The notes beneath the pieces were generated by a model that was given only the letters and a program-made list of their open reading frames with translations, was not told the DNA's origin and searched no databases. Of a stretch of DNA of 64,000 nt, positions 1 through 64,000 are shown in pieces. The DNA is taken from contig NZ_JAQKGV010000008.1 in the NCBI RefSeq assembly GCF_028617075.1, positions 1-64,000 on the forward strand, written 5' to 3'. Origin of the DNA: Rubrobacter calidifluminis. Its GTDB lineage: Bacteria; Actinomycetota; Rubrobacteria; Rubrobacterales; Rubrobacteraceae. How positions within the stretch are numbered: the stretch's first letter is position 1; each line of letters opens with the position of its first letter. Position numbers and translations under genes: made by a program.

Positions 1-1
1 G

Positions 2-847
2 GGGATAGCGGGGCTCGATCTCGAGGTCGAGGAGGGGGAAGTCTTCGGCTTTCTCGGGCCCAACGGGGCCGGGAAGACCACCACCATCCGCACGCTCATG
101 GGGTTTCTGCGACCGGATGGGGGGCGGGCCGAGGTCTTCGGGTTCGACGTGTGGCGGGAGAGCGTCGAGGTGAGGTTGCGGGTCGGGAACCTGCCCGGGG
201 AGCTCGCCTTCTAGGACCGGATGAAGGGTGAGCAGATCATCCGGCTCTCCGCCCGGCTGCGTGGGGTGGATGATCTCTCCTACGCCCGTGCGCTCGCCCA
301 CAGGCTTGACGCCGACCTCACCCGTCCCGTGCGCAGGCTCAGCCGGGGAAACAGGCAGAAGGTCGGGATCGTACAGGCGATGTTCCACCGGCCGCCGCTC
401 CTGATCCTGGACGAGCCGACCGGCGGGCTCGACCCCCTGGTGCAGGAGGAATTCCTGCGGATGATGTGGGAGGTGAAGGAGGAAGGACGCACGGTCTTCT
501 TCTCTTCGCACAACCTGGCCGAGGTCGAGCGCGTCTGCGACCGGGTGGGGATCATCCGGGAGGGCACGCTCGCCGCCGTCGAGGAAGTTGGGAGGCTGCC
601 CGGAAGGACTCTCCGGCTCGTGAGGCTGACCTTCGATTCGCCCGCCGACCCGGCCCCCTTCGCCGCGCTCCCCGGGGTCACTGACCTGAGGCAGGATGGA
701 GTTGCGCTTTCGTTCTGGGTCCACGGCGATCTCGACTCGGTCGTCAAGCTCGCCGCGAGGCACACGGTCGTGGACATCGAGGTCGAGCGCCCCTCGCTCG
801 AGGAGGTCTTCCTGGCGTACTACGGCGAGGGCGGGGAGGAGAGATGA
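2..847 (+). pseudogene. ABC-2 type exporter ATP-binding protein, interrupted by an in-frame TAG
   Basis: The reading frame is open from base 2 to the stop at 845-847 except for one TAG at 212-214. The segment before it holds Walker A ([10 protein letters not shown] from base 56). The segment after it holds the LSRGNRQ signature, Walker B LLILDEPTGGLD and the SSHNL switch histidine. Relatives read LPGELALYD at the break; here it is LPGELAF-stop-DRM, so TAG replaces a Tyr codon (TAC or TAT). The ATG at 221 could start a remnant, but that lacks Walker A and could not hydrolyse ATP alone. The gene would power the membrane protein encoded immediately downstream (ATGA overlap). The 5' end lies outside the window. 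A true nonsense mutation and a sequence error cannot be told apart here. Confidence 0.85.
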
Positions 848-1677
848 GGGGGGCGAAGGTTCCTTCTGCCTCGACCCGGATCGTCGTGCTGGCCGGAAGC
901 TCCCTCAGGCTTCGGTACAGGGGTGCGCTCGTCTGGGGAGTGTATCTGGCGGCGCTCGGCATCGCGTACGTCGCGCTCTACCCCTCGCTGGCGGACCAGC
1001 GGGAGCTTCTGAACGGCCTCGTGGGGAGGCTGCCGCGTGCGGCGCGGAGCCTCTTCGGTTTCGGTGCGGGCGCCGGGTTCGGCTCCATAGAGGCTCTTCT
1101 CGCCACCGAGCTGCTCGGCTTCATAGCGCCGCTCGCGCTCGCCTTCTTCGCCATCCTCGCCTCCGCCTCCGCGCTCTCCGGGGCGGAGGAGGACGGGAAG
1201 ATCGACGTGGTGATGAGCAACCCGATAGCACGGTGGCAGCTCGTCGTCGGCAGCTTCGTAGCCAGCATGCTCTCGCTGGCGATCATCCTGGCCGTCATGG
1301 GGGTGCTGATGGAATTCGCCGCCCTCGTGGTGGGCGTGGACCTCTCCCCGGCCCGGCTGGTGGAGGCGCTTCTGAACCTTTGGCCGATGTCGGCCCTTTT
1401 CGGGGGCTTCGCGATGCTGTGTTCCGCGCTCACGCACCGGCGGGCCCCGGCGGTGGGCATCCCCGGGGCCGTGCTCGTCTTCATGTATGTCCTCAACGCG
1501 CTCGCCGGGAGCGTCGGGAGCATCGAGGGCCTGCGCCGCTTCTCGGCCTTCCACTACTACGGCGCCGCCATCCGGCAGGGGATCGACTGGTCGAACTTCG
1601 CCCTGCTCTCTGCCTCCGCCCTGCTTCTCGTGGTGCTGGCGGCCCTGGCGTTCGGCAGGAGGGATGTCTACACGTAG
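844..1677 (+). CDS. ABC-2 type exporter membrane subunit
   Basis: The 277-residue product is highly hydrophobic with about six membrane segments (for example near residues 25-45, 85-110 and 130-160, and LLLVVLAALAF near the C-terminus). Segment spacing and a large extracytoplasmic loop after the first helix fit ABC-2 family permeases of the ABC transporter type that export drugs or antibiotics. ATG overlaps the stop of the ATPase gene (ATGA), indicating translational coupling and a two-component exporter. Because the partner ATPase carries a nonsense codon, this permease may be orphaned. The substrate cannot be inferred. Confidence 0.75.
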   Translation: MRGAKVPSASTRIVVLAGSSLRLRYRGALVWGVYLAALGIAYVALYPSLADQRELLNGLVGRLPRAARSLFGFGAGAGFGSIEALLATELLGFIAPLALAFFAILASASALSGAEEDGKIDVVMSNPIARWQLVVGSFVASMLSLAIILAVMGVLMEFAALVVGVDLSPARLVEALLNLWPMSALFGGFAMLCSALTHRRAPAVGIPGAVLVFMYVLNALAGSVGSIEGLRRFSAFHYYGAAIRQGIDWSNFALLSASALLLVVLAALAFGRRDVYT

Positions 1678-1712
1678 ACGAGCGGTCCGGGGCGGTGCTA
1701 GAGTTCGTTTCC

Positions 1713-3005
1713 ATGCGGAACGAAGAACTCGCCGGGCTCGTGGTCCGGGCGCGGGGTCTCGCGCTCTTCCGGGGCGTGCTCGGCACCCGGCCCGTCCGGG
1801 ATCTGCTGTCCCTGCTCGGCCTGCTGGCGCGGGAGAGGCCGGACGCCGGGGAGGTGGCCGGGGTAGTGGGAGGGCTCTGGGCGGGTCTCGCCGCCTCCCG
1901 CGATCCCCTGCTCCCCGACGCCTGGCAGGCGCACTTTCTCGGGAGCATCCTCGACGACGAGAACCCCTTCAGCCTCGGTGCCGAGACGGGGGATCTTCCC
2001 CCGGCTCTCCTGGGGCAGGCCCGGCGCGAGCTCCCGGTGCTGCAGGGGCTCTTCGGGCTCAGGACAGAGTCTCTGCTCGCGCTCGTCGAGGAGCGCCTCC
2101 CGGAGCTCGGAGGGCTCTGGGAGCCGCTGGTCTACCCCGGGGCCGGCGGGGACGGCTCTCCGAGGCAGGAGATCGCGCGCAAGCTCGCCGCCGCGCCCGA
2201 CTGGGGCGGGTGCGCGGAGCTTCTCGCCGGGCACTTCGCCCGCCAGGGGGCGGGGGCGCTCGGGCGCTACAGGGCCTTCCGCTGGCGGGAGGGGGGGCTC
2301 GTCCCGGTCGAGAGCCCGGACCCGGTGTGCCTGGAGGATCTCGTCGCCTACGAGGAGGAGCGGCGGCCCCTGATCGAGAACACCGAGCGGCTGCTCGCCG
2401 GGCTGCCCTCCCACCACGCGCTGCTCTACGGTCCTCCGGGGACCGGGAAGTCGTCCACCGTCAAGGCGCTCGCCAACGCCTACGCCGCGGACGGGCTGAG
2501 GCTGGTCGAGCTGCCCAAGGAGGATCTCGGCCGGCTTCCCGAGCTCATGCAGACGCTGCGCCGGAGGGGGGCCTGCTTCATCGTCTTCGTCGACGACCTC
2601 TCCTTCGAGGAGGACGAGGTCTCGTACAAGACGCTCAAGGCGCTGCTCGAGGGGAGCGTCGCCCCGCCGCCGCAGAGCGTCCGGCTCTACGCGACCTCCA
2701 ACCGGCGCAACCTGGTGCGCGAGCGCTTCTCCGACCGGGAGGAGGACGACGTGCACGCCCACGATACCATGCAGGAGAAGCTCTCCCTGGCCGCCCGATT
2801 CGGGCTGCGCGTCACGTTCCCGCCGCCGGACCAGAGGCGCTACCTCGAGATAGTCTTCGGGCTCGCGCGGGCGCGGGGCCTGGCGATGCCGGAGGAGGAG
2901 CTGCGCGAGAGGGCGCTGCTCTGGGAGCGCTGGCACCCCGGACGCTCGGGGCGCACCGCCCGGCAGTTCGTCGACGGGCTCGAGACCGGGTTGAAGGAGC
3001 GCTAG
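1713..3005 (+). CDS. DUF815-type AAA+ ATPase
   Basis: This 430-residue protein has a Walker A motif, GPPGTGKSSTVKALA, near residue 240, a Walker B-like FIVFVDDLSFEEDE near residue 290, and a sensor-1-like YATSNRRNLV. The layout of a poorly conserved N-terminal half followed by a single-ATP-site AAA+ half matches the DUF815 family. Its function is unknown; ATP binding is firmly supported. The ATG at 1713 is chosen because homology to the family begins there and the longer frame upstream is a shadow of the ABC permease. Its stop overlaps the stop of dapF on the other strand. Confidence 0.8.
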   Translation: MRNEELAGLVVRARGLALFRGVLGTRPVRDLLSLLGLLARERPDAGEVAGVVGGLWAGLAASRDPLLPDAWQAHFLGSILDDENPFSLGAETGDLPPALLGQARRELPVLQGLFGLRTESLLALVEERLPELGGLWEPLVYPGAGGDGSPRQEIARKLAAAPDWGGCAELLAGHFARQGAGALGRYRAFRWREGGLVPVESPDPVCLEDLVAYEEERRPLIENTERLLAGLPSHHALLYGPPGTGKSSTVKALANAYAADGLRLVELPKEDLGRLPELMQTLRRRGACFIVFVDDLSFEEDEVSYKTLKALLEGSVAPPPQSVRLYATSNRRNLVRERFSDREEDDVHAHDTMQEKLSLAARFGLRVTFPPPDQRRYLEIVFGLARARGLAMPEEELRERALLWERWHPGRSGRTARQFVDGLETGLKER

Positions 3006-3784
3006 AAGAGAAGCCTGCCCTCGCAGACGTACTCCGCCGGGCCGGACATGTAGAGAGGGCCTTCCCCGCCGTCCCACTCGACGACGACCATCCCGCCGTC
3101 CAGCTGCACCCGGACCGGACTCCGGGCGAGACCCTCCCGCAGGGCGGCCGCCGCCGTCGCGCACGAGCCCGAACCCGAGGCGAGGGTCTCGCCCGCGCCG
3201 CGTTCCCAGATCCTCATCCGCACGGAGCCTCCGCCGCCGCCGGCGGAGGCGAACTCGACGTTGGTGCCCCCGGAAAAGAGCGGGTCCCGCTCCACCTTCG
3301 GGCCGATCCGGCGCAGTTCGATCTCCTCGACGTCCTCCGCCGAGGGCAGGAAGGCGACCGCGTGCGGGTTGCCCATGGAGACGCGGAGGAAGGTGTAGCC
3401 GTGCAGATGCACCTCGCCGCCGAAGGACGGGCGCCCCATCTCTACGCGCGAGGATCCGTCGGGGTTCAGCACGACCTTCTTTATGCCCGAGGCCGTCTCT
3501 ACCAGGAGCGCGTCGCGGGAGACCAGGCCCCGGTCGCGGGCGTAGCGGGCGAGACAGCGGATGCCGTTGCCGCACATCTCGGCGAGAGAGCCGTCGGAGT
3601 TCAGGTAGACCATCCTGACGTCCGCCCGCTCCGAACGGGCGGCGACGAGGATCCCGTCGGCCCCGACCCCGAAGTGCCGCTCGCAGGCCCGGCGGGCGAG
3701 GGCGGGAAGGTCCACGCCCTCGACCTCTTCCGGATCGAAGATGAGGAAGTCGTTCCCGGCCCCGTGCATCTTGGTGAAGCGCAT
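3002..3784 (-). CDS. dapF: diaminopimelate epimerase
   Basis: DapF interconverts LL- and meso-diaminopimelate in lysine and peptidoglycan synthesis in the cytoplasm. The protein (260 residues) starts MRFTKMHGAGNDF, the usual opening, and has both catalytic cysteines: one in MCGNGIRC, the other in SGSGSCATAA. It lies about 5 kb from dapB-dapA-lysC, in the same orientation but in a different transcription unit. Length is slightly short for the family (about 270-280). The ATG at 3784 is supported by the conserved N-terminus. Confidence 0.95.
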   Translation of the reverse strand: MRFTKMHGAGNDFLIFDPEEVEGVDLPALARRACERHFGVGADGILVAARSERADVRMVYLNSDGSLAEMCGNGIRCLARYARDRGLVSRDALLVETASGIKKVVLNPDGSSRVEMGRPSFGGEVHLHGYTFLRVSMGNPHAVAFLPSAEDVEEIELRRIGPKVERDPLFSGGTNVEFASAGGGGGSVRMRIWERGAGETLASGSGSCATAAAALREGLARSPVRVQLDGGMVVVEWDGGEGPLYMSGPAEYVCEGRLLF

Positions 3785-3830
3785 GCTATGAAGCAGTATA
3801 CAGGCGAGAGACGGGAAGCGAGGTGAGAGC

Positions 3831-3992
3831 GTGGAGGGCGGAGAAGGGGTTTGCCTCGAGGCCGAGGCCGAGCGGCTGTGGCGCTCGGGGATGGACCCGC
3901 AGGAGATAGCCGAGAGGATGGGTGTCGATCCCGGCTGGGTCGAGGCGCTCGTCTCGATGTGGGAGCCCGAGGAGGAAGACTACTCCTCGTAG
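3831..3992 (+). CDS. 53-residue putative helix-turn-helix small protein
   Basis: A GTG at 3831, preceded by an AGGTGAG-like ribosome site, opens a 53-codon frame ending at 3990-3992. The product is acidic. Its middle, DPQEIAERMGVDPGWVEALV, looks like a sigma-70 region 4 or HTH_23 type helix-turn-helix, and the tail is rich in Glu and Asp. It diverges from dapF and meets the S9 peptidase gene tail to tail with a 13-base overlap. Codon use matches the neighbours, which argues for a real gene. No function can be assigned. Confidence 0.55.
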   Translation: MEGGEGVCLEAEAERLWRSGMDPQEIAERMGVDPGWVEALVSMWEPEEEDYSS

Positions 3993-5842
3993 CGGCCGCC
4001 GAGGTGGCGGGCCAGGAAGCGCTCGGCCGCGGCGTAGAACTTCAGGCGGTTCTCCGGCCGGGCGAAGCCGTGCCCCTCGTCCTCGAAGAGCAGGTACTCG
4101 TGCTCGACGCCGTTCTCTTTCAGGGCCGAGACGATCTGCTCGCTCTCGGCCCGCTTGACCCGCGGGTCGTTCGCGCCCTGAGCGATGAGGAGCGGGATCT
4201 TTATGTCCTGCGCCCGGAAGAGCGGCGAACGGCTCTTCAGGAACTCCTCCTCGGTCTTCGGGTTGCCAACCCGCTCGGTGAACGTGGAGATCAAAGGCTT
4301 CCAGTACGGCGGGATCGTGTTTATGAGCGTGATGAGGTTCGAAGGACCGACTATGTCCACCGCGCAGCGGAAGAGGTCGGGGGTGAAGGCCGCCCCGACC
4401 AGGGCGGCGTACCCGCCGTAGGATCCACCGTAGATCGCGACCCTCTCCGGGTCGGCGATCCCCTCTTCGACGGCCCAGCGCACGGCGTCGACCAGGTCGT
4501 CGTGCATCCTGCCGCCCCACTCCTTGTTGCCGGCGTTGAGGAAACGCTTGCCGTATCCGGTCGAGCCCCGGTAGTTGACCTGCAGGCAGGCGTAGCCGCG
4601 GTTTGCGAGCCACTGGGCCTCCGGGTCGTAGCCCCACTCGTCGCGGGCCCAGGGCCCGCCGTGGACGTCGAGGACCATCGGGAGCGGCTTCCGAGCCCCC
4701 GGCGGGAGGGTGAGGTACCCCTCGATCCGGAGCCCGTCGCGGGAGGTGAACGAGATGGGCTCCATCTTCGCCAGAGTGTAATCCGCGAGCGCCGGACGGT
4801 CGTGGAAGAGTAGCGTGCCCTCTCTACTCTTCCGGTCGTAGGAGTAGAAGGAGCCCGGGCCGTCGTCGGCGGTGAAGGCGACGATCCACCGCCGGTCCTC
4901 CCGGTCGCGGCTCACGACGGAGAAGTCCCCGGGGTGCAGCGAACGTATCGCCTCGAAGTCCTCCCGGATCTCCTCGTCGATCACCTCCCACTCGGTGCGG
5001 GCGCGGGCGAAGGCGACGGCCTGCACCTCGCGCGTCTCGGGGTGGACGAGCACCTCGGAGACGTCGTAGCGGGGGTCTTCGGCCAGGACTTGGATCTCAT
5101 CCGTCTCTGTGTCGAGCTCCACCAGCCGGGCGGCGTCGGCGCCACGGGAGTCGCGCAGGAAGATCCTCCGTCCGTCGCCGGAGAAACCCACGGGGCCGCT
5201 CGAGAGCCCGTCCTCGGCGCTCCAGCGGAGTATCTCACGCCACTCTGCATGCTCGTCCTCGCGGAAGAGGAGCCCGAGGGAGCCGTCGGGGTAGACCGTG
5301 GCCGCGCCGCGCACCCGCAGGTCGGCGTCGGCGAGCCAGCCGGCTACGTTGCCCGGGTTCTCGGCGAGGAGCTCGAGCTCACCGCTCTTAAGGTCGAGGG
5401 CGCAGGCGTCGTGCAGCTCGGGGTTGCGGCGGTTGAGTTCGATCAGGATCTTTTCCGGATGGCGGCGGCTCTTCTCGAGCGGGCGGACCTGCACGTTCTC
5501 GAAGGGTGTCAGGGAGCGGGCGGCCACCTCGCCCGCCTTCGGCCTCACGGCGTACATCCGCCAGTTCTCGTCTCCGTCCTCGTCCTGCAGATAGAGGAGG
5601 TGCTCTCCGTCCTCGGCCCAGAAGTAGACGCGGATGCCCCGCTTCTCGTCATCTGTCACCGGCCGGAAATCTTCGCCGCCCGGCTTCGATCCGGCCGGAC
5701 CGACCCAGACGTTGAGGACCCCGTCCTTCGGGGCGAGGTAGGAGAGGAGGGTGCCGTCGGGGGAGAGGCGTGGGGAGGTCATCTCGGGGTTGCCGAAGAG
5801 GACTTCTCGGGGGATGAGCGAGACGTGTTCTTCGTGCGGCAT
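3980..5842 (-). CDS. S9 family prolyl oligopeptidase / acylaminoacyl-peptidase
   Basis: This 620-residue serine peptidase has an N-terminal beta-propeller of about 350 residues with repeated short beta-rich blades (for example FSGDGRRIFLRD, FTADDGPGSFYSYD) and a C-terminal alpha/beta hydrolase. The nucleophile is Ser474 in GGSYGGYAA; the acid lies in GANDPRVK and the histidine in EDEGHGFARPEN. There is no signal peptide, so it is probably a cytosolic enzyme that clears oligopeptides. Family: dipeptidyl aminopeptidase/acylaminoacyl peptidase. The MFS gene lies upstream on the same strand, 36 bases away, so the two may share a transcript. Confidence 0.92.
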   Translation of the reverse strand: MPHEEHVSLIPREVLFGNPEMTSPRLSPDGTLLSYLAPKDGVLNVWVGPAGSKPGGEDFRPVTDDEKRGIRVYFWAEDGEHLLYLQDEDGDENWRMYAVRPKAGEVAARSLTPFENVQVRPLEKSRRHPEKILIELNRRNPELHDACALDLKSGELELLAENPGNVAGWLADADLRVRGAATVYPDGSLGLLFREDEHAEWREILRWSAEDGLSSGPVGFSGDGRRIFLRDSRGADAARLVELDTETDEIQVLAEDPRYDVSEVLVHPETREVQAVAFARARTEWEVIDEEIREDFEAIRSLHPGDFSVVSRDREDRRWIVAFTADDGPGSFYSYDRKSREGTLLFHDRPALADYTLAKMEPISFTSRDGLRIEGYLTLPPGARKPLPMVLDVHGGPWARDEWGYDPEAQWLANRGYACLQVNYRGSTGYGKRFLNAGNKEWGGRMHDDLVDAVRWAVEEGIADPERVAIYGGSYGGYAALVGAAFTPDLFRCAVDIVGPSNLITLINTIPPYWKPLISTFTERVGNPKTEEEFLKSRSPLFRAQDIKIPLLIAQGANDPRVKRAESEQIVSALKENGVEHEYLLFEDEGHGFARPENRLKFYAAAERFLARHLGGRYEE

Positions 5843-5878
5843 CTTCTTCCTCCTCTCGCCGGGAAACCGGGTGAGAGT

Positions 5879-7285
5879 TTAACGCGCTTCGGTACCGGAG
5901 TGATCCTCCGTGCTCTTCTGGGACGAGACGATCGCGGCGGCGACGTCCCGCCGGTAGGTGCGTAGCGCGAGCAACAGGATCAGACCGTTCAATACGAGCA
6001 GGGGGAGGAGTACGAGGAAGACCCTCTCCAACCCGAGCGAGCCGCCGCCGAGCGCGGCGGAGAGGGCCCCGAAGGAGACCGGGGCGAGCCCCTCGGCCCC
6101 GGAGCGCAGGACCTGCCGGATCGACTCAGCCCTCCCCCTCAGACGACCCACCAGCACGTCGACCCGGATCGCGTCGAGCGACGGCCTCGCCCCCGCGAGG
6201 AAGAACGCCCCGGCGGCGAAGAAGGGGATGGAGACGGAGAGCGAGCGCGAGATGAACGCCGGGTAGAGCGCGACCACCGAGAGCACGTAGCCCACCGAAC
6301 CCACCAGTATCCTGCTGTTCACCACCCCGCGCCGCAGCAGCGCGTCGCTCAGTCGGCTGAGCGCCACCACCCCTGCCACCGCGCCGATGCCCACGACGAG
6401 GATCGCGAGGTTGGCCTCGCCCTGCGAGATGCCGTACCAGCCGGTGGCAAACACTATGGCGAAGGTGGCGATGGCCTGGAAGAAGAAGTCTCCCACCGAC
6501 CGGGCTGCGAGTGCGATGAGGTCGGTGCGTACCTCGACCGTGTACTTCGCCGCCTCCCACATGGACATCTCGGAGGGGTCGTGCTCCAGCAGCCCGTGCG
6601 GGCTCGGCTCGACGCCGCGCTCGCGCACGAGCCTGCGCACCAGGCTCTCCTCGCCCCCTTCCTCCGGACCTCCGGCCCCGACCCGCTCCGGCTCCCCGAC
6701 CTTCCAGAGGGCGAGCGCGAGAGACGCCCCGCCCGCGGCGAGCAGCCAGAAGTTCCACCGCCAGGAGGCCGCCCGCGAGAGGATGGGCGGGAGCACGTAT
6801 CCTATGCCCAGCCCGATAAGGACGCCCGCGTTGACGATGCCGAGCGCCCGCGACCGCCTTGCCGCCGGGACGATGTCCCCGATCAGGGAAGGTATCACGG
6901 GGCCGGAGGTCGCGGCGGCCATCCCGAGGGCGAAGCTCGTCCCGAAGAACATCCAGAAGCCGGTCGAGGCTCCGAGCGTACCCATGGCCGCCGCCCATAC
7001 CACGAAGCTCCCCGCCAGCAGCAGCGTGCGCCGGGCCCTGTCGGCGAGCATCCCGAGCGGTACGGCGGCCACGGCGCTGACGAAGAGCAGCGCCGTGGAG
7101 AGCATTCCGAGCCGGAAGTTTCCTATCCCGAAGGCGTGCTTGAGCGTGGGGCCTGTGGCCCCTATGAGCCCGCGCTCGGCGTAGTCGAGGGCGACCACGA
7201 AGAATAGCAGCAACAGCACCCGCCGGCGGTTGCTCGCGAGCAGTCCGTGCACGGCTCGCTGCAGCCTGCGGACACCCTGAACCAC
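5879..7285 (-). CDS. major facilitator superfamily permease
   Basis: The protein (468 residues) has about 12 hydrophobic segments. The loop after helix 2 has the MFS signature form GMLADRARR, and GILVGSVGY-type Gly-rich helices follow in the second half. A charged cytoplasmic loop of about 60 residues (around EPERVGAGGPEEGGEE) separates the two six-helix halves. Substrate unknown; the family includes drug and organic anion exporters and importers. It precedes the S9 peptidase on the same strand, so peptide or organic-acid transport is conceivable but unproven. Confidence 0.85.
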   Translation of the reverse strand: MVQGVRRLQRAVHGLLASNRRRVLLLLFFVVALDYAERGLIGATGPTLKHAFGIGNFRLGMLSTALLFVSAVAAVPLGMLADRARRTLLLAGSFVVWAAAMGTLGASTGFWMFFGTSFALGMAAATSGPVIPSLIGDIVPAARRSRALGIVNAGVLIGLGIGYVLPPILSRAASWRWNFWLLAAGGASLALALWKVGEPERVGAGGPEEGGEESLVRRLVRERGVEPSPHGLLEHDPSEMSMWEAAKYTVEVRTDLIALAARSVGDFFFQAIATFAIVFATGWYGISQGEANLAILVVGIGAVAGVVALSRLSDALLRRGVVNSRILVGSVGYVLSVVALYPAFISRSLSVSIPFFAAGAFFLAGARPSLDAIRVDVLVGRLRGRAESIRQVLRSGAEGLAPVSFGALSAALGGGSLGLERVFLVLLPLLVLNGLILLLALRTYRRDVAAAIVSSQKSTEDHSGTEAR

Positions 7286-7394
7286 CCGGCCGAACCTCCC
7301 GGTCAGGGCCGGCGGGATGCCGCCGGCCGAACTTCGGCCGCACCCGCGCGGCCCCCAAAATCATCCTACCAGCGCGCCCTGCCCCGCGGGGATT

Positions 7395-7985
7395 TTATTT
7401 CGCCGCCCCACGCAGCCTCTCCAGATGTGCGTCCAGCAGCGCCCTCTGCTCCTCCGGCGGCCACTTCCCGGGTTCGAAGACGGCCTGCATCCCAACCCCG
7501 TCCACCAGCGCGACGAGCGAGTTGGTCTCCCGCACGGGATCCAGCGCGGAGTCGAGATCCCCCCGCCGCTGAGATTCCTCCACCAGCGCCCGCACCACGC
7601 CGCGCCACAGCGAGTACAGGTGGTTCTGCTCGGCCCTCAGCGCCTCGTCCCGCGCCGCACGCCCCCAGAACTCGAGCCAGACGCGCATCTCCTCGGCCCT
7701 CTCCTCGTCCAGCGGCAGCGCCTCCAGCAACACGGTCCTGAGCGCCTCGATGCCCTCCTTCTCTCGAGCTTCTCGCTCGAATCGCCCGACTGCCCGCTCG
7801 ATCGAGAGATGCAGAGCATGCAGGAGCACCGCATCCTTGTCCTCGAAGTAGTGCGCCAGAACCCCCGTGGAATACCCGGCCTCGGAGGCGATCTCGCGCA
7901 CCGTCGCAGCCTCCAAACCGCTCCTCGCCACGGCCCGCCACGCCGCCTCCGCTATCTCTCTCCTCCGCCTCTCGTGATCCACCAC
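7395..7985 (-). CDS. TetR family transcriptional regulator
   Basis: An N-terminal TetR helix-turn-helix is clear: REIAEAAWRAVARSGLEAATVREIASEAGYSTGVLAHYF, read here as two overlapping parts of the standard domain. I chose the GTG at 7985 because it yields the usual length of 196 residues; a longer frame to 8069 would run through the promoter and operator. A second GTG follows at 7982. The gene is divergent from two SMR exporter genes with a 22-bp palindrome between, so it most likely represses them and is relieved by an exported cation. Confidence 0.88.
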   Translation of the reverse strand: MVDHERRRREIAEAAWRAVARSGLEAATVREIASEAGYSTGVLAHYFEDKDAVLLHALHLSIERAVGRFEREAREKEGIEALRTVLLEALPLDEERAEEMRVWLEFWGRAARDEALRAEQNHLYSLWRGVVRALVEESQRRGDLDSALDPVRETNSLVALVDGVGMQAVFEPGKWPPEEQRALLDAHLERLRGAAK

Positions 7986-8029
7986 CCTCGGCAATTCGAA
8001 CCCCCAGCCTGTCTCCCCGCTGAAATATA

Positions 8030-8051
8030 TTATAACGACCGTCCGAAATAA
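8030..8051. promoter_or_regulatory. palindromic TetR-type operator
   Basis: A 22-bp symmetric element, TTAT-aa-CG-ac-CG-tc-CG-aa-ATAA, sits between the TetR gene and the divergent SMR genes. Every second dinucleotide is symmetric about the centre. It overlaps the AT-rich stretch ATATATTATAA, which probably supplies the -10 region for the SMR operon. Size and position are typical of TetR operators. Confidence 0.7.
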
Positions 8052-8068
8052 AACGTAAAGGAGGGGCA

Positions 8069-8323
8069 ATGGCCTGGTTGCTTCTGGTGGTGGCGGGATT
8101 TTTCGAGGTTGGGTTTGCGCTGGGGCTCAAGCTCTCGCAGGGGTTCACGCGGCCTTGGCCGGTGGTCGGGATGGTGTTTTCGGGAGCGCTGAGCTTCTCT
8201 TTGCTGGCGTGGGCGATGCGGGGGTTACCGGTGGGGACGGCGTATGCGGTATGGACCGGGATCGGGGTGATAGCCCTCGTCCTGGCCGGGGTCGTCGTGT
8301 TGAGGCTGACGGAGGTCGGGTAG
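8069..8323 (+). CDS. SugE/Gdx-like SMR transporter with an internal in-frame deletion
   Basis: Small multidrug resistance proteins have about 105 residues and four helices; this one has 84. Helices 1-3 resemble guanidinium exporter SugE/Gdx: conserved Glu in FFEVGFA, then LPVGTAYAVWTGIG. The sequence then jumps to VIALVLAGVVVLRLTE, which is the family's helix 4 ending. About 22-24 residues, the end of helix 3, the loop and the start of helix 4, are missing without a frame change. The ribosome site AAAGGAGGGG precedes the ATG by a few bases. The product may be nonfunctional or depend on its partner encoded next. Confidence 0.8.
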   Translation: MAWLLLVVAGFFEVGFALGLKLSQGFTRPWPVVGMVFSGALSFSLLAWAMRGLPVGTAYAVWTGIGVIALVLAGVVVLRLTEVG

Positions 8324-8649
8324 TGATCTTCTGGTTCTATCTGGTCGTGGCGATAGTGCTCGAGGTCGCGGGGACGAGTGCTATGAAGCTTTCGGAGGGT
8401 TTTACGCGGCCGGGCCCTTCGGCGGCGATCCTCCTACTGTATGGGGCGAGCCTCTATCTGTTCACGCTCGCGCTCAGGAAGATAGACGTGAGCGTGGCGT
8501 ACGCGGTGTGGAGCGGGGTTGGGACGGCGATGATCGCGCTGGTCGGGGTGCTGTGGTTCCGGGAACCGGTGACGGCGTTGAAGATGGTCTCGCTTCTGCT
8601 GATAATCGCCGGGGTCGTCGGGCTCAACCTCGGCGGGGTGCACCGCTGA
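8323..8649 (+). CDS. EmrE/SugE-like SMR transporter, partner subunit
   Basis: The GTG at 8323 overlaps the previous stop (TAGTG), so translation is coupled. The protein (108 residues) has all four helices, the membrane Glu in VLEVAGTSAMKL, the AYAVWSGVGTA motif and a normal helix 4 ending GVVGLNL. Tandem SMR genes often encode heteromeric exporters of quaternary cations or guanidinium. Here the partner is shortened, so this subunit may work as a homodimer. Its 3' end overlaps the dapB end by 26 bases on opposite strands. Confidence 0.85.
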   Translation: MIFWFYLVVAIVLEVAGTSAMKLSEGFTRPGPSAAILLLYGASLYLFTLALRKIDVSVAYAVWSGVGTAMIALVGVLWFREPVTALKMVSLLLIIAGVVGLNLGGVHR

Positions 8650-9415
8650 GGACGTCGCGCATCGAGTAGAGCCCGGGAGGAGCCGAGACGACGAACCTCG
8701 CGGCCCTGAGGGCGCCTGCGGCGAAGACCCGGCGGGAGAGGGCGCGGTGGGTCACCTCCACCTCCTCGTCGTCCCCGAGGAAGAGGAGGCGGTGCTCCCC
8801 GACGACCGCCCCGCCGCGGACGGCGTGCACCCCGATCTCGCCCTTCTTCCGCGGGGTCACACCCTCGCGGCCGAAGGTGGCGACCTCCTCCAGCTTCACG
8901 CCTCTCCCTTCCGCGGCGGCGCGCGCCAGGAGCAGCGCCGTCCCCGAGGGAGCGTCCCGCTTGTTCCTGTGGTGGGCCTCGACGAGCTCGATGTCGTAAT
9001 CTTCACCGAGTCGCTCCGAGAGGAGGTGTACCACCTCGCGCAGGAGGTTCACCCCGACGCTCGTGTTCGGGGCGAGCACGATGGGCACCCTCCCGGCGGC
9101 CTCCCTCACCTGCTCCGTCTGCTCCCCGGAGAGCCCGGTCGTCCCGATCACGGCGGGCTTCGCGCAGGCGAGGTGCTCCACGGTCGCCTCCGGTGTCGTG
9201 AACTCGATCAGGACCTCCGCGTCCTCCGGAGGGACCTCCGTGGCGGCGACGCCGGCCCGGCCCCACCCGCACAGCTCGCCCAGGTCCTCGCCCAGGTGCT
9301 CCGAGCCGGACCGGACCACCCCTCCGGCGAGCTCGAGGTCCTCGCTCTCGAGCACGGCCCGACAGAGCTCGCGGCCCATCCGGCCCGCCGCCCCGATGAT
9401 CGCTGCTCTTGTCAC
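8624..9415 (-). CDS. dapB: 4-hydroxy-tetrahydrodipicolinate reductase
   Basis: DapB reduces hydroxytetrahydrodipicolinate with NAD(P)H in lysine and diaminopimelate synthesis. The product (263 residues) has the nucleotide-binding GAAGRMG near residue 10 and the catalytic motif EAHHRNKRDAPSGTA near residue 150. The start is GTG at 9415, overlapping the dapA stop (GTGA). The gene is last in the prx-CPBP-lysC-dapA-dapB run. A longer upstream extension of this frame is a shadow of dapA. Confidence 0.96.
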   Translation of the reverse strand: MTRAAIIGAAGRMGRELCRAVLESEDLELAGGVVRSGSEHLGEDLGELCGWGRAGVAATEVPPEDAEVLIEFTTPEATVEHLACAKPAVIGTTGLSGEQTEQVREAAGRVPIVLAPNTSVGVNLLREVVHLLSERLGEDYDIELVEAHHRNKRDAPSGTALLLARAAAEGRGVKLEEVATFGREGVTPRKKGEIGVHAVRGGAVVGEHRLLFLGDDEEVEVTHRALSRRVFAAGALRAARFVVSAPPGLYSMRDVLSGAPRRG

Positions 9416-10305
9416 ACTTCTTCGGGGGTGGGGAGCAGGTGGGAGTGGCGCTCGAGTACCTCCTGCAGTCTGCGGAGGTTCTCCCCCTCCATCGGCGAGA
9501 GCGGCAGCCGCATCTCGTCCGAGCAGAGCCCCAGCAGCGAGGCCGCGGTCTTCACGGGGATGGGGTTCGTCTCGATGAAGAGCGCCCGGAAGAGGGGCAG
9601 GAGCTCGTAGTGCATCTCGCGTCCGCGCGCGAAGTCGCCCGAGAGGAGCGTGCGGACCATCCGCGAGACGGCCGCCGGGGCGACGTTCGAAGCCACCGAG
9701 ATCACGCCGTCGCCGCCGAGCGCGATGATCGGGAGCGTCAGCGAGTCGTCCCCGGAGAGGATGACGAACTCCTCCCCGCACGTCCGGCGGATGTCGGCGG
9801 CGAGGTCCATCGAGTGGGTCGCCTCCTTCGTTCCGACGACGTTCGGGATCTCCGCCAGGCGCGCGGTTGTCTCCGCCGAGAGCGCGACCCCCGTGCGGGA
9901 GGGGATGTTGTAGAGGATCAGGGGGAGCGAGGTGCTCTCCGCGATCGCGGCGAAGTGGCGGTAGAGCCCCTCCTGGGTCGGCTTGTTGTAGTAGGGGGTG
10001 ACCTGCAGCGAGCCGTCGGCGCCCGCCTCCTCGGCCATCTTCGTGTAGCGGATCGCCATGTCGGTGCTGTTCGAGCCGGTGCCCGCGATCACCGGGACCC
10101 GACCGTTCGCCACCCGGACCACGGTCTCGACGACGAGCCGGTCCTCCTCTTCGGAGAGGGTCGGGCTCTCCCCCGTCGTGCCGCAGGGGACCAGGCCGTC
10201 GACGCCCTGGTTGATCTGGAACTCCACCAGCCCCTCGAGCGCCTCGACGTCGACCTCGCCGTTTCTGAACGGTGTGACGAGCGCGGTGAAGGTGCCTCTA
10301 AACAT
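9412..10305 (-). CDS. dapA: 4-hydroxy-tetrahydrodipicolinate synthase
   Basis: DapA condenses pyruvate with aspartate semialdehyde. The TIM-barrel protein of 297 residues has the Schiff-base lysine in GTKEATHSMD and the proton-relay tyrosine in YNIPSRTG, with GTTGESPTLSEEE near the N-terminus. Its ATG overlaps the lysC stop and its own stop overlaps the dapB GTG, giving a tightly coupled lysine-branch operon. Confidence 0.97.
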   Translation of the reverse strand: MFRGTFTALVTPFRNGEVDVEALEGLVEFQINQGVDGLVPCGTTGESPTLSEEEDRLVVETVVRVANGRVPVIAGTGSNSTDMAIRYTKMAEEAGADGSLQVTPYYNKPTQEGLYRHFAAIAESTSLPLILYNIPSRTGVALSAETTARLAEIPNVVGTKEATHSMDLAADIRRTCGEEFVILSGDDSLTLPIIALGGDGVISVASNVAPAAVSRMVRTLLSGDFARGREMHYELLPLFRALFIETNPIPVKTAASLLGLCSDEMRLPLSPMEGENLRRLQEVLERHSHLLPTPEEV

Positions 10306-11527
10306 CTCTCTCCTCCAGCTCGAAGTCCCTGTGGAGGCTTCTTACCGCCTCCTCCACCCTCTCCACGGGTATAACACATGTTACCTGTATCTCCGAGGTC
10401 GAGACCATCCGGATCGGGATGCCCGCCCGACCCAAAGAGGCGAACATCCTGGCCGCGTATCCGGGGCGGTTGAGCATGCCGGTCCCGACCACCGAGACCT
10501 TCGCCAGGCCCAGCTCGCCCTCGGCCTCGCCGCCCAGGGAGGAGGCGACCTCCCCGGCGAGCTCCCTGGCCTCCTCGTAGTCGCCGCGCCGCACGGTGAA
10601 CGCCACGTCGGAGATGCCCGCGCGGTTCGCGCTCTCGACGATGACGTCGACCGAGATGCCGCGCCCGGCGAGCGGTTCGAAGACCTTGCTGAGCGTCCCC
10701 GGGCCCGTGCGGATCCCACGCAGCGTGATGCGCGAGACGTCCAGGTCGTGGACTATCCCGGCGACCGTCTCCCGCGTCTCCAGGTGTTCCAAGACGTCAC
10801 CTCCCCTTATCACCGTGCCCGGACCCTCTTCGAAGGAGCTCTTCACGTGCACCTCTATCCCGTAGAGCGCGGCGAGCTCGACCGCCCGCGGGTGCATGAC
10901 CTTCGCCCCCCGCCAGGCCATCTCCGCCATCTCGGCGGTGGAGATCTCGGGTATCCTGCGCGCTGCGGGGACGATCCTCGGGTCCGCGGTGTAGACGCCG
11001 TCTACGTCGGTGTAGATCTCGCAACGGCTGGCCCCGAGCGCCGCGGCGAGCGCGACCGCGGTCGTGTCCGAGCCGCCCCGCCCGAGCGTCATCACGTCGC
11101 CCAAAGAGTTCATCCCCTGAAAGCCCGCGACGATCACGACCTTTCCCTCGCCGAGCAGTTTCTTTATTCGATCCGGGCGCACCTCGGAGATGATCCCCGA
11201 GCCGTAGCGGCCGGTCGTCCTCATCCCGGCCTGCGGGCCGGTCAGGGAGACGGCCTCGATCCCCCGGTCGGAGAGCGCCATCGCCAGGAGCGCTACCGAT
11301 TGCTCTTCACCGGTCGCCAGCAGCTGGTCTATCTCGCGCGGGGAGGGGTTCTCGCTCACCTCGGAGGCGAGGCGCAGCAGGTTGTCGGTCGTCTTGCCCA
11401 TCGCCGAGACCGTCACCACGAGGTCCACCCCCGACCTTCTCGTCCGGGCGACGCGCCCGGCCACGGCTTTTATGTGTTCGGCGGTCGCGACCGAGCTTCC
11501 GCCGTACTTCTGGACGATGATCCCCAA
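10298..11527 (-). CDS. lysC: aspartate kinase
   Basis: Aspartate kinase makes aspartyl phosphate, the first step of lysine, methionine and threonine synthesis. The 409-residue protein starts MGIIVQKYGGSSVA and carries VTVSAMGKTTDNL, the catalytic domain, then two ACT domains (about residues 265-409) that usually give feedback inhibition by lysine and threonine. No lysine riboswitch is visible; only 45 bases separate it from the CPBP gene, suggesting cotranscription. No asd gene is in the window. Confidence 0.96.
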   Translation of the reverse strand: MGIIVQKYGGSSVATAEHIKAVAGRVARTRRSGVDLVVTVSAMGKTTDNLLRLASEVSENPSPREIDQLLATGEEQSVALLAMALSDRGIEAVSLTGPQAGMRTTGRYGSGIISEVRPDRIKKLLGEGKVVIVAGFQGMNSLGDVMTLGRGGSDTTAVALAAALGASRCEIYTDVDGVYTADPRIVPAARRIPEISTAEMAEMAWRGAKVMHPRAVELAALYGIEVHVKSSFEEGPGTVIRGGDVLEHLETRETVAGIVHDLDVSRITLRGIRTGPGTLSKVFEPLAGRGISVDVIVESANRAGISDVAFTVRRGDYEEARELAGEVASSLGGEAEGELGLAKVSVVGTGMLNRPGYAARMFASLGRAGIPIRMVSTSEIQVTCVIPVERVEEAVRSLHRDFELEERDV

Positions 11528-11572
11528 GGCTGTCTCTTCCTCCCGACGCGGGATGCTCTTCCGGCGGATAGC

Positions 11573-12559
11573 CTAGCGCATGCGGTCGGATTTCGCACCA
11601 TCTTCCCCCGGCCTCCGGGCGAGTTCTTCTCGGATCCCGAGCCGTCCCCGGCTGAGCTTCACCCACCCGGCGGTGATCACCATCCCGACGAGCACCGCGG
11701 CGGTCACGAGCAGCCCACCCTCCGGGCCGAACGCCCCGCCGGTCCAGACGTCCGGCCCGCGCTCGCGGCTGGCGAAGAAGACCGCCCCGACCGGAGAGGT
11801 GCCGCTCACCGGTAGTCCGTAGACCACGCCCTCGAAGATGTTCCAGGTTATGTGGATGCCGATCGGGATAGCGAGCTCCCCGGTGAGGACGTACCCGGTT
11901 CCCAGCAGGAGCCCGGCGAGCGCCACGTTCGCCGCGCTGACGGCGGTGGCGTTGGGGTTGAACAGATGCAGGAGACCGAAGAAGGCCGAGGATAGCACCC
12001 AGGCTGCCACCACCGCCCCGCGCTCTCCGATGAAGGGGAGGTTGAGCCCTTCGGCCAGGTTTCTGAGCTGGTATCCGCGGGAGAAGGTCTCTTCGTAGAT
12101 CCCGACACACAGGTAGAGCACGAGGACCGGAAGGAGCGCGGTGGCGAAGGGGAGGCCGGGGAGCAGCGATTCGAGGGTTCCCCGTACCTTCACCCAGCCG
12201 AGTGCGTCCTCGACCGCGAATACGCCGCTGATGAGCGCGGCGCCGAGCACGAGCCCGAAGAGGAGGTCGTAGAACCACCTGCGCCCCAGGTGGAATCCGA
12301 AGTCCTCGAAGCGCCTGCGGTCGAAGAACCGCCCGGCTAGCCACACGCTCACGAGCACCGCCGGCAGGTTGGCGACGAAGCCGACGAGCGAGAGGCCTAT
12401 CCCCCCGCCCCCGGCGGCCCTCCAGGAGACGAAGAGTATCCCGGCGAAGATTCCCGCCAGGATCTGCCAGAGGACGAACTGCAGCAGGAGACGCCACAGC
12501 GCGCGCGGTCGGGAGGTTTCGCCTCCACCCTCCAGAAAGATCCACACCAGCGTCCGCAC
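11573..12559 (-). CDS. CPBP family intramembrane metalloprotease
   Basis: This 328-residue membrane protein has about eight hydrophobic segments and the three CPBP (Abi) motifs: EETFSRG (the EExxxR signature), a helix with FFGLLHLFNPN, and HITWNIFEG. These residues form the metal-binding active site of Rce1-type intramembrane proteases. The substrate is unknown. It lies 6 bases downstream of the peroxiredoxin gene and upstream of lysC on the same strand. The pairing with an antioxidant enzyme may be incidental. Confidence 0.88.
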   Translation of the reverse strand: MRTLVWIFLEGGGETSRPRALWRLLLQFVLWQILAGIFAGILFVSWRAAGGGGIGLSLVGFVANLPAVLVSVWLAGRFFDRRRFEDFGFHLGRRWFYDLLFGLVLGAALISGVFAVEDALGWVKVRGTLESLLPGLPFATALLPVLVLYLCVGIYEETFSRGYQLRNLAEGLNLPFIGERGAVVAAWVLSSAFFGLLHLFNPNATAVSAANVALAGLLLGTGYVLTGELAIPIGIHITWNIFEGVVYGLPVSGTSPVGAVFFASRERGPDVWTGGAFGPEGGLLVTAAVLVGMVITAGWVKLSRGRLGIREELARRPGEDGAKSDRMR

Positions 12560-12565
12560 GACCGG

Positions 12566-13303
12566 CTACCCCGTCTTCTTCATCTCCAGCGTCTTCCGGA
12601 TCGCGCCCCTGTACTCCCGGACCATCCGCTGGTAGCGGTCCACCTCTCTGAACGCCTCCTTGCCTGCAGGGCCCCACCTCCCGAACCGGCGCTTGAGCGC
12701 GACGGTGGCGAAGTGGAGGGCGCGGTAGTAGATCGAAAGCTCTTCCAGGCTCATCGCGGGACGGTCCGGGCGGACGCTCTGCTCGTGGGCCTCCTTCGGC
12801 GTGAGGTGGACCCGGGGCTCCGTCTCCCCGTAGCTGCCGCCTCCGACGAGGCCGTCCAGCGTCGCGAAGACCTCCTCATCCTCCGGACGGTCGGCGAAGT
12901 CCTCCCCGGCGTAGAGGTAGCGGACCGTTCCGGAAGCATCGAGCGCCACGACGGCGGGGACGGCGACGTGCTCCTCCTCGTTCCAGAGTCCCCAGAGCCT
13001 CGCCAGCTCCCCCCGCGCGTCGCTGAGCAGCGGGAACGGAAGGATGAGTCTGGAAGCCATCCCGGCGCCCCGCTCCGGGGGATCGACGCTTATACCGGCG
13101 AGCTGTACCCCGCGCCGCTCGAACTCCCCGAACTTCCTGGCGAAGCTGACCAGCTGCCCGTTGCAGTACGGTCACCAGTCGCCCCGGTAGAAGACGAGCA
13201 CCACAGGTCCCCGCTCGAGCTGTCCCGAGAGGTTCCACGGTTCGCCTCGCTGATCCGGAAGCTCGAAGCAGAACGCCCTCTCCCCGACCTCCAGCCTCGC
13301 CAT
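12566..13303 (-). CDS. peroxiredoxin-like protein, probable selenoprotein (UGA-encoded Sec44)
   Basis: Read from the ATG at 13303, the frame gives a 245-residue AhpC/TSA-type thioredoxin-fold protein. Its redox motif is RGDW-UGA-PYCNGQL; relatives read RGDWCPYC, so UGA (13172-13174) stands exactly at the first cysteine of CxxC. The rest follows without another break (SVDPPERGA, VVALDASGTVRYLY). A SECIS-like hairpin with apical GGUC lies just after the UGA. Ordinary gene callers would report only a fragment from 13060, lacking the active site. The alternative is a TGC-to-TGA error or mutation. The encoded activity would be peroxide or disulfide reduction in the cytoplasm. The selenocysteine machinery is not in this window. 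Confidence 0.75.
13139..13159 (-). promoter_or_regulatory. candidate bacterial SECIS element
   Basis: In the mRNA, taking the U of UGA as base 1, GGUC occupies bases 24-27 as an apical loop closed by the perfect stem AGCU/AGCU. Outside it, GGG (16-18) can pair with C-CC (32, 35-36) after a C-U mismatch and one bulged G. In E. coli fdhF the GGUC loop lies at bases 22-25, so distance and loop agree closely. The fold was done by eye. Confidence 0.6.
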
Positions 13304-13386
13304 CCTTCTCCTCTCCCGCGCTTGCCTTACCGTGAGCGCGTCTATGCTACAACACGAACACTTTTTACCGCACCGGAGGTTAGAGC

Positions 13387-14106
13387 GTGGAGCGCTGGAA
13401 CGACGAGGACTCGAAGCTGTTCATGGACCTCGGCCGCTACTTCGTGCCCGAGAGGGAGTACCAGATCGGGGCGATCTGCGCCCTGATCCCGGTCTCTACG
13501 TACGAGCCCTTCGAGGTTCTGGACCTCTGCTGCGGCGAGGGTCTCCTCGCGGAGGCCATCCTCGAAGCGTTTCCAAGATGCTCGGTGCGCGGCCTCGACG
13601 GCTCTCCAGCCATGCTTGAGGCAGCGACGAAGCGTCTCGCCCGTTTCGGGGACCGCTTCGCCGCAGGGGAGTTCGACCTCACCTCCTCCTCCTGGCGCGG
13701 CGCTTACGGGCCGGTGCGCGCCGCCGTCTCCTCGCTCGCCTTCCACCACCTCGACGGCGCACAGAAGCGCGCTCTCTTCCGAGACGTGTACCACATGGTC
13801 CAACCCGGCGGGGCCTTTATCATCGCCGACCTGGTGATGCCCGTCTCCGAAGCGGGCGTGAGGCTTGCCGCCCGCTCCTGGGACGAGGCGGTCCGCGAGC
13901 GCTCTCTCAAACTCCTCGGGGACGAGCGGGCCTTCGAGCGCTTCGAGGAGGAGAGGTGGAACCTCTACCGCTACCCCGACCCGGAGGTAGATAAGCCCTC
14001 TGCCCTCTACGAGCAGCTCCGCTGGCTGGATGACGCCGGATTCGAGGGGGTGGACGTATTCTTGATGTATGCCGGCCACGCGGTATTCGGCGGGATGCGC
14101 CCGTGA
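13387..14106 (+). CDS. class I SAM-dependent methyltransferase
   Basis: The 239-residue product has a Rossmann methyltransferase core: motif I VLDLCCGEGLLAEA near residue 43, an acidic strand end VRGLDGSPAML, and a later VQPGGAFIIADLV strand. This arrangement fits the methyltransferase domain 11/25 families that act on small molecules. GTG at 13387 is used; no longer start fits. It is divergent from the peroxiredoxin gene with 83 bases between. Substrate unknown. Confidence 0.8.
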   Translation: MERWNDEDSKLFMDLGRYFVPEREYQIGAICALIPVSTYEPFEVLDLCCGEGLLAEAILEAFPRCSVRGLDGSPAMLEAATKRLARFGDRFAAGEFDLTSSSWRGAYGPVRAAVSSLAFHHLDGAQKRALFRDVYHMVQPGGAFIIADLVMPVSEAGVRLAARSWDEAVRERSLKLLGDERAFERFEEERWNLYRYPDPEVDKPSALYEQLRWLDDAGFEGVDVFLMYAGHAVFGGMRP

Positions 14107-14261
14107 CGGAGACTCGGAACGTCAGCGACTACGGGTGCCCGGTGCTCTGAGCTCACCTTCGGAGGTGAGGGCGGGGCGCCCCGCGAGGAACGCGCGATGA
14201 TACTGGCTGAGGGGCGAAGACCTCCACGATCTCGTCCGCCGGCAGAAAAGCCCGGGCTACG
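14107..14261. other. intergenic stretch with a small hairpin
   Basis: This 155-base gap between convergent genes contains a 7-bp inverted repeat CTCACCT/AGGTGAG with loop TCGG at 14152-14169 and a GC palindrome just after it. The hairpin follows the methyltransferase gene and could end its transcription, but it has no T run. No convincing coding frame is present. Confidence 0.4.
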
Positions 14262-14293
14262 GAAAAAGGACCGGGGCGGAAGACCCCGGTCCT
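14262..14293 (-). terminator. Rho-independent terminator of the lipoprotein gene
   Basis: On the minus strand a perfect 10-bp stem, AGGACCGGGG/CCCCGGTCCT with a 7-base loop, is followed by TTTTT. It lies 30 bases after the lipoprotein stop codon. Confidence 0.9.
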
Positions 14294-14322
14294 CGAAATT
14301 TCTCTTATCCGTAAACTTCGGA

Positions 14323-14559
14323 TCAGGAGCTGCTCGAAGAGCTGCTCATCATCGAGGAGCTGCTCATGGAGCTGCTGCTCATGGAGCTGCTGCTCATGGA
14401 GCTGCTGCTGGCTGGGCTGCTGCTCGCGGCGCTGCTGGCCGCGCTGCTCGCCCCACCACCCCCGCCACCCCCGCAGGCGGCGAGTACCATGGCGGAGAGC
14501 ACCAGCGCCCCGATCAAAAGAACCACCTTCCTTATCCCTGTTGACGCGGCGCGTCTCAC
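14323..14559 (-). CDS. small Ser-rich lipoprotein with Met-punctuated repeats
   Basis: The best start is GTG at 14559, seven bases after GGGAGG; a start at 14601 would add 14 residues. The 78-residue product has a lipoprotein signal peptide (hydrophobic VVLLIGALVLSAMVL, lipobox LAAC) followed by seven glycines. The rest is almost only Ser and Ala, with an SSSSM unit repeated several times and a final Ser run. It should be membrane-anchored with an extended, low-complexity, probably glycosylated tail. It has its own promoter and terminator. No homologous function is recognised. Confidence 0.75.
   Translation of the reverse strand: MRRAASTGIRKVVLLIGALVLSAMVLAACGGGGGGGASSAASSAASSSPASSSSMSSSSMSSSSMSSSSMMSSSSSSS
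14358..14410 (-). repeat. 15-bp coding repeat in the lipoprotein gene
   Basis: The + strand unit CTCATGGAGCTGCTG recurs about three times in tandem with weaker copies at the edges. It encodes SSSSM on the minus strand. Such an in-frame 15-bp minisatellite can change length without breaking the frame. Confidence 0.8.
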
Positions 14560-14645
14560 CAAACGACCTCCCTCTTGTTTCGTTTTCACGTCCGTTCGCA
14601 ACGCCCGTCTGCTGGCTCAGTATCCTATCGCATCTCGGCGCAGAT

Positions 14646-14674
14646 ATCTTAGCGTAGTCGGGATCATAGTACAA
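14646..14674 (-). promoter_or_regulatory. promoter of the Ser-rich lipoprotein gene
   Basis: On the minus strand, TTGTAC (14674-14669) and TAAGAT (14651-14646) are separated by 17 bases, within the most AT-rich stretch of the region. It lies about 85 bases upstream of the chosen GTG. Confidence 0.55.
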
Positions 14675-14793
14675 AAATATAAAAAATTAATAAGGAAACG
14701 CAATAAAGACCATCTCCCCCGAAATTCCCCGGAGCGGTTTTTCTGTGCAGGGTGCCCGAAGAATGACCCCCGACCCGGGGCATAACATGTTCG

Positions 14794-15732
14794 ATGATGA
14801 TGTCACGTGAGGGGTGTGGAGCCGGGAAGGTCCGGCGGGGCGCTCCTGAAGGGGTTCTGATCCACGGGAGGTGGGCTCTGAAAGCTGGCCGGGTTCGATT
14901 TGTGTTTTTCGCTGTGTTGGCGCTCGTTTTCTCTCTTCTGGCCGGAGGCTGCGGCGGGGGGCAGGCCTCTGGCGGGGGGTCCTCCTCGTCCTCTCCGGCG
15001 GCTGAGGGGAGCAGGACGCTCACGGTTTTTGCGGCGGCTTCGCTCACGAACGCCTTCGGTCAGCTTGCGGGTGATTTCCAGAAGGAGCATCCCGGAGTGC
15101 GGGTACGCAACAACTTCGACGCCAGTTCGACGCTCGCCACCCAGATCGAGCAGGGAGCTCCGGCGGACGTATTCGCCTCGGCCGACACCCAGCAGATGCG
15201 GATCCTGCAGAAGAAGGGGCTCATAGAGGGGGCACCCCGGGTGTTCGCGAAGAACCGCGAGGTGGTGATCGTGCCGAGATCCAACCCTGCGCACATCCGG
15301 AGCTTCAGGGATCTGGCGAAGCCCGGCGTGAAGCTCGTGCTCGCCGCGAAGGACGTCCCGGCGGCGGTCTACGCGATGCAGATACTGGGCAAGGCGGCCA
15401 GGGACCCCTCCTACGGGTCTTCCTTCAAAAAAGGAGTGCTCTCGAACATCGTCTCGCGGGAGCAGGACGTGCGGGCGGCTGCGAACCGGGTCGCCGTCGG
15501 TGACGCGGACGCCACCTTCTGCTACGCGAGCGACGTCACTCCGGACATCCGGAACAAGGTGAAGGTCGTCGAGATCCCGAGGACCCTCAACGTCGTCGCT
15601 ACATACCCGATAGCGGTCGTCAAGGGATCCAAGAACGCCAGGCTGGCCCGGGAGTGGGTCGATCTCGTGACGAGCCAGAAGGGACAGCGGGTGCTCAAGA
15701 AGTGGGGTTTCATGCTGGTCTCCTCCGGCTGA
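14794..15732 (+). CDS. modA: molybdate ABC transporter substrate-binding lipoprotein
   Basis: ModA captures molybdate outside the membrane. The mature part opens LTVFAAASLTNAFGQLAGDF, the classic ModA start, with PADVFASAD, and NVVATYPIAVVKGSKN near the C-terminus. A hydrophobic signal ends in lipobox LAGGC, then a Gly/Ser spacer, so it is a lipoprotein. Three ATG codons stand at 14794-14802, but the signal peptide begins about 30 codons later, so the true start may be downstream, possibly a CTG after GGGAGGTGGG. The modB start overlaps its stop. Molybdenum supply fits the xanthine dehydrogenase genes about 11 kb away. Confidence 0.9.
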   Translation: MMMSREGCGAGKVRRGAPEGVLIHGRWALKAGRVRFVFFAVLALVFSLLAGGCGGGQASGGGSSSSSPAAEGSRTLTVFAAASLTNAFGQLAGDFQKEHPGVRVRNNFDASSTLATQIEQGAPADVFASADTQQMRILQKKGLIEGAPRVFAKNREVVIVPRSNPAHIRSFRDLAKPGVKLVLAAKDVPAAVYAMQILGKAARDPSYGSSFKKGVLSNIVSREQDVRAAANRVAVGDADATFCYASDVTPDIRNKVKVVEIPRTLNVVATYPIAVVKGSKNARLAREWVDLVTSQKGQRVLKKWGFMLVSSG

Positions 15733-16565
15733 TGGTGTGGAAGAAGGAACCCCACAAGACGCGGCGCAAGCCCTCTGCGGGCTCGGACTGGTTCACCTCC
15801 GGGCTCGCGGTCGCCGCACTGGGGCTCCTCGCCGGGTTCATAAGCGTCCCGCTCGTGAGCCTCCTGGTGTGGACCTTCGACCAGAAGGCCTGGTCGGCGA
15901 TGGCCTCGCCGGTCGCCCGGCAGGCTCTCGCGCTCAGTGCCCGCACGACGTCGACGACGATGGCGATCCTGATCCTGTTGGGCACCCCGGCTGCGTACAT
16001 CCTCTCCCGGGCGCGCTTCCGGGGGATGCGGGCGCTCAACACCCTGATGGAGCTTCCCGTCGTCCTGCCGCCCTCGGCCGCAGGGATAGCGTTGCTTCTG
16101 GCGTTCGGGCGGATGGGGCTCCTCGGGAGCGGGCTCGACGCCTTCGGGATAGAGCTGAGCTTCACGACGGCGGCCGTGGTGATGGCCGAGGTTTTCGTTG
16201 CCGCACCGTTCTACGTCCGGCAGGTCGCCACCGGTTTCGCGGGCGTCGAGCGCAGCGTCGAAGAGGCGGCGCTCGTGGACGGGGCGACGAAGACCGGGGC
16301 GTTCTTCAGGGTGAGCGTGCCGCTGGCCTTCCCCGCGCTCGTCTCCGGCGCGATTCTGGCGTGGGCGCGGGCGCTCGGGGAGTTCGGGGCGACGATCATC
16401 TTCGCCGGAAACTTCCGCGGGGTTACCCAGACGGTGCCGCTCGCGATCTACACGGTCTTCCAGAGTGACATGAACGCGGCGGTGGCCCTCTCTGTGCTGG
16501 TCCTGGGGTTCGCGTTCGCCGTCATCCTGAGCGTGCGCTACCTGACGAGCCGCTCCTCAGGCTAG
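15732..16565 (+). CDS. modB: molybdate ABC transporter permease
   Basis: The ATG at 15732 overlaps the modA stop (TGATG). The 277-residue product has six membrane segments and the permease EAA loop (EEAALVDGATKTGAFFRVSVPLAFPAL, read as the standard region near residue 180). It ends with a typical ALGEFGATIIFAGN helix of ModB/CysT-type permeases. No modC ATPase follows; the next gene is on the other strand and overlaps the 3' end by 44 bases. The ATPase must be supplied from elsewhere. Confidence 0.9.
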   Translation: MVWKKEPHKTRRKPSAGSDWFTSGLAVAALGLLAGFISVPLVSLLVWTFDQKAWSAMASPVARQALALSARTTSTTMAILILLGTPAAYILSRARFRGMRALNTLMELPVVLPPSAAGIALLLAFGRMGLLGSGLDAFGIELSFTTAAVVMAEVFVAAPFYVRQVATGFAGVERSVEEAALVDGATKTGAFFRVSVPLAFPALVSGAILAWARALGEFGATIIFAGNFRGVTQTVPLAIYTVFQSDMNAAVALSVLVLGFAFAVILSVRYLTSRSSG

Positions 16566-18858
16566 CTCTGCCGTAGACCTCCCGCGCGATGAGGCGGGCG
16601 TAGGCCCGGGCCCCCGCCGGCCTGAGGTGTATCCCGTCGCTCCAGAAGAGGGCGGGCCGGTTCTCGCTGTAGGAGCGCCAGTCGACCACCGAGGCGTTAC
16701 CGTAGCGGGAGGCGCCCTGGGAGATTACCTGGTCGTTGGGCTCCTCCCAGGGGCGGGGAACCTTGTCGTTCACGAAGACGACCCGCCTGGAGGGTCCGGC
16801 GATGCGCATGATCTGGTCGAACTGCTCCGGCGTGATGGGGCCGTTGTTCCCGATGGCGACTATCACGACGCGGCCCAGGGTGCCCGAGGCGCGCTCGCGC
16901 TGCAGGATCGAGATCGCCCGCTGCACCTGGAGCCCCTCGATCGCGTCTATGCGTATCCCGCGTCCGAGCTGCAGCTGCAGCTCGCGGGCGGCGCCGAGCA
17001 TCACCGAGTCGCCGACGGCGCTTATCTGGGAGGGACTTATCCTGTGGGGGTGCCCCGGATGCTTCGCTGGCTGGCGGACTGCTCTGCGACCATCCTGTGC
17101 GCCGGACGGTCGGGCGCGCTCCGAGCCCGCCGGGGTGTCAGGGCCGGTGTGTACCGACCGGACGGCCAGGTAAGAGGGCGCCTTCGGCTCCCTCGCGTTT
17201 ACGGCGGCTACCACCAGCACGAGGCAGCAGCCGAGAAAGAGCGAGCAGGCCGTCGCGTAGCCGGTGGCGAGGCGGCGGCGTCTCGAACCACCAGACTCGC
17301 GCAGACGGGCCAGCGCCCGCCCGAGAGCCCCACGCCTTATCGGGGTCTCGACGAACCGGTAGGAGAGGTCTGCGAGCAGCACGGTTACCCCGAGGCGCAG
17401 TGCCAGCAGCGGCCATCCTCCCATCGGGACGTCGAGGGCGGGGCGTGTCATGTCGAAGACCGGCCAGTGCCAGAGGTAGATGCTGTAGGAGCGCAGCCCG
17501 ACCCATCGCAGGGGCTCCCAACCGAGCATCCTGGTCCCGAATCGGGACCTGGGTTCGACCGCGACGGCTATGACCCCGAGCGTGAGCAGGGAGACGAGGG
17601 CGAAGCCTCCCCGGTAGAGAAACGGTTCGAACTCCCCGATCAGTAGCATCGAGACGATCGTGGCGCCCAGGAACGCGAGCCCGGTGAGGTCCAGTGCGAG
17701 AGGTGGGAGGGTGAGACGCCGGCGCCAGGCCGGAATGCTGAGGAACCCTCCCGGCTCGTGGAGCCTGCCCGGTGGGCGCACGAAGGCCAGCGCAGCCCCG
17801 AAGAGGAGCTCCGCCGCGCGGGTGTCGGTGCCGTAGTAGACCCTCGAGGGGTCCGCGTCCGGGCTGTAGAGGAGCCCCATCCACACGCTGGAGGCCACGG
17901 CCAGGAGCAGGGCCAGGAAACCCATCCCCCGTCTTCCCGCGAGCCTCATCCCGACGAAGAACAGGACGGGCCACACCAGGTAGAACTGCTCCTCCACCGC
18001 CAGCGACCACAGGTGCTCGAAGAGCGAGGGTCTTCCCACGGACTGGAAGTAGGACTGGTGGCTGAAGACGAAGTACCAGTTGGTCACGTAGAAGAAGGCC
18101 GCCAGAGCATCGTAGCGTAACCGGGACAGCTCGTCCGGGAGGAAGACCGCTGCGAAGGCCAGCGTCACGAACAGCAGCGTGTACAGGGCGGGGAGCAGCC
18201 TCCTCGCCCGCCGCGCCCAGAACGAACCGAGGCTTATCCGCCCCTGCCTGCCCCACTCGGAGAGCAGCAGGGAGGTTATGAGGTACCCGCTCAGCACGAA
18301 GAAGACTGTGACCCCGAGAAACCCTCCGGGTATCCAGGAGAGGTTCGCGTGATAGAGGAGGACCGCCGCCACAGCGATGGCCCTCAGGCCGTCGAGGCCC
18401 GGCAGGTAGGGGAGCGTCCCGCTCTTGCCGCTCGTGCGCCCGGGATGGTCGGCGGGAGGCCGGCCATCCCGGGGCCTGGCGGGCGCCTCCGCTTGCGTGG
18501 TGAAGCGTGCCCGGCTGCGGCCGAAGGAGAGCTCGTCGCCGTTTCTCAGGGGCTCCCGGTCTATGTGGATACCGTTGAGGAGCGTGCCGTTGGACGAGCC
18601 GAGGTCTTCCAGGTAGAAGGAACCGTCGCGGCGCGAGATCCAGGCGTGGTGCCGCGAGACGTAGGGGTCTGGGATCACCACGGTGTTGCTCTTTGAGCGG
18701 CCTATCGTCCAGGGCCCCCTCCCCTCCAGCCGGTGGATGCGGCCGTCGACCTCCAGCCGGACCGCCTCCCCGGCGCCGCCCCCCTGGTTCAAGAGCCTGG
18801 TGAGACGCCCGTCGCCTATCCTTTGCCGGAAGTTGATGGGACCGGGCGTACGGGACAC
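16522..18858 (-). CDS. FHA - acyltransferase 3 - SGNH hydrolase fusion
   Basis: This 778-residue protein has three parts. Residues about 35-120 form an FHA phosphothreonine-binding domain (GRSKSNTVVIPD, VSRHHAWI, SSNGTLLNG). Residues about 150-520 form a membrane acyltransferase-3 domain (LPGLDGLRAIAV, FFVLSGYLIT, VEEQFYLVWPVLF) with about ten helices. Residues about 630-778 form an SGNH esterase (AVGDSVMLGA block, then DGIHLRPAGARAYA). OafA-like acyltransferase-SGNH proteins O-acetylate cell-wall or surface glycans. An N-terminal FHA domain on the cytoplasmic side is unusual and suggests Ser/Thr kinase control. Confidence 0.9.
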   Translation of the reverse strand: MSRTPGPINFRQRIGDGRLTRLLNQGGGAGEAVRLEVDGRIHRLEGRGPWTIGRSKSNTVVIPDPYVSRHHAWISRRDGSFYLEDLGSSNGTLLNGIHIDREPLRNGDELSFGRSRARFTTQAEAPARPRDGRPPADHPGRTSGKSGTLPYLPGLDGLRAIAVAAVLLYHANLSWIPGGFLGVTVFFVLSGYLITSLLLSEWGRQGRISLGSFWARRARRLLPALYTLLFVTLAFAAVFLPDELSRLRYDALAAFFYVTNWYFVFSHQSYFQSVGRPSLFEHLWSLAVEEQFYLVWPVLFFVGMRLAGRRGMGFLALLLAVASSVWMGLLYSPDADPSRVYYGTDTRAAELLFGAALAFVRPPGRLHEPGGFLSIPAWRRRLTLPPLALDLTGLAFLGATIVSMLLIGEFEPFLYRGGFALVSLLTLGVIAVAVEPRSRFGTRMLGWEPLRWVGLRSYSIYLWHWPVFDMTRPALDVPMGGWPLLALRLGVTVLLADLSYRFVETPIRRGALGRALARLRESGGSRRRRLATGYATACSLFLGCCLVLVVAAVNAREPKAPSYLAVRSVHTGPDTPAGSERARPSGAQDGRRAVRQPAKHPGHPHRISPSQISAVGDSVMLGAARELQLQLGRGIRIDAIEGLQVQRAISILQRERASGTLGRVVIVAIGNNGPITPEQFDQIMRIAGPSRRVVFVNDKVPRPWEEPNDQVISQGASRYGNASVVDWRSYSENRPALFWSDGIHLRPAGARAYARLIAREVYGRASLRSGSSGSARSG

Positions 18859-19094
18859 GCTCGCTCCTTCAGGCTCTGGACCGGATCATCCACGACCTCG
18901 CCGGGAGGCTGGGAACGACGCGTTGTGCTGGCGGGAAAGCCTGCCTGTGCATGCGCTGCGTATTCCGCGTTCCACTGCCGCTACATCCTCCCTCGTCGCG
19001 CAGGCGATGGGAAAAGCTTACCAGAGCGAGCAGGGTTCGGCCACGCGAATCGGCTGGTCCGGCGATATCGTGGGTTTCGTGCTAAAAACACACC

Positions 19095-19433
19095 ATGGAA
19101 GGTAGAGAGAGCCGCGCCGAGACCTTTCGCAGGCTGCTCGAGCGTGACCCGGAGAACCCGATGGTCCTCTGCTCGCTCGGCATAGAGCTCTTCAAGGAGG
19201 AGAACTATCCGGAGGCGAGGGAGTGCTTCCGGAGGGCGATCGAGAGCAAGCCGGACTACTCGGTGGCCTACAGGATGCTGGGCCGTACGCTCTACGAGCT
19301 GCACCAGGATGCCGAGGCGAGGGAGGTCTTCGAGAGAGGCCGCGAGGTGGCCGAGAGAAACCGCGACCTACAGACCGTGAGGGAGATAGACGTCTTCCTG
19401 CGCCGCCTCCGGAAGAGGCTGGAGGGGCCCTGA
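19095..19433 (+). CDS. tetratricopeptide repeat protein
   Basis: The 112-residue soluble protein contains about two and a half TPR units: NPMVLCSLGIELFKEENYPEARECF, followed by YSVAYRMLGRTLYELHQDAEAREVF, given here as consensus blocks around residues 20-90. Such proteins are protein-protein adaptors. The ATG at 19095 is the only sensible start. It is divergent from the FHA fusion gene, with 236 bases between in which I see no gene, and precedes the next ORF by 15 bases. Confidence 0.8.
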   Translation: MEGRESRAETFRRLLERDPENPMVLCSLGIELFKEENYPEARECFRRAIESKPDYSVAYRMLGRTLYELHQDAEAREVFERGREVAERNRDLQTVREIDVFLRRLRKRLEGP

Positions 19434-19448
19434 GCGGCTGACCTTCCG

Positions 19449-19904
19449 ATGTCTGACCTCGAGGTGACGATCTTCGTGGACTACGAGAGCCCGCTGGCCC
19501 GCCGGGTGGCCGGGGACGTGTGGTCCGGGCTGGCGCGGGCCGCCGGGGAGGGGGGAGCCAGCACGAGGGGTTTCTGGGAGAGCCTGCGCGGCCACGATGG
19601 CCCGGGATCCTCCAGGGGAGCGCGGGTGAGGATCTTCGTGATCGGGCAGGACGAACCGGAGACGGTGGAGGAGGTGGCAGGGACTGTCTCCCCCGGGGCG
19701 GAGCTCTACGGCGTCGTCGTGGCGGTGCCCGACCGGCCGAGCCCGCTCGCGGGGCCGCTCCTCTACCAGGCGGTCGGGAGGCTCGAGGAGGCGGGCGTGA
19801 GGCCCGGGTCGGTCGAGCCCGCGCTGTTGCATGCGGTCCCCGAGGAGGGGGAATCCTACGCCCGGCGTCTGCTGGAACGGCTGCGGAGCCCGAAGCTCCG
19901 GTAG
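19449..19904 (+). CDS. conserved-looking hypothetical protein, 151 residues
   Basis: ATG at 19449 follows the TPR gene closely, so the two are probably cotranscribed. The product is a soluble alpha/beta protein: strands such as LEVTIFVDYE, VRIFVIGQDE and LYGVVVAVPD alternate with helices. I do not recognise the family. There is no signal peptide, membrane helix or obvious catalytic motif. Codon use matches the neighbourhood. Confidence 0.6.
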   Translation: MSDLEVTIFVDYESPLARRVAGDVWSGLARAAGEGGASTRGFWESLRGHDGPGSSRGARVRIFVIGQDEPETVEEVAGTVSPGAELYGVVVAVPDRPSPLAGPLLYQAVGRLEEAGVRPGSVEPALLHAVPEEGESYARRLLERLRSPKLR

Positions 19905-19905
19905 A

Positions 19906-20103
19906 TCAGAGACCCCTCTCGATGACCTTCACCTCGGAGAGGGCGGTCTTGAGCCGGGCCCCGGTGCTCCTCCGGTATTCCCTTACGGCCTCGGTTCCCT
20001 TCCCCTCTTCCAGCAGCCGTAGCACGCGGGCCCGGGCGGCCTCATCCAGCGGCGCCTGCTCCCTCCCGCCGAGATAGACGCTGAGCGTCTTCCAGAACCC
20101 CAC
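19906..20103 (-). CDS. small protein with a ribosomal L7/L12 C-terminal-like motif
   Basis: The 65-residue product contains LLEEGKGTEAVREYRRSTG and ALSEVKVIE. This matches the pattern of the L7/L12 C-terminal domain (KIxAIKxxRxxTGLGLKEAKxxVE) found in many small stand-alone proteins. An N-terminal aromatic segment FWKTLSVYLGG precedes it. It converges with the hypothetical gene, one base apart. Function unknown; it is unlikely to be the ribosomal stalk protein itself. Confidence 0.6.
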   Translation of the reverse strand: MGFWKTLSVYLGGREQAPLDEAARARVLRLLEEGKGTEAVREYRRSTGARLKTALSEVKVIERGL

Positions 20104-20204
20104 GTGCCGTCCCCTTTCTCAGACGATGTTCCGGGCGCGAAAGCCATTGTAGCGTTCGTTTCCCGGGGGGGGTTAAACCTTCGTAACCGGAGCGTCAGGC
20201 TCGT

Positions 20205-20990
20205 GTGACGCCTGCGGGTACCCGGCCGCGGATTGTGCGAGACTCTCGGGCTGCAGGCCCACCATGGAGCAGGAGCGTCGCGTTGTTCGGAGAGCTGTTC
20301 GCCGGACTTTTGGTGACGGCATTCTTTGCCGGCATGGCCTACGCGCTCGGGATGATAAGCACCTCGGGAGCCGTGGGAGGCTTCGTCGTCGGGGTTCTGG
20401 TCTACGCGTCCTTGGGCTGGCGGGGTTTCGCCGTCCTCGCGCTCTTCGTCGTCGGGGGGTCGGCGCTGACCAGGGTCGGCTACCGGGTGAAGCAGATACG
20501 CGGTACGGCCGAGGGCCGCGGCGGGAGGCGCGGGGCGCGGAACGCCTTCGCCAACAGCGTTGTCGCGGTCGTCTGTGCAGGGCTCGCCGCCGCGACCTCG
20601 CGTCAGGAGCTCTTCGCGGCGGCGTTCGTCGCCTCGCTGGGGGCGGCCTTCGCCGACACCGCGGCCTCCGAGGTCGGACCGCTCTTCAGCGCCACGCCGC
20701 GCAGGATAACCACCCTCGAGCGGGTCCCGGCCGGGACCGACGGCGCCGTCTCGCTGCCGGGAACTTTAGCCGGGGCGGGTGCGGCACTGCTCACCGCCGC
20801 GTTCGGGCTTTCGCTCGGGCTCCTCGGCTCCCCCTCCGAGGCGGCCGGCGTCGCGCTGGCCTCCTTCGCCGGGATGCTCGCGGACAGCCTCGTCGGGGCG
20901 ACCCTCCCCGGGCTCGGCAACGAGCTGACGAACGTCGCGTGCACCCTCGTGGGGGCTCTGGTGGGGCTTTCTCTGGTCGCAGCCGGGTGA
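20205..20990 (+). CDS. DUF92 family integral membrane protein
   Basis: This hydrophobic protein (up to 261 residues) has about six membrane helices and the DUF92 hallmarks: a GGxxxG-rich N-terminal helix region, NAFANSVVAVVCAG, and FADTAASEVGPLFSATPRRITTLE. In plant relatives (VTE6) this family phosphorylates phytyl phosphate; bacterial roles are mostly untested. The listed GTG start gives a polar 25-residue leader, so initiation near the TTG at 20285 is also possible. Confidence 0.75.
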   Translation: MTPAGTRPRIVRDSRAAGPPWSRSVALFGELFAGLLVTAFFAGMAYALGMISTSGAVGGFVVGVLVYASLGWRGFAVLALFVVGGSALTRVGYRVKQIRGTAEGRGGRRGARNAFANSVVAVVCAGLAAATSRQELFAAAFVASLGAAFADTAASEVGPLFSATPRRITTLERVPAGTDGAVSLPGTLAGAGAALLTAAFGLSLGLLGSPSEAAGVALASFAGMLADSLVGATLPGLGNELTNVACTLVGALVGLSLVAAG

Positions 20991-21131
20991 TATATTTTGC
21001 CTGTATGGGAAGCAGGAGCTTCAGAGGGCATCGCGAGGTCGAAGACCGACTATAACACCTGCGCGCCTGTCCCCCGTTTCGAGCCCGCAGAACGACCACG
21101 CACGAGCATCGTCCCCGAAGGAGTTTCGACC

Positions 21132-23573
21132 GTGAGCGAGGTGTCGGTAAAGAAAGAATACGATCCCGGCGCGATAGAGAGCCGCTGGCGCAGGAGGTGG
21201 GCCGAGAGCGGCCTCTACAAGACCGACGAGGATCCGGGTAAGCCCAAGCACTATGCGTTGACCATGCTTCCCTACCCGAGCGGGGATCTGCACGTCGGGC
21301 ACTGGTACGCGATGACCCCCTCCGACACCCGGGCGCGCTTCATGCGGATGCGCGGCTACCGGGTCTTCTTCCCGATAGGCTTCGACGCCTTCGGGCTGCC
21401 GGCGGAGAACGCGGCGATAAAGCGCGGCATCCACCCCCGGAAGTGGACCTACTCGAACATCGAGAACATGCGGGGGCAGCTGCGGCAGATGGGCACGATG
21501 TTCGACTTCGACGCCGAGGTCGTGACCTGCGAGCCGGAGTACTACCGCTGGAACCAGTGGTTCTTCCTCAAGTTCTACGAGCGGGGGCTCGCCTACCGCA
21601 AGAAGGCGCCGGTGGACTGGTGCCCCTCGTGCAACACCACGCTCGCCCGCGAGCAGGTGGTGGGCCCCGACCGGCGGTGCGAGCGCTGCGGCACCCCGGT
21701 CATAAAGCGCAACCTCACCCAGTGGCTTTTCAGGATCACCGAGTACGCCGACGAGCTTCTCGACTTCTCGAAGATAGACTGGCCCGAGCGCGTGAAGACG
21801 CTGCAGACTAACTGGATCGGGCGTTCCGAGGGGGCGGAGATAGAGTTCGAGATAGAGGGCTACGGCCCCATCACGGTCTTCACCACCCGTCCGGACACCG
21901 TCTTCGGGGCGACGTTCATGGTGCTCGCCCCGGAGCACGAGGCGGTCGAGAGGATAACCGCGCCCGAGCGCGCCGCGGAGGTGCGCGCCTACGTCGAGGA
22001 GGCCGCCCGGATGAGCGAGATAGATCGCACCGACATCACGCGCGAGAAGACCGGCGTCTTCACCGGGGCCTGCGCGACGAACCCGGCCACCGGGGAGAGG
22101 ATCCCGGTCTACATCGCCGACTACGTGCTCCTCGGCTACGGTACGGGCGCGATCATGGCCGTCCCCGCCCACGACGAGCGGGACTTCGAGTTCGCTACGA
22201 AGTACGGGCTGGAGATACGCCCGGTCATAGCCCCGCCCGAGTGGGATGGATCTCCTCTCGAGGAGGCCTACGCCGGTGAGGGGACGATGGTCAACTCAGG
22301 GCCCTTCGACGGCACCCCGAGCGGGGAGGGCCGGGAGAAGGTCACCCGCTGGCTCGAGGAGCGGGGGGCGGGGAGGCAGGCAGTCAGCTACCGTCTGAGG
22401 GACTGGCTCATTTCCCGCCAGCGCTACTGGGGCACCCCGATCCCGATCGTCTACTGCGAGGGGTGCGGGACGGTGCCGGTGCCCGAGGAGGACCTGCCCG
22501 TCCTGCTGCCGGAGGACGCGGAGTTCACCCCGACCGGGGAGTCGCCGCTCAAGCGCGACCCGGACTTCTACAACACCACCTGCCCCCGCTGTGGCGGCCC
22601 CGCCACGCGCGAGACCGACACGATGGACACCTTCGTCGACTCCTCGTGGTACCAGTACCGCTACCTCTCGCCCCACTACGACGAGGGGCCCTTCGATCCC
22701 GAGCAGGGGAGGAAGTGGCTGCCGGTCGACCAGTACACCGGTGGTGTCGAGCACGCGGTGATGCACCTGCTCTACACGCGCTTTTTCACCAAGGTGATGC
22801 GCGACATGGGGCTCGTGGACTTCGACGAGCCGATGGTGAGGCTCTTCAACCAGGGTGAGATCCTCGGCCCCGACGGCAACCGGATGAGCAAGAGCAAGGG
22901 CAACGTCGTGAACCCGCAGGAGTGGGTGGACCGCTACGGATCTGACGTGCTGCGGTGCTTCTTGATGTTCATCGGGCCCTGGAACGAGGGCGGTCCCTGG
23001 GACGGGCAGGGGATCGAAGGCGTCGCCCGCTGGCTGCGCCGGGCGCACTCGCTGGTGGTCGAGGGCGAGCCCTCCGGGGCGGAGGCGGACCCGAAGGAGC
23101 TTCCCCGCCGCACGAGCCGGCTCGTCAAGCGGGTCACCGAGAACCTGGAGACCTTCCGGTTCAACACCGCGATCGCGGCGCTCATGGAGCACACCAACTA
23201 CCTGCTCGCGGTGCGCGGGCGGGTGGATGAGGAGGAGTGGGCCTCCGCCCTGCGCGACTTCGTGCTGGTCCTGGCGCCCTTCGCACCGCACCACGCCGAG
23301 GAGATGTGGGCGGAGCTGGGCCAGCCGTACTCGGTGCACCAGCAGAGCTGGCCGCAGTGGGACGAGGAGCTGGTCGCAGAGGAGGAGATCACGCTCGTCG
23401 TCCAGGTCAACGGCAAGCTGCGCGACCGCATCCGGGTCCCGGTCGACGTCTCCGAAGAGGACGCCCGCCGGCTCGCGCTCGAGAGCCCGAAGGTGCGCCA
23501 GCACGTCGAGGGACGTGAGATCAGAAAGTGCGTCTACGTGCCGGGGCGCGTGGTGAATCTGGTGGTGGGTTAG
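21132..23573 (+). CDS. leuS: leucyl-tRNA synthetase
   Basis: LeuS charges tRNA-Leu. The 813-residue protein has the class I HIGH variant HVGH in YPSGDLHVGHW and the KMSKS motif as NRMSKSKGN. It also has a zinc-ribbon WCPSCNTTL...CERCGTP and the CP1 editing domain with TTRPDTVFGATF and MAVPAHDERD. I start it at the GTG at 21132, eight bases after AAGGAG; the frame is open 45 codons further up, but that stretch shows no homology. No T-box leader signature is visible upstream. Confidence 0.97.
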   Translation: MSEVSVKKEYDPGAIESRWRRRWAESGLYKTDEDPGKPKHYALTMLPYPSGDLHVGHWYAMTPSDTRARFMRMRGYRVFFPIGFDAFGLPAENAAIKRGIHPRKWTYSNIENMRGQLRQMGTMFDFDAEVVTCEPEYYRWNQWFFLKFYERGLAYRKKAPVDWCPSCNTTLAREQVVGPDRRCERCGTPVIKRNLTQWLFRITEYADELLDFSKIDWPERVKTLQTNWIGRSEGAEIEFEIEGYGPITVFTTRPDTVFGATFMVLAPEHEAVERITAPERAAEVRAYVEEAARMSEIDRTDITREKTGVFTGACATNPATGERIPVYIADYVLLGYGTGAIMAVPAHDERDFEFATKYGLEIRPVIAPPEWDGSPLEEAYAGEGTMVNSGPFDGTPSGEGREKVTRWLEERGAGRQAVSYRLRDWLISRQRYWGTPIPIVYCEGCGTVPVPEEDLPVLLPEDAEFTPTGESPLKRDPDFYNTTCPRCGGPATRETDTMDTFVDSSWYQYRYLSPHYDEGPFDPEQGRKWLPVDQYTGGVEHAVMHLLYTRFFTKVMRDMGLVDFDEPMVRLFNQGEILGPDGNRMSKSKGNVVNPQEWVDRYGSDVLRCFLMFIGPWNEGGPWDGQGIEGVARWLRRAHSLVVEGEPSGAEADPKELPRRTSRLVKRVTENLETFRFNTAIAALMEHTNYLLAVRGRVDEEEWASALRDFVLVLAPFAPHHAEEMWAELGQPYSVHQQSWPQWDEELVAEEEITLVVQVNGKLRDRIRVPVDVSEEDARRLALESPKVRQHVEGREIRKCVYVPGRVVNLVVG

Positions 23574-23628
23574 CCTCTACGGTCGCAGGCGGCCCTTTCC
23601 ACGTCTGATCCCGGCGCCGGACGCGATT

Positions 23629-23658
23629 TTGTCCCGCCGTACCGTGGTGTAGTATGCT
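23629..23658 (+). promoter_or_regulatory. promoter of the adenine deaminase - hpt unit
   Basis: TTGTCC (23629-23634) and TATGCT (23653-23658) are 18 bases apart, 30 bases upstream of the ATG. No IclR-type palindrome is visible here, unlike the other purine promoters in the window. Confidence 0.5.
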
Positions 23659-23687
23659 GCCGGGCCTGACGGAAGGAGAGTGGAGCG

Positions 23688-25514
23688 ATGGAGGAGTCCG
23701 GCAGGAGAAGGCCTCTCTACGAGATGACCCGGGAGCTGGCGGCGACCGCGATGGGCGAGCTTCCCGCGACGCTCGTCGTCCGCGGTGGCACCCTCGTCAG
23801 CGTGACCTCGGGCGAGGTCGTCCCGGGGATGGACGTCGCCGTGCAGGGGCCGCGCATCGCCTACGTCGGCCCCGACGCGGGGCACACCATCGGGCCGGAC
23901 ACCCGGGTGATAGAGGCGGAGGGGCGCTACGTCGCGCCGGGGTTCCTCGACGGGCACTGCCACATCGAGAGCAGCCAGCTCACCGTCGCCCGGTTCGCGG
24001 AGGCGGTGCTCCCTCTGGGCACCACCGGCGGTTTCTTCGACGCGCACGAGATCTCTAACGTGCTCGGCCTCGAGGGCCTGAGGCTGATGCTGGAGGAGGC
24101 GCGCACCACGCCGCTGGCGGCCTACCTTGAGGTCGCCTCCTGCGTTCCCTCGACCTCGACGGACCTGGAGACGCCCGGAGCGGTCCTCGGCCCGGAGGAG
24201 GTCGCCGAGGCGATGGGCTGGGGGGAGGACGTGATCGCGCTCGGAGAGGTCATGAACTTCCCCGGGGTCGTCTTCGGCGACGAGAAGATGCACGGTGAGA
24301 TAGCGGAGGCCCTGAAGGCCGGGCGGGCCGCCGACGGGCACTTCTGCTGGCCGCCGGACGACCGACGCCTCGCCGCTTACGCGGCGAGCGGCGTGAGCGG
24401 GTGCCACGAGGGGACGACCCCGGAGGACACCCTCTGGCGCCTCAGGCAGGGGATGTACGCCAAGCTGCGGCGCGGCTCGGCCTGGCACGACGTCGCCGCC
24501 ACGATAAAGGCGCACACGGAGATGGGGCTCGACCCGAGGCGCATCCTGCTCGTCACCGACGACCGCAGCCCGGAGTCGATCCTGGACGAGGGGCACATGG
24601 ACTTCGTCGTGCGCCACGCCATATCCCAGGGGGTGAGGCCGGTCGTCGCTTTCCAGATGGCCACCCTGAACACCGCCGAACGCTTCGGCGTCTCACACGA
24701 CGTCGGCAGCGTGACCCCGGGCCGCCGCGCGGACATCATCCTGCTCGACGGCGACCTCGCCGACGTGAGGATCTGCCTCACGGTGGCGGCCGGCGAGGTC
24801 GTCGCGGAGGATGGGAGGATGGTCGCGGAGATCCCGCGGTTCGAATACCCCTCTTTCGCGCTCGACTCGGTGCGGGTCTCCGGTCCCGTCACGGAGGAGA
24901 CGTTCGCCGTGGAGGCGCCCGTCGAGAGCGGCCGGGTGCCGGTGCGGGCTTTCCGGGTGGTCGAGAACCACGTGGAGACACGGGAGGAGCGCGTGGAGCT
25001 CCCGGTCTCCGGAGGGCTCGTGCGCCTCGATCCGGAGCAGGACGTGTGCAGGGCCGCCGTGATCGAACGACATGGGAAGGGCGGCTGGAAGGCCGTCGGG
25101 TTCGTCTGCGGGGTCGGCTTCCGGGAGCCGGCGGCCATCGCGAGCACCGTCGCCCACGACAGCCACAACCTGCTCGTGATCGGGAGCTCCGAGGAGCAGA
25201 TGGCCCGCGCCGCGAGGGCGGTCGTCGGGGCGGGGGGAGGCGTCGCGGTCGCCCGCGGGGAGGAGCTGGTGGTGCATCCGCTGCCGGTCGCCGGGCTTAT
25301 GTCGCCCGACCCCTTCGAGGCGGTGGCGGAGCGCTCGCGAGCGGTCGGCCGGGCGCTCGCCGCGGCCGGCTGCACGCTCAACTACGCCTTCATGACGCTC
25401 TCGCTCCTGGCGCTCGTGGTTCTCCCGGAGCTGCACCTCTCCGACAGGGGGCTCGTCAGGGTGGACGAGGGCGGGTTCCGACTCGTGCCGCTGTTTACCG
25501 GGAAGGAGGCGTAG
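23688..25514 (+). CDS. ade: adenine deaminase
   Basis: This amidohydrolase converts adenine to hypoxanthine plus ammonia. Of its 608 residues, the N-terminal two-thirds hold the metal site: FLDGHCHIESSQLT near residue 85, FDAHEISNVLG, ALGEVMNFPGVVFGD and SGCHEGTTPEDT, then VTDDRSPESIL. The C-terminal domain (FRVVENHVETREE, VAHDSHNLLVIG, ALVVLPELHLSDRGLV) is specific to the adenine deaminase (AdeC) family. The next gene, a hypoxanthine phosphoribosyltransferase 4 bases away, would salvage the product; alternatively hypoxanthine is fed to xanthine dehydrogenase. Confidence 0.93.
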   Translation: MEESGRRRPLYEMTRELAATAMGELPATLVVRGGTLVSVTSGEVVPGMDVAVQGPRIAYVGPDAGHTIGPDTRVIEAEGRYVAPGFLDGHCHIESSQLTVARFAEAVLPLGTTGGFFDAHEISNVLGLEGLRLMLEEARTTPLAAYLEVASCVPSTSTDLETPGAVLGPEEVAEAMGWGEDVIALGEVMNFPGVVFGDEKMHGEIAEALKAGRAADGHFCWPPDDRRLAAYAASGVSGCHEGTTPEDTLWRLRQGMYAKLRRGSAWHDVAATIKAHTEMGLDPRRILLVTDDRSPESILDEGHMDFVVRHAISQGVRPVVAFQMATLNTAERFGVSHDVGSVTPGRRADIILLDGDLADVRICLTVAAGEVVAEDGRMVAEIPRFEYPSFALDSVRVSGPVTEETFAVEAPVESGRVPVRAFRVVENHVETREERVELPVSGGLVRLDPEQDVCRAAVIERHGKGGWKAVGFVCGVGFREPAAIASTVAHDSHNLLVIGSSEEQMARAARAVVGAGGGVAVARGEELVVHPLPVAGLMSPDPFEAVAERSRAVGRALAAAGCTLNYAFMTLSLLALVVLPELHLSDRGLVRVDEGGFRLVPLFTGKEA

Positions 25515-25518
25515 GACG

Positions 25519-26058
25519 ATGGACGGCGTTCCGAAGCCGGGCCGGATCCTCGTCTCCTCCGAAGCGATAGACCGCAGGCTCGGGGAGCTCGGCGCCCGCA
25601 TCACCGCTGACTACCGCGAGAGGAACCCCCTGCTCCTCGTCGGCATCCTGCGCGGGGCGTTCGTGGTGCTGAGCGACCTGATCCGACGCCTCGAGATCCC
25701 CTGCGAGGTGGACTTCATGGAGGTCTCCTCCTACGGGACCGGAACCTCCTCGAGCGGGGTGGTTCGCATCCTCAAAGACCTCGAAGAGGACATAACCGGC
25801 CGGCACGTGCTCATCGTGGAGGACATAATCGACACGGGGCTGACCCTCTCCTACCTGAAAAGATCGCTGCTTGCGCGCAACCCGGCGTCTTTGGAGATCT
25901 TTGCGCTTCTGAGCAAGCCGAGTCGCAGGAGGGTTGAGATAGAGGTGAAGTACCTGGGTTTTGAGGTGCCGGACGAGTTCGTCGTCGGGTACGGCATAGA
26001 CTACGCCGGCTACCACCGCAACCTCCCCGACATCCACGCCCTTCTTGACAGCCCCTGA
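25519..26058 (+). CDS. hpt: hypoxanthine phosphoribosyltransferase
   Basis: This enzyme makes IMP (and GMP) from hypoxanthine (and guanine) with PRPP. The 179-residue protein has the PRPP loop HVLIVEDIIDTGLTLSYL near residue 95 and the early FVVLSDLIRRL and EVSSYGTGTSSSG elements. ATG lies 4 bases after the adenine deaminase stop, so both form one unit. Its stop codon lies within the promoter of the downstream xanthine dehydrogenase operon. Confidence 0.95.
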   Translation: MDGVPKPGRILVSSEAIDRRLGELGARITADYRERNPLLLVGILRGAFVVLSDLIRRLEIPCEVDFMEVSSYGTGTSSSGVVRILKDLEEDITGRHVLIVEDIIDTGLTLSYLKRSLLARNPASLEIFALLSKPSRRRVEIEVKYLGFEVPDEFVVGYGIDYAGYHRNLPDIHALLDSP

Positions 26059-26109
26059 GAACGGGCTGTACAATCCACGAATTAAAATTTACAGTCCGCT
26101 TTGCGGAAA
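26045..26109 (+). promoter_or_regulatory. xanthine dehydrogenase operon promoter with candidate IclR sites
   Basis: TTGACA (26045-26050) and TACAAT (26069-26074) are 18 bases apart and lie at the hpt end. Downstream is GTCCG-CTTTG-CGGAA (26094-26108), a palindrome related to TTTCG-N5-CGAAA. A weaker copy, ATCCA-CGAAT-TAAAA, is centred exactly 21 bp upstream at 26080. Confidence 0.7.
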
Positions 26110-26195
26110 GTGAGGAGAGAGGAAAAGGCGCGCCGCGCAGGCGATCACCTAGCCTTATCTCCCTGAAGTAGCGAGAGACGTGAAAGGGGAGAGGG

Positions 26196-27071
26196 TTGGA
26201 GTTTCTGCAACCGGCTACCTGGCACGAGGCTCTGGAGGCCAGGGCTGAACACCCCGAGGCGAGGCCCATCTTCGGTGGCACGGACGTGATGGTCGAGCTC
26301 AACTTCGACCGGGACCGGCCCGGGGCGCTCCTGGATCTCACGCGCGTACCGGAGCTTTCTGAGTGGGGTGAGGAGGATGGCATGGTGAGGATCGGGGCGG
26401 GGGTCAGCTACGCCCGGATCATAGAGGAGGTGGGGGGCAGGCTCCCCGCCCTGGCCATGGCTTCCAGGACGGTCGGCTCGCCCCAGATCCGCAACCGGGG
26501 CACCGTCGGGGGGAACCTGGGGACGTCTTCTCCGGCGGGCGACTCTCTGCCGCCGCTGTATGCGGCCGGTGCGGAGGTGGAAGTCTGCTCGGTGAGGGGG
26601 GTGCGGCGGGTTTCGGTCGAGGAGTTCGTGAGGGGCCCCAAGCGCAACGCGCTCGCGGGGGACGAGCTGATCTCTGCGGTCGTGGTCCCGGTGGCCCGGG
26701 GGCCGGAGCAGTTCTCCAAGATCGGGACGAGGAACGCGATGGTCATCGCGGTCTGCTCGCTCGCCGTCTCGCTCGACGTGGAGCGCAGGAAGGTGCGGGC
26801 GTGCATCGGCTCTGCGGGCCCCACCCCCATCCGGGCACGCGAAGCCGAGGGCTTCATCGAGGGGGTGCTCGACGAGGAAGGACTCTGGGAGAGCCGGGGC
26901 GAGATAGGGGAGGAGACACTCGGCCGGTTCGCGGAGCTCGTGCGAGAAGCGGCGCGGCCCATAGACGACGTCCGCTCGACGGCGGAGTACCGCCGGCACG
27001 CGGTCGGGGTTCTGGCCCGCAGGGAGCTAGTGTGGGTCTGGCAGGAGTACCGGGGAGGTGAGGCCAGGTGA
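26196..27071 (+). CDS. xanthine dehydrogenase, FAD-binding subunit
   Basis: This 291-residue CoxM/XdhB-type flavoprotein subunit passes electrons from the iron-sulfur subunit to NAD or another acceptor. It has the FAD motifs PIFGGTDVMVELN (residues about 26-40), VGSPQIRNRGTVGGNL (around 105) and SSPAGDSLPPL. The start is a TTG after GGGGAGAGG. The stop overlaps the next gene's GTG. This is the first gene of the catabolic operon. Confidence 0.92.
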   Translation: MEFLQPATWHEALEARAEHPEARPIFGGTDVMVELNFDRDRPGALLDLTRVPELSEWGEEDGMVRIGAGVSYARIIEEVGGRLPALAMASRTVGSPQIRNRGTVGGNLGTSSPAGDSLPPLYAAGAEVEVCSVRGVRRVSVEEFVRGPKRNALAGDELISAVVVPVARGPEQFSKIGTRNAMVIAVCSLAVSLDVERRKVRACIGSAGPTPIRAREAEGFIEGVLDEEGLWESRGEIGEETLGRFAELVREAARPIDDVRSTAEYRRHAVGVLARRELVWVWQEYRGGEAR

Positions 27072-27535
27072 GGCTGCGTCTGGAGGTCAACGGGGAGGTG
27101 CGCGAGGTCGAGGGCGTCTGGGAGGGGGAGAGCCTTCTGTACGTCCTGCGCGAGCGCCTCGGGCTCTACGGTTCCAAGAACGCCTGCGAGCAGGGCGAGT
27201 GCGGCTCGTGCTCGGTCTACCTCGACGGGGTGCTGGTGTGCTCGTGCCTGGTCGCTGCCGGTCAGGCCGAAGGCAGGGAGGTCGTCACCGTCGAGGGGCT
27301 CGCGGAGGGGGAGGGGCTGCACCCCGTGCAGGAAGCCTTCGTCGAGGCCGGGGCGGTACAGTGCGGGTTCTGCACGCCCGGGTTCGTCGTGGCCACCCAC
27401 GACCTGCTCTCGCGCAACCCCGAGCCCACGGATGCCGAGATCCGGGAGGCCCTGGCGGGCAACCTCTGCCGCTGCACCGGCTACGAGAAGATCCTCGACG
27501 CCGTCCACCGCGCCGCGGAGAGAGTCCGGGTGTGA
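27068..27535 (+). CDS. xanthine dehydrogenase, [2Fe-2S] subunit
   Basis: The 155-residue protein has the plant-type ferredoxin cysteines (CEQGECGSCSVYLDG, then C in SCLVAA). The second cluster motif follows: QCGFCTPGFV and NLCRCTGY. This is the standard CoxS/XdhC-like small subunit of molybdenum hydroxylases. It overlaps the genes on both sides (GTGA in front, TGATG behind), so it is translationally coupled. Confidence 0.95.
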   Translation: MRLRLEVNGEVREVEGVWEGESLLYVLRERLGLYGSKNACEQGECGSCSVYLDGVLVCSCLVAAGQAEGREVVTVEGLAEGEGLHPVQEAFVEAGAVQCGFCTPGFVVATHDLLSRNPEPTDAEIREALAGNLCRCTGYEKILDAVHRAAERVRV

Positions 27536-28914
27536 TGGCCGGAAGGCTTCTCATCGAGGGGTGCGCCATCGCCGCGGTGGGCGCGGAGGGGGCCGAGCAC
27601 GCCCGCGGGCACCTCGTGATAGAGGACGGACGCATCGCCGCGGTCGGCGAGGGGCCCGTCCCCGGGAGGTTGCGGGAGGGGGCGCGGGTGGTGGATGGTC
27701 GGGGTCGTCTGGCCACACCAGCGCTCGTCAACTGCCACCACCACCTCTACCAGTGGGCGACGCGTGGGATGGCCCAGCAGGAGGGCCTCTTCGGGTGGCT
27801 CTCAGGGCTCTATCCCCTCTGGGCCTGCATCGACGAGGAGGTGGAGCACGCGGCCGCTTCGGCCGGGCTTACGGCGCTCGCGCTCTCCGGGTGCGCGACC
27901 ACGACCGACCACCACTACGTCTTCCCGCACGGGGCGGGTGATCTCTTCGCCGCCGAGGTGGAGGCGGCGAGGGAGGTGGGATTGCGCTTCCATCCCACGC
28001 GGGGATCGATGGACCTCGGGGAGTCGCGGGGCGGGCTGCCCCCGGACGGGGTGGTGGAGGATCTGGAGGAGATCCTCGCGGCGAGCGAGGAGGCGGTGGA
28101 CCGCTACCACGATCCCTCGCCGGGTTCGATGCTGCGCGTCGCGCTCGCCCCCTGCTCGCCCTTCTCCGTCACGCGTGAGCTCATGGCCGAGAGCGCCAGG
28201 CTCGCGCGCGAGAAAGGGGTCAGGCTGCACACCCACCTCGCCGAGACCGTCGACGAAGAAGAGTACTGCCGGGAGCGCTACGGCGTGCGGCCCGCGGAGT
28301 ATCTGGAGGAACTCGGCTGGATCTCCGACGACGTCTGGCTCGCCCACTGCGTCCACCTCGATGGCGGGGAGGTGCGGCGCTTCGGGCGGGCGGGGACCGG
28401 CGTCGCGCACTGCCCCTCGTCCAACGGCAGGCTCGGGGCCGGGATAGCGCCGGTCGCGGAGATGCTCGGGGCCGGGGTGCCGGTCGGTCTCGGGGTGGAC
28501 GGGGCTGCCTCCAACGAGGCCGGGGAACTCGCGGGCGAGATGCGGCAGGCGCTCCTTCTGGCGCGGCTCGAGGGAGGTCCCGGGGCGCTCACGGCCCGTC
28601 AGGCGCTCGAGCTCGCCACGCTGGGCGGGGCGCGTTGCCTGGGGAGGGAGGACGAGATCGGCTCGCTCGAGCCCGGCAAGCTCGCCGACGTCGCGCTCTG
28701 GAGGCTCGACGATCTGTGGCACGCCGGGGTCGAGGATCCCGTCGCCGCGCTCGTCTTCGGACGCACCCCGCGCGTCGAGACGCTCTTCGTCGGCGGGCGG
28801 GCGGTGGTCGAGGGCGGGGAGATCACGACCGTCGATGAAGAAGAGGTGGCGAATGAGCTCTCCGCGGCGGGCCGCAGGCTCGCCGCGAGGTTCGAGGAGG
28901 TTCGAGGGAGATGA
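27535..28914 (+). CDS. 8-oxoguanine deaminase-type amidohydrolase
   Basis: The ATG at 27535 overlaps the previous stop. The 459-residue TrzN/8-oxoguanine deaminase family member has the zinc motifs NCHHHLYQW (residue about 65), HTHLAETVDEEEY, LAHCVHLDGGE and LGVDGAASNE. The sequence CATTTDHHYVFP and the preceding WLSGLYPLW are typical of 8-oxoguanine deaminase (product urate) or guanine-type deaminases. Lying between xanthine dehydrogenase subunit genes, it should feed an oxidised purine into the urate pool. Guanine as substrate cannot be excluded. Confidence 0.85.
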   Translation: MAGRLLIEGCAIAAVGAEGAEHARGHLVIEDGRIAAVGEGPVPGRLREGARVVDGRGRLATPALVNCHHHLYQWATRGMAQQEGLFGWLSGLYPLWACIDEEVEHAAASAGLTALALSGCATTTDHHYVFPHGAGDLFAAEVEAAREVGLRFHPTRGSMDLGESRGGLPPDGVVEDLEEILAASEEAVDRYHDPSPGSMLRVALAPCSPFSVTRELMAESARLAREKGVRLHTHLAETVDEEEYCRERYGVRPAEYLEELGWISDDVWLAHCVHLDGGEVRRFGRAGTGVAHCPSSNGRLGAGIAPVAEMLGAGVPVGLGVDGAASNEAGELAGEMRQALLLARLEGGPGALTARQALELATLGGARCLGREDEIGSLEPGKLADVALWRLDDLWHAGVEDPVAALVFGRTPRVETLFVGGRAVVEGGEITTVDEEEVANELSAAGRRLAARFEEVRGR

Positions 28915-31253
28915 CGCTTCAGAGTGCAGTTCCGGTCCGGACGCGTCCTCAGGTTCCCGGGAAGATCGGGCAGAGCACCACCCGCTCCGACGGCGTCCCG
29001 AAGGTGAAGGGGGAGTTCGAGTACTCCTCGGATCTGTGGATGGAGGGGATGCTGTGGGGTGCGACGCTGAGGAGCCCGCACCCCTCCGCCATCATCCGCT
29101 CGCTGGACACCTCCGCGGCCGAGGCGGTGCCGGGCGTCTACGCCGTTCTGACCCACGAGGACGTACCCGGCAGGAAGGTCTACGGGATGGAGGTTCCCGA
29201 CCAGCCGGTCCTCGCCTGGGAGAGGGTGCGGTATGTCGGGGAGCCGGTCGCGCTCGTCGCCGCCGACCACCCCGAGACCGCCCGGAGGGCGCTGGAGAAG
29301 ATAGAGGTCGACTACGAGGTCCTCGAGCCCCTCACCGACGCGGAGGAGGCGCTGCGGGAGGACGCGCCGAAGCTTCATCCCTCGGGCAATCTGCTCAAGC
29401 ACGTCCACATCGTCCACGGCGACGTCGAGAAGGCCGCCTCCGAGGCCGAGGTCGTGGTCGAGGGGGAGTACGAGGTCGGGATGCAGGACCAGGCGTTCCT
29501 GGGGCCCGAGTCCGGGCTCGCGGTCCCCGACGGACAGGGAGGGGTGGACCTCTACGTCTCGACCCAGTGGCTGCACATAGACCAGAAGCAGATCTGCGAG
29601 TCGCTCGGGCTCCCGCCGGAGCGGGTGCGCCTGACGCTCTCGGGGGTCGGCGGGGCGTTCGGGGGCCGGGAGGACCTCTCGATGCAGATCCACGCGTGTC
29701 TGCTCGCGCTCGAGACCGGGCGCCCGGTGAAGATGGTCTACAACCGGGAGGAGTCCTTCTACGGACACGTCCACCGCCATCCCTGCCGGATGCGCTACGA
29801 GCACGGGGCGAAGAAGGACGGCACCCTCCTCTACGTGAAGGCCCGCATCGTCCTCGACGGCGGGGCCTATGCCTCGAGCTCGAACGCGGTGTGCCTGAAC
29901 GCCGGCACCTTCGCCTGCGGCCCCTACCGGGTGCCGAACGCCCTGGTCGACAGCTACATGCTCTACACCAACAACCCGCCGTGCGGCGCTATGCGGGGCT
30001 TCGGGGCCGTGCAGGTCTGCTTCGCCTACGAGGCGCAGATGGACAGGCTCGCCAAAAAACTCGGCATGGACCCGGTCGAGCTCAGGATCAAGAACGCCAT
30101 CGAGCCCGGAGACCGCTTCCCGTTCGGGCAGGAGGTCCCCTACCCGGCGCCGGTCGCGGAGATCCTCAGGCGGGTGAAGGAGATGCCCCTGCCGGAGGAG
30201 AAGGAGTTTGCGGGCCGGGATGTACGCGAGCTCCCCGGCGGGGTCTCGAACGTCACCCACGGGGAGGGCGTCGTTCGAGGCGTGGGGTACGCGGTCGGGT
30301 TCAAGAACATCGGGTTCTCGGCGGGCTTCGACGACTACTCCACGGCGCGCGTCACCCTCGCCGCGGAGGACGGAGAGCCGCTGGCGCGGGTGCACACCGC
30401 CGCGGCCGAGGTCGGACAGGGGCTCGTGACGGTGGAGGCCCAGATCGCGCGCACCGAGCTCGGGGTGGAGCGGGTGGAGGTCATGAACGCCGACACGAGC
30501 GTGGGCTCGGCGGGCTCCTCTTCGGCCTCCCGGCAGACCTACGTGACGGGATCTGCGGTGAAGCTGGCGTGCGAGGCGGTCAGAAAACGCCTCTTCGAGC
30601 GGGCGGCGGCGGAGCTCGGGGAGGATCCGGAGTGCCTTGCGCTCGAGGACGGCTGGGTCGTGCGCGACGGGGAGGCGCTCGTCCCGGTCGCAGACCTCCT
30701 CGAGGGAGAGGAGATCGAGGAGACCGTCGAGTACCACCACCGTCCGACCGAGCCGCTGGACGAGCGGGGGCAGGGGGATGCCCACCTGCAGTTCGCCTTC
30801 GCCGCCCACCGGGCGGTCGTGGAGGTCGACGCCGAGCTCGGGCTGGTGCGGGTCGTCGAGATCGCGACCGCCCAGGACGTGGGTAAGGCCATAAACCCGC
30901 AGGCGGTCGAGGGTCAGATCGAGGGCGGGGTGGCCCAGGGGCTGGGGCTCGCGCTCCTGGAGGAGATCCAGGTGAAGGAGGGAAGGATCCAGAACGCCTC
31001 CTTCACCGACTACCTGCTCCCGACGATCCTGGACATGCCTCCGGTACGCTCGGAGATCCTCGAGCTCGCGGACCCGGAGGCTCCCTACGGCCTCAAAGGC
31101 GTCGGCGAGCCGCCGACGATCTCCTCGACCGCGGCGATAGTCGCCGCGCTGCGCGACGCGACCGGGCGGGAGCTCACCCGCGTGCCGGTGCGCCCGGAGC
31201 ACATCGTCGGGGAAGGGGCAGGACGTGGCGTCGGAGATGTGGTGGGGAGGTGA
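28911..31253 (+). CDS. xanthine dehydrogenase, molybdenum-binding subunit
   Basis: This 780-residue catalytic subunit oxidises hypoxanthine and xanthine to urate with a molybdopterin cofactor. Motifs: GVPKVKGEFEY at the start, GGAFGGREDLS (molybdopterin loop), GAMRGFGAVQV, and the C-terminal GLKGVGEPPTISSTAAI with the catalytic Glu. The ATG overlaps the deaminase stop. The three XDH subunits and deaminase form one overlapping operon. No cofactor-sulfuration factor (XdhC type) is in the window. Confidence 0.94.
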   Translation: MTLQSAVPVRTRPQVPGKIGQSTTRSDGVPKVKGEFEYSSDLWMEGMLWGATLRSPHPSAIIRSLDTSAAEAVPGVYAVLTHEDVPGRKVYGMEVPDQPVLAWERVRYVGEPVALVAADHPETARRALEKIEVDYEVLEPLTDAEEALREDAPKLHPSGNLLKHVHIVHGDVEKAASEAEVVVEGEYEVGMQDQAFLGPESGLAVPDGQGGVDLYVSTQWLHIDQKQICESLGLPPERVRLTLSGVGGAFGGREDLSMQIHACLLALETGRPVKMVYNREESFYGHVHRHPCRMRYEHGAKKDGTLLYVKARIVLDGGAYASSSNAVCLNAGTFACGPYRVPNALVDSYMLYTNNPPCGAMRGFGAVQVCFAYEAQMDRLAKKLGMDPVELRIKNAIEPGDRFPFGQEVPYPAPVAEILRRVKEMPLPEEKEFAGRDVRELPGGVSNVTHGEGVVRGVGYAVGFKNIGFSAGFDDYSTARVTLAAEDGEPLARVHTAAAEVGQGLVTVEAQIARTELGVERVEVMNADTSVGSAGSSSASRQTYVTGSAVKLACEAVRKRLFERAAAELGEDPECLALEDGWVVRDGEALVPVADLLEGEEIEETVEYHHRPTEPLDERGQGDAHLQFAFAAHRAVVEVDAELGLVRVVEIATAQDVGKAINPQAVEGQIEGGVAQGLGLALLEEIQVKEGRIQNASFTDYLLPTILDMPPVRSEILELADPEAPYGLKGVGEPPTISSTAAIVAALRDATGRELTRVPVRPEHIVGEGAGRGVGDVVGR

Positions 31254-31366
31254 TAGGGGCGTCGCACGACACCGGCAGGAGATCCATCGCAGGGAGGCAG
31301 GGGGAGGGCTGGGGTCCTCCTGAGGATACCCCGGAAGAAGGGTAAGAGAGGGAAAGGGAGACAGAG

Positions 31367-33343
31367 ATGTCTGAGACTACGGCCGGGCGCACCCGCGTCC
31401 GCCATCCCGTGGACGAGGTACTGCCCGCGGGCAAGCTCGCGGTCTACGGTTTTCAGCACGTGCTGGCGTTCTACGCCGGGGCGGTCATCGTCCCGATACT
31501 GCTCGCCGGGGCGATAGGGCTGAGCAAGGAGCACCTCGTCTACCTGATAAGCGCCGACCTCTTCACGTGCGGGATAGCCTCGATCATCCAGTCGGTCGGG
31601 TTCTGGGAGGTCGGGGTGCGGCTGCCGCTGCTGCAGGGGGTGACCTTCACCGCCGTCGCCCCGATGATCGCCATCGGCAAGGCCAACGGCGGCGGGGTGA
31701 AGGGGTTGCTGGTGATCTACGGTTCGATCATCGTCGCCGGCATCTTCACCTTCCTGCTCGCCCCGTACTTCAGCCGCATCATCCGCTTCTTCCCCCCGGT
31801 GGTGACGGGCACCGTGATCACCGTGATCGGGGTGACGCTCGTGCCGGTGGCGATCCAGGACGCCGGGGGCGGGGACCCGAGCGCCCCGAGCTTCGGGAGC
31901 CTGCAGAACATCACGCTCGCCCTCTTCGTGCTCGTCCTCATCCTCGTCCTCTACCGGGTCTTCCGGGACCGCTTCCTGAGCACGATAGCCGTCCTGATCG
32001 GGCTGGCGGTGGGCACCGCGGTCTCGGCGGCGCTCGGGGTGGCGGACTTCGGACAGGTCTCGAAGTCCGCCTGGCTCGGGGTGACGACCCCGTTCCACTA
32101 CGGGCTGCCGCACTTCCAGATCGCCGCGATAATCTCGATGGTGATCGTCATGCTCATCACCATGATCGAGACGACCGGCGATACCTTCGCGACCGGCGAG
32201 ATCGTCGGTAAGCGCCTCGGTCCCAGGGACATCGCCCGCGCGCTGCGGGCCGACGGGCTCTCGACGCTCATCGGCGGCATCCTGAACTCCTTCCCCTACA
32301 CCTGCTTCGCGGAGAACATCGGGCTGGTCCGGCTGACGGCAGTCAAGAGCCGGTGGGTCGTGGCCTCGGCGGGGGGCATCATGATCCTGCTCGGGCTCTT
32401 CCCCAAGCTCGCCGCGATCGTCGCCTCGATCCCCACGCCGGTCATCGGCGGGGCGGCTCTCGCGCTCTTCGGCACCGTGGCGGCGATAGGCATCCAGACG
32501 CTGCAGCGGGTCGACTTCAGCCGCACCAGCAACGTGCTCATCGTCGCGGTGAGCATCGGCTTCGCCCTGACCCCGGTGGTCTTCCCCCAGTTCTTCCAGC
32601 ACTTCCCCTCCTCGTTCCAGGTGGTGCTCGGGAGCGGCATCACGCTCGGGAGCATCTGCGCTTTCGTCCTGAACTTCGTCTTCAACGTGCTGGGCGGCGA
32701 GCGACGCGAAACCGCCGCGGGACTCCAGGGAAGGCTCACCCTCGACGAGATCAACCGGATGAGCCGGGAGGAGTTCGCCGGGCGTTTCGGCCGGCTCTTC
32801 GAGGGGGGGCGCTGGGTCGCGGAGGAGGCCTACGACCGCCGGCCGTTCGCGAGCGTCTACGAGCTGCGCAGCGCCTTCCAGGACGCCCTGCTCGAGGCCG
32901 ACCCCGAGCGCCAGCTCGCCCTCATCCGCTCCTACCCGCCGCTCGGCGTAATAGACCTCTCCGACGAGGCGCTCGCCGGGGAGCTGGGTCTCACCCCATC
33001 GGAGTACGAGGCGCTCACCAGCGCCGCCTCCGGCGGGGTGCTCGGACCGGAGTCGCTGCGCGACCGCGCCGCGGCGGGCCTCGACACCCTCAGCCCGGAG
33101 GAGTACGATGAATTCCTGCGTCTCAACCGGGCCTACCGGGAGAAGTTCGGCTTCCCGCTCGTGATCGCGCTGCGCGAGCGCGAGAGCAAGCAGGAGGTGC
33201 TCGAGGCTGGCCGGGCGCGCCTGGCGAACTCCCCGGCGCAGGAGCGGATGGCGGCGATGGTCGAGATCGCCAAGATCGCCGGCTACCGGCTGGAGGATAT
33301 CGTGGAGGAGTCCGGCGGCGTGACGGTCGGGAGCGAAAGTTGA
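31367..33343 (+). CDS. NCS2 purine permease fused to a degenerate OHCU decarboxylase domain
   Basis: Residues 1 to about 450 form an NCS2 (uracil-xanthine) permease with the usual 14 segments and conserved VDEVLPAGKLAVYGFQHVL, NIGLVRLTAVKSRWV. Residues about 465-650 match 2-oxo-4-hydroxy-4-carboxy-5-ureidoimidazoline decarboxylase (MSREEFAGRFG to FLRLNRAYREKFGFPLVIAL). The catalytic His-Pro (AHPEL in the free-standing copy 2.5 kb downstream) is SYPPL here. SEREQRSAGL has become SLRDRAAAGL, and about 20 residues are inserted between them. The domain is probably noncatalytic and may regulate or scaffold. The ribosome site GGGAAAGGGAG precedes the ATG by 8 bases. Confidence 0.9.
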   Translation: MSETTAGRTRVRHPVDEVLPAGKLAVYGFQHVLAFYAGAVIVPILLAGAIGLSKEHLVYLISADLFTCGIASIIQSVGFWEVGVRLPLLQGVTFTAVAPMIAIGKANGGGVKGLLVIYGSIIVAGIFTFLLAPYFSRIIRFFPPVVTGTVITVIGVTLVPVAIQDAGGGDPSAPSFGSLQNITLALFVLVLILVLYRVFRDRFLSTIAVLIGLAVGTAVSAALGVADFGQVSKSAWLGVTTPFHYGLPHFQIAAIISMVIVMLITMIETTGDTFATGEIVGKRLGPRDIARALRADGLSTLIGGILNSFPYTCFAENIGLVRLTAVKSRWVVASAGGIMILLGLFPKLAAIVASIPTPVIGGAALALFGTVAAIGIQTLQRVDFSRTSNVLIVAVSIGFALTPVVFPQFFQHFPSSFQVVLGSGITLGSICAFVLNFVFNVLGGERRETAAGLQGRLTLDEINRMSREEFAGRFGRLFEGGRWVAEEAYDRRPFASVYELRSAFQDALLEADPERQLALIRSYPPLGVIDLSDEALAGELGLTPSEYEALTSAASGGVLGPESLRDRAAAGLDTLSPEEYDEFLRLNRAYREKFGFPLVIALRERESKQEVLEAGRARLANSPAQERMAAMVEIAKIAGYRLEDIVEESGGVTVGSES

Positions 33344-33909
33344 GCCTGCCGGCGGTCACCATCGAGCTGCCGGACTGGATGGAGGAGGCCGCTCCCGGCG
33401 GCCTCCTCTGCCCGACCCGCGAGGACCGGATGCGCTTCGTCGTGGACCTCGCCCGGGAGAACGTCCGCCAGAAGACCGGCGGACCGTTCGGCGCGGCCGT
33501 CTTCGAGCCGGATTCCGGCCGGCTCATAGCCCCCGGTGTCAACCTGGTCTACACCACGAACCTCTCCTGCGCCCACGCGGAGATCGTCGCCCTCTCGGTC
33601 GCCCAGAGGATCCTCGGCAGCTTCGACCTGGGCGAGGGCGGCCCCCTCGAGCTCGTCACCAGCACCGAGCCGTGCGCCATGTGCTTCGGCGGCGTGATCT
33701 GGTCCGGCGTCAAGAGCCTCGTCTGCGGCGCCCGCGAACAAGACGCCCGCGCCATAGGCTTCGACGAAGGCCCCAAGGTCCCCGACTGGCCCGAAGAACT
33801 CTCCCGCCGCGGGATCTCCATCGCCCGCGACGTCTGCCGCGCGGAGGCCGCCTCCGTCCTTGAAGAGTACGCAGAGAACGGCGGCGTGATCTACAACGCC
33901 CGCCGGTGA
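33340..33909 (+). CDS. guanine deaminase-like protein (cytidine deaminase fold)
   Basis: TTG at 33340 overlaps the preceding stop (TTGA). The 189-residue protein has the zinc deaminase signature: SCAHAEIVAL with proton-shuttle Glu, and TSTEPCAMCFGGVIWSG with the two cysteine ligands. It resembles B. subtilis-type GuaD (guanine to xanthine) more than tRNA or cytosine deaminases. Its place between two xanthine permeases supports guanine as substrate. Nucleoside or pterin deamination is the alternative. Confidence 0.82.
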   Translation: MSLPAVTIELPDWMEEAAPGGLLCPTREDRMRFVVDLARENVRQKTGGPFGAAVFEPDSGRLIAPGVNLVYTTNLSCAHAEIVALSVAQRILGSFDLGEGGPLELVTSTEPCAMCFGGVIWSGVKSLVCGAREQDARAIGFDEGPKVPDWPEELSRRGISIARDVCRAEAASVLEEYAENGGVIYNARR

Positions 33910-33920
33910 CCACCCCACCC

Positions 33921-33984
33921 TTGACAGCCTCCCACATCCCGCTGTATAGTCCGTTGATCAGAATTATTTGTCCGTATTACGAAA
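33921..33984 (+). promoter_or_regulatory. permease-uricase operon promoter with tandem IclR-like sites
   Basis: TTGACA (33921-33926) and TATAGT (33945-33950) are 18 bases apart. Two sites follow, centred 21 bp apart: GTCCG-TTGAT-CAGAA (33949-33963) and GTCCG-TATTA-CGAAA (33970-33984). The first overlaps the -10 box, as expected for a repressor. Confidence 0.72.
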
Positions 33985-34004
33985 TATCTGGGGAAGGAGG
34001 AGAG

Positions 34005-35387
34005 ATGGATCGGGGAGTAGGCGGGGGCAGGGATCCGGTAGACGAGGTATTGCCGGTTGGGAAGATGGCGGTCTTCGGGCTGCAGCACGTTCTGGCGATG
34101 TACGCCGGGGTGATAGCGGTACCGTTGATCATCGCGTCGGCGATAGGGTTGCCGGAGCGGGAGGTGACGTACATAACGGCGGCGAGTTTCTTCGTGTGCG
34201 GGGTGGCGACCCTGATCCAGAGCGTCGGGTTCTGGAGGGTCGGGATACGGCTGCCGATCGTGCAGGGGACCTCGTTCGTGACGGTGAGCCCGATGATCGC
34301 GATCGGGGGGCACTATGGGTTGAAAGGGATCTACGGTTCTGTGATCGCGGCGGGGGTCTTCGGGTTTCTCATCAGCCCTTACTACTCGAAGCTCCTGCGG
34401 TTCTTCCCGCCGGTGGTGAGCGGGTCGGTGATCACGGTGATCGGGCTCTCCCTGACGCCGGTGGCGATAGGCTGGGCCGCCGGGGGACAGCCGGGGCAGA
34501 AGGGCTACGGCGCGCCGGAGAACATCCTGGTCGCGCTCATCACGCTGGTCCTGGTGCTCGCCATCACACGCTTCTTCGGCGGGTTCATAGGCAGGATAGC
34601 TGTTCTGCTCGGGCTGGTGATCGGGACGGTCATCGCCGCGTTCTTCGGGATGGTGGACATAAGCGGGGTCGGGAAGGCCGGCTGGTTCGGGGTGACGACC
34701 CCGTTCCACTACGGGCTTCCTGCCTTCCATCTCGTTCCCATCGTAACGATGATGCTCGCGATGCTCGTCATAATGGTCGAGACGACCTCCGACATGCTCG
34801 CGATCGGCGAGATCGTGGGCAAGCCGCTGCGGGAAGGAGAGGAGGAACGGCTCGCGGACGGCCTGAGGGCCGACAGCCTCTCGACGGTCATCGGGGGAGT
34901 TCTCAACACCTACCCGTTCAGCGCCTTCGCGCAGAACGTCGGCCTCGTCCGCTACACCAACCTCAAGAGCCGCTTCATCGTCGCCGCGGGCGGGGTCATC
35001 CTGGTGCTGCTCGGGCTCTTCCCCAAGTTCGCTGCGCTGGTCACCGCGATCCCGCTGCCGGTCCTCGGCGGGGCCGGGCTCGTGCTCTTCGGAACCGTGG
35101 CCGCCTCCGGGGTGCAGACGCTCTCGCGGGTGGACCTCTCGGACAACCGCAACATCACTATCGTGGCGGTGAGCCTCGCGCTCGGGATCCTGCCGGCAGT
35201 AGCGCCGACCTTCTACGACAGGCTCCCCGACTGGGTGCAGGTCGTCTTCGGCAGCGGGATCACCTCCGCGAGCATCGCGGCGATAGTCCTCAACGTCGGC
35301 TTCCACATCCTCGGGGGAGGGACTGGGAGACGGCCCGCCCCCGCGACCGAGGCCGTCGAGCACGCGCAGCAGGCGGAGGAGGTCTAG
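34005..35387 (+). CDS. NCS2 family xanthine/urate permease
   Basis: The 460-residue membrane protein closely resembles the permease part of the fusion upstream (VDEVLPVGKMAVFGLQHVLAMYAG; QNVGLVRYTNLKSRF), so the two are paralogues. It has about 14 helices and the NCS2 QSVGFW and ETTSDMLAIGEI motifs. ATG at 34005 follows GGAAGGAGG. Substrate is probably urate or xanthine given the uricase downstream. The next gene's GTG overlaps its stop. Confidence 0.92.
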   Translation: MDRGVGGGRDPVDEVLPVGKMAVFGLQHVLAMYAGVIAVPLIIASAIGLPEREVTYITAASFFVCGVATLIQSVGFWRVGIRLPIVQGTSFVTVSPMIAIGGHYGLKGIYGSVIAAGVFGFLISPYYSKLLRFFPPVVSGSVITVIGLSLTPVAIGWAAGGQPGQKGYGAPENILVALITLVLVLAITRFFGGFIGRIAVLLGLVIGTVIAAFFGMVDISGVGKAGWFGVTTPFHYGLPAFHLVPIVTMMLAMLVIMVETTSDMLAIGEIVGKPLREGEEERLADGLRADSLSTVIGGVLNTYPFSAFAQNVGLVRYTNLKSRFIVAAGGVILVLLGLFPKFAALVTAIPLPVLGGAGLVLFGTVAASGVQTLSRVDLSDNRNITIVAVSLALGILPAVAPTFYDRLPDWVQVVFGSGITSASIAAIVLNVGFHILGGGTGRRPAPATEAVEHAQQAEEV

Positions 35388-35908
35388 TGTCGGGGGGGAC
35401 GACGCTCCGGGAGGTGAACGCGCTCTCACGCGAGGAGTTCGTGGAGAGGTTCGGATCCCTCTTCGAGCACTCGCCCTGGGTGGCCTGGCGGGCGTGGGAG
35501 GAGCGGCCGTTCGGGAGCGTGGCGGAGCTCGAGGCGGCGTTGCGCCGGGCGGTGCAGGAGGCTTCGCGGGAGGAGAAGCTCGCCCTGATCCGGGCGCACC
35601 CCGAGCTCGCCGTCCCCGAGGGCGATCTCACCCCCGAGTCGGAGCGCGAGCAGCGCTCGGCCGGGCTCGACGGGCTGGGGGAGGGAGAGCGCAAGGAGTT
35701 CCTCCGGCTCAACCGGGCCTACCGGGAGAGGTTCGGCTTCCCCTACGTGGTGTGCGTCAGGGAGCACACCAGGGATTCGATCCTCGAGGATGCCCGCCGG
35801 CGGCTCGCGGGCGAGAGAGAGGAGGAGATAGAGAACGCGCTCGGGGAGATCGCCAAGATCTCCTCGCTGCGGCTCAGGGACATGCTGGAAGGAGATGATG
35901 GAGAGTGA
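35387..35908 (+). CDS. OHCU decarboxylase
   Basis: This 173-residue enzyme decarboxylates 2-oxo-4-hydroxy-4-carboxy-5-ureidoimidazoline to S-allantoin, the last step of urate breakdown to allantoin. It keeps the catalytic LIRAHPELAV, the SEREQRSAGLD motif and FLRLNRAYRERFGFPYVVCV. The start is GTG in TAGTG at the permease stop. The same gene order, permease then OHCU decarboxylase, occurs as one fused gene just upstream. Confidence 0.93.
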   Translation: MSGGTTLREVNALSREEFVERFGSLFEHSPWVAWRAWEERPFGSVAELEAALRRAVQEASREEKLALIRAHPELAVPEGDLTPESEREQRSAGLDGLGEGERKEFLRLNRAYRERFGFPYVVCVREHTRDSILEDARRRLAGEREEEIENALGEIAKISSLRLRDMLEGDDGE

Positions 35909-36777
35909 CGCAGGCGAAGAAAGGCGGCAAGGTCGCGCCCGGCACCTGCAACTACGGCAAGTCGGACATCCGGCTCGTCAAGGTCTTCCGGAACGGCGAG
36001 AGGCACGACCTCACCGAGGTGCACGTCGACGTGATGCTCTTCGGCGATTTCGAGGGCATCTACCGCGACGGGGACAACACCGGGGCGCTCGCCACCGACA
36101 CCATGCGCAATACCGTCTACGCGCTGGCGAAGGATCACCTGGAGAAGGACGAGATAGAGCGCTTCGGAATGAGGCTCGTCGAGCACTTCATAGAAGCCGG
36201 GCCGCTCGTGCGCCGCGCCCGGATAGAGTTCACCGAGCATCCCTGGGAGCGCATCGAGGTCGATGGCAGGCCGCACGAGCATTCCTTCGTCCGCGCCGCC
36301 GGGGTGCGCACGGCGCGGGTGGAGGGCGGCGAGGACGGACGGATGCACGTCGAGGCCGGGATCGACGACCTGCTCGTGCTAAAGACCACCAACTCCGGCT
36401 GGGAGGGGTACCTGCACGAGCGCTTCACCACGCTGCCGGAGACGAACGACAGGATCCTCTCGACCGTCGTCACCGCGAACTGGGAGTACAACACCACCGG
36501 GGCGGACTTCTCCGGCGTCTGGCGCGGGGTCAGAGAGCAGATCCTCGCTACGCTCACCGACCACTACAGCCCCTCGGTCCAGAACACCCTCTACCGCATG
36601 GGCGAGGCGGTGCTGGAGCGATTCCCGGAGATAGAGCGCATCCACTTCTCGCTCCCCAACCGCCACCACATCCTCTACGATCTCGGGCGCTTCGGGATCG
36701 AGAACGAGGGCGTCATCTTCCACGCCGACGCCGAGCCCTACGGCCTGATCGAAGGCACCGTGGAGAGGTCCTCTTGA
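35905..36777 (+). CDS. urate oxidase (cofactor-free uricase)
   Basis: Uricase oxidises urate to 5-hydroxyisourate with oxygen. The 290-residue protein has the catalytic Lys in NYGKSDIRLVKV, Thr in DTMRNTVYALAK, TTNSGWEGYL, TLPETNDRIL and FSLPNRHHILYDL. The start is GTG overlapping the OHCU decarboxylase stop; its stop overlaps the HIU hydrolase TTG. The order OHCU decarboxylase - uricase - HIU hydrolase puts all urate-to-allantoin steps in one coupled block. Confidence 0.95.
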   Translation: MTQAKKGGKVAPGTCNYGKSDIRLVKVFRNGERHDLTEVHVDVMLFGDFEGIYRDGDNTGALATDTMRNTVYALAKDHLEKDEIERFGMRLVEHFIEAGPLVRRARIEFTEHPWERIEVDGRPHEHSFVRAAGVRTARVEGGEDGRMHVEAGIDDLLVLKTTNSGWEGYLHERFTTLPETNDRILSTVVTANWEYNTTGADFSGVWRGVREQILATLTDHYSPSVQNTLYRMGEAVLERFPEIERIHFSLPNRHHILYDLGRFGIENEGVIFHADAEPYGLIEGTVERSS

Positions 36778-37109
36778 GCGGCTACCTGACCACCCACGTC
36801 CTCGACACCGCCCGCGGCCGCCCGGCGCGGGGCCTCAAGGTGGAGCTCTTCCGCCTCGAGGGCGGAGCGCGGGAGCACGTGAAGACCCTCACGACCAACG
36901 CCGACGGGCGCACCGACGAGCCGCTCCTCGAGCCGGAGCGCTTCGGGCGCGGCACCTACGAGATCGTCTTCCACGTCGGGGAGTACTTCGGCGGGGCGGG
37001 CTTCCTGGGCGAGGTCCCGGTGCGCTTCTCGGTCGAGGAGCCGGAGGAGCACTACCACGTCCCCCTCCTCGTCTCCCCCTACTCGTACACCACCTACCGG
37101 GGGAGCTAG
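36774..37109 (+). CDS. 5-hydroxyisourate hydrolase (transthyretin-related)
   Basis: The 111-residue protein opens GYLTTHVLDTARGRPARGL and ends HYHVPLLVSPYSYTTYRGS. The N-terminal His, the HVPLL histidine and the C-terminal YRGS are family signatures. It hydrolyses HIU to OHCU. The TTG start lies within the uricase stop (TTGA). Confidence 0.95.
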   Translation: MSGYLTTHVLDTARGRPARGLKVELFRLEGGAREHVKTLTTNADGRTDEPLLEPERFGRGTYEIVFHVGEYFGGAGFLGEVPVRFSVEEPEEHYHVPLLVSPYSYTTYRGS

Positions 37110-37111
37110 CC

Positions 37112-38479
37112 TTGGCGGCCTTCGACCTCATCGTGCGCGGCGGGACGGTGGTGCGTGGTGACGGCTGCAGGGTGGCGGACGTCGGTGTTGCCGACGGCGT
37201 CGTCTCCGCCGTGGGCCCGGAGCTCGAGGGCGGTGCCCGCGAGGAGATAGACGCCCGGGGCCTCCTCGTCCTCCCCGGCGCGATCGACGCCCACGTCCAC
37301 TTCAACGAGCCCGGGCGCACCGGCTGGGAGGGGTTTGCGAGCGGTACCCGCGCGCTCGCCACCGGGGGGACGACCCTCGGCGTGGAGATGCCGCTCAACG
37401 CCTACCCGCCCACGACCGACGCGGAGGGCTTCGACCTCAAGCTCGCCGCGGCGAAGAGGGCGGCCTTCGTGGACTTCGCGCTGTGGGGCGGGATCGTGCC
37501 GGGCAAGGTGGACCGGATGGAGGAGCTCGCCGAACGCGGGGTCGCCGGGTTCAAGGCGTTCATGTCCGCGACCGGCACCCCGGACTTCGAGGCCGCAGAC
37601 GATCTCACCCTCTACGAGGGGATGCGCGAGGCCGCGCGTCTCGGACTTCCCGTCCTCGTCCACGCGGAGAACCGCCGGATCACCGACGCCCTCTCACACC
37701 GGGCCGCCTCGACTTTGCGCACCACGATGCGCGACTATCTGGACTCCCGGCCCGTAATAGCCGAGCTCGAGGCCATAAGCCGCGCCATCCTCTTCGCCTC
37801 CGAGGTTGGCTGCTCGCTGCACGTCGTCCACGTGAGCACTGGGCGCGGGGTCGCGCTCGTGGCCGAGGCCCGCTCGCGCGGGGTCGATGTCACCTGCGAG
37901 ACCTGCCCGCACTACCTCCTCCTCACCGACGAGGACGCCGAGAGGATCGGGGCCGCCGCCAAGTGCGCCCCGCCGCTGCGCCCGCGTGAGGAGCTGGAGT
38001 CCCTGTGGGAGGAAGTGCTCTCGGGCGACGTCTCGTTTGTCACCTCCGACCACTCACCCTGCCCACCCGACATGAAGGCCGGGGAGGACATGTTCCGGGT
38101 GTGGGGTGGGATCTCCGGCTGCCAGTCGCTGCTCGCGGCGATTCTCACCGAGGGGCATCACCGGCGGGGACTCTCCCTCGAGAGGGTCGCGGAGCTGCTC
38201 TCCGGGGCGGTGGCCCGGCGCTTCGGGTTCACGGGGAAGGGCGGGATCGGGGAGGGGAACGACGCCGACCTCGTGCTCGTGGACCCCGGGGAGGATTTCA
38301 CCCTGCGGGAGGAAGACCTCCAGTACCGGCACCCGATCAGCCCGTACGTCGGGATGCGCTTCCGGGGGCGGGTGGTGAGGACCCTCGTGCGCGGGAGGAC
38401 CGTCTTCGCGGAGGGGAAGGTCGCCCCGGAGCCCGCGGGGAGGTTCGTGAGACCACAGAGAGAGAAAGGAGAGCGATGA
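37112..38479 (+). CDS. allB: allantoinase
   Basis: AllB opens the allantoin ring to allantoate. This 455-residue cyclic amidohydrolase has GAIDAHVHFNEPGRTGWEG (metal His pair), the carboxylated Lys region GFKAFMSATG, VHAEN, VVHVSTGRG and VTSDHSPCPP. A TTG start follows the HIU hydrolase stop by 2 bases. Dihydropyrimidinase is the close alternative, but the EPGRTGWEGF motif and the neighbours favour allantoinase. Confidence 0.93.
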   Translation: MAAFDLIVRGGTVVRGDGCRVADVGVADGVVSAVGPELEGGAREEIDARGLLVLPGAIDAHVHFNEPGRTGWEGFASGTRALATGGTTLGVEMPLNAYPPTTDAEGFDLKLAAAKRAAFVDFALWGGIVPGKVDRMEELAERGVAGFKAFMSATGTPDFEAADDLTLYEGMREAARLGLPVLVHAENRRITDALSHRAASTLRTTMRDYLDSRPVIAELEAISRAILFASEVGCSLHVVHVSTGRGVALVAEARSRGVDVTCETCPHYLLLTDEDAERIGAAAKCAPPLRPREELESLWEEVLSGDVSFVTSDHSPCPPDMKAGEDMFRVWGGISGCQSLLAAILTEGHHRRGLSLERVAELLSGAVARRFGFTGKGGIGEGNDADLVLVDPGEDFTLREEDLQYRHPISPYVGMRFRGRVVRTLVRGRTVFAEGKVAPEPAGRFVRPQREKGER

Positions 38480-38889
38480 GCGACGTCAGGATCACGGTCG
38501 GGCCCTACGAGTTCCTCGCCCGCTGGGAGAGCGAGCGGTGCCCGAAGACCTGTGAGGCCTTCGAGAAGCTTTTGCCCTACCGGCAGAAGATCATCCACGT
38601 CCGGTGGAGCGGGGAGGCCTGCTGGATCCCCCTCGGGGACTACAACCTCGGGGTGGGCTTCGAGGACGCCACCAGCGTCCCGCAGGCCGGGGAGATCCTC
38701 TTCTACCCCGGCGGCTACTCGGAGACCGAGATCCTCTTCCCCTACTACGGGACGGTCTTCAAGAGCAAGCTCGGCGTGATCGCCGGCAACCACCTGCTCA
38801 CCGTGACCGAGGGTCACGAGAACCTGCGCCCGATGGGAGAGAAGGTCCTCTGGGAGGGCGCGCAGGACATCGTCTTCGAGAAAGCCTAG
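38476..38889 (+). CDS. DUF3830 family protein
   Basis: The ATG overlaps the allantoinase stop. The 137-residue protein (VGPYEFLARWESERCPKTC, GDYNLGVGFEDATS, QAGEILFYPGGYSETEILF) belongs to DUF3830, which has a cyclophilin-like beta-barrel. Members are often encoded near amidohydrolases. No catalytic role is established that I know of. Coupled to allB and followed by the carbamoyltransferase, it is a candidate for a step between allantoate and glyoxylate or for a ligand-binding helper. Confidence 0.8.
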   Translation: MSDVRITVGPYEFLARWESERCPKTCEAFEKLLPYRQKIIHVRWSGEACWIPLGDYNLGVGFEDATSVPQAGEILFYPGGYSETEILFPYYGTVFKSKLGVIAGNHLLTVTEGHENLRPMGEKVLWEGAQDIVFEKA

Positions 38890-38910
38890 AGAAACAGGAA
38901 AGGAGCTGGC

Positions 38911-39930
38911 ATGCAGAAAGAGGCGTTGAGGGACACGGCGAAATTGCCCTCCATCCGCTCGCTCGTGCGAGCGGTGGACTTCGAGGGCAGGAGCCTCCAC
39001 TCCATAAACGACCTGACGAACGACCAGATCTACGCGCTCTTCGAGCTCGCCCGGGCGCTCGAACCCTTCCACCGCTCATCGGTGGACCTCCTCAGGGGCA
39101 GCGTGATGGTCACGCTCTTCTTCCAGCCGAGCACCCGCACCCGGATGAGCTTCGAGACCGCGATGCACCGGCTCGGCGGGGCGGTGGTGACCGAGGCGAA
39201 CCCGCTCGTCTCCTCCTCGGCGGCCAAGGAGGAGTCGCTCGCGGACACGATGCGCACGATCTCCAAGTACGCCAACGTGATCGTGCTCCGGCACCCGGAC
39301 GACGTCGCCGCCCGCGAGGGGGCCTCCTACGCCGAAGCCCCGGTCATAAACGGCGGCTGGGGCGACTGGGAGCACCCCACCCAGGCGCTCCTGGACCTCT
39401 ACACCCTCTGGCGCACCCACGGCAGCGTCGAGGGAGCGAAGGTCGTCGTCGCCACCCCGGACATGGTCCACGCCCGCACCGGCCACTCGATGGCCTACGG
39501 GCTCGCCCGGCTCGGCGCGGAGGTGACGCTCGCCTCCCGCAGGGACTACCGGGCCCCGGAGGAGGTCATCGAGGGACTGCGCCGGATTGAGGGAGCCAAG
39601 GTGCGGGAGGTCTTCGACCTCGACCAGGACGGCTTCAACGATCTCGTCTCGGAGATGGACCTCGTCTACCTGCCGGGCTGCAGCGCCCCCAAGGGCGAGG
39701 CCGCCGAGGAGTTCAAGAAGATGATGGACGAGTACTACGTCCGGCTCGAGACGCTGGAGAAGGTCCGGGAGAGCGAGGGGCGCATCATAAGGGTCACCCA
39801 CACCCTCCCGCGCCGTCCGGGTGAGATGGACCTGCGCATCGACGACACCACGCACCAGCAGTACTTCGAGGCCATAGCCTACAGCGTCGCGATCCGGATG
39901 GCCCTCGTCGCCGCGATCGTGGGGGCGTAG
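38911..39930 (+). CDS. aspartate/ornithine carbamoyltransferase superfamily, probably purine-catabolic
   Basis: The 339-residue protein has the carbamoyl-phosphate loop STRTRMSFETAMHRLGG (residue about 72), the EHPTQALLDLYTLW motif and a late HTLPRRPGEMD. It lacks the SMG or DxxxSMG loop typical of ornithine enzymes and has no pyrimidine or arginine neighbours. Immediately next to carbamate kinase and behind allantoinase, it should work in reverse: phosphorolysis of a ureido compound (ureidoglycine, ureidoglycolate or oxalurate) to carbamoyl phosphate. YgeW-type carbamoyltransferases are the likely relatives. Confidence 0.85.
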   Translation: MQKEALRDTAKLPSIRSLVRAVDFEGRSLHSINDLTNDQIYALFELARALEPFHRSSVDLLRGSVMVTLFFQPSTRTRMSFETAMHRLGGAVVTEANPLVSSSAAKEESLADTMRTISKYANVIVLRHPDDVAAREGASYAEAPVINGGWGDWEHPTQALLDLYTLWRTHGSVEGAKVVVATPDMVHARTGHSMAYGLARLGAEVTLASRRDYRAPEEVIEGLRRIEGAKVREVFDLDQDGFNDLVSEMDLVYLPGCSAPKGEAAEEFKKMMDEYYVRLETLEKVRESEGRIIRVTHTLPRRPGEMDLRIDDTTHQQYFEAIAYSVAIRMALVAAIVGA

Positions 39931-39934
39931 GGAG

Positions 39935-40876
39935 ATGGAGAAGGTCGCGGTAATCGCCGTAGGGGGCAACTCGCTCATAAAAGACGAGAGCCACCGGGCG
40001 ATGCCCTACCAGGAGGAGGCCGCCGCCGAGACCATGCGCCACATCGCCGAGATGATCTCGGGCGGGTGGGAGGTCGTGATCACCCACGGCAACGGCCCCC
40101 AGGTGGGCTACCTCTTGCGCCGCTCGGAGCTCTCGCGCCACGAGCTGCACGAGATCCCGCTCGACTACTGCGGCGCGGATACCCAGGGCGCGACCGGCTA
40201 CATGTTCAAGAAGGCCCTCCACAACGAGTTCGCCCTGCGGGGCATCGACAAGCAGGTCGCGGCGATCGTCACCCAGACGGTCGTCGACCGCGACGATCCG
40301 GCCTTCGAGAACCCTACCAAGCCGGTGGGCTCGTTCATGGACGAGAAGACCGCTAAAGAGCGGGCCGGGAAGGAGGGCTGGACGGTCGTCGAGGACGCGG
40401 GCCGCGGCTGGAGGAGGGTCGTCCCCTCCCCCGCCCCGGTCAGGATCGTCGAGGCGCCGGTCATAGAGGCGCTCCTTGGGGCGGGCATCGTGGTCGTGGG
40501 GGCCGGCGGCGGCGGTATCCCGGTCGTCGAGGACGAGCGGGGGCTGCTGCACGGCGTGGCCGCCGTCATAGACAAGGACCACTCCTCGGCGCTTCTGGCC
40601 AACACGATCGGCGCCGATCTCTTCCTCATCTCGACGGCCGTCGAGCGGGTGGCGCTGAACTTCGGCAAGCCGGACGAGAGGTGGCTGAGCAAGATGACGC
40701 TTGAGGAGGCGAGGCGCTACCGCGAGGAGGGACACTTCGCGAAAGGGAGCATGGAGCCGAAGATCTCCGCTGCGATAAGCTTCCTGGAGCGCGGCGGGAG
40801 GGAGGCGATCATCACCAGCCCCGAGAACATCCCCAGCGCCCTCGCCGGCGAGACCGGAACCCACATCGTCCCGTGA
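39935..40876 (+). CDS. arcC: carbamate kinase
   Basis: This enzyme makes ATP from carbamoyl phosphate and ADP. The 313-residue protein has AVGGNSL near the start, THGNGPQVG, GVAAVIDKDHSSALLA and MEPKISAAISFL. It follows the carbamoyltransferase by 4 bases, making an energy-conserving pair like those in arginine deiminase and oxamate pathways. The asparaginase-like GTG overlaps its stop. Confidence 0.95.
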   Translation: MEKVAVIAVGGNSLIKDESHRAMPYQEEAAAETMRHIAEMISGGWEVVITHGNGPQVGYLLRRSELSRHELHEIPLDYCGADTQGATGYMFKKALHNEFALRGIDKQVAAIVTQTVVDRDDPAFENPTKPVGSFMDEKTAKERAGKEGWTVVEDAGRGWRRVVPSPAPVRIVEAPVIEALLGAGIVVVGAGGGGIPVVEDERGLLHGVAAVIDKDHSSALLANTIGADLFLISTAVERVALNFGKPDERWLSKMTLEEARRYREEGHFAKGSMEPKISAAISFLERGGREAIITSPENIPSALAGETGTHIVP

Positions 40877-41859
40877 GCCTCCCGGAGATAGCGCTCATCA
40901 CCACCGGAGGCACGATCGCCGCCCGTCCCCTCCCCTCCGGGGAGGTCGTGGTCGCAGACTCGGGCGAGGAGCTCCTCTCCTCGGTCCCGGAGCTCGGCGG
41001 GATCGCGCGCGTCCGCCTCATCGAGCTCTTCAACATCGACAGCAGCCTGATGACCCCGCAGAACATGCTCGAGATCGCGCGCCGGGTGCGCGCCCTCGAC
41101 CGTGACGAGAACCTCGCCGGCTTCGTCGTCGCCCACGGGACGGACACGATGGAGGAGAGCGCCTACCTGGTCGACCTGCTCTACGCCGGCGAGAAGCCGG
41201 TGGTCTTCACCGGGGCCCAGCGCAACGCCTCGGAGAGGGACTTCGACGGCCCCCGCAACCTGCTCGACGCCGCCCGCGTCGCCACAAGCCCCGCCGCCCG
41301 CAACCTCGGGGCCGTGATCGCGATGGCCGGCCGCATCGACGCCGCCCGCGACGCCACCAAGGTCCACACCACCGCCCTCGAGGCGTTCTCCTCGCTCGAC
41401 CGCGGCAAGCTCGGCGAGATCTTCGACGGGACGGTACGCATCTTCCGCTCCCGCCCCCGCCCCGCCAACCTCGCCTCCCTCGACGACATAGAACCCAACG
41501 TCGCCCTCGTGAAGCTCGCCGCCGGTACGGACGGCACCTTCCTGCGCGCCGCCCGCGAGTCCGGGGCCGCAGGCATCGTGCTGGAGGCCCTCGGCCTCGG
41601 CAACGCCAACCCCGACGTCGTGCGCGAGGTGGAGCGCTGCACCGCCTCCAACGTACCCGTCCTCGTCGTCTCCCGCATCCCGCTCGGCGGTGTCGCCCCG
41701 GTCTACGGCGCGGGCCACGACCTGGCGCGCGCCGGAGCTCTCTTCGGCGGAGACCTCAGCGGCCAGAAGGCCCGCATCCTGCTCATGGCCGCCCTCGCCG
41801 CCAGCAGGAAGACCAGAGAACCTCTCCCCGGCCTCCTAGCCCCACACCTGGAGCTCTGA
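40873..41859 (+). CDS. asparaginase-like amidohydrolase
   Basis: The product (328 residues) has both threonine sites of the asparaginase I/II family, ALITTGGTIAARP and VVAHGTDTMEESAYLV, plus GAQRNASERDFDGPRN. No signal peptide is present, so it is cytosolic. As the last gene of the uricase-allantoinase operon it may not act on asparagine. A catabolic amide such as oxamate, or an allantoate-derived amide, is possible. Plain asparaginase is the conservative call. Confidence 0.85.
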   Translation: MSLPEIALITTGGTIAARPLPSGEVVVADSGEELLSSVPELGGIARVRLIELFNIDSSLMTPQNMLEIARRVRALDRDENLAGFVVAHGTDTMEESAYLVDLLYAGEKPVVFTGAQRNASERDFDGPRNLLDAARVATSPAARNLGAVIAMAGRIDAARDATKVHTTALEAFSSLDRGKLGEIFDGTVRIFRSRPRPANLASLDDIEPNVALVKLAAGTDGTFLRAARESGAAGIVLEALGLGNANPDVVREVERCTASNVPVLVVSRIPLGGVAPVYGAGHDLARAGALFGGDLSGQKARILLMAALAASRKTREPLPGLLAPHLEL

Positions 41860-41880
41860 GAGAGCGCAGGGGTAATGTGC

Positions 41881-41899
41881 TATATTTCGTGATACGAAA
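41881..41899 (+). promoter_or_regulatory. perfect IclR-type operator ahead of the IclR gene
   Basis: TTTCG-TGATA-CGAAA (41885-41899) is a perfect inverted repeat with 5-bp arms and spacer. It overlaps the -10-like TATATT and lies 28 bases upstream of the TTG start, so autoregulation is likely. Confidence 0.75.
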
Positions 41900-41926
41900 G
41901 TGTGTTTCTGGAAGGTGGGTGAGATC

Positions 41927-42700
41927 TTGGCGGTCAGGTCTTCGCGCAGCGGGGAGGTGCAGTCGCTGGCACGGGCGCTCGACATCCTTGAGCTTCTGGG
42001 CAGGGCGGAAGGGGAGCTGGGGGTCACGGAGATCGGGCCGGCGGTGGGGCTGCCGAACGGTACGGCGCACCGGCTGCTGGCGACGCTGACCCGCCGGGGG
42101 TATGCCCGGCAGGTGGGGGAGAGCCGCAAGTACACGCTGGGGCCGAAGGCGCTGGTTCTGGCTTCGGCGGCGCGGGAGCACCTGGGGACGCTGGCGCGAC
42201 CTTTTCTGCGGGAGCTTATGGAGGTGAGCCAGGAGACCTCCAACCTGGCGGTGCTGGACAGAAACTCGGTCGTCTACATAGACCAGGTACCGGCCCGGCG
42301 CATGGTCCGGATGTTCACCGAACCCGGAAACCGCGTCCCGCCGCACGCCACGGGCACCGGAAAGGTGCTGCTCGCCTACCAGCCCGAGGAGGCGGTCGAA
42401 GCCATCCTCCGCCAGAGCGGCCTGCCCCGCTTCACCGCACACACCGTGACCGATCCGGAGCGTCTGCGGGCGGAGCTGGAGAAGATCCGCGAACAGGGTT
42501 ACGCCGTCGACTCCGAGGAGATGGAGGAGGGTGTCCGCTGCCTCGCCGCCCCGGTCTTCGGACCTGACGACAGGATCCTCGCCGCCATGAGCGTCTCCGG
42601 ACCCGCCGGAAGGCTCAGCCCCGAGAGAGTCCAGGAACTCGTCCCGCACATAAAGAGGATCTGCGCCGCCTTCTCCGCGAGCATAAGCTCGGATAATTAA
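41927..42700 (+). CDS. IclR family transcriptional regulator
   Basis: This 257-residue regulator has an N-terminal winged helix (SLARALDILELLGRAEGE, TEIGPAVGLPNGTAHRLLATL) and a C-terminal effector domain (PPHATGTGKVLLAYQ, GVRCLAAPVF). I use the TTG at 41927 after GGTGGGTGAG. A longer frame from 41900 would place translation inside the operator. It sits between the urate-to-allantoin operon and the glyoxylate operon and is the likely purine-catabolism regulator, as AllR is in E. coli. The ligand could be allantoin, glyoxylate or allantoate. Confidence 0.92.
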   Translation: MAVRSSRSGEVQSLARALDILELLGRAEGELGVTEIGPAVGLPNGTAHRLLATLTRRGYARQVGESRKYTLGPKALVLASAAREHLGTLARPFLRELMEVSQETSNLAVLDRNSVVYIDQVPARRMVRMFTEPGNRVPPHATGTGKVLLAYQPEEAVEAILRQSGLPRFTAHTVTDPERLRAELEKIREQGYAVDSEEMEEGVRCLAAPVFGPDDRILAAMSVSGPAGRLSPERVQELVPHIKRICAAFSASISSDN

Positions 42701-42761
42701 TCCCTCTTCCCCGGCTTCATCCGGGCACGAACAGCTTCTCGTGTCCGAATCTCGACATATA

Positions 42762-42776
42762 TTTCGTCTGAAGGAA
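42762..42776 (+). promoter_or_regulatory. IclR-like site upstream of the glyoxylate operon
   Basis: TTTCG-TCTGA-AGGAA has a perfect left arm and a partly matching right arm. It lies 23 bases before the -35 box of the hydroxypyruvate isomerase promoter, so it could act as an upstream binding site. Confidence 0.45.
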
Positions 42777-42798
42777 TAAAAAATCCTGCCTGCGATAC

Positions 42799-42867
42799 TT
42801 GACACGGGTCCCTGTTCATCTTTATACTGAATTCTGCAAAACGAAATTAGTCTTCTGCTATGTGAGG
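42799..42867 (+). promoter_or_regulatory. glyoxylate operon promoter with IclR-like sites
   Basis: TTGACA (42799-42804) and TATACT (42823-42828) are 18 bases apart. TTCTG-CAAAA-CGAAA (42832-42846) lies over the expected transcription start. A weaker TTCTG-CTATG-TGAGG is centred 21 bp further on at 42860. Confidence 0.7.
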
Positions 42868-42871
42868 AGGA

Positions 42872-43687
42872 GTGGTGAGATTCTGCGCGAACGTCTCTAT
42901 CCTGTTCAGGGAGGCACCGTTTCTGGAGCGGTTCGCCGCGGCGAGGGCGGCGGGGTTTTCGGCGGTGGAGTTCTGGTGGCCTTCCGGCGAGGATCTCGGG
43001 GAGGTTGAGGCGGCGGTCGAGGATGCGGGGCTTACGGTGGCGCTCTTCAACTTCGACGCCGGGGACATGCCGGCCGGGGAGAGGGGGCTCTTGAGCGACC
43101 CGGACCGGGCGGGGGAGTTCCGGGAGAACGTGCCGGTGGCGCTGGAGCTCGCAGGGAGGCTCGGGTGCCGGAGGCTGAACGCGCTGGCCGGGCACCGGCT
43201 GGAGGGGATGGATCGGGGGGAGCAGCTCCGGCTGGCGCGCGAGAACGTGGCGTGGGTGGCGGACCGGGCGGCCGAGCGGGGTGTCGAGATAATGATCGAG
43301 GCGGTCAACACCTTCGAGAACGGGCCGTACCTGCTCAGCAGGACCGGTGAGGCGGCAGAGTTCGTCCGGGGGGTGGGCCGGGAGAACGTCAGGCTGCAGT
43401 ACGACTACTACCACATGCAGCGGATGGAGGGGAACCTCACCGCCACGGTGCGCGAGCACATCGGCATGATCGGGCACGTGCAGGTCGCCGACTCCCCCGG
43501 CCGGGGTGAGCCGGGGACCGGGGAGATCAACTACCGCTACGTGCTCGGGGAGCTGGAGCGGCTCGGCTACGACGGCTACGTGGGGCTGGAGTACAACCCG
43601 ACCACCGGACGTACGGAGGAGAGCCTCGCCTGGCTTCCGAAAGAGCTGCGCGGCGGCGACGTCCGGGCGGAGGACTTCAGGCTCTAG
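42872..43687 (+). CDS. hyi: hydroxypyruvate isomerase
   Basis: Hyi interconverts hydroxypyruvate and tartronate semialdehyde. The 271-residue TIM-barrel protein has FCANVSILFREAPFLERFAA at its start, split here by motif, with AGFSAVEFWWP, and later MIEAVNTFENGPYLLS, LQYDYYHMQRMEGN and EINYRYVLGELE. These match the Hyi/xylose-isomerase-like family. GTG codons stand at 42872 and 42875; the second has better spacing from GAGGAGG. It heads the glyoxylate operon hyi-garR-gcl-glycerate kinase. Confidence 0.92.
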   Translation: MVRFCANVSILFREAPFLERFAAARAAGFSAVEFWWPSGEDLGEVEAAVEDAGLTVALFNFDAGDMPAGERGLLSDPDRAGEFRENVPVALELAGRLGCRRLNALAGHRLEGMDRGEQLRLARENVAWVADRAAERGVEIMIEAVNTFENGPYLLSRTGEAAEFVRGVGRENVRLQYDYYHMQRMEGNLTATVREHIGMIGHVQVADSPGRGEPGTGEINYRYVLGELERLGYDGYVGLEYNPTTGRTEESLAWLPKELRGGDVRAEDFRL

Positions 43688-43703
43688 AGAGAAAGGGGTA
43701 GAG

Positions 43704-44597
43704 ATGCCGGAGAGGATAGGCTTCATAGGGCTCGGGATCATGGGGTGGCCCATGGCCGAAAACCTGGTGCAGGCCGGCTACGACCTCACCGTCCACAACC
43801 GCACCCACAGCAAGGCACAGCGGTTCGCCGAGAAGACCGGTGCACAGCTCGCACAGAGCCCCAGAGAGGTCGCAAACAACAGCGACGTCGTCATCACCAT
43901 GCTCCCCGACTCCCCGGACGTCAGGCAGGTCGTCGAGGGAGAGGAGGGGGTGCTCGAGGGCATCCGGGAGGGCTCTCTCCTCATCGACATGTCCACCATC
44001 TCCCCCGTGGTCACCAGGGAGCTCGCCTCGGAAGTGAAGAAGAAGGGCGCCTCGATGCTGGATGCTCCGGTCTCAGGAGGGGATGTGGGCGCCAGGGAGG
44101 GGACCCTCTCGATCATGGTCGGAGGAGAACAGGAGGACTTCGAGCGCGCAAGGCCCCTCTTCGAGGCGATGGGCAGGACCATAACCCATGTTGGTCCCTC
44201 GGGGGCCGGGCAGGTCGTGAAGGCTGCGAACCAGATCGTGGTGGCGCTAACCATAGAGGCGGTCTCTGAGGCGCTGGTGCTCGGCTCCAAAGGTGGGGTC
44301 TCTGCGGAGAAGATCCTGGATGTTCTATCGGGGGGTCTTGCTGGCAACAGGGTGATGGAGGTCAAGAGGGAGAAGTTCCTATCTCACGTCTTCGAGCCGG
44401 GCTTCCGGGCGGAGCTGCACCACAAGGATCTCGGTATAGCGCTCGCGGCCGGCCGCGAGTACGGGGTGGCGCTCCCGGTCACGGCGATAGTGGATCAGAT
44501 GCTCCTCTCGATGAAGAAGAAGGGCTGGGGCGGGGAGGACCACTCGGCGCTCCTGCGGGTGATAGAGGACCTCTCCGGCGACGGGACGACTGAATAG
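43704..44597 (+). CDS. garR: 2-hydroxy-3-oxopropionate (tartronate semialdehyde) reductase
   Basis: GarR reduces tartronate semialdehyde to D-glycerate. The 297-residue beta-hydroxyacid dehydrogenase has the Rossmann start IGFIGLGIMGWPMAENL, DAPVSGGDVGAREGTLSIM, the catalytic Lys in VVKAANQIVVAL and HHKDLGIALA. ATG at 43704 follows AAAGGGG. Its position between hyi and gcl defines the substrate. Confidence 0.94.
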   Translation: MPERIGFIGLGIMGWPMAENLVQAGYDLTVHNRTHSKAQRFAEKTGAQLAQSPREVANNSDVVITMLPDSPDVRQVVEGEEGVLEGIREGSLLIDMSTISPVVTRELASEVKKKGASMLDAPVSGGDVGAREGTLSIMVGGEQEDFERARPLFEAMGRTITHVGPSGAGQVVKAANQIVVALTIEAVSEALVLGSKGGVSAEKILDVLSGGLAGNRVMEVKREKFLSHVFEPGFRAELHHKDLGIALAAGREYGVALPVTAIVDQMLLSMKKKGWGGEDHSALLRVIEDLSGDGTTE

Positions 44598-44608
44598 GAG
44601 GAGAGAAG

Positions 44609-46363
44609 ATGGCCCGGATGGGCGTGATGGACGCGGTGGTGAAGGTTCTCGAGGACGAGGGGGTCGAGGTCGCGTTCGGGGTGCCGGGGGCGGCGATCCT
44701 GCCGCTGTACAAGGCGCTCAGCAAATCCAGGCAGATAAGGCACTACTCCGTGCGACATGAGGAGGGCGGAACGCACGCCGCCGACGGGTACGCCCGGGTG
44801 ACCGGGAAGGTCGGGGTCAACATCGGGACCTCGGGGCCGGCGGGGACGAACATGATCACGGGCCTCTACACCGCGATGGCCGACTCGATACCCATGATCT
44901 GCATAACCGGCCAGGCCCCCACCGGCGTCCTGCACAAGGAGGCCTTCCAGGCGGTGGACATCGTCGAGATCGCGCGTCCGGTGACCAAGTGGGCCGTGCA
45001 GGTCAAAGAGCCCGCCCAGCTCGTCTGGACCTTTCGGGAGGCGTTCCGGGTCGCGCGCGAGGGCCGTCCGGGCCCGGTGCTCATAGACCTGCCGCTCGAC
45101 GTGCAGAAGTCCTCCCTCGAGGTGGACTTCGACCCCCGGCGCGACGGCCCGCTCGGTTTCGAGCGCCCCGAGCCGAGCCCGGAGGCCATCCGCGAGGTCA
45201 TCGAGATGATCCTCGCCGCCGAGCGGCCCGTGCTGATGCCCGGGGGCGGGGTCATCCTCGCCGACGCCTCCGAAGAGCTCGTCGAGCTCGCCGAGTACCT
45301 GCAAATTCCCGTGAGCCCCACGTACATGGGGAAGGGTGCGATCCCGGAGGACCACCCCCTCTACATGGGGATCGTCGGTATCCAGACCAGCCAGCGCTAC
45401 GCCAACGCCCTCTTCCTGGAGAGCGACCTGGTCGTCGGGATCGGAAACCGCTGGGCCGAGCGGCACACCGGCGACCTCGACGTCTACCGGGGCGACAGGA
45501 AGTTCATCCACATAGACATAGACCCCCGCCAGATCGGACGGGTCTTCCCGCCCGACCTTGGCATCGTCTCCGACGCGAAGCTCGCCCTGCGCGCGATGCT
45601 CGAGACGGCCTGGGCCGTCACGCCCCAGCGCGAGCCGGGCGCGTGGGTCGAGCGGGTGGGGGAGCTGCGCTCCACCATGCTGCGCAAAACCGACTTCGAC
45701 GACGTCCCCGTAAAGCCCCAGCGGGTCTACCGGGAGCTCAACGAGTTCTTCGACGAGGACACCATCTTCGTCACCGCGATCGGGCTCTACCAGATCTGGT
45801 CCGGTCAGTTCCAGAAGACCTACAAGCCCCGCCACTACCTGTGCTGCGGTCAGGCGGGACCTCTGGGCTGGGAGGTTCCGGCCTGCCTCGGGGCCAAGCT
45901 CGGCCGCCCCGACAACCTCGTCGTCGGCGTGGTGGGCGACTACTCCTTCCAGTTCCTCGTGGAGGAGGTGGCGGTCGCGGTGCAGTACCGGGTACCCTAC
46001 GTGCTGGTGATGATCAACAACGCCTACATGGGCCTCATCCGCCAGTCGGAGCTCGGCTACGGTATGAACTTCGCGGTCGACCTCGGCTACGAAGGCCCCG
46101 AGAGCGAGTACGGCATCGACGGCGTCGGCATGATGGAGGCGATGGGCGCACTCGGCCGCAGAGTCCGGCGCCCTGGGGAGATAAGGGGAGCCCTGGAGTG
46201 GGCGGTGCGCGCGAGCGAGGAGCGCCGCGTCCCGGTGCTCGTGGAGATCATGTGCGAGCGCGAGACCAACGCCGCGATGGGCCTCTCGATAGACAGGATC
46301 AACGAGTACGAGCCGGTGGAGGACCGGCTCCCGGCGCTCGAGGCAGCAGCGGAAGGGAGCTAG
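44609..46363 (+). CDS. gcl: glyoxylate carboligase with Glu at position 51
   Basis: Gcl joins two glyoxylates to tartronate semialdehyde with loss of CO2, using thiamine diphosphate. The protein (584 residues) has AFGVPGAAILPLY, the GDYSFQFLVEEVAVA cofactor motif and a Gcl-like end (NAAMGLSIDRINEYE). E. coli Gcl is known for Val51 in place of the usual catalytic Glu (ARHVEGASH). Here residue 51 is Glu (VRHEEGGTH). The neighbours garR, hyi and glycerate kinase make carboligase function likely. A related thiamine enzyme is the alternative. Confidence 0.9.
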   Translation: MARMGVMDAVVKVLEDEGVEVAFGVPGAAILPLYKALSKSRQIRHYSVRHEEGGTHAADGYARVTGKVGVNIGTSGPAGTNMITGLYTAMADSIPMICITGQAPTGVLHKEAFQAVDIVEIARPVTKWAVQVKEPAQLVWTFREAFRVAREGRPGPVLIDLPLDVQKSSLEVDFDPRRDGPLGFERPEPSPEAIREVIEMILAAERPVLMPGGGVILADASEELVELAEYLQIPVSPTYMGKGAIPEDHPLYMGIVGIQTSQRYANALFLESDLVVGIGNRWAERHTGDLDVYRGDRKFIHIDIDPRQIGRVFPPDLGIVSDAKLALRAMLETAWAVTPQREPGAWVERVGELRSTMLRKTDFDDVPVKPQRVYRELNEFFDEDTIFVTAIGLYQIWSGQFQKTYKPRHYLCCGQAGPLGWEVPACLGAKLGRPDNLVVGVVGDYSFQFLVEEVAVAVQYRVPYVLVMINNAYMGLIRQSELGYGMNFAVDLGYEGPESEYGIDGVGMMEAMGALGRRVRRPGEIRGALEWAVRASEERRVPVLVEIMCERETNAAMGLSIDRINEYEPVEDRLPALEAAAEGS

Positions 46364-47655
46364 TGGAGGAGGACCTCAGGGAGATCCTGCGCGCCGGCCT
46401 CGCCGCCGCCGACCCCGAAGACGCCGTGCGCCGCCACCTCGGACTGGAAGGGAACGAGGTGCTCGTCTCGGGAGAGCGACTCAGCCCCGGGCGGATCTTC
46501 GTCGTCGCCGCCGGGAAGGCCGCGGGCCCGATGGCCCGCGCCGCCGCGGGGATCCTCGGCGGGAAGATCGCCGGCGGGCTCGTCGTCACCAAAGACGGCC
46601 ACGAGCCGGGACCGGAGGGGCTCGAGACCCTCTACGCCTCCCACCCGGAGCCTGACGAGCGCGGCCTCGAGGCCGCCCGCCGCGTCGCGGAGCTCGCCGC
46701 CCCCCTCGGCGAGGGCGACCTCCTCCTCGCCCTCGTCTCCGGCGGGGCCTCGGCGCTCCTCGCCGACCCCGCGGAGGGGATAGAGCTCGGGGACCTCAAG
46801 CAGCTCACCTCCGCCCTCCTGCGCAGCGGCGCCTCGATAGACGAGATCAACGCCGTGCGAAAGCACGTCTCGACCCTCAAAGGCGGCGGCCTCGCCCGGC
46901 TCGCCGCCCCCGCCCGCACCGTTGCCCTGCTGCTCTCCGACGTGGTCGGCGACGACCCCTCCTCCATCGCGAGCGGCCCCACCGTCCCAGACCCCACGAC
47001 CCTGCAGGACGCCCGGGGCGTCCTCCGGCGCCACGGGATAGACCCGCCCGCGAGCATCGCCCGACGCCTGCGGGACGGCCCCGAGACCCCCAAGCCCGGC
47101 GACCCCGTCTTCGAGCGCGTCACGAACCTCGTCATCGGCGGAGGTCTCGCCACGGCGCAGGCTTCCTGCGAGGCGGCCCGCACCCTCGGCTACACCCCGC
47201 TCCTCCTCTCCACCTACGTGACCGGCGAATCCCGCGCCGCCGCCCTCCTGCACGCGGCGATCGTCCGGGAGGCGCTCGCGAGCGGAAACCCCGCCCCGCC
47301 ACCCCTCGCGCTCGTCTCCGGCGGCGAGACCACCGTCACCGTCTCCGGTGAAGGAACCGGCGGCCCGAATCAGGAGTTCGCCCTCGCCCTCGCCCTCGCC
47401 CTCGAAGGCGTGGACGGCTGGGCCGCCCTGAGCGTCGATACCGACGGAGCCGACGGTCCCACCGATGCAGCCGGAGGCCTGGTGGACGGCGAAACCGCAG
47501 CCAGAATCCGCGCCGCCAGCCTCGACCCGCGCGACGCCCTCTCCCGCAACGACGTCCACCCGGCGCTCGAAGCCGCGGACGCCCTCCTCATCACCGGACC
47601 CACCGGCACCAACGTCAACGACCTGCGCATCGTCCTCGTCCGCCGGGGAATTTGA
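46363..47655 (+). CDS. glycerate 2-kinase (MOFRL/DUF4147 type)
   Basis: The GTG overlaps the gcl stop (TAGTG). The 430-residue protein has VVAAGKAAGPMARAA, LVSGGASALLADP, INAVRKHVSTLKGGGLA and the C-terminal MOFRL region GGETTVTVSGEGTGGPNQE. This family makes 2-phosphoglycerate from glycerate, so carbon from two glyoxylates enters glycolysis. It is unrelated to E. coli GlxK. Its stop lies inside the next promoter. Confidence 0.93.
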   Translation: MEEDLREILRAGLAAADPEDAVRRHLGLEGNEVLVSGERLSPGRIFVVAAGKAAGPMARAAAGILGGKIAGGLVVTKDGHEPGPEGLETLYASHPEPDERGLEAARRVAELAAPLGEGDLLLALVSGGASALLADPAEGIELGDLKQLTSALLRSGASIDEINAVRKHVSTLKGGGLARLAAPARTVALLLSDVVGDDPSSIASGPTVPDPTTLQDARGVLRRHGIDPPASIARRLRDGPETPKPGDPVFERVTNLVIGGGLATAQASCEAARTLGYTPLLLSTYVTGESRAAALLHAAIVREALASGNPAPPPLALVSGGETTVTVSGEGTGGPNQEFALALALALEGVDGWAALSVDTDGADGPTDAAGGLVDGETAARIRAASLDPRDALSRNDVHPALEAADALLITGPTGTNVNDLRIVLVRRGI

Positions 47656-47713
47656 CACACAGGATACCATCCTGTATCCTTGGTTTGTGAAATAAAGTTT
47701 TCATCTAACGAAA
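47652..47713 (+). promoter_or_regulatory. allantoin permease promoter with tandem IclR-like sites
   Basis: TTGACA (47652-47657) and TATCCT (47675-47680) are 17 bases apart. Two sites are centred 21 bp apart: CCTTG-GTTTG-TGAAA (47678-47692) and TTTCA-TCTAA-CGAAA (47699-47713). Confidence 0.68.
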
Positions 47714-47721
47714 GGTGAGAG

Positions 47722-49143
47722 ATGGAGAGCGGCTACAGCGAGCGGCTGTACAACGAGGATCTGGCACCGGCACAGGAGCGCAACTGGAGCACGTGGAGCC
47801 TGTTCTGCACGTGGATGGCCGACGTGCACAGCATCGGGGGTTATACGTTCGCGGCGGGGCTTTTCTTTCTGGGGCTCACGGGCTGGCAGGTGTTTCTTGC
47901 TCTGATCTGCGGGATAACGGTCGTATACTTCCTGATGAACCTCACGAGTGTGGCCGGGCAGCGGTACGGGATACCCTATCCCGTGCTCGCCCGGGTCAGC
48001 TTCGGGGTCTTCGGGGCCAACGTTCCGGCTCTGATCCGGGCGGCGGTCGCCATCGCCTGGTACGGTATCCAGACCTGGCTCGCCTCGGTGGCCGTCGTGA
48101 TACTGGCGCTCAAGATATTCCCGGGCCTCGAGCCGCTTGCTCGGTCTTCGTTCCTCGGGCTCTCGTACCTCGGCTGGATCTGCTTCCTGCTTCTGTGGGC
48201 GGCGCAGCTCTTCGTCCTCGGCCGCGGGATGGAGTCGGTGCGCCGCCTCGTCGACTGGGCCGGTCCCGCCATCTACGTCGCGATGCTCGCGCTCGCGATC
48301 TGGATCTTCATCCAGGCCGGAGGCAGCATAGACTTCAACCTCGGCTCGAAGAGCCTCTCCTTCGGAGGGGCCACGCTGGCCTTCTTCACCGCCATCGCGC
48401 TGGTCGTCAACTACTTCTCCACCCTGCTTCTGAACTTCACCGACTTCTCCCGCTTCGCCCCCAGCGAGCGGATGGTGAGGTGGGGCAACTTCTGGGGGCT
48501 TCCGGTCAACTTCATCCTCTTCTCGGTCATCGTGGTCGTGGTGACGGCGGGATCGCGTGAGATCTACGGCTCCGCCATAACCGACCCCGTGGAGCTCGTC
48601 GGGAGGATCCCGAGCTTCGTCGCGCTCGCGCTCGGCGCGCTCACCTTCGCCGTCGCGACGGTGGGGATAAACATCGTCGCGAACTTCGTCTCACCCTGCT
48701 ACGACCTGGCCAACGCCTTCCCGAAGCACATAGACTTCAGGCGGGGTGGGATCATCTCCGCCGTGCTCGCGCTCGTCGTGATGCCCTGGAAGCTCTACTC
48801 GAGCCCCATCGCCATAAACTACTTCCTCGGTGGGCTGGGCGCGCTCCTCGGCCCGATCTTCGGGATCATCGTCGCCGACTACTACCTGCTGAGGCGCGGC
48901 AGGGTCGACGTGGAGGGGCTCTACCGGGAAGGGGATGACTCCCCCTACTGGTACCGGGGAGGCCTCAATCGCCGGGCGCTCTGGGCGTTCGCGATCGCGG
49001 CCTTCGTCTCGCTCATCGTGGCGCTCGTCCCCGCCCTGAAGGTGGCCGCCCCGTTCTCCTGGTTCGTCGGAGCCGGGATAGGCGGCGCCTCCTACTACGC
49101 GCTCATGCGGAGCGCCCCGGCACCTCTGCCCGAGGCAGAGTGA
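47722..49143 (+). CDS. NCS1 family allantoin/hydantoin-type permease
   Basis: The 473-residue membrane protein has about 12 helices. NCS1 features are present: YNEDLAPAQERNWSTWSLF at the start, SIGGYTFAAGLFFLGL, PYPVLARVSFGVFGANVPALIR and NFTDFSRFAPS. Its operator-bearing promoter and place after the glyoxylate operon point to allantoin uptake (PucI/AllP type). Cytosine or hydantoin uptake is the alternative. AAAGGTGAG precedes the ATG. Confidence 0.9.
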   Translation: MESGYSERLYNEDLAPAQERNWSTWSLFCTWMADVHSIGGYTFAAGLFFLGLTGWQVFLALICGITVVYFLMNLTSVAGQRYGIPYPVLARVSFGVFGANVPALIRAAVAIAWYGIQTWLASVAVVILALKIFPGLEPLARSSFLGLSYLGWICFLLLWAAQLFVLGRGMESVRRLVDWAGPAIYVAMLALAIWIFIQAGGSIDFNLGSKSLSFGGATLAFFTAIALVVNYFSTLLLNFTDFSRFAPSERMVRWGNFWGLPVNFILFSVIVVVVTAGSREIYGSAITDPVELVGRIPSFVALALGALTFAVATVGINIVANFVSPCYDLANAFPKHIDFRRGGIISAVLALVVMPWKLYSSPIAINYFLGGLGALLGPIFGIIVADYYLLRRGRVDVEGLYREGDDSPYWYRGGLNRRALWAFAIAAFVSLIVALVPALKVAAPFSWFVGAGIGGASYYALMRSAPAPLPEAE

Positions 49144-49146
49144 TCC

Positions 49147-49857
49147 TCAGTCGTTGCCGAAATCCAGGTCGAAGCCGCCCCCGCCCTGGTTGGAGTGGGT
49201 GTGCGGCGGCACGACCGGCCCCTCCGAAGGCTGTATCAAAACCCAGCCGGGACCTTCGAAGGAGATCTGGAACGTCTCCCCGCTCCCCCTCCCGAGGAAG
49301 GTCTTGAACGAGATGTCGCTCCGGATGCCGGTCCTCACGTCACCGCTCCAGGCGACCACCGAGTCGGGGTCGGCGAAGGTGGGGGTGCTCGCGTCGAGCA
49401 AGACCGGCTCCCCGTCGGAGGTCACGGCCACCTTGCCGCTCCCCTCCAGCACCACGTTGAACAGCCCGCCCGCGAGCCTCCCGGCCCCCTCGACCCGCCT
49501 TATGTCCCAGTCTATGCCGCTCTCGAAGGCCAGGATGTTGTCGCCGTTTACGGTCATCCGCTCGCCTTCTAGCTCCAGGACCATGATCTTGCGCTTGTCG
49601 TGCGCCAGAAACAGATCCCCCGTGCCCCGGCAGGACATCAGCTGCACGCCCTCACCGGTCAGCGCTTTCTTGAAGAAACGTCCCAGCCCACCGCTTCTGT
49701 GCTCGAAGCGGATGTCCCCCTGGTATGCCACCATCGATCCGAGCTTCGCCTGGATCTCATCCCCCTCGAGCCGTACCTTCAACATCGAGGAGTTCTGCAG
49801 GGTAAAGCGCCCTTCCGATGCAACCTCCCGGAACTGCTCGAGGTTGGTCTCGCTCAT
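49147..49857 (-). CDS. AIM24 family protein
   Basis: The 236-residue product is a beta-rich AIM24/DUF124 protein (TLQNSSMLKVRLEGDEIQAKLGSMVAYQG, given as its N-terminal block; GEGVQLMSCRGTGDLFLA; FGND end). AIM24 folds are related to tubby-like domains; bacterial roles are unclear. It ends in a Gly-rich acidic tail. It converges with the allantoin permease, 3 bases apart. Confidence 0.82.
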   Translation of the reverse strand: MSETNLEQFREVASEGRFTLQNSSMLKVRLEGDEIQAKLGSMVAYQGDIRFEHRSGGLGRFFKKALTGEGVQLMSCRGTGDLFLAHDKRKIMVLELEGERMTVNGDNILAFESGIDWDIRRVEGAGRLAGGLFNVVLEGSGKVAVTSDGEPVLLDASTPTFADPDSVVAWSGDVRTGIRSDISFKTFLGRGSGETFQISFEGPGWVLIQPSEGPVVPPHTHSNQGGGGFDLDFGND

Positions 49858-49927
49858 GCCCGAAGCCTCCTGTCTTATAGAGATGTGTGTGACATACTAA
49901 TGTACGTGGCTCCCCCGGGCAAGTTTC

Positions 49928-50269
49928 TCAGAACATCCTGCCGCCGGGGGGAACCTCGCGGTCGGGGGAGAGCAGGACCACCTCGCCTCGCTCGTCGGGC
50001 ACCCCGAGAACGAGCACCTCGCTCTCGAAGCCGGCGATCCTCTTGGGCGGGAAGTTGACGACCGCGACGACCTGCTTTCCCACCAGTACATCCGGGGTGT
50101 AGTTGCCGGTGAGCTGGGCGCTGGAGCGCTTCTTTCCCACCTCCGGGCCGAAGTCCACCGTGAGCTTTATGGCGGGTTTTCTGGCCTCCGGGAAGGGCTC
50201 GGCGGCGACGATCCTCCCGACCCGGACGTCCACCTTCTCGAAGTCTTCCCAGGAGATCACATCGGACAA
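49928..50269 (-). CDS. csaA: CsaA-like tRNA-binding domain protein
   Basis: The 113-residue protein is a single OB-fold EMAP/Arc1p-type tRNA-binding domain: FEKVDVRVGRIVAAEPFPEARKPAIKL (the start of the domain), SSAQLTGNYTP, and VVNFPPKRIAGFESEVLVLG. Length and motifs fit CsaA, a putative secretion chaperone that binds tRNA in vitro. It is the downstream neighbour of the LPXTG gene on the same strand, but the terminator at 50309 separates them. Confidence 0.9.
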   Translation of the reverse strand: MSDVISWEDFEKVDVRVGRIVAAEPFPEARKPAIKLTVDFGPEVGKKRSSAQLTGNYTPDVLVGKQVVAVVNFPPKRIAGFESEVLVLGVPDERGEVVLLSPDREVPPGGRMF

Positions 50270-50308
50270 AGCTCCTCCTTCCTCTCGCCTGCTGGATGGA
50301 AGGATACG

Positions 50309-50337
50309 AAAAAGGCGGCCCCCGTGAGGGAGCCGCC
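50309..50337 (-). terminator. Rho-independent terminator of the LPXTG protein gene
   Basis: On the minus strand GGCGGCTCCC and GGGGGCCGCC form a near-perfect 10-bp stem (one mismatch) around TCAC, followed by TTTTT. It lies 17 bases after the stop codon. Confidence 0.9.
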
Positions 50338-50354
50338 CCGGGAAAGGAGGGGCT

Positions 50355-50975
50355 TTACCCGAAGAGTCGCCGCATCAGGATCCCCCCGACGATCAGAAAC
50401 CCTCCCCCGAGCAGGGCTACCGGTATCGTCCCGCCGGTGTTCGGTAGGACGTCCACCGCCGGAGAGGACGCGGAGGAGACCGGGGTAGCGCTCGAATACT
50501 GGTCGGCCGCCGCGCTCGTGCTCGCCGCGCTGGACGGAGCGCTGGCCGGCGGGTCCGATGAAGGGTCCGCGCCGGAGAAGCTGTAGCTCGTGCTCACCAC
50601 CTCCCCGGGCGTGAAGACCTTGGAGTGGGACTCGATGGTCTGGAGCGGACCACCCGCAGGAGAGAGCACATAAGAGAAGGTCAGCGGCTCGCCGGCTGGC
50701 ACCGGGATCTTCACCGTGTAGGTCCCCCCATCCCGGCACGTCGGGCCGACCGCCCCGGGCTTCGTCGAGCAGAAGAACCCCGCGGGTACCTCGCCTCCCG
50801 GGTCGGTGAACAGGTAGAAGCTCTCCCCTTGCGGCACCTGTCCGTGCACCGTCAGCTGGAAGACTATCGGGATCGTACCCCCACCCTGCCCCGAACCGGC
50901 GCTGCTCGCATGGGTAGGCGCCGCCGCGAACAACGCCGCACCCGCCACCGCTATGAGAGCCACGAACCGCTTCAT
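50355..50975 (-). CDS. LPXTG cell-wall-anchored surface protein
   Basis: Starting at the ATG at 50975 after GAAGGAGG, the 206-residue protein has a signal peptide (MKRFVALIAVAGAALFAAAPTHA). A beta-rich domain of about 110 residues follows with two cysteines (FFCSTKPGAVGPTC), perhaps a disulfide. A Ser/Ala/Pro stalk leads to a sorting signal: LPNTG, a hydrophobic helix, then RRLFG. A sortase should anchor it to peptidoglycan. No sortase gene is in the window. Ligand unknown. Confidence 0.88.
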   Translation of the reverse strand: MKRFVALIAVAGAALFAAAPTHASSAGSGQGGGTIPIVFQLTVHGQVPQGESFYLFTDPGGEVPAGFFCSTKPGAVGPTCRDGGTYTVKIPVPAGEPLTFSYVLSPAGGPLQTIESHSKVFTPGEVVSTSYSFSGADPSSDPPASAPSSAASTSAAADQYSSATPVSSASSPAVDVLPNTGGTIPVALLGGGFLIVGGILMRRLFG

Positions 50976-51121
50976 ACCGCCTCCTTCCTCCCACAACGGA
51001 CATCTTGTTAAGGAATGTTAAGTGATCGGGATAACAACAGGGTTACAACGGAAAAAACGTTTGGTAACGACGAGGTAGAGGTTTCAGAGGGGTGATTATG
51101 CTAGGCTTATGTCGTCCGGTG

Positions 51122-51305
51122 AGGGTTGCGGGAGAGAGCCGTCCGGTGGGACGGCCGCCGAAGGTGAAAGGCTCTTTTGGGTGGGGCCGAATCTCTCAGG
51201 CGAAAGGACCGCGGCCGGAGGGCGTCCTGGAGAGACCGGCCCTCGTTGGGCTGGCGCCGACGGGGTAACACTCTCAGGCCTTTGGGACAGGACGGAAAGA
51301 AAAGA
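51122..51305 (+). ncRNA. tandem glycine riboswitch
   Basis: Two gcvT-type aptamers stand in series. The first runs from GCGGGAGAGAG (51129) through GCCGAAGGTGAAAGGCTC to ATCTCTCAGGCGAAAGGACCGC, shown here by its conserved blocks. The second runs from CCTGGAGAGACC (51225) through GGCGCCGACGGGGTAACA to CTCTCAGGCCTTTGGGACAGG. The AGG-GAAAGGAC and GGGACAGG signatures and short linker are diagnostic. It ends about 40 bases before gcvPA, so glycine should switch on the cleavage operon. The control mode (terminator or ribosome-site) is not evident. Confidence 0.95.
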
Positions 51306-51339
51306 CGTCCAACCCTGAAAGGATAGGGGGTGCAGCCGC

Positions 51340-52629
51340 GTGGCGCGCTACACACCGCACACTGAAGAGGATGTGAGGGAGATGCTCGAGGCGATCGGGG
51401 TCTCCTCCGTCGACGACCTCTTCTCCGATGTCGCCCCGAGGTTCGAGGGAGAGCTGGACCTGCCGCCGGCGGCGAGCGAGTACGAGGTCTTGAGCGAGGC
51501 CGAGGAGCTGGCGGCGAGGAACGCGACCGGGATGCCCGTCTTCCTCGGCGCGGGGGCCTACGACAGGATCGTGCCGGCCGCCATCGGCGCGGTAGTCTCC
51601 CGCGGGGAGTTCCTCAGCTCCTACACGCCCTACCAGCCGGAGGTCAGCCAGGGCACGCTCGCGGCGACCTTCGAGTTCCAGTCGGTCGTCTGCGAGCTCA
51701 CCGGGATGGAGGTGGCGAACGCCTCGGTCTACGACGGGGCGAGCGCCTGCGCCGAGGCGGCGCTCATGACCGCGCGTCTGACGAAGCGGGACCCGAAGGT
51801 CGCGCTCTCGGCGAACCTGAACCCCCGCTACCGCGAGGTCATCGAGACCTACGGCGTAGAGACCGTGGATCTCCCCTTCAGGGAGGGGACCACCGACTTC
51901 TCGGGGCTTCCGGAGGACCTCTCCTGTGTCTTTGTCCAGAGCCCGGGGTTCTTCGGCACCATCGAGGACGTCGGGGCCGCCGCAGAGGCGGCGCACGGGA
52001 TGGGGGCGCTCTGCGTCGCGGTCTGCGACCCGATAGCCCTCGCCGTCCTCGAGCCGCCGGGCGGCCTGGGGGCGGACGTGGCGGTGGGAGAGACCCAGCC
52101 TCTGGGGATGCCGCTCAGCTTCGGGGGCCCCTACGCCGGCTACATGGCCACCCGCGAGCGCTTCGTGCGCCAGCTCCCCGGACGCATCGTAGGGGAGACG
52201 GTGGACAGGGAGGGCCGGGTAGCCTACGTGCTCACCCTGAGGGCCCGCGAGCAAGACATCCGCCGGTCGCGGGCCACCTCCAACATCTGCACCAACCAGG
52301 CGCTCTCGGCCCTGACCGCGACCGTCTACGCCTCGCTGATGGGGCCGGAGGGGCTGCGGGAGGTGGCGCAGCTCTCGATCTCCAAGGCCCACTACCTGGC
52401 CGGGAGGCTGCAGGAAGCCGGCTTCTCGCTGCGGTATCCCGAAGCACCGTTTCTCTGGGAGTTCGCCGTCGAGATGCCGGACGTGGAGAAGGCCAACGAG
52501 GCGCTGCTCGAGGCCGGCATCGTCGGTGGGCTCGATCTTGGCGACGGGGCGATGCTCGTCGCGGTGACGGAGAAGAGGAGGAAGGAAGACCTCGACCGTT
52601 TCGTGGAGGTGGTGGTGGATGCCCGCTAG
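51340..52629 (+). CDS. gcvPA: glycine dehydrogenase (decarboxylating) subunit 1
   Basis: This is the N-terminal half of P-protein, which decarboxylates glycine with pyridoxal phosphate. The 429-residue protein has YTPHTEEDVREMLEAIG at the start, FLGAGAYDRIVPA, YTPYQPEVSQGTL and TSNICTNQAL. GTG at 51340 is the first start after the riboswitch. The gcvPB ATG lies 11 bases before its end, so the two subunits are translated together. Confidence 0.96.
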   Translation: MARYTPHTEEDVREMLEAIGVSSVDDLFSDVAPRFEGELDLPPAASEYEVLSEAEELAARNATGMPVFLGAGAYDRIVPAAIGAVVSRGEFLSSYTPYQPEVSQGTLAATFEFQSVVCELTGMEVANASVYDGASACAEAALMTARLTKRDPKVALSANLNPRYREVIETYGVETVDLPFREGTTDFSGLPEDLSCVFVQSPGFFGTIEDVGAAAEAAHGMGALCVAVCDPIALAVLEPPGGLGADVAVGETQPLGMPLSFGGPYAGYMATRERFVRQLPGRIVGETVDREGRVAYVLTLRAREQDIRRSRATSNICTNQALSALTATVYASLMGPEGLREVAQLSISKAHYLAGRLQEAGFSLRYPEAPFLWEFAVEMPDVEKANEALLEAGIVGGLDLGDGAMLVAVTEKRRKEDLDRFVEVVVDAR

Positions 52630-54028
52630 TCTGATCCGTGCGAAGAGCCGCCCCGGCAGGCGGGGATACACCCTCCCCGCCCCCGACGTGCCGGAGGTGC
52701 CGCCCGAAAAGATCCTGCCGGAGGGGGCGCTCCGCAAAGAGAGGCCCGATCTCCCCGAGGTCGACGAGCCCACCGTCGTCCGGCACTACACCAACCTCTC
52801 GCGCGAGAACTGGGGGATAGACACCAACTTCTACCCGCTGGGCTCGTGCACGATGAAGCACAACCCGCGTGCCAACGAGGCCGCCGCGGCGATCCCCGGC
52901 TTCGCCCGGCTCCATCCGCTGCAACCCGAGGAGCAGGTGCAGGGTGCGCTCGAGTTGATGCACCGGCTCGCAGCCTTCCTCTCCGAGGTCTCCGGGTTCC
53001 CCGCCGTCTCGCTCGCGCCGCTCGCCGGGGCGCAGGGCGAGCTCACCAGCATCCTCATGATAAGGAAGTACTTCGAGGACGCTGGGGACGAGGGGCGCAC
53101 CACGGTCCTCATCCCCGCCACGGCGCACGGGACCAACCCGGCGACCGCGGCGATGGCCGGCTTTAAGGCCGTGGAGATAGGGCTCGACGAGCGAGGCTGC
53201 GTGGACGTCGGCGAGCTCGAAGAGAAAGTGGACGAGACGACCGCGGCGCTCATGATCACCAACCCCAACACCTGCGGGGTCTACGAGCGCAACATCGAGG
53301 AGATCGCCTCCATCCTGCACCGGTCCGGCGCGTTCCTCTACATGGACGGGGCGAACATGAACGCCAACCTCGGCCGCATGCGCCCATCCGACGCCGGGGC
53401 GGACATCATGCACTTCAATTTGCACAAGACCTTCTCCACCCCCCACGGCGGCGGCGGGCCGGGTTCGGGCGCGATCGCCTGCTCCGAGCGGCTCGCTCCC
53501 TTCCGTCCCGACCCGGTCGTCGAGGAGCGCGACGGCGCCTACCGCCTCGTGCGTCCGGAGAAGTCCATCGGCCGGGTCGGAGCCTTCCACGGTAACTTCG
53601 GCCAGATGGTCCGGGCCTGGAGCTACATCAGGATGCACGGCCCCGATCTCAAGGAGGTCTCCGACCTCGCCGTCCTGAACGCGAACTACGTCCGGGCCCG
53701 CCTGAAGGGCACCTACGATTCGCCCTACGAGGGCCCCTGCAAGCACGAGGTCGTCGTGCAGCCCCCGAAAGGGGTGAAGGCGCTGGACGTGGCCAAGGGC
53801 CTCATCGACCGCGGCTTCCACCCGCCGACGATCTACTTCCCCCTCGTCGTGAAGGAGGCGCTCCTGATCGAACCGACCGAGACAGAGTCGAAGGAGACCC
53901 TCGACGACTTCGTCGGCGCGATGCTCGAGATAGCGCAGGACGAGCGTCTCGAGGAGGCCCCCACCCGCGCACCGGTCCGCCGCCTGGACGAGGCCCGTGC
54001 CGCCCGCAAGTTGAAGGCGAGGTGGTAG
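52619..54028 (+). CDS. gcvPB: glycine dehydrogenase (decarboxylating) subunit 2
   Basis: This is the C-terminal half of P-protein, 469 residues, containing the cofactor lysine in FNLHKTFSTPHGGGGPGSG and also NWGIDTNFYPLGSCTMKHNP and IPATAHGTNPATAAM. It forms the tetramer with GcvPA. It overlaps gcvPA at its start; gcvT begins 2 bases after its stop. Confidence 0.97.
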   Translation: MPASLIRAKSRPGRRGYTLPAPDVPEVPPEKILPEGALRKERPDLPEVDEPTVVRHYTNLSRENWGIDTNFYPLGSCTMKHNPRANEAAAAIPGFARLHPLQPEEQVQGALELMHRLAAFLSEVSGFPAVSLAPLAGAQGELTSILMIRKYFEDAGDEGRTTVLIPATAHGTNPATAAMAGFKAVEIGLDERGCVDVGELEEKVDETTAALMITNPNTCGVYERNIEEIASILHRSGAFLYMDGANMNANLGRMRPSDAGADIMHFNLHKTFSTPHGGGGPGSGAIACSERLAPFRPDPVVEERDGAYRLVRPEKSIGRVGAFHGNFGQMVRAWSYIRMHGPDLKEVSDLAVLNANYVRARLKGTYDSPYEGPCKHEVVVQPPKGVKALDVAKGLIDRGFHPPTIYFPLVVKEALLIEPTETESKETLDDFVGAMLEIAQDERLEEAPTRAPVRRLDEARAARKLKARW

Positions 54029-54030
54029 TG

Positions 54031-55107
54031 ATGTCTCTGAAACGTACCCCGCTCCACGGGGAGCACGAGAGGCTCGGGGCCCGGCTGGTCGAGTTCGCGG
54101 GCTGGGAGATGCCCGTGCAGTACGAGGGGATAAAGGCCGAGCACCAGGCGGTGCGCACCCGCACCGGGCTCTTCGACGTCTCGCACATGGGCGAGGTCGC
54201 CTTCCGCGGCCCGGACGCCGGGAGGGCGCTGCAGCGCCTCCTGACCCGCGACGTCTCCCGGCTCGAGGTCGGGCAGGCGGGCTATTCTGCGGTCTGCCTC
54301 GAGAGCGGCGGCACGGTGGACGACGTGATCGTCTACCGCCGCGAAGGGGACTTCCTCGTCGTCGTGAACGCCGCCAACCGCGAGAAGGACCTCGCCCACT
54401 TCCGTGGCAACACCTCGGATCTCGACGTCGAGATCTCCGACGAGACAGAGGACTGGGCCCTTCTCGCCCTGCAGGGCCCGGAGGCGGAGAGTATCCTCAA
54501 ACCTCTCTGCGGGGGCGACCTCTCGACCCTCGGGCGCTACCGGTTCTCAGAGACGGCCGTGGACGGAAGGCCGGCCGTTATCGCCCGCACCGGCTACACC
54601 GGGGAGGACGGTTTCGAGATCTTCCTCCGCCCGGAGGACGCCGCGGGGATCTGGAGGAAGCTCATCGAAGCCGGGGCCACCCCCGCCGGGCTCGGGGCGC
54701 GCGACACGCTGCGCCTGGAGGCCGGGATGTGCCTCTACGGCAACGAGCTCGACGAAGAGACCACGCCGCTGGAGGCCGGGATCTCCTTCGCCGTCCACCT
54801 GGACAAACCTGAAGAGTTCATCGGGCAGCGGGCGCTGCGCCAGGAGAAGGAGAAGGGGCTGAAGAAAAAACTCGTCGGCTTCGAGCTCGAGGGCCGGGGC
54901 GTCGCCCGCCACGGCCACCCGGTGCGGGTCGTGGGCGAGGAACGGGGCGTCGTGACGAGCGGCACCGTCTCGCCGACCCTCGGCCGCCCGATAGGCCTCG
55001 CCTACGTCCCCCCGCAGACCGAAGGTGAGATCGAAGTCGTCATCCGCGGGAGGCCCGTCCCGGCCCGCATCGTCCCGCTGCCGTTCTATAGCCGCAAGCA
55101 GAGCTAG
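54031..55107 (+). CDS. gcvT: aminomethyltransferase (T-protein)
   Basis: GcvT releases ammonia and moves the one-carbon unit to tetrahydrofolate. The 358-residue protein shows KRTPLHGEHERLGARLVEFAGW, FDVSHMGEV, TGYTGEDGFEIF, LEAGMCLYGNEL and a C-terminal barrel GVVTSGTVSPTLGRPIGLAYV (described by its parts). I choose the ATG at 54031; GTGs at 54022 and 54028 are also possible. Confidence 0.96.
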   Translation: MSLKRTPLHGEHERLGARLVEFAGWEMPVQYEGIKAEHQAVRTRTGLFDVSHMGEVAFRGPDAGRALQRLLTRDVSRLEVGQAGYSAVCLESGGTVDDVIVYRREGDFLVVVNAANREKDLAHFRGNTSDLDVEISDETEDWALLALQGPEAESILKPLCGGDLSTLGRYRFSETAVDGRPAVIARTGYTGEDGFEIFLRPEDAAGIWRKLIEAGATPAGLGARDTLRLEAGMCLYGNELDEETTPLEAGISFAVHLDKPEEFIGQRALRQEKEKGLKKKLVGFELEGRGVARHGHPVRVVGEERGVVTSGTVSPTLGRPIGLAYVPPQTEGEIEVVIRGRPVPARIVPLPFYSRKQS

Positions 55108-55119
55108 AGGAGGGAAGAG

Positions 55120-55497
55120 TTGAACGTACCGCAGGACCTCAAGTATACCCGCACCCACGAGTGGGTCCGCATCGAGGGGGATGCCGCCACCATCGGCATA
55201 ACCGACCATGCCCAGGACGAGCTCGGAGACGTCGTCTTCGTTGACCTCCCCGAAGTCGGCACCAGCCTCTCCCCCGGAGATTCCTTCGGCTCCGTCGAGT
55301 CCGTCAAGGCCGTCTCCGACCTCTACTCCCCCCTCGGCGGCGAGATCACCGAGGTCAACTCCATCCTCGAAGAATCGCCCGAGAAGATCAACGAAGACCC
55401 CTACGGGGAAGGATGGATCATCCGCCTCCGCTACTCCGGAGAGGCCGACCTTCTCTCCCCGGAGGACTACCAGCGGCTCCTCGAGGAGGAACGATGA
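55120..55497 (+). CDS. gcvH: glycine cleavage system H protein
   Basis: The 125-residue carrier has the lipoylation lysine in SVESVKAVSDLYSP, preceded by YTRTHEWVRIEGD and GITDHAQDELGDVVFVDLP. A TTG start follows AGGAGGGAAGAG. It is the last gene of the operon. No lipoylation gene or L-protein is present in the window. Confidence 0.96.
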   Translation: MNVPQDLKYTRTHEWVRIEGDAATIGITDHAQDELGDVVFVDLPEVGTSLSPGDSFGSVESVKAVSDLYSPLGGEITEVNSILEESPEKINEDPYGEGWIIRLRYSGEADLLSPEDYQRLLEEER

Positions 55498-55657
55498 CCC
55501 CGAAAAACACCTCTAGTGAAAAAAATCACAGAAGAATGAGCCCGCAGCCCGGCTGACGAGGAGCGTAAAAATGCTGGTTTTGCAGGTATTTTGTGTCATG
55601 ACTATGTGCAGTGGGAAGATATTTTTAAAAAGTTTCTAGATTCTCTGTTCCAAGACC
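55498..55657. other. AT-richer intergenic stretch after gcvH
   Basis: This 160-base stretch between gcvH and the small-RNA promoter has A- and T-runs (GAAAAAAATC, ATTTTTAAAAAG) unusual for the region. I see no open frame, clear terminator or other recognisable element. Confidence 0.5.
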
Positions 55658-55686
55658 TTTACAAAGTGTGACTAGCGGGGTATCAT
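55658..55686 (+). promoter_or_regulatory. promoter of the anti-SD-like small RNA
   Basis: TTTACA (55658-55663) and TATCAT (55681-55686) are 17 bases apart. The expected start, about 55693, coincides with the first base pairs of the 5' hairpin. No ORF follows. Confidence 0.7.
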
Positions 55687-55691
55687 TCCGG

Positions 55692-55903
55692 GTGTCGGTT
55701 GGTGCGTAAGCTAAACCGACACACAATTGAAGAGCCCGGGGTGACACTCCTCCTTTCCCTTTCCCCACCTATCACCCCTAAAGTTCACCTCGGGCTCTTC
55801 ATTTGGGAGCCGGGGGGGTGACACTCCTCCTTTCCCTTTCCCCCACTCCTCCTTTCCCTTTCCCCACCTATCACCCCCACCCCCGGCTCCCCTTTCTCTT
55901 TGC
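55692..55903 (+). ncRNA. candidate structured small RNA with anti-Shine-Dalgarno loops
   Basis: Three hairpins follow a good promoter. H1 (55692-55722): GTGTCGGTT/AACCGACAC around an inner GC-GTAA-GC tetraloop stem. H2 (55729-55800): 16-bp stem GAAGAGCCCGGGGTGA with TCACCTCGGGCTCTTC. H3 (55805-55891): 12-bp stem GGGAGCCGGGGG/CCCCCGGCTCCC continued by GGTGA/TCACC. H2 and H3 have different outer stems but the same inner part: GTGA, a CU-rich loop, then TCACC. The loops contain CCTCCTTT at 55749, 55826 and 55848, matching the 16S rRNA 3' end. H3 is followed by TTTCTCTTT, a possible terminator. No start codon with a ribosome site was found. Confidence 0.65.
55741..55877 (+). repeat. repeated CU-rich loop sequence
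   Basis: A 38-base sequence beginning GTGACACTCCTCCTTTCCCT and ending in CACCTATCACCCC occurs at 55741-55778. It recurs at 55818-55877, where its inner 22 bases (CACTCCTCCTTTCCCTTTCC plus CC) are duplicated in tandem. The flanking stem sequences are not repeated. Confidence 0.9.
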
Positions 55904-55913
55904 GGGGCGATGG

Positions 55914-55947
55914 AAGAGGCCCGGCGGATGGTATCCGCCGGGCCTCT
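55914..55947. terminator. strong hairpin between the small RNA and rex
   Basis: A perfect 15-bp inverted repeat, AGAGGCCCGGCGGAT (55915-55929) and ATCCGCCGGGCCTCT (55933-55947), with a 3-base loop lies 28 bases after the rex stop. It lacks a long T run on either side (TTCC on the rex side), so its efficiency is uncertain. It could serve both convergent units. Confidence 0.7.
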
Positions 55948-55974
55948 GTTGGCTTCGGGTGGGTCTGATTCCCT

Positions 55975-56610
55975 CTAGGAGGCCTCTCCCACCTGGGTGA
56001 GGTAGTAGAGGGTGTGCATGAGCTGGGCGGTCGGGTCTATGCGGTGGACGTCGACGTCCGGTGGGACGTGGAGCAGTACGTCGGTGTAGTTGAGGATGAC
56101 CCTGATGCCGGCGTCGACCATCAGGTCGGCGACCTGCTGGGCGGAGGAGGAGGGGGTGGCGATGATGCCGATGATCTCGTCGGCCTCCTTGACGCTTTTC
56201 TTGAGCTCGTCTATGTGCTTGACGACGACGTTGCCGACGGTGCGTCCGATCTTCTCCGGGTCGTTGTCGAAGACGTCGTGGATGACGAAGCCCCGCTTGG
56301 GGAGCATCGTGCTGCTCGCGATGGCGCTCCCGAGGTTGCCCGCACCCACGAGCGCGATGTTGTAGGTCTGTTTGAGGCCGAGGATGCTGCGTACCGCCTC
56401 TACCAGGTCGTAGGCCTGGTAGCCCACACCCCGGGTGCCCGAAAACCCGATCGCGTTGAGGTCCCGCCTTACCTGTACCGGGTTGATGCCGGTGTAGTCG
56501 CCTAGCTCCTTGCTCGAGACCGCGTCCCGGTTCTCCTCTATGAGCTGCTGGGTGACCCTGAGATACTTGGTGAGCCTGTTCGTCAGACCTGGCTGCAACG
56601 TGGTTCGCAC
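55975..56610 (-). CDS. rex: redox-sensing transcriptional repressor Rex
   Basis: Rex senses the NADH/NAD ratio and represses respiratory and fermentative genes. The 211-residue protein has the winged helix VSSKELGDYTGINPVQVRRDL, the linker GFSGTRGVGY, the Rossmann motif ALVGAGNLGSAIASS, and the C-terminal swapped helix VHRIDPTAQLMHTLYYLTQ described by its parts. A Rex-like palindrome lies 30 bases upstream, suggesting autoregulation. Confidence 0.96.
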   Translation of the reverse strand: MRTTLQPGLTNRLTKYLRVTQQLIEENRDAVSSKELGDYTGINPVQVRRDLNAIGFSGTRGVGYQAYDLVEAVRSILGLKQTYNIALVGAGNLGSAIASSTMLPKRGFVIHDVFDNDPEKIGRTVGNVVVKHIDELKKSVKEADEIIGIIATPSSSAQQVADLMVDAGIRVILNYTDVLLHVPPDVDVHRIDPTAQLMHTLYYLTQVGEAS

Positions 56611-56640
56611 TTTGTCCAGCTCCTTTTCTTCCGACCCTCG

Positions 56641-56661
56641 TTGGTGAACTCATTGTAACAA
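56641..56661. promoter_or_regulatory. possible Rex operator
   Basis: TTGGTGAACTCATTGTAACA followed by A resembles the Rex consensus TTGTGAA-N4-TTCACAA with several mismatches: the left arm is good, the right arm weak. It stands between rex and the divergent aldo/keto reductase gene and could serve both. Confidence 0.4.
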
Positions 56662-56803
56662 AATGGTGCGCTCTTGCAATAAAGGTGCTCTTAGCAGCAG
56701 ACAACTCAGCAAGCAAGCCGCATTACACGGCTTGAAAAGTCCGGTGGGAGGGTAACGTATGGGTGGGTTTCGTGTACACGGAGATTTCGGAAAGGAGATC
56801 TGG

Positions 56804-57772
56804 TTGGAGTACCGTCATCTTGGCAGAAGCGGTGTGAAGGTGAGCGAGATAGCTCTGGGGAGCTGGCTCACATATGGTGGGAGCGTGGAGGAGGAGCGGG
56901 CCCGGGAGTGCATCCACCGGGCCTACGAGCTCGGGATCAACTTCTTCGACACGGCCAACGTCTACGCGCAGGGGGCCGCTGAGGAGATCGTGGGCCGGGC
57001 GCTCAAGGGTTTTGCGCGTGAGTCCTACTTCCTGGCCACCAAGGTCTACTTCCCGATGGGGGATGGCCCGAACGACCGGGGGCTCTCGCGCAAGCACATC
57101 GTGGAGCAGTGTCACGCTTCCCTGCGGCGGCTCGGGGTGGACTACGTGGACCTCTACCAGTGCCACCGCTACGACACGGAGACCCCGCTCGAGGAGACTT
57201 TGCGGGCGCTCGACGATCTCGTGCGGCAGGGGAAGGTGCTCTACGTGGGGGTTTCGGAGTGGAGTGCGGATCAGATCTCCGATGCCCTGAAGATCGCCGA
57301 CGAGATGGGCTTCGACCGGATCGTCTCGAACCAGCCGCGCTACAACATGATCCAGCGGCACATCGAGCGCCGGGTGATGCCGCTGTGCGAGGTCGAGGGC
57401 GTCGGGCAGGTCGTCTTCTCTCCGCTCGGGCAGGGGGTGCTCACGGGCAAGTACCGCCCGGGTGAGGCGCCTGCGGAGGGTACCCGCGCCGCCAACCCCG
57501 AGCAGAGCGCCTTCATGCGCGAGCTGATGAACGAGAAGGTCCTCTCGGCGGTCGACGGGCTCAGAGACGTCGCCTCCGACCTCGGGCTCTCGATGAGCCA
57601 GCTCGCCCTCGCGTGGGTCTTGCGCCGGGAGAACGTGAGCAGCGCGATCATCGGTGCCTCGCGCCCGGAGCAGGTCGAGGACAACGTGGGGGCCTCGGGC
57701 GTCGAGCTCTCCCCGGAGGTGCTGGAGAGGATAGACGGCATCCTCTCCGGCGTCATCCAGACCGGTTCCTAG
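56804..57772 (+). CDS. aldo/keto reductase (KCNAB-like)
   Basis: This NADPH-dependent TIM-barrel reductase of 322 residues has the catalytic tetrad: Asp and Tyr in FDTANVYAQGAAEE, Lys in ATKVYFPMG and His in YQCHRYD. Cofactor-binding SSAIIGASRPEQVEDN is near the C-terminus. I start it at the TTG at 56804, six bases after AAGGAG; the ATG at 56759 would add 15 residues without homology. It is divergent from rex. Substrate unknown. Confidence 0.9.
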   Translation: MEYRHLGRSGVKVSEIALGSWLTYGGSVEEERARECIHRAYELGINFFDTANVYAQGAAEEIVGRALKGFARESYFLATKVYFPMGDGPNDRGLSRKHIVEQCHASLRRLGVDYVDLYQCHRYDTETPLEETLRALDDLVRQGKVLYVGVSEWSADQISDALKIADEMGFDRIVSNQPRYNMIQRHIERRVMPLCEVEGVGQVVFSPLGQGVLTGKYRPGEAPAEGTRAANPEQSAFMRELMNEKVLSAVDGLRDVASDLGLSMSQLALAWVLRRENVSSAIIGASRPEQVEDNVGASGVELSPEVLERIDGILSGVIQTGS

Positions 57773-58899
57773 AGGCCGTCGAGGAAGAGCCGCCGGGTCA
57801 GCTCCCTGCGGCTCTTCACCCCCACCTTCTCGAAGGCGTTGCGGAGGTGGTTCTGGACGGTGTACCCGGAGATGTATAGAGAGGCGGAGATCTCACTGGT
57901 CGAGGCCCCCTGCGCGGCGAGCGTGGCGACCTCAGCCTCGCGCGGGGTAAGGCCGTAGGCGGCCATGTTGAAGCGAACAACCTCCCCTGGTCCGGCGGGC
58001 CCGATGACGATGACCGCCTCTGCGGGCAGCCCCTCGCTCAGGGAGCCGTAGAGCGAGAGCCAGCGCCCCGAGCGCGCCCGGACGTTGAGGCGCGGAAGGA
58101 GGTCGAGATCTCCGGAGTTCTCCGGTCTCAGCGCCCGCTTCAGCGCACCCGCCACCATCCGGACCGCCGGAGGCAGATCCTGGCTCTCGGACCAGCCGGG
58201 CTTGAGGTCTTCGATCTCCTCCAGCCAGCGTTCGGCCGCTGCGGTGTAATGTGTTACCCGGCCCCGGTGGTCGAGGACCAGCACGCCGGGGGCACCGGTT
58301 CCTGTTCGGCCTTCGGCGAGAGCCTGCGAGCGGAGCGCCGCGGCCTTCAGGCCAGCGCCGAGGTGTGGGGCGAGGCGCCTGACGAACGCGACCTCGCGGG
58401 GTTCGAAGTCCGGGCGGCCCGCCTCGCGGCTCAGGTCCAGGGTGCCCCAGACATGGCCTCCGGCGGTGAAGACGGCGCGCATCTCGTGCGCCAGACCCAG
58501 CGGGCGCAGCATCTCCCTGTAGCGAGGAGACCGGGTGATATCACCTCCGGAGAGCTCGGAGAGCAGCGCAACGGGACGCCTTTCCCGGGTCATTCGCCGG
58601 ATCTGGTCGAGATCGTGCTCGAAGTAGAGGTGGTCGAGGAAGACGGCGGCCTCCCGCTCCCCTCCCATCTCACCGGTGAGGGCGTGGGTGATCAGGGCGC
58701 TCCCCGGGTCCACCGTGGAGGCGCAGTACGCTTCGGAGCTCAACCTCTGCCGCAACCGCTCCGCGACCGCGTGCAGCAGCTCCGGGCCGCCGCGCCCGGA
58801 GTGGCACAGGCGTTTTATCTCTGAGAACGCCGGATCCTGTTTGACTCCGCCCGGGCTCATCCTCTCCCGTTCCGGGGGAAAATGACAGGTTTCTGCCAT
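57769..58899 (-). CDS. LuxR family regulator with a GAF-like sensor domain
   Basis: The 376-residue protein ends in a LuxR/GerE helix-turn-helix: LTPREAEVATLAAQGASTSE followed by a second half with LYISGYTVQNHLRNAFEKVG. The N-terminal 300 residues resemble GAF (GHVWGTLDLSRE) followed by a PAS-like part (VLVLDHRGRVTHYTAAAERWL). The signal is unknown; target genes may be the divergent cupin. The ATG at 58860 is an alternative start. Its end overlaps the aldo/keto reductase stop by 4 bases. Confidence 0.85.
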   Translation of the reverse strand: MAETCHFPPERERMSPGGVKQDPAFSEIKRLCHSGRGGPELLHAVAERLRQRLSSEAYCASTVDPGSALITHALTGEMGGEREAAVFLDHLYFEHDLDQIRRMTRERRPVALLSELSGGDITRSPRYREMLRPLGLAHEMRAVFTAGGHVWGTLDLSREAGRPDFEPREVAFVRRLAPHLGAGLKAAALRSQALAEGRTGTGAPGVLVLDHRGRVTHYTAAAERWLEEIEDLKPGWSESQDLPPAVRMVAGALKRALRPENSGDLDLLPRLNVRARSGRWLSLYGSLSEGLPAEAVIVIGPAGPGEVVRFNMAAYGLTPREAEVATLAAQGASTSEISASLYISGYTVQNHLRNAFEKVGVKSRRELTRRLFLDGL

Positions 58900-58967
58900 A
58901 TGCCATCCCCGTTCGCTAGCCTACAGTTTATGACATGGAGGCCGGCGAGAGAAGGGAGAACGCCACG

Positions 58968-59462
58968 ATGATCGAAGCTCAGAGAGGGGCCGGGCCGCAC
59001 TTCGCCCGTGCGGGCGAAGGCCGTGCCGTCTGGTACGGCGGGTATCTGCTGAGTTTTTTGGCCACGGGCGAGGAGACCGGGGGAAGCTACGCTCTGGTCG
59101 AGGAGCTCGGACGGAAAGGGCTGAGCACCGAGCCGCCGCTGCACGTCCACACGCTGGAGGAGGAGTCTTTCTACCTGATAGAGGGGGAGATGGCCTTCTA
59201 CGTGGGAGATAGGGTCGTCCCCGCACCGGCCGGCACCCTCGTCGTCCTGCCGCGCGGCGTGCCGCACCGGTTCGAGATCGTCTCGGAGGAGGTCAGGCTC
59301 CTCAACCTGATCACGCCGGCAGGTTTCGAGGGTTTCTTCCGCGAGCTGAGCGAGCCGGCGCGAGGGCTTACGCTTCCTCCCCCGCCGGAGGGACCGCCGG
59401 ACGTCGCCCGGCTGGTCTCCGTCGCCGCGAGGTACGGCTGCGAGATCCTGCCTCCCCGCTAG
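58968..59462 (+). CDS. cupin domain protein
   Basis: From the ATG at 58968, nine bases after GAAGGGAG, the product has 164 residues; an ATG at 58935 is also in frame. The double-stranded beta-helix motifs are visible: PLHVHTLEEESFYLIEGEM (metal ligands H, H, E) and the second-motif histidine in LPRGVPHRFEIVS. This resembles quercetinase-like small cupins. It is divergent from the LuxR regulator. Enzyme or sugar-binding role undetermined. Confidence 0.85.
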   Translation: MIEAQRGAGPHFARAGEGRAVWYGGYLLSFLATGEETGGSYALVEELGRKGLSTEPPLHVHTLEEESFYLIEGEMAFYVGDRVVPAPAGTLVVLPRGVPHRFEIVSEEVRLLNLITPAGFEGFFRELSEPARGLTLPPPPEGPPDVARLVSVAARYGCEILPPR

Positions 59463-59572
59463 CGCGGGGCCTTCCATCGGGAGGCGGGGTGTTGTAGCAT
59501 GTAGCGCGTGGGCGTAGACCACATAACACTTTCCGCAGGCACCTCCACCGGGCGGTTCCCCCGACCGTCCCT

Positions 59573-59611
59573 GCCCCGGACGCCCCGCTTCTAGGGACGC
59601 CCGGGGCTTTT
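59573..59611 (+). terminator. Rho-independent terminator after the cupin gene
   Basis: GCCCCGG (59573-59579) pairs with CCGGGGC (59601-59607), and the stem continues inward with two short helices (CG/CG and CCC/GGG) to a 7-base loop. TTTT follows. Confidence 0.8.
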
Positions 59612-59655
59612 GCTGACGCAGAAGCTGAGAAGACGTTCGGTCGTTCGGGGGTAGA

Positions 59656-60552
59656 TTGCTGGCATTCAAAACTCAAGACGCATCCGGCATCCGCATCCGG
59701 CGGATGGACGACGAAGACCTGAAGAACGTAAGGGAGCTGCGCGTGGCGGTGCAGTGGGCCGCCGATCCCAGGGCTTTCGAGCTTCTGCGCGGCACGAGGG
59801 ATGCCCGCTGGGCAGTGGCGGAGCTCCTGGACGGTGCTCTCGCCGGGATGGTCGGGGCCGTGCCGCTCGGCAGGATGGGGGTGCTCTGCCACCTGGCCGT
59901 GCGGGACGACCTGCGCAGAGCCGGGCTCGGGACCGCCCTTACCCGTTGGGCGGTGTCCTATCTGCACTCCGTCGGGGTGAGAACCATCCGCCTGTACTCG
60001 ACGGCGCAGGCCGAAAGCCTCTACCGGACGCTGGGCTTCAGGCCGGTCTGCCGGCGTGCCGTCTACAGGCGGGAGGCCGGAGCTCCGGTACCGAAGGAGG
60101 CACCATCCTACGGTCGCTACCGGGTCGACCCTCTCCTCGCCGCCGACCTCCCGGAGCTCTACGGGGTGGATTACTGGTCATACGGCGGCGACCGATCGGC
60201 GGTCCTCTTCGCCGTCCTGCGCAGGCATCCGGGTAAGGGCCTGGTCGTCCGGGATCCGACCGGAAGCATGAAGGGATACCTCATCCTCAGCCCCGCCGCG
60301 AGCGGCGCGTTCAGGATCGGACCATTCCTCGCCGCAGAAGATGGTGCGGCACGGGCACTCCTCGCACGGGCCCTCGAGGTCGCCGGGGAAGCTCCGGCCG
60401 AGCTCATCGTCCCCGACCCGGAAACAGCCCGCCCCCTGCTCGAGGAATTCGGTTTCGAGGGAAGGGACGATCGGCTGCGCATGGAGCTCGGTCCCGCCCC
60501 CGACACCCGCGGGATGCTCCAGTACGCGACCACACCCTACCTGGCGACCTGA
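59656..60552 (+). CDS. GNAT acetyltransferase with a YitH-type C-terminal domain
   Basis: Of 298 residues, the first 150 are a GNAT domain (IRIRRMDDEDLKNVRELRV, acetyl-CoA loop VRDDLRRAGLGTALTRWAV, YRTLGFRPVCRRAVY). The remainder (VDYWSYGGDRSAVLFAVLRR, GYLILSPAASGAFRIGPFLA) resembles the second domain of YitH-type tandem acetyltransferases. The TTG at 59656 is used; an internal ATG at 59704 is possible. Substrate unknown. Confidence 0.82.
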   Translation: MLAFKTQDASGIRIRRMDDEDLKNVRELRVAVQWAADPRAFELLRGTRDARWAVAELLDGALAGMVGAVPLGRMGVLCHLAVRDDLRRAGLGTALTRWAVSYLHSVGVRTIRLYSTAQAESLYRTLGFRPVCRRAVYRREAGAPVPKEAPSYGRYRVDPLLAADLPELYGVDYWSYGGDRSAVLFAVLRRHPGKGLVVRDPTGSMKGYLILSPAASGAFRIGPFLAAEDGAARALLARALEVAGEAPAELIVPDPETARPLLEEFGFEGRDDRLRMELGPAPDTRGMLQYATTPYLAT

Positions 60553-60646
60553 GCGGGACGCGTTCCCGTCCGCTGCATGGTAGTCTTGGGCTCGGGCCGG
60601 TTCGCGCCCCTGTGGCAGGTCTTCGTGCGGCGCAGGGAGGGAAAAT

Positions 60647-61714
60647 TTGGGCATGGGTCACGCTTCGGAGCAGCCGAGGTTCCTCTGGTTTGTGAGAGGG
60701 TTCGGGTTACTGCTCCTGCTCGCGGTCGTGGGGCTCTTCTACGTCAAGTGGGCCCCCTACTACCACAAGGTCTTCAATGCCGCATCGAGCCACACGCTCG
60801 GGCCTTCGATCCTGAGCGGCAGGGCCGCCTCCCCGCCTGCTCCCTCGTTCTCCTCCGCCCTCGACTACGCCGTAAGCTACTTCGAGTCCATCTGGAAGGC
60901 GCTGGTCCTGGCGCTCATCCTCGCCGCGACCGTCGAGACGACCGTTCCCCGGGACTGGCTCGCGCGGGTGCTCGGGAGGGAGTCGCTTCGCTCCTCGGTG
61001 CTCGGTGGCGTTCTCGCCCTGCCCGGGATGATGTGCACCTGCTGCACCGCACCGCTCGTCAAGGGGCTCAGGCGCAGCGGGGTCTCCGTCGGTGGCGCCG
61101 TCTCCTACTGGCTCGGGAACCCCACCCTCAACCCGGCCGTGCTGGTCTTCATCGTCTTCACGCTGGGGTGGAGGTGGGCCGCCCTGCGGCTCCTGCTCGG
61201 GATACCGCTCGTCTTCGGGGCCGGGCTCCTGGCCGCCCGCCTCTCACCGAAGGCTGAGGTGGGCCCCCGGAGGGTCCAGGAGATCGCGACCCCGTCCGCG
61301 ACGCCGGGGAGCCTGCCGGTCCGCTGGGTGCGCTCGCTGGTGCGGCTCGCGGCCGGGATCATCCCGGAGTACGTCGTGATCGTGATGCTGCTCGGTGCCG
61401 CGAGAGCCTTTCTCTTCCCGGCCGCGGGCCCGGAGCTCGGCAACAGCATCCTGATCGTGGTGGGGCTCGCCATCGCGGGGACCCTGTTCGTCATCCCGAC
61501 CGCCGGGGAGATCCCGATAATCCAGACCATGCTCTCCTACGGTATCGGGGCCGGCCCGGCCGGGGCGCTCCTGATGACGCTCGCCCCGGTGAGTTTGCCC
61601 TCCATCGCGATGGTGTGGACCTCCTTCCCGAAGAAACGGGTGCTCGCGCTCATCGCCGGGCTGACCGCACTCGCCGGTGTCGTCGGGGGACTTCTGGGGA
61701 TGGCCTTTCTGTAG
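60647..61714 (+). CDS. ArsP/DUF318 family permease
   Basis: The protein (355 residues) has about eight to nine membrane helices and the family cysteine motif LPGMMCTCCTAPLVKGLRR, with YWLGNPTLNPAVLVF and IPTAGEIPIIQTML. ArsP members export trivalent organoarsenicals; others have unknown cargo. The TTG at 60647 lies 5 bases after GGGAGGG; ATG at 60653 is the alternative. No arsenic-resistance genes are nearby. Confidence 0.85.
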   Translation: MGMGHASEQPRFLWFVRGFGLLLLLAVVGLFYVKWAPYYHKVFNAASSHTLGPSILSGRAASPPAPSFSSALDYAVSYFESIWKALVLALILAATVETTVPRDWLARVLGRESLRSSVLGGVLALPGMMCTCCTAPLVKGLRRSGVSVGGAVSYWLGNPTLNPAVLVFIVFTLGWRWAALRLLLGIPLVFGAGLLAARLSPKAEVGPRRVQEIATPSATPGSLPVRWVRSLVRLAAGIIPEYVVIVMLLGAARAFLFPAAGPELGNSILIVVGLAIAGTLFVIPTAGEIPIIQTMLSYGIGAGPAGALLMTLAPVSLPSIAMVWTSFPKKRVLALIAGLTALAGVVGGLLGMAFL

Positions 61715-61748
61715 GGCGGGGCGCGGAGGTATCTACGACGGGGTTCGG

Positions 61749-62267
61749 CTACCTTCGGATACCCCAGCGCTCCACGAGCGGTCCTTCGGGCCCGAAGACG
61801 GGGTCGGTATTGGGCAGGGCGACCCGGCGGATGTTCTCGAGCACCCCGGGACGCTCGCCCGGTTCCCCCGTGCGGATGTCGTAGCGCTCCTGCCCGGGCG
61901 GGTACGCCCCGACGACGCGGAAGGAGCCGTCCGAGCCCGCGTTGCGGTGCCCGACGCCGGCCGGGATCACGATGATGTCCCCAGCCTCGACGTCGAAGGT
62001 CTTCCCGGAGGGACCACCGAGCTCCAGCCTCGCCGTCCCGGATACGATGCAGAGCACCTCGTGGGAGACGGAGTGGTAGTGGTGGTAGGAGAAGACCCCG
62101 TTGACCCAGGCCCCACCCCAGCCGTTCTCGCGCAGGAGCTCCCTGCAGCGCCCGGGGTCGCGGTACTCTTCGCCGAGCGCCCGCGGGTAGTAGAGCAGCG
62201 GAAGCCCGGGGTTGTTCGGGATGCGCCCGTCGTCCTCGAAGCGGTACTCTTCGACCCGCCGGTCCAT
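61749..62267 (-). CDS. YjlB-like cupin
   Basis: The 172-residue product has one cupin domain: SYHHYHSVSHEVLCIVSGTA and IIVIPAGVGHRNAGSDGSF supply the metal-binding histidines and Glu. The LLYYPRAL and NGWGGAWVNGVF segments are typical of the YjlB family. It begins 2 bases after the peptidase stop, so it is the second gene of that unit. Function not established. Confidence 0.85.
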   Translation of the reverse strand: MDRRVEEYRFEDDGRIPNNPGLPLLYYPRALGEEYRDPGRCRELLRENGWGGAWVNGVFSYHHYHSVSHEVLCIVSGTARLELGGPSGKTFDVEAGDIIVIPAGVGHRNAGSDGSFRVVGAYPPGQERYDIRTGEPGERPGVLENIRRVALPNTDPVFGPEGPLVERWGIRR

Positions 62268-62268
62268 C

Positions 62269-63861
62269 CTACCCCAGCGCCTCCACGAACCTCGTGGTGT
62301 CCGGTGGTTCCCCGGTGGCGCGTTCTACAGTGGCTCGCCAGCTCTCGCGGGCTCCGGGCCCGAAGAGCGCCTCGACCAGGTAGAGCCCGGCGGAGCGGCT
62401 CTCGTAGAAGGGGCCGCGGGTGACGTAGGTCTCCAGGTGGTGCCGGAGCTGGGCGGCGATGAGGTGCCCGAGCACGTAGTTGTGGTAGTAGACGGGGGAG
62501 ACGGCGAGGTGGATCTTGGCCGCCCAGTCGTGCTCTCTGCGTCCCTCCGGCCGCTTCACGAGCTGCAACTCCTCGACGAGGTCCCACCACAGCTCGTTCA
62601 GGTCGTCCCTGTCCGGGTCGGCGTACAGCTCCCGCTCGAAGCGGTACATCACCAGCGCCCAGCGCACGAAGACGAGCCGGGCGGCCCTCTCGCGCTCTTC
62701 GAGTTTCTTCTGGTCCCGCACGGCCTCTTCCGCTCCCGCGATCGAGGAGAGCCAGCCGGCCTCGGTGGCCAGCGCACCCATCATCAGCGCGATGGCCTCC
62801 GTCGTGCTGGTGTGGGCCACCGAGCGCAGGAAGTAGGGGAGGGAGGGGTTTATGTTGCGGTCGTAGGCGGCGTGGCCGAGCTCGTGCAGGAGCGTCTCCA
62901 TCCAGTACGCGTCCGGGCGGAGGTTGGCGAGCACCCGGACGTCGTAGGGATACTCCCGGCCGATGGAGATGCAGAAGGCGTGCTGGCTCTTGCCGGGGCG
63001 CTCGTACAGGTCGCTCCGGGCGAGCACCCCCCGCACGTCGAGCCCCATCGCGTCGTAGGTGGCGAGCGCGAGCTCCTCTATCTTCCTCCCCTGGAGGTAG
63101 CGGTCCACGTCGAGGTCGGGGTCCTCCGGCGGCTCCTGGAAGAAGGGGTCCGGAAGGTGCCAGGGCCTGGTCTCTCCCGTCCCGAAGCGCCGCCGCGTCT
63201 CGGCGTCCATCTTCTCTCGCAGCCTTCTGAAGGGGGCTTCGGTCGCCTCTTGCAGACGGCGCATGGTCTCTTCGAGCCAGAGGGGTTCTATCTCCTGCAG
63301 CCTCAGGGCCCTCTCGTAGTGGTTCTCGTAGCCCTGCTCGCGGGCGAGGCGGTTGCGCAGCCGGGCGAGTTCGCGCACCACGCCCTCGACCTCGCGCCCG
63401 ACGCTCCTGGAGGCCTCCCACGCCGCCCGGCGTTCGTCCTCGTCTTCCGAGAAACGCAGTATCTGCCGGATCTCGTTGTCCCCGATCTTTCGCCCGTCCA
63501 CGGTCCCGCGGTGGTTGCCGAAGATCGCGCCCGCCTCCGCCTCGAGCTCCTCGACGCGCCCGAGCAGCCTCCGATCTCCCTGCCTGGCGGCGAACTCGGC
63601 GTGGAGCACCTCGACCTGCCGCCGCAGCACCGGGCGCTCGATGGAGCTTCGTTCCCCGTACCAGCGGACGATCTTCTCGAAGGCCGCCGGGTCCGCGAAG
63701 AGCTCGTCGTGGGCCCTCGCCGCGCGCACGGCCTCCGCACGGGCCTCCCCGGTGCCGGTGGTCTCGAGCCTCCACCACGCCTCGTCCGCCGCCCTCTCCA
63801 GCGGCGCGGCCCGCTCTTCGAGCGAGGCGATGAAGCTCTCTATCTCGGAGGATACGGGCAG
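62269..63861 (-). CDS. zinc oligopeptidase (M3/M2-like)
   Basis: The zinc motif HELGHAAYDRNIN lies near residue 335, with a downstream Glu in STTEAIALMMG. The all-helical sequence and VSPVYYHNYVLGHL match M3/M2-type gluzincins, and there is no signal peptide. Homology-like sequence (SFIASLEERAAPLERAADEA) extends upstream of the GTG at 63729. I therefore extend to a CTG at 63861, placed behind AGGAGGGG; no ATG, GTG or TTG is available between this point and the upstream gene's stop. With that start it has 530 residues. Confidence 0.8.
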   Translation of the reverse strand: MPVSSEIESFIASLEERAAPLERAADEAWWRLETTGTGEARAEAVRAARAHDELFADPAAFEKIVRWYGERSSIERPVLRRQVEVLHAEFAARQGDRRLLGRVEELEAEAGAIFGNHRGTVDGRKIGDNEIRQILRFSEDEDERRAAWEASRSVGREVEGVVRELARLRNRLAREQGYENHYERALRLQEIEPLWLEETMRRLQEATEAPFRRLREKMDAETRRRFGTGETRPWHLPDPFFQEPPEDPDLDVDRYLQGRKIEELALATYDAMGLDVRGVLARSDLYERPGKSQHAFCISIGREYPYDVRVLANLRPDAYWMETLLHELGHAAYDRNINPSLPYFLRSVAHTSTTEAIALMMGALATEAGWLSSIAGAEEAVRDQKKLEERERAARLVFVRWALVMYRFERELYADPDRDDLNELWWDLVEELQLVKRPEGRREHDWAAKIHLAVSPVYYHNYVLGHLIAAQLRHHLETYVTRGPFYESRSAGLYLVEALFGPGARESWRATVERATGEPPDTTRFVEALG

Positions 63862-63871
63862 ATCTCCCCTC

Positions 63872-64000
63872 CTAGCGCCGGCTCCGCTCGCGGCGGCTTC
63901 CGGCGTAGATCCAGAGCAGGAACACCACTATCCCGAGCGCGGCGAACTGCAGGAGCCCCTGCGGCCCCCCGCTCTGCCCGACGACGAGCGCGGCGATGAA
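63872..64000 (-). CDS. C-terminal end of a small membrane protein (partial)
   Basis: The last 42 codons of a gene running in from the right edge end with TAG at 63872-63874. They contain a hydrophobic helix (LLQFAALGIVVFLLWIYAG) and a positively charged tail SRRERSRR, as in inner membrane proteins. It lies 10 bases upstream of the peptidase CTG start and is probably in the same operon. The 5' end is outside the window. Confidence 0.65.
   Translation of the reverse strand, partial: FIAALVVGQSGGPQGLLQFAALGIVVFLLWIYAGSRRERSRR

Follow-up and report, generated by a model that had tools for sequence, protein, structure and literature searches.

Among the described selenoproteins, those closest to the protein reported here are the peroxiredoxin (Prx)-like thiol:disulfide oxidoreductases, a family with the AhpC-TSA domain (PF00578) and a UxxC or UxxU motif, where U is selenocysteine (Sec), as set out in the parts of two reviews drawn on here (PMC9312934, PMC13188914). 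PrxU (NF040737) likewise has Sec in a Prx fold, but in PrxU the Sec replaces the peroxidatic Cys, the motif being TxxU in the same parts of these reviews. The SelL-related redox proteins (NF040769) have UxxC in an AhpC-TSA domain too. For Rubrobacter xylanophilus, a count of five selenoproteins was given in 2006, as stated in the portion of that report used here (PMC1794560).

The window, by which we mean the whole stretch of 64,000 nucleotides from a contig of Rubrobacter calidifluminis that was analysed, has on its minus strand a frame that runs from 13303 to 12566 and is made up of 43 sense codons including the ATG, a TGA at codon 44, 201 sense codons, and a TAG. This TGA is the sole in-frame interruption and is flanked as VLVFYRGDW-U-PYCNGQL. 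An earlier note on this DNA had described the frame from 13303 as intact save for UGA at codon 44, and when the coordinates and the codon were read again both were right. The features of the gene and its surroundings are as follows.

12566..13303, minus strand: predicted Sec-encoding gene of 245 codons for a Prx-fold UxxC redox protein, ATG at 13303 and TAG at 12568-12566
13172..13174, minus strand: UGA codon 44, predicted to be read as Sec, first residue of UPYC; TGA in relatives
13163..13165, minus strand: codon of Cys47, the putative partner of Sec44, at the Prx peroxidatic Cys position
12956..12958, minus strand: codon of Pro116, invariant in a 33-row alignment and at the place of the Arg in Prx structures
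12569..12817, minus strand: C-terminal extension, residues 163-245, predicted helices, no Pfam match
13308..13312, minus strand: AGGAG, Shine-Dalgarno-like by sequence, 4 nt 5' of the ATG
11573..12559, minus strand: gene for an intramembrane protease of the CPBP/CAAX type, downstream of the Sec gene with 6 bases between them

In 11 of the 33 loci L081-L113, some of which end at contig edges, a relative of the CAAX protease gene follows on the same strand, and because this synteny is found in 11 loci only we do not claim an operon function. Elsewhere in the window there is a tandem glycine riboswitch (51119-51294) with two aptamers of 68.9 and 39.9 bits (gathering threshold 32) and, on the minus strand at 14323-14601, a short lipoprotein-like ORF with Ser/Met-rich repeats at its end (SSMSSSSMSSSS).

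Pfam AhpC-TSA matches residues 6-129 of the window protein with 104.9 bits (cut-off 26), and since the match spans UGA44 the sequences on either side of it are parts of a single domain. The AhpC-TSA domain, the UxxC motif, and the predicted Sec at its first position are what this protein shares with the Prx-like thiol:disulfide oxidoreductases, as far as the consulted parts of the reviews describe them, and by fold and motif it is very probably a further member of the UxxC kind already known. It adds a C-terminal helical extension of about 80 residues, and its match to the family of the reviews is one of fold and motif only. It is not PrxU because it scored 37.8 bits on NF040737 (cut-off 270) and has UxxC and not TxxU, and it is not a member of NF040769, on which it scored 38.1 bits (cut-off 120); a SelL-related protein of the latter kind is encoded in the same genome. 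The window protein stays below the cut-off of every NCBIfam model. Since this is so and the UGA splits the gene, a routine annotation will probably shorten the gene or label it a pseudogene, and the concern that standard annotation would miss the active half of the protein is plausible.

Catalytic peroxiredoxins are defined by PxxxT/SxxC together with a conserved active-site Arg, and this Pro/Thr/Arg set makes the Prx Cys reactive. Thioredoxin-like oxidoreductases have a Pro opposite to their redox motif. The AlphaFold2 model of the window protein (pLDDT 93.6, pTM 0.91, 33 alignment rows) shows a peroxiredoxin-type domain followed by two long predicted helices, 186-208 and 211-244, and the nearest Foldseek folds are peroxiredoxins, namely, BCP4, AhpC2, BcpB, and AhpE. 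The C-terminal extension had no Pfam match at E values up to 5 and is the least familiar part of the protein. In the profile alignment the Thr of TxxC (2ywn) or a Ser (2cx3) is matched by Sec44, the peroxidatic Cys by Cys47, the Prx Pro by Arg40, and the Prx Arg by Pro116, which does not vary among the 33 rows. Compared to BCP/PrxQ and AhpE (PDB 3hjp, 2ywn, 1xxu), the window protein shares the fold and has Cys47 at the peroxidatic position, but it has Sec in place of Thr, Arg in place of Pro, and Pro in place of Arg, besides the extra C-terminal helices, and PxxxT/SxxC with its Arg is not found in RGDWUPYC. Thus, the term peroxiredoxin used in the earlier note fits the fold and not the active site, in which Sec44 is at the Thr/Ser position, Cys47 at the peroxidatic position, and Pro and Arg have been replaced.

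What the alignment points to is a Prx scaffold that carries an oxidoreductase-type UxxC site with a Pro opposite to it. Because the Prx catalytic set is replaced by UxxC and Pro, we read the protein as a thiol:disulfide oxidoreductase, possibly one that also acts as a peroxidase. In the mechanism that we propose, which we regard as somewhat probable and for which we infer both nucleophile and substrate, Sec44 would attack a disulfide or a peroxide and would then form a selenenylsulfide with Cys47, which would be reset by a cellular thiol; the protein would serve as a thiol:disulfide oxidoreductase, or as a thiol-dependent peroxidase, in oxidative stress defence. It is unlikely that the selenoprotein is instead a true peroxiredoxin with Cys47 as the peroxidatic and Sec44 as the resolving residue. 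Peroxiredoxins are indeed the nearest in fold (for AhpE, a TM of 0.87-0.92 by target length), the peroxidatic Cys is matched by Cys47 in the alignment, and the relatives L021/L092 keep Cys47 despite Asp44, but the Pro, Thr, and Arg of Prx have all given way, to Arg40, Sec44, and Pro116, respectively, and the paralogue L078 goes in the opposite direction to L021, as it loses Cys47 and keeps Cys44. Since the relatives include DxxC (L021/L092), CxxD (L078), and SxxD with both residues lost (L034), neither residue 44 nor residue 47 is indispensable to every family member.

The oxidoreductase reading has Sec at residue 44, and the source genome has the machinery for it. On contig C16, selA is followed by selB, whose listed start overlaps selA, and then by tRNA-Sec. 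SelA scored 518.6 bits (cut-off 267.9), SelB 336 bits (cut-off 242.25), and the tRNA-Sec, which has the anticodon TCA, was the sole match above the family cut-off, at 69.7 bits. SelD is encoded on contig C2 (351.6 bits, cut-off 125) by a gene with an internal UGA of its own. Thus selA, selB, selC, and selD, for which the earlier note had proposed that the genome be searched, are all present, the first three in a cluster, and the absence of machinery that would speak against a selenoprotein was not seen. Five UGA genes were found in this genome among the selenoprotein families covered: the window gene, selD, fdhA, a gene for a second FdhA-like molybdoenzyme, and a gene for a SelL-related redoxin. 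FdhA (L182, contig C21) scored 771 bits (cut-off 666.25) and the second molybdoenzyme (L183, contig C3, 63.5-64.3 kb) 166.5 bits, which is below the FdhA cut-off; in both genes a GGUC stands at nt 22 after an internal UGA, either within a hairpin loop or next to one. The SelL-related redoxin (L072/L188, contig C3, about 76.6 kb) has UGA in RHLG-U-IFC, scored 157 bits (cut-off 120), and is encoded directly 3' of a manganese catalase gene. UGA is also an ordinary terminator in 6 of the 11 genes that were checked in the source genome, those for an MTase, DapA, DapB, and ModA, an FHA/acyltransferase gene, and selA, and therefore it is not reassigned throughout the genome.

Across 60 genomes, tRNA-Sec was found in 39 and SelA over its cut-off in 43. 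Eighteen of the 60 have the UGA form, one of them (G028) as a disrupted copy, and of these 16 show SelA (E 1e-40 or better), 14 show tRNA-Sec, and 14 show SelD, one of the scans of the 60 having used stricter filters. The two UGA-form genomes without SelA, G031 and G035, are 82% and 88% complete, and in G002, which is 96% complete and has the UGA form, SelA is present and tRNA-Sec and SelD were not found. All eight genomes that have only a Cys, Asp, or Ser form (G005, G006, G007, G013, G019, G021, G025, and G029) also have SelA. Hence the machinery does not separate Sec from non-Sec forms within the family. Across wider groups it does separate UGA forms from Cys forms: beyond the 60 genomes, selA matched at E 1e-40 or better in 11 UGA-form genomes out of 13, in 10 of them above the cut-off, versus none of seven Cys-form genomes from other groups, a comparison for which we picked 13 UGA-form loci out of the 25 in L081-L113 and 7 loci out of the 47 in L114-L160.

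Matches at E 1.7e-37 or better numbered 29 in the 60 genomes, the source genome included; 17 have a single internal stop, which is always TGA, 11 have none, and one has two TGA and one TAG. A tally of one TGA for distant paralogues was an ordinary terminator in the seven that were read, the exception being L072 with its real internal UGA. When codon 44 was read in distinct DNA stretches by a pattern, there were 31 TGA and 8 TGC, a count that leaves out the disrupted L035, the distant Cys homologues, and L021/L092, L034, and L078, in which codon 44 is neither U nor C or the second Cys is changed. Without this filter, the codon after FYxGDW in the fetched loci was TGA in 33, TGT in 32, TGC in 23, a Ser codon in 8, and GAC (Asp) in one, and neither TAA nor TAG was seen at this position (L036 and L116 do not have the motif). 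The earlier argument that a chance nonsense mutation is unlikely at codon 44 is borne out by these relatives, among which TGA recurs there and neither TAA nor TAG was seen. Of 39 genomes of the order, 18 contain the exact U-P-Y-C-N-G-Q-L pattern with TGA, and of 400 genomes drawn from the phylum of L111, whose contig is labelled Chloroflexi, 8 contain a UGA pattern that is a little longer; the control patterns, read backwards, had no match in either set. In viral contigs four stretches match a pattern and none encodes a relative. The contigs of L102 and L104-L111 are labelled Chloroflexi and that of L103 Acidobacteria, and UGA at codon 44 is kept by relatives in two phyla. A UGA at a redox position with Cys homologues in the same column, as is typical of bacterial selenoproteins, is therefore what this family has. 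Between the window gene and L081, the part 3' of the UGA has 7 nonsynonymous and 10 synonymous changes (dN/dS 0.22). In the two wrong frames dN/dS is 0.94 and 1.41, and 5' of the UGA it is 0.41; too few changes fall in the last 83 codons for these to be judged on their own. In L035, the active site has two UGAs (DWUPDWUPDC) as a result of a 12-base tandem duplication, and with a TAG at the position of Trp107 this copy looks broken.

Just 3' of the UGA there is a candidate SECIS, a hairpin with a conserved loop as expected of a selenoprotein gene.

13139..13158, minus strand: SECIS hairpin, nt 17-36 counted from the U of UGA, GGC-AGCU-[GGUC]-AGCU-UC-GCC
13148..13151, minus strand: apical GGUC, in which G25-U26 is invariant and nt 24 and 27 covary

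Nucleotides 24 and 27 are the third positions of Leu51 and Val52. In 25 distinct UGA forms, a count that excludes six UGA stretches with TTG GCC (L102-L107) whose hairpin differs, nt 16-23, 25-26, 28-31, and 34-36 are invariant, several of them being synonymous sites, and codons 49 (GGG), 50 (CAG), 53 (AGC), and 55 (GCC) do not vary. The loop-closing pair 24/27 is G-C in 21, A-T in 3, and C-G in one, and so is complementary in 25 out of 25, which was matched by 3 of 100000 shuffles that ignore relatedness. All cells of the hairpin are paired (100%, 25 rows), and the cells paired, the cells changed on both sides, and the covariation score were each above all 500 shuffles, relatedness again being ignored; the other two of the five pair measures were equalled by 193 and 191 of the 500. 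Seven of the eight pairs never vary and hence are uninformative. In a tree with several open forks, the A-T rows come from two branches that lie apart, and a third branch carries the C-G row. The C-G pair is that of L090, on a contig labelled Rubrobacter sp.; its genome (G074) came from the search at phylum level that was centred on a genome labelled Chloroflexi. In the eight Cys forms, codons 49, 51, 52, 53, and 55 drift and codon 50 is constant; judged by sequence, the Cys orthologues lose the hairpin, though some, among them L013 and L018, keep most of it. L102-L107 fold, in some of the windows tried, as ACG-GGC-[AGUUG]-GCC-U-CGU. Minimum free energy folding of a 66-base stretch of the window sequence alone was not unusual (z -0.21); the signal came with the alignment of relatives. 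GGTC starts at nt 21-24 after the UGA in four of the five UGA genes of the source genome, against a background in the window of GGTC at nt 18-30 after 116 of 1122 TGA triplets; selD has no GGUC, and the GGUC of the SelL-related gene is off the tip of its best hairpin. The SECIS of E. coli fdhF has the same GGUC apical loop (nt 22-25) on a short closing stem, and its GU at nt 23-24 after the UGA is comparable to that at nt 25-26 here. The fdhF stem has a bulged U on its 5' side, whereas the window hairpin has asymmetric bases on the 3' side and a different stem sequence.

With the machinery present, the UGA conserved, and a SECIS with synonymous covariation 3' of it, the window gene very probably encodes a selenoprotein with Sec at UGA44, which puts the claim of a probable selenoprotein on firmer ground. 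SelB would bring Sec-tRNA(Sec) to UGA44 by binding the GGUC-loop hairpin downstream, and the full protein of 245 residues would be made by read-through. If the UGA were a true stop, the gene would be a decaying pseudogene or two pieces with a restart at Met82 (12566-13060). A 164-codon ORF from ATG 13060 does exist, and the relative L035 with its two UGAs and TAG does look broken, but the restart product would be without the active site, the same codon is kept in two phyla with no UAA or UAG there, and the dN/dS of 0.22 after the UGA and the covarying SECIS speak against it as well, so that we consider a true stop very improbable. Equally improbable is that a near-cognate or reassigned tRNA reads UGA44 as Cys or Trp, for although Cys is residue 44 in 8 distinct orthologous stretches, UGA ends six checked genes including selA, the only tRNA with a TCA anticodon found (ARAGORN scan covering L001 and the window only) is tRNA-Sec, and the conserved hairpin would be left unexplained. 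The pseudogene, restart, and reassigned-UGA readings were set aside on UGA conservation, SECIS covariation, dN/dS, and the UGA terminators elsewhere.

In a tree of 41 rows chosen by us, 8 Cys rows (7 of them different), from Rubrobacteraceae or actinobacterial contigs, lie inside a clade in which the 27 other rows are all Sec. The tree requires 3 changes of state, 2-4 over the bootstraps, with long branches outside and an uncertain root. The simplest reading is that Sec came first and was then lost to Cys, and once to Asp, in genomes that still decode Sec. Besides the plain loss to Cys, apparent exits from Sec are seen in single relatives at codon 44 of L021/L092 (Asp), L034 (Ser), and L078 (Cys, as CxxD). 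The relative G020, which we take to be R. xylanophilus, carries the UGA form of the window gene, and so the family is likely to have been counted already among the selenoproteins of 2006. Based on these findings we tentatively suggest, at somewhat less than an even chance, that this protein belongs to a separate subfamily of two-domain selenoproteins in Rubrobacterales and Chloroflexota, in which a Prx scaffold with three catalytic positions swapped, Sec being at that of Thr, is fused to a new helical hairpin, in which the SECIS is kept through covarying synonymous third positions around the GU, and in which Sec would be the older state, lost to Cys and singly to Asp or Ser in Sec-decoding genomes. 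With Sec or Cys at the same site in genomes that are close relatives, the family lends itself to a natural comparison of the two, and the loop-closing pair of its SECIS is open to test through synonymous changes alone.
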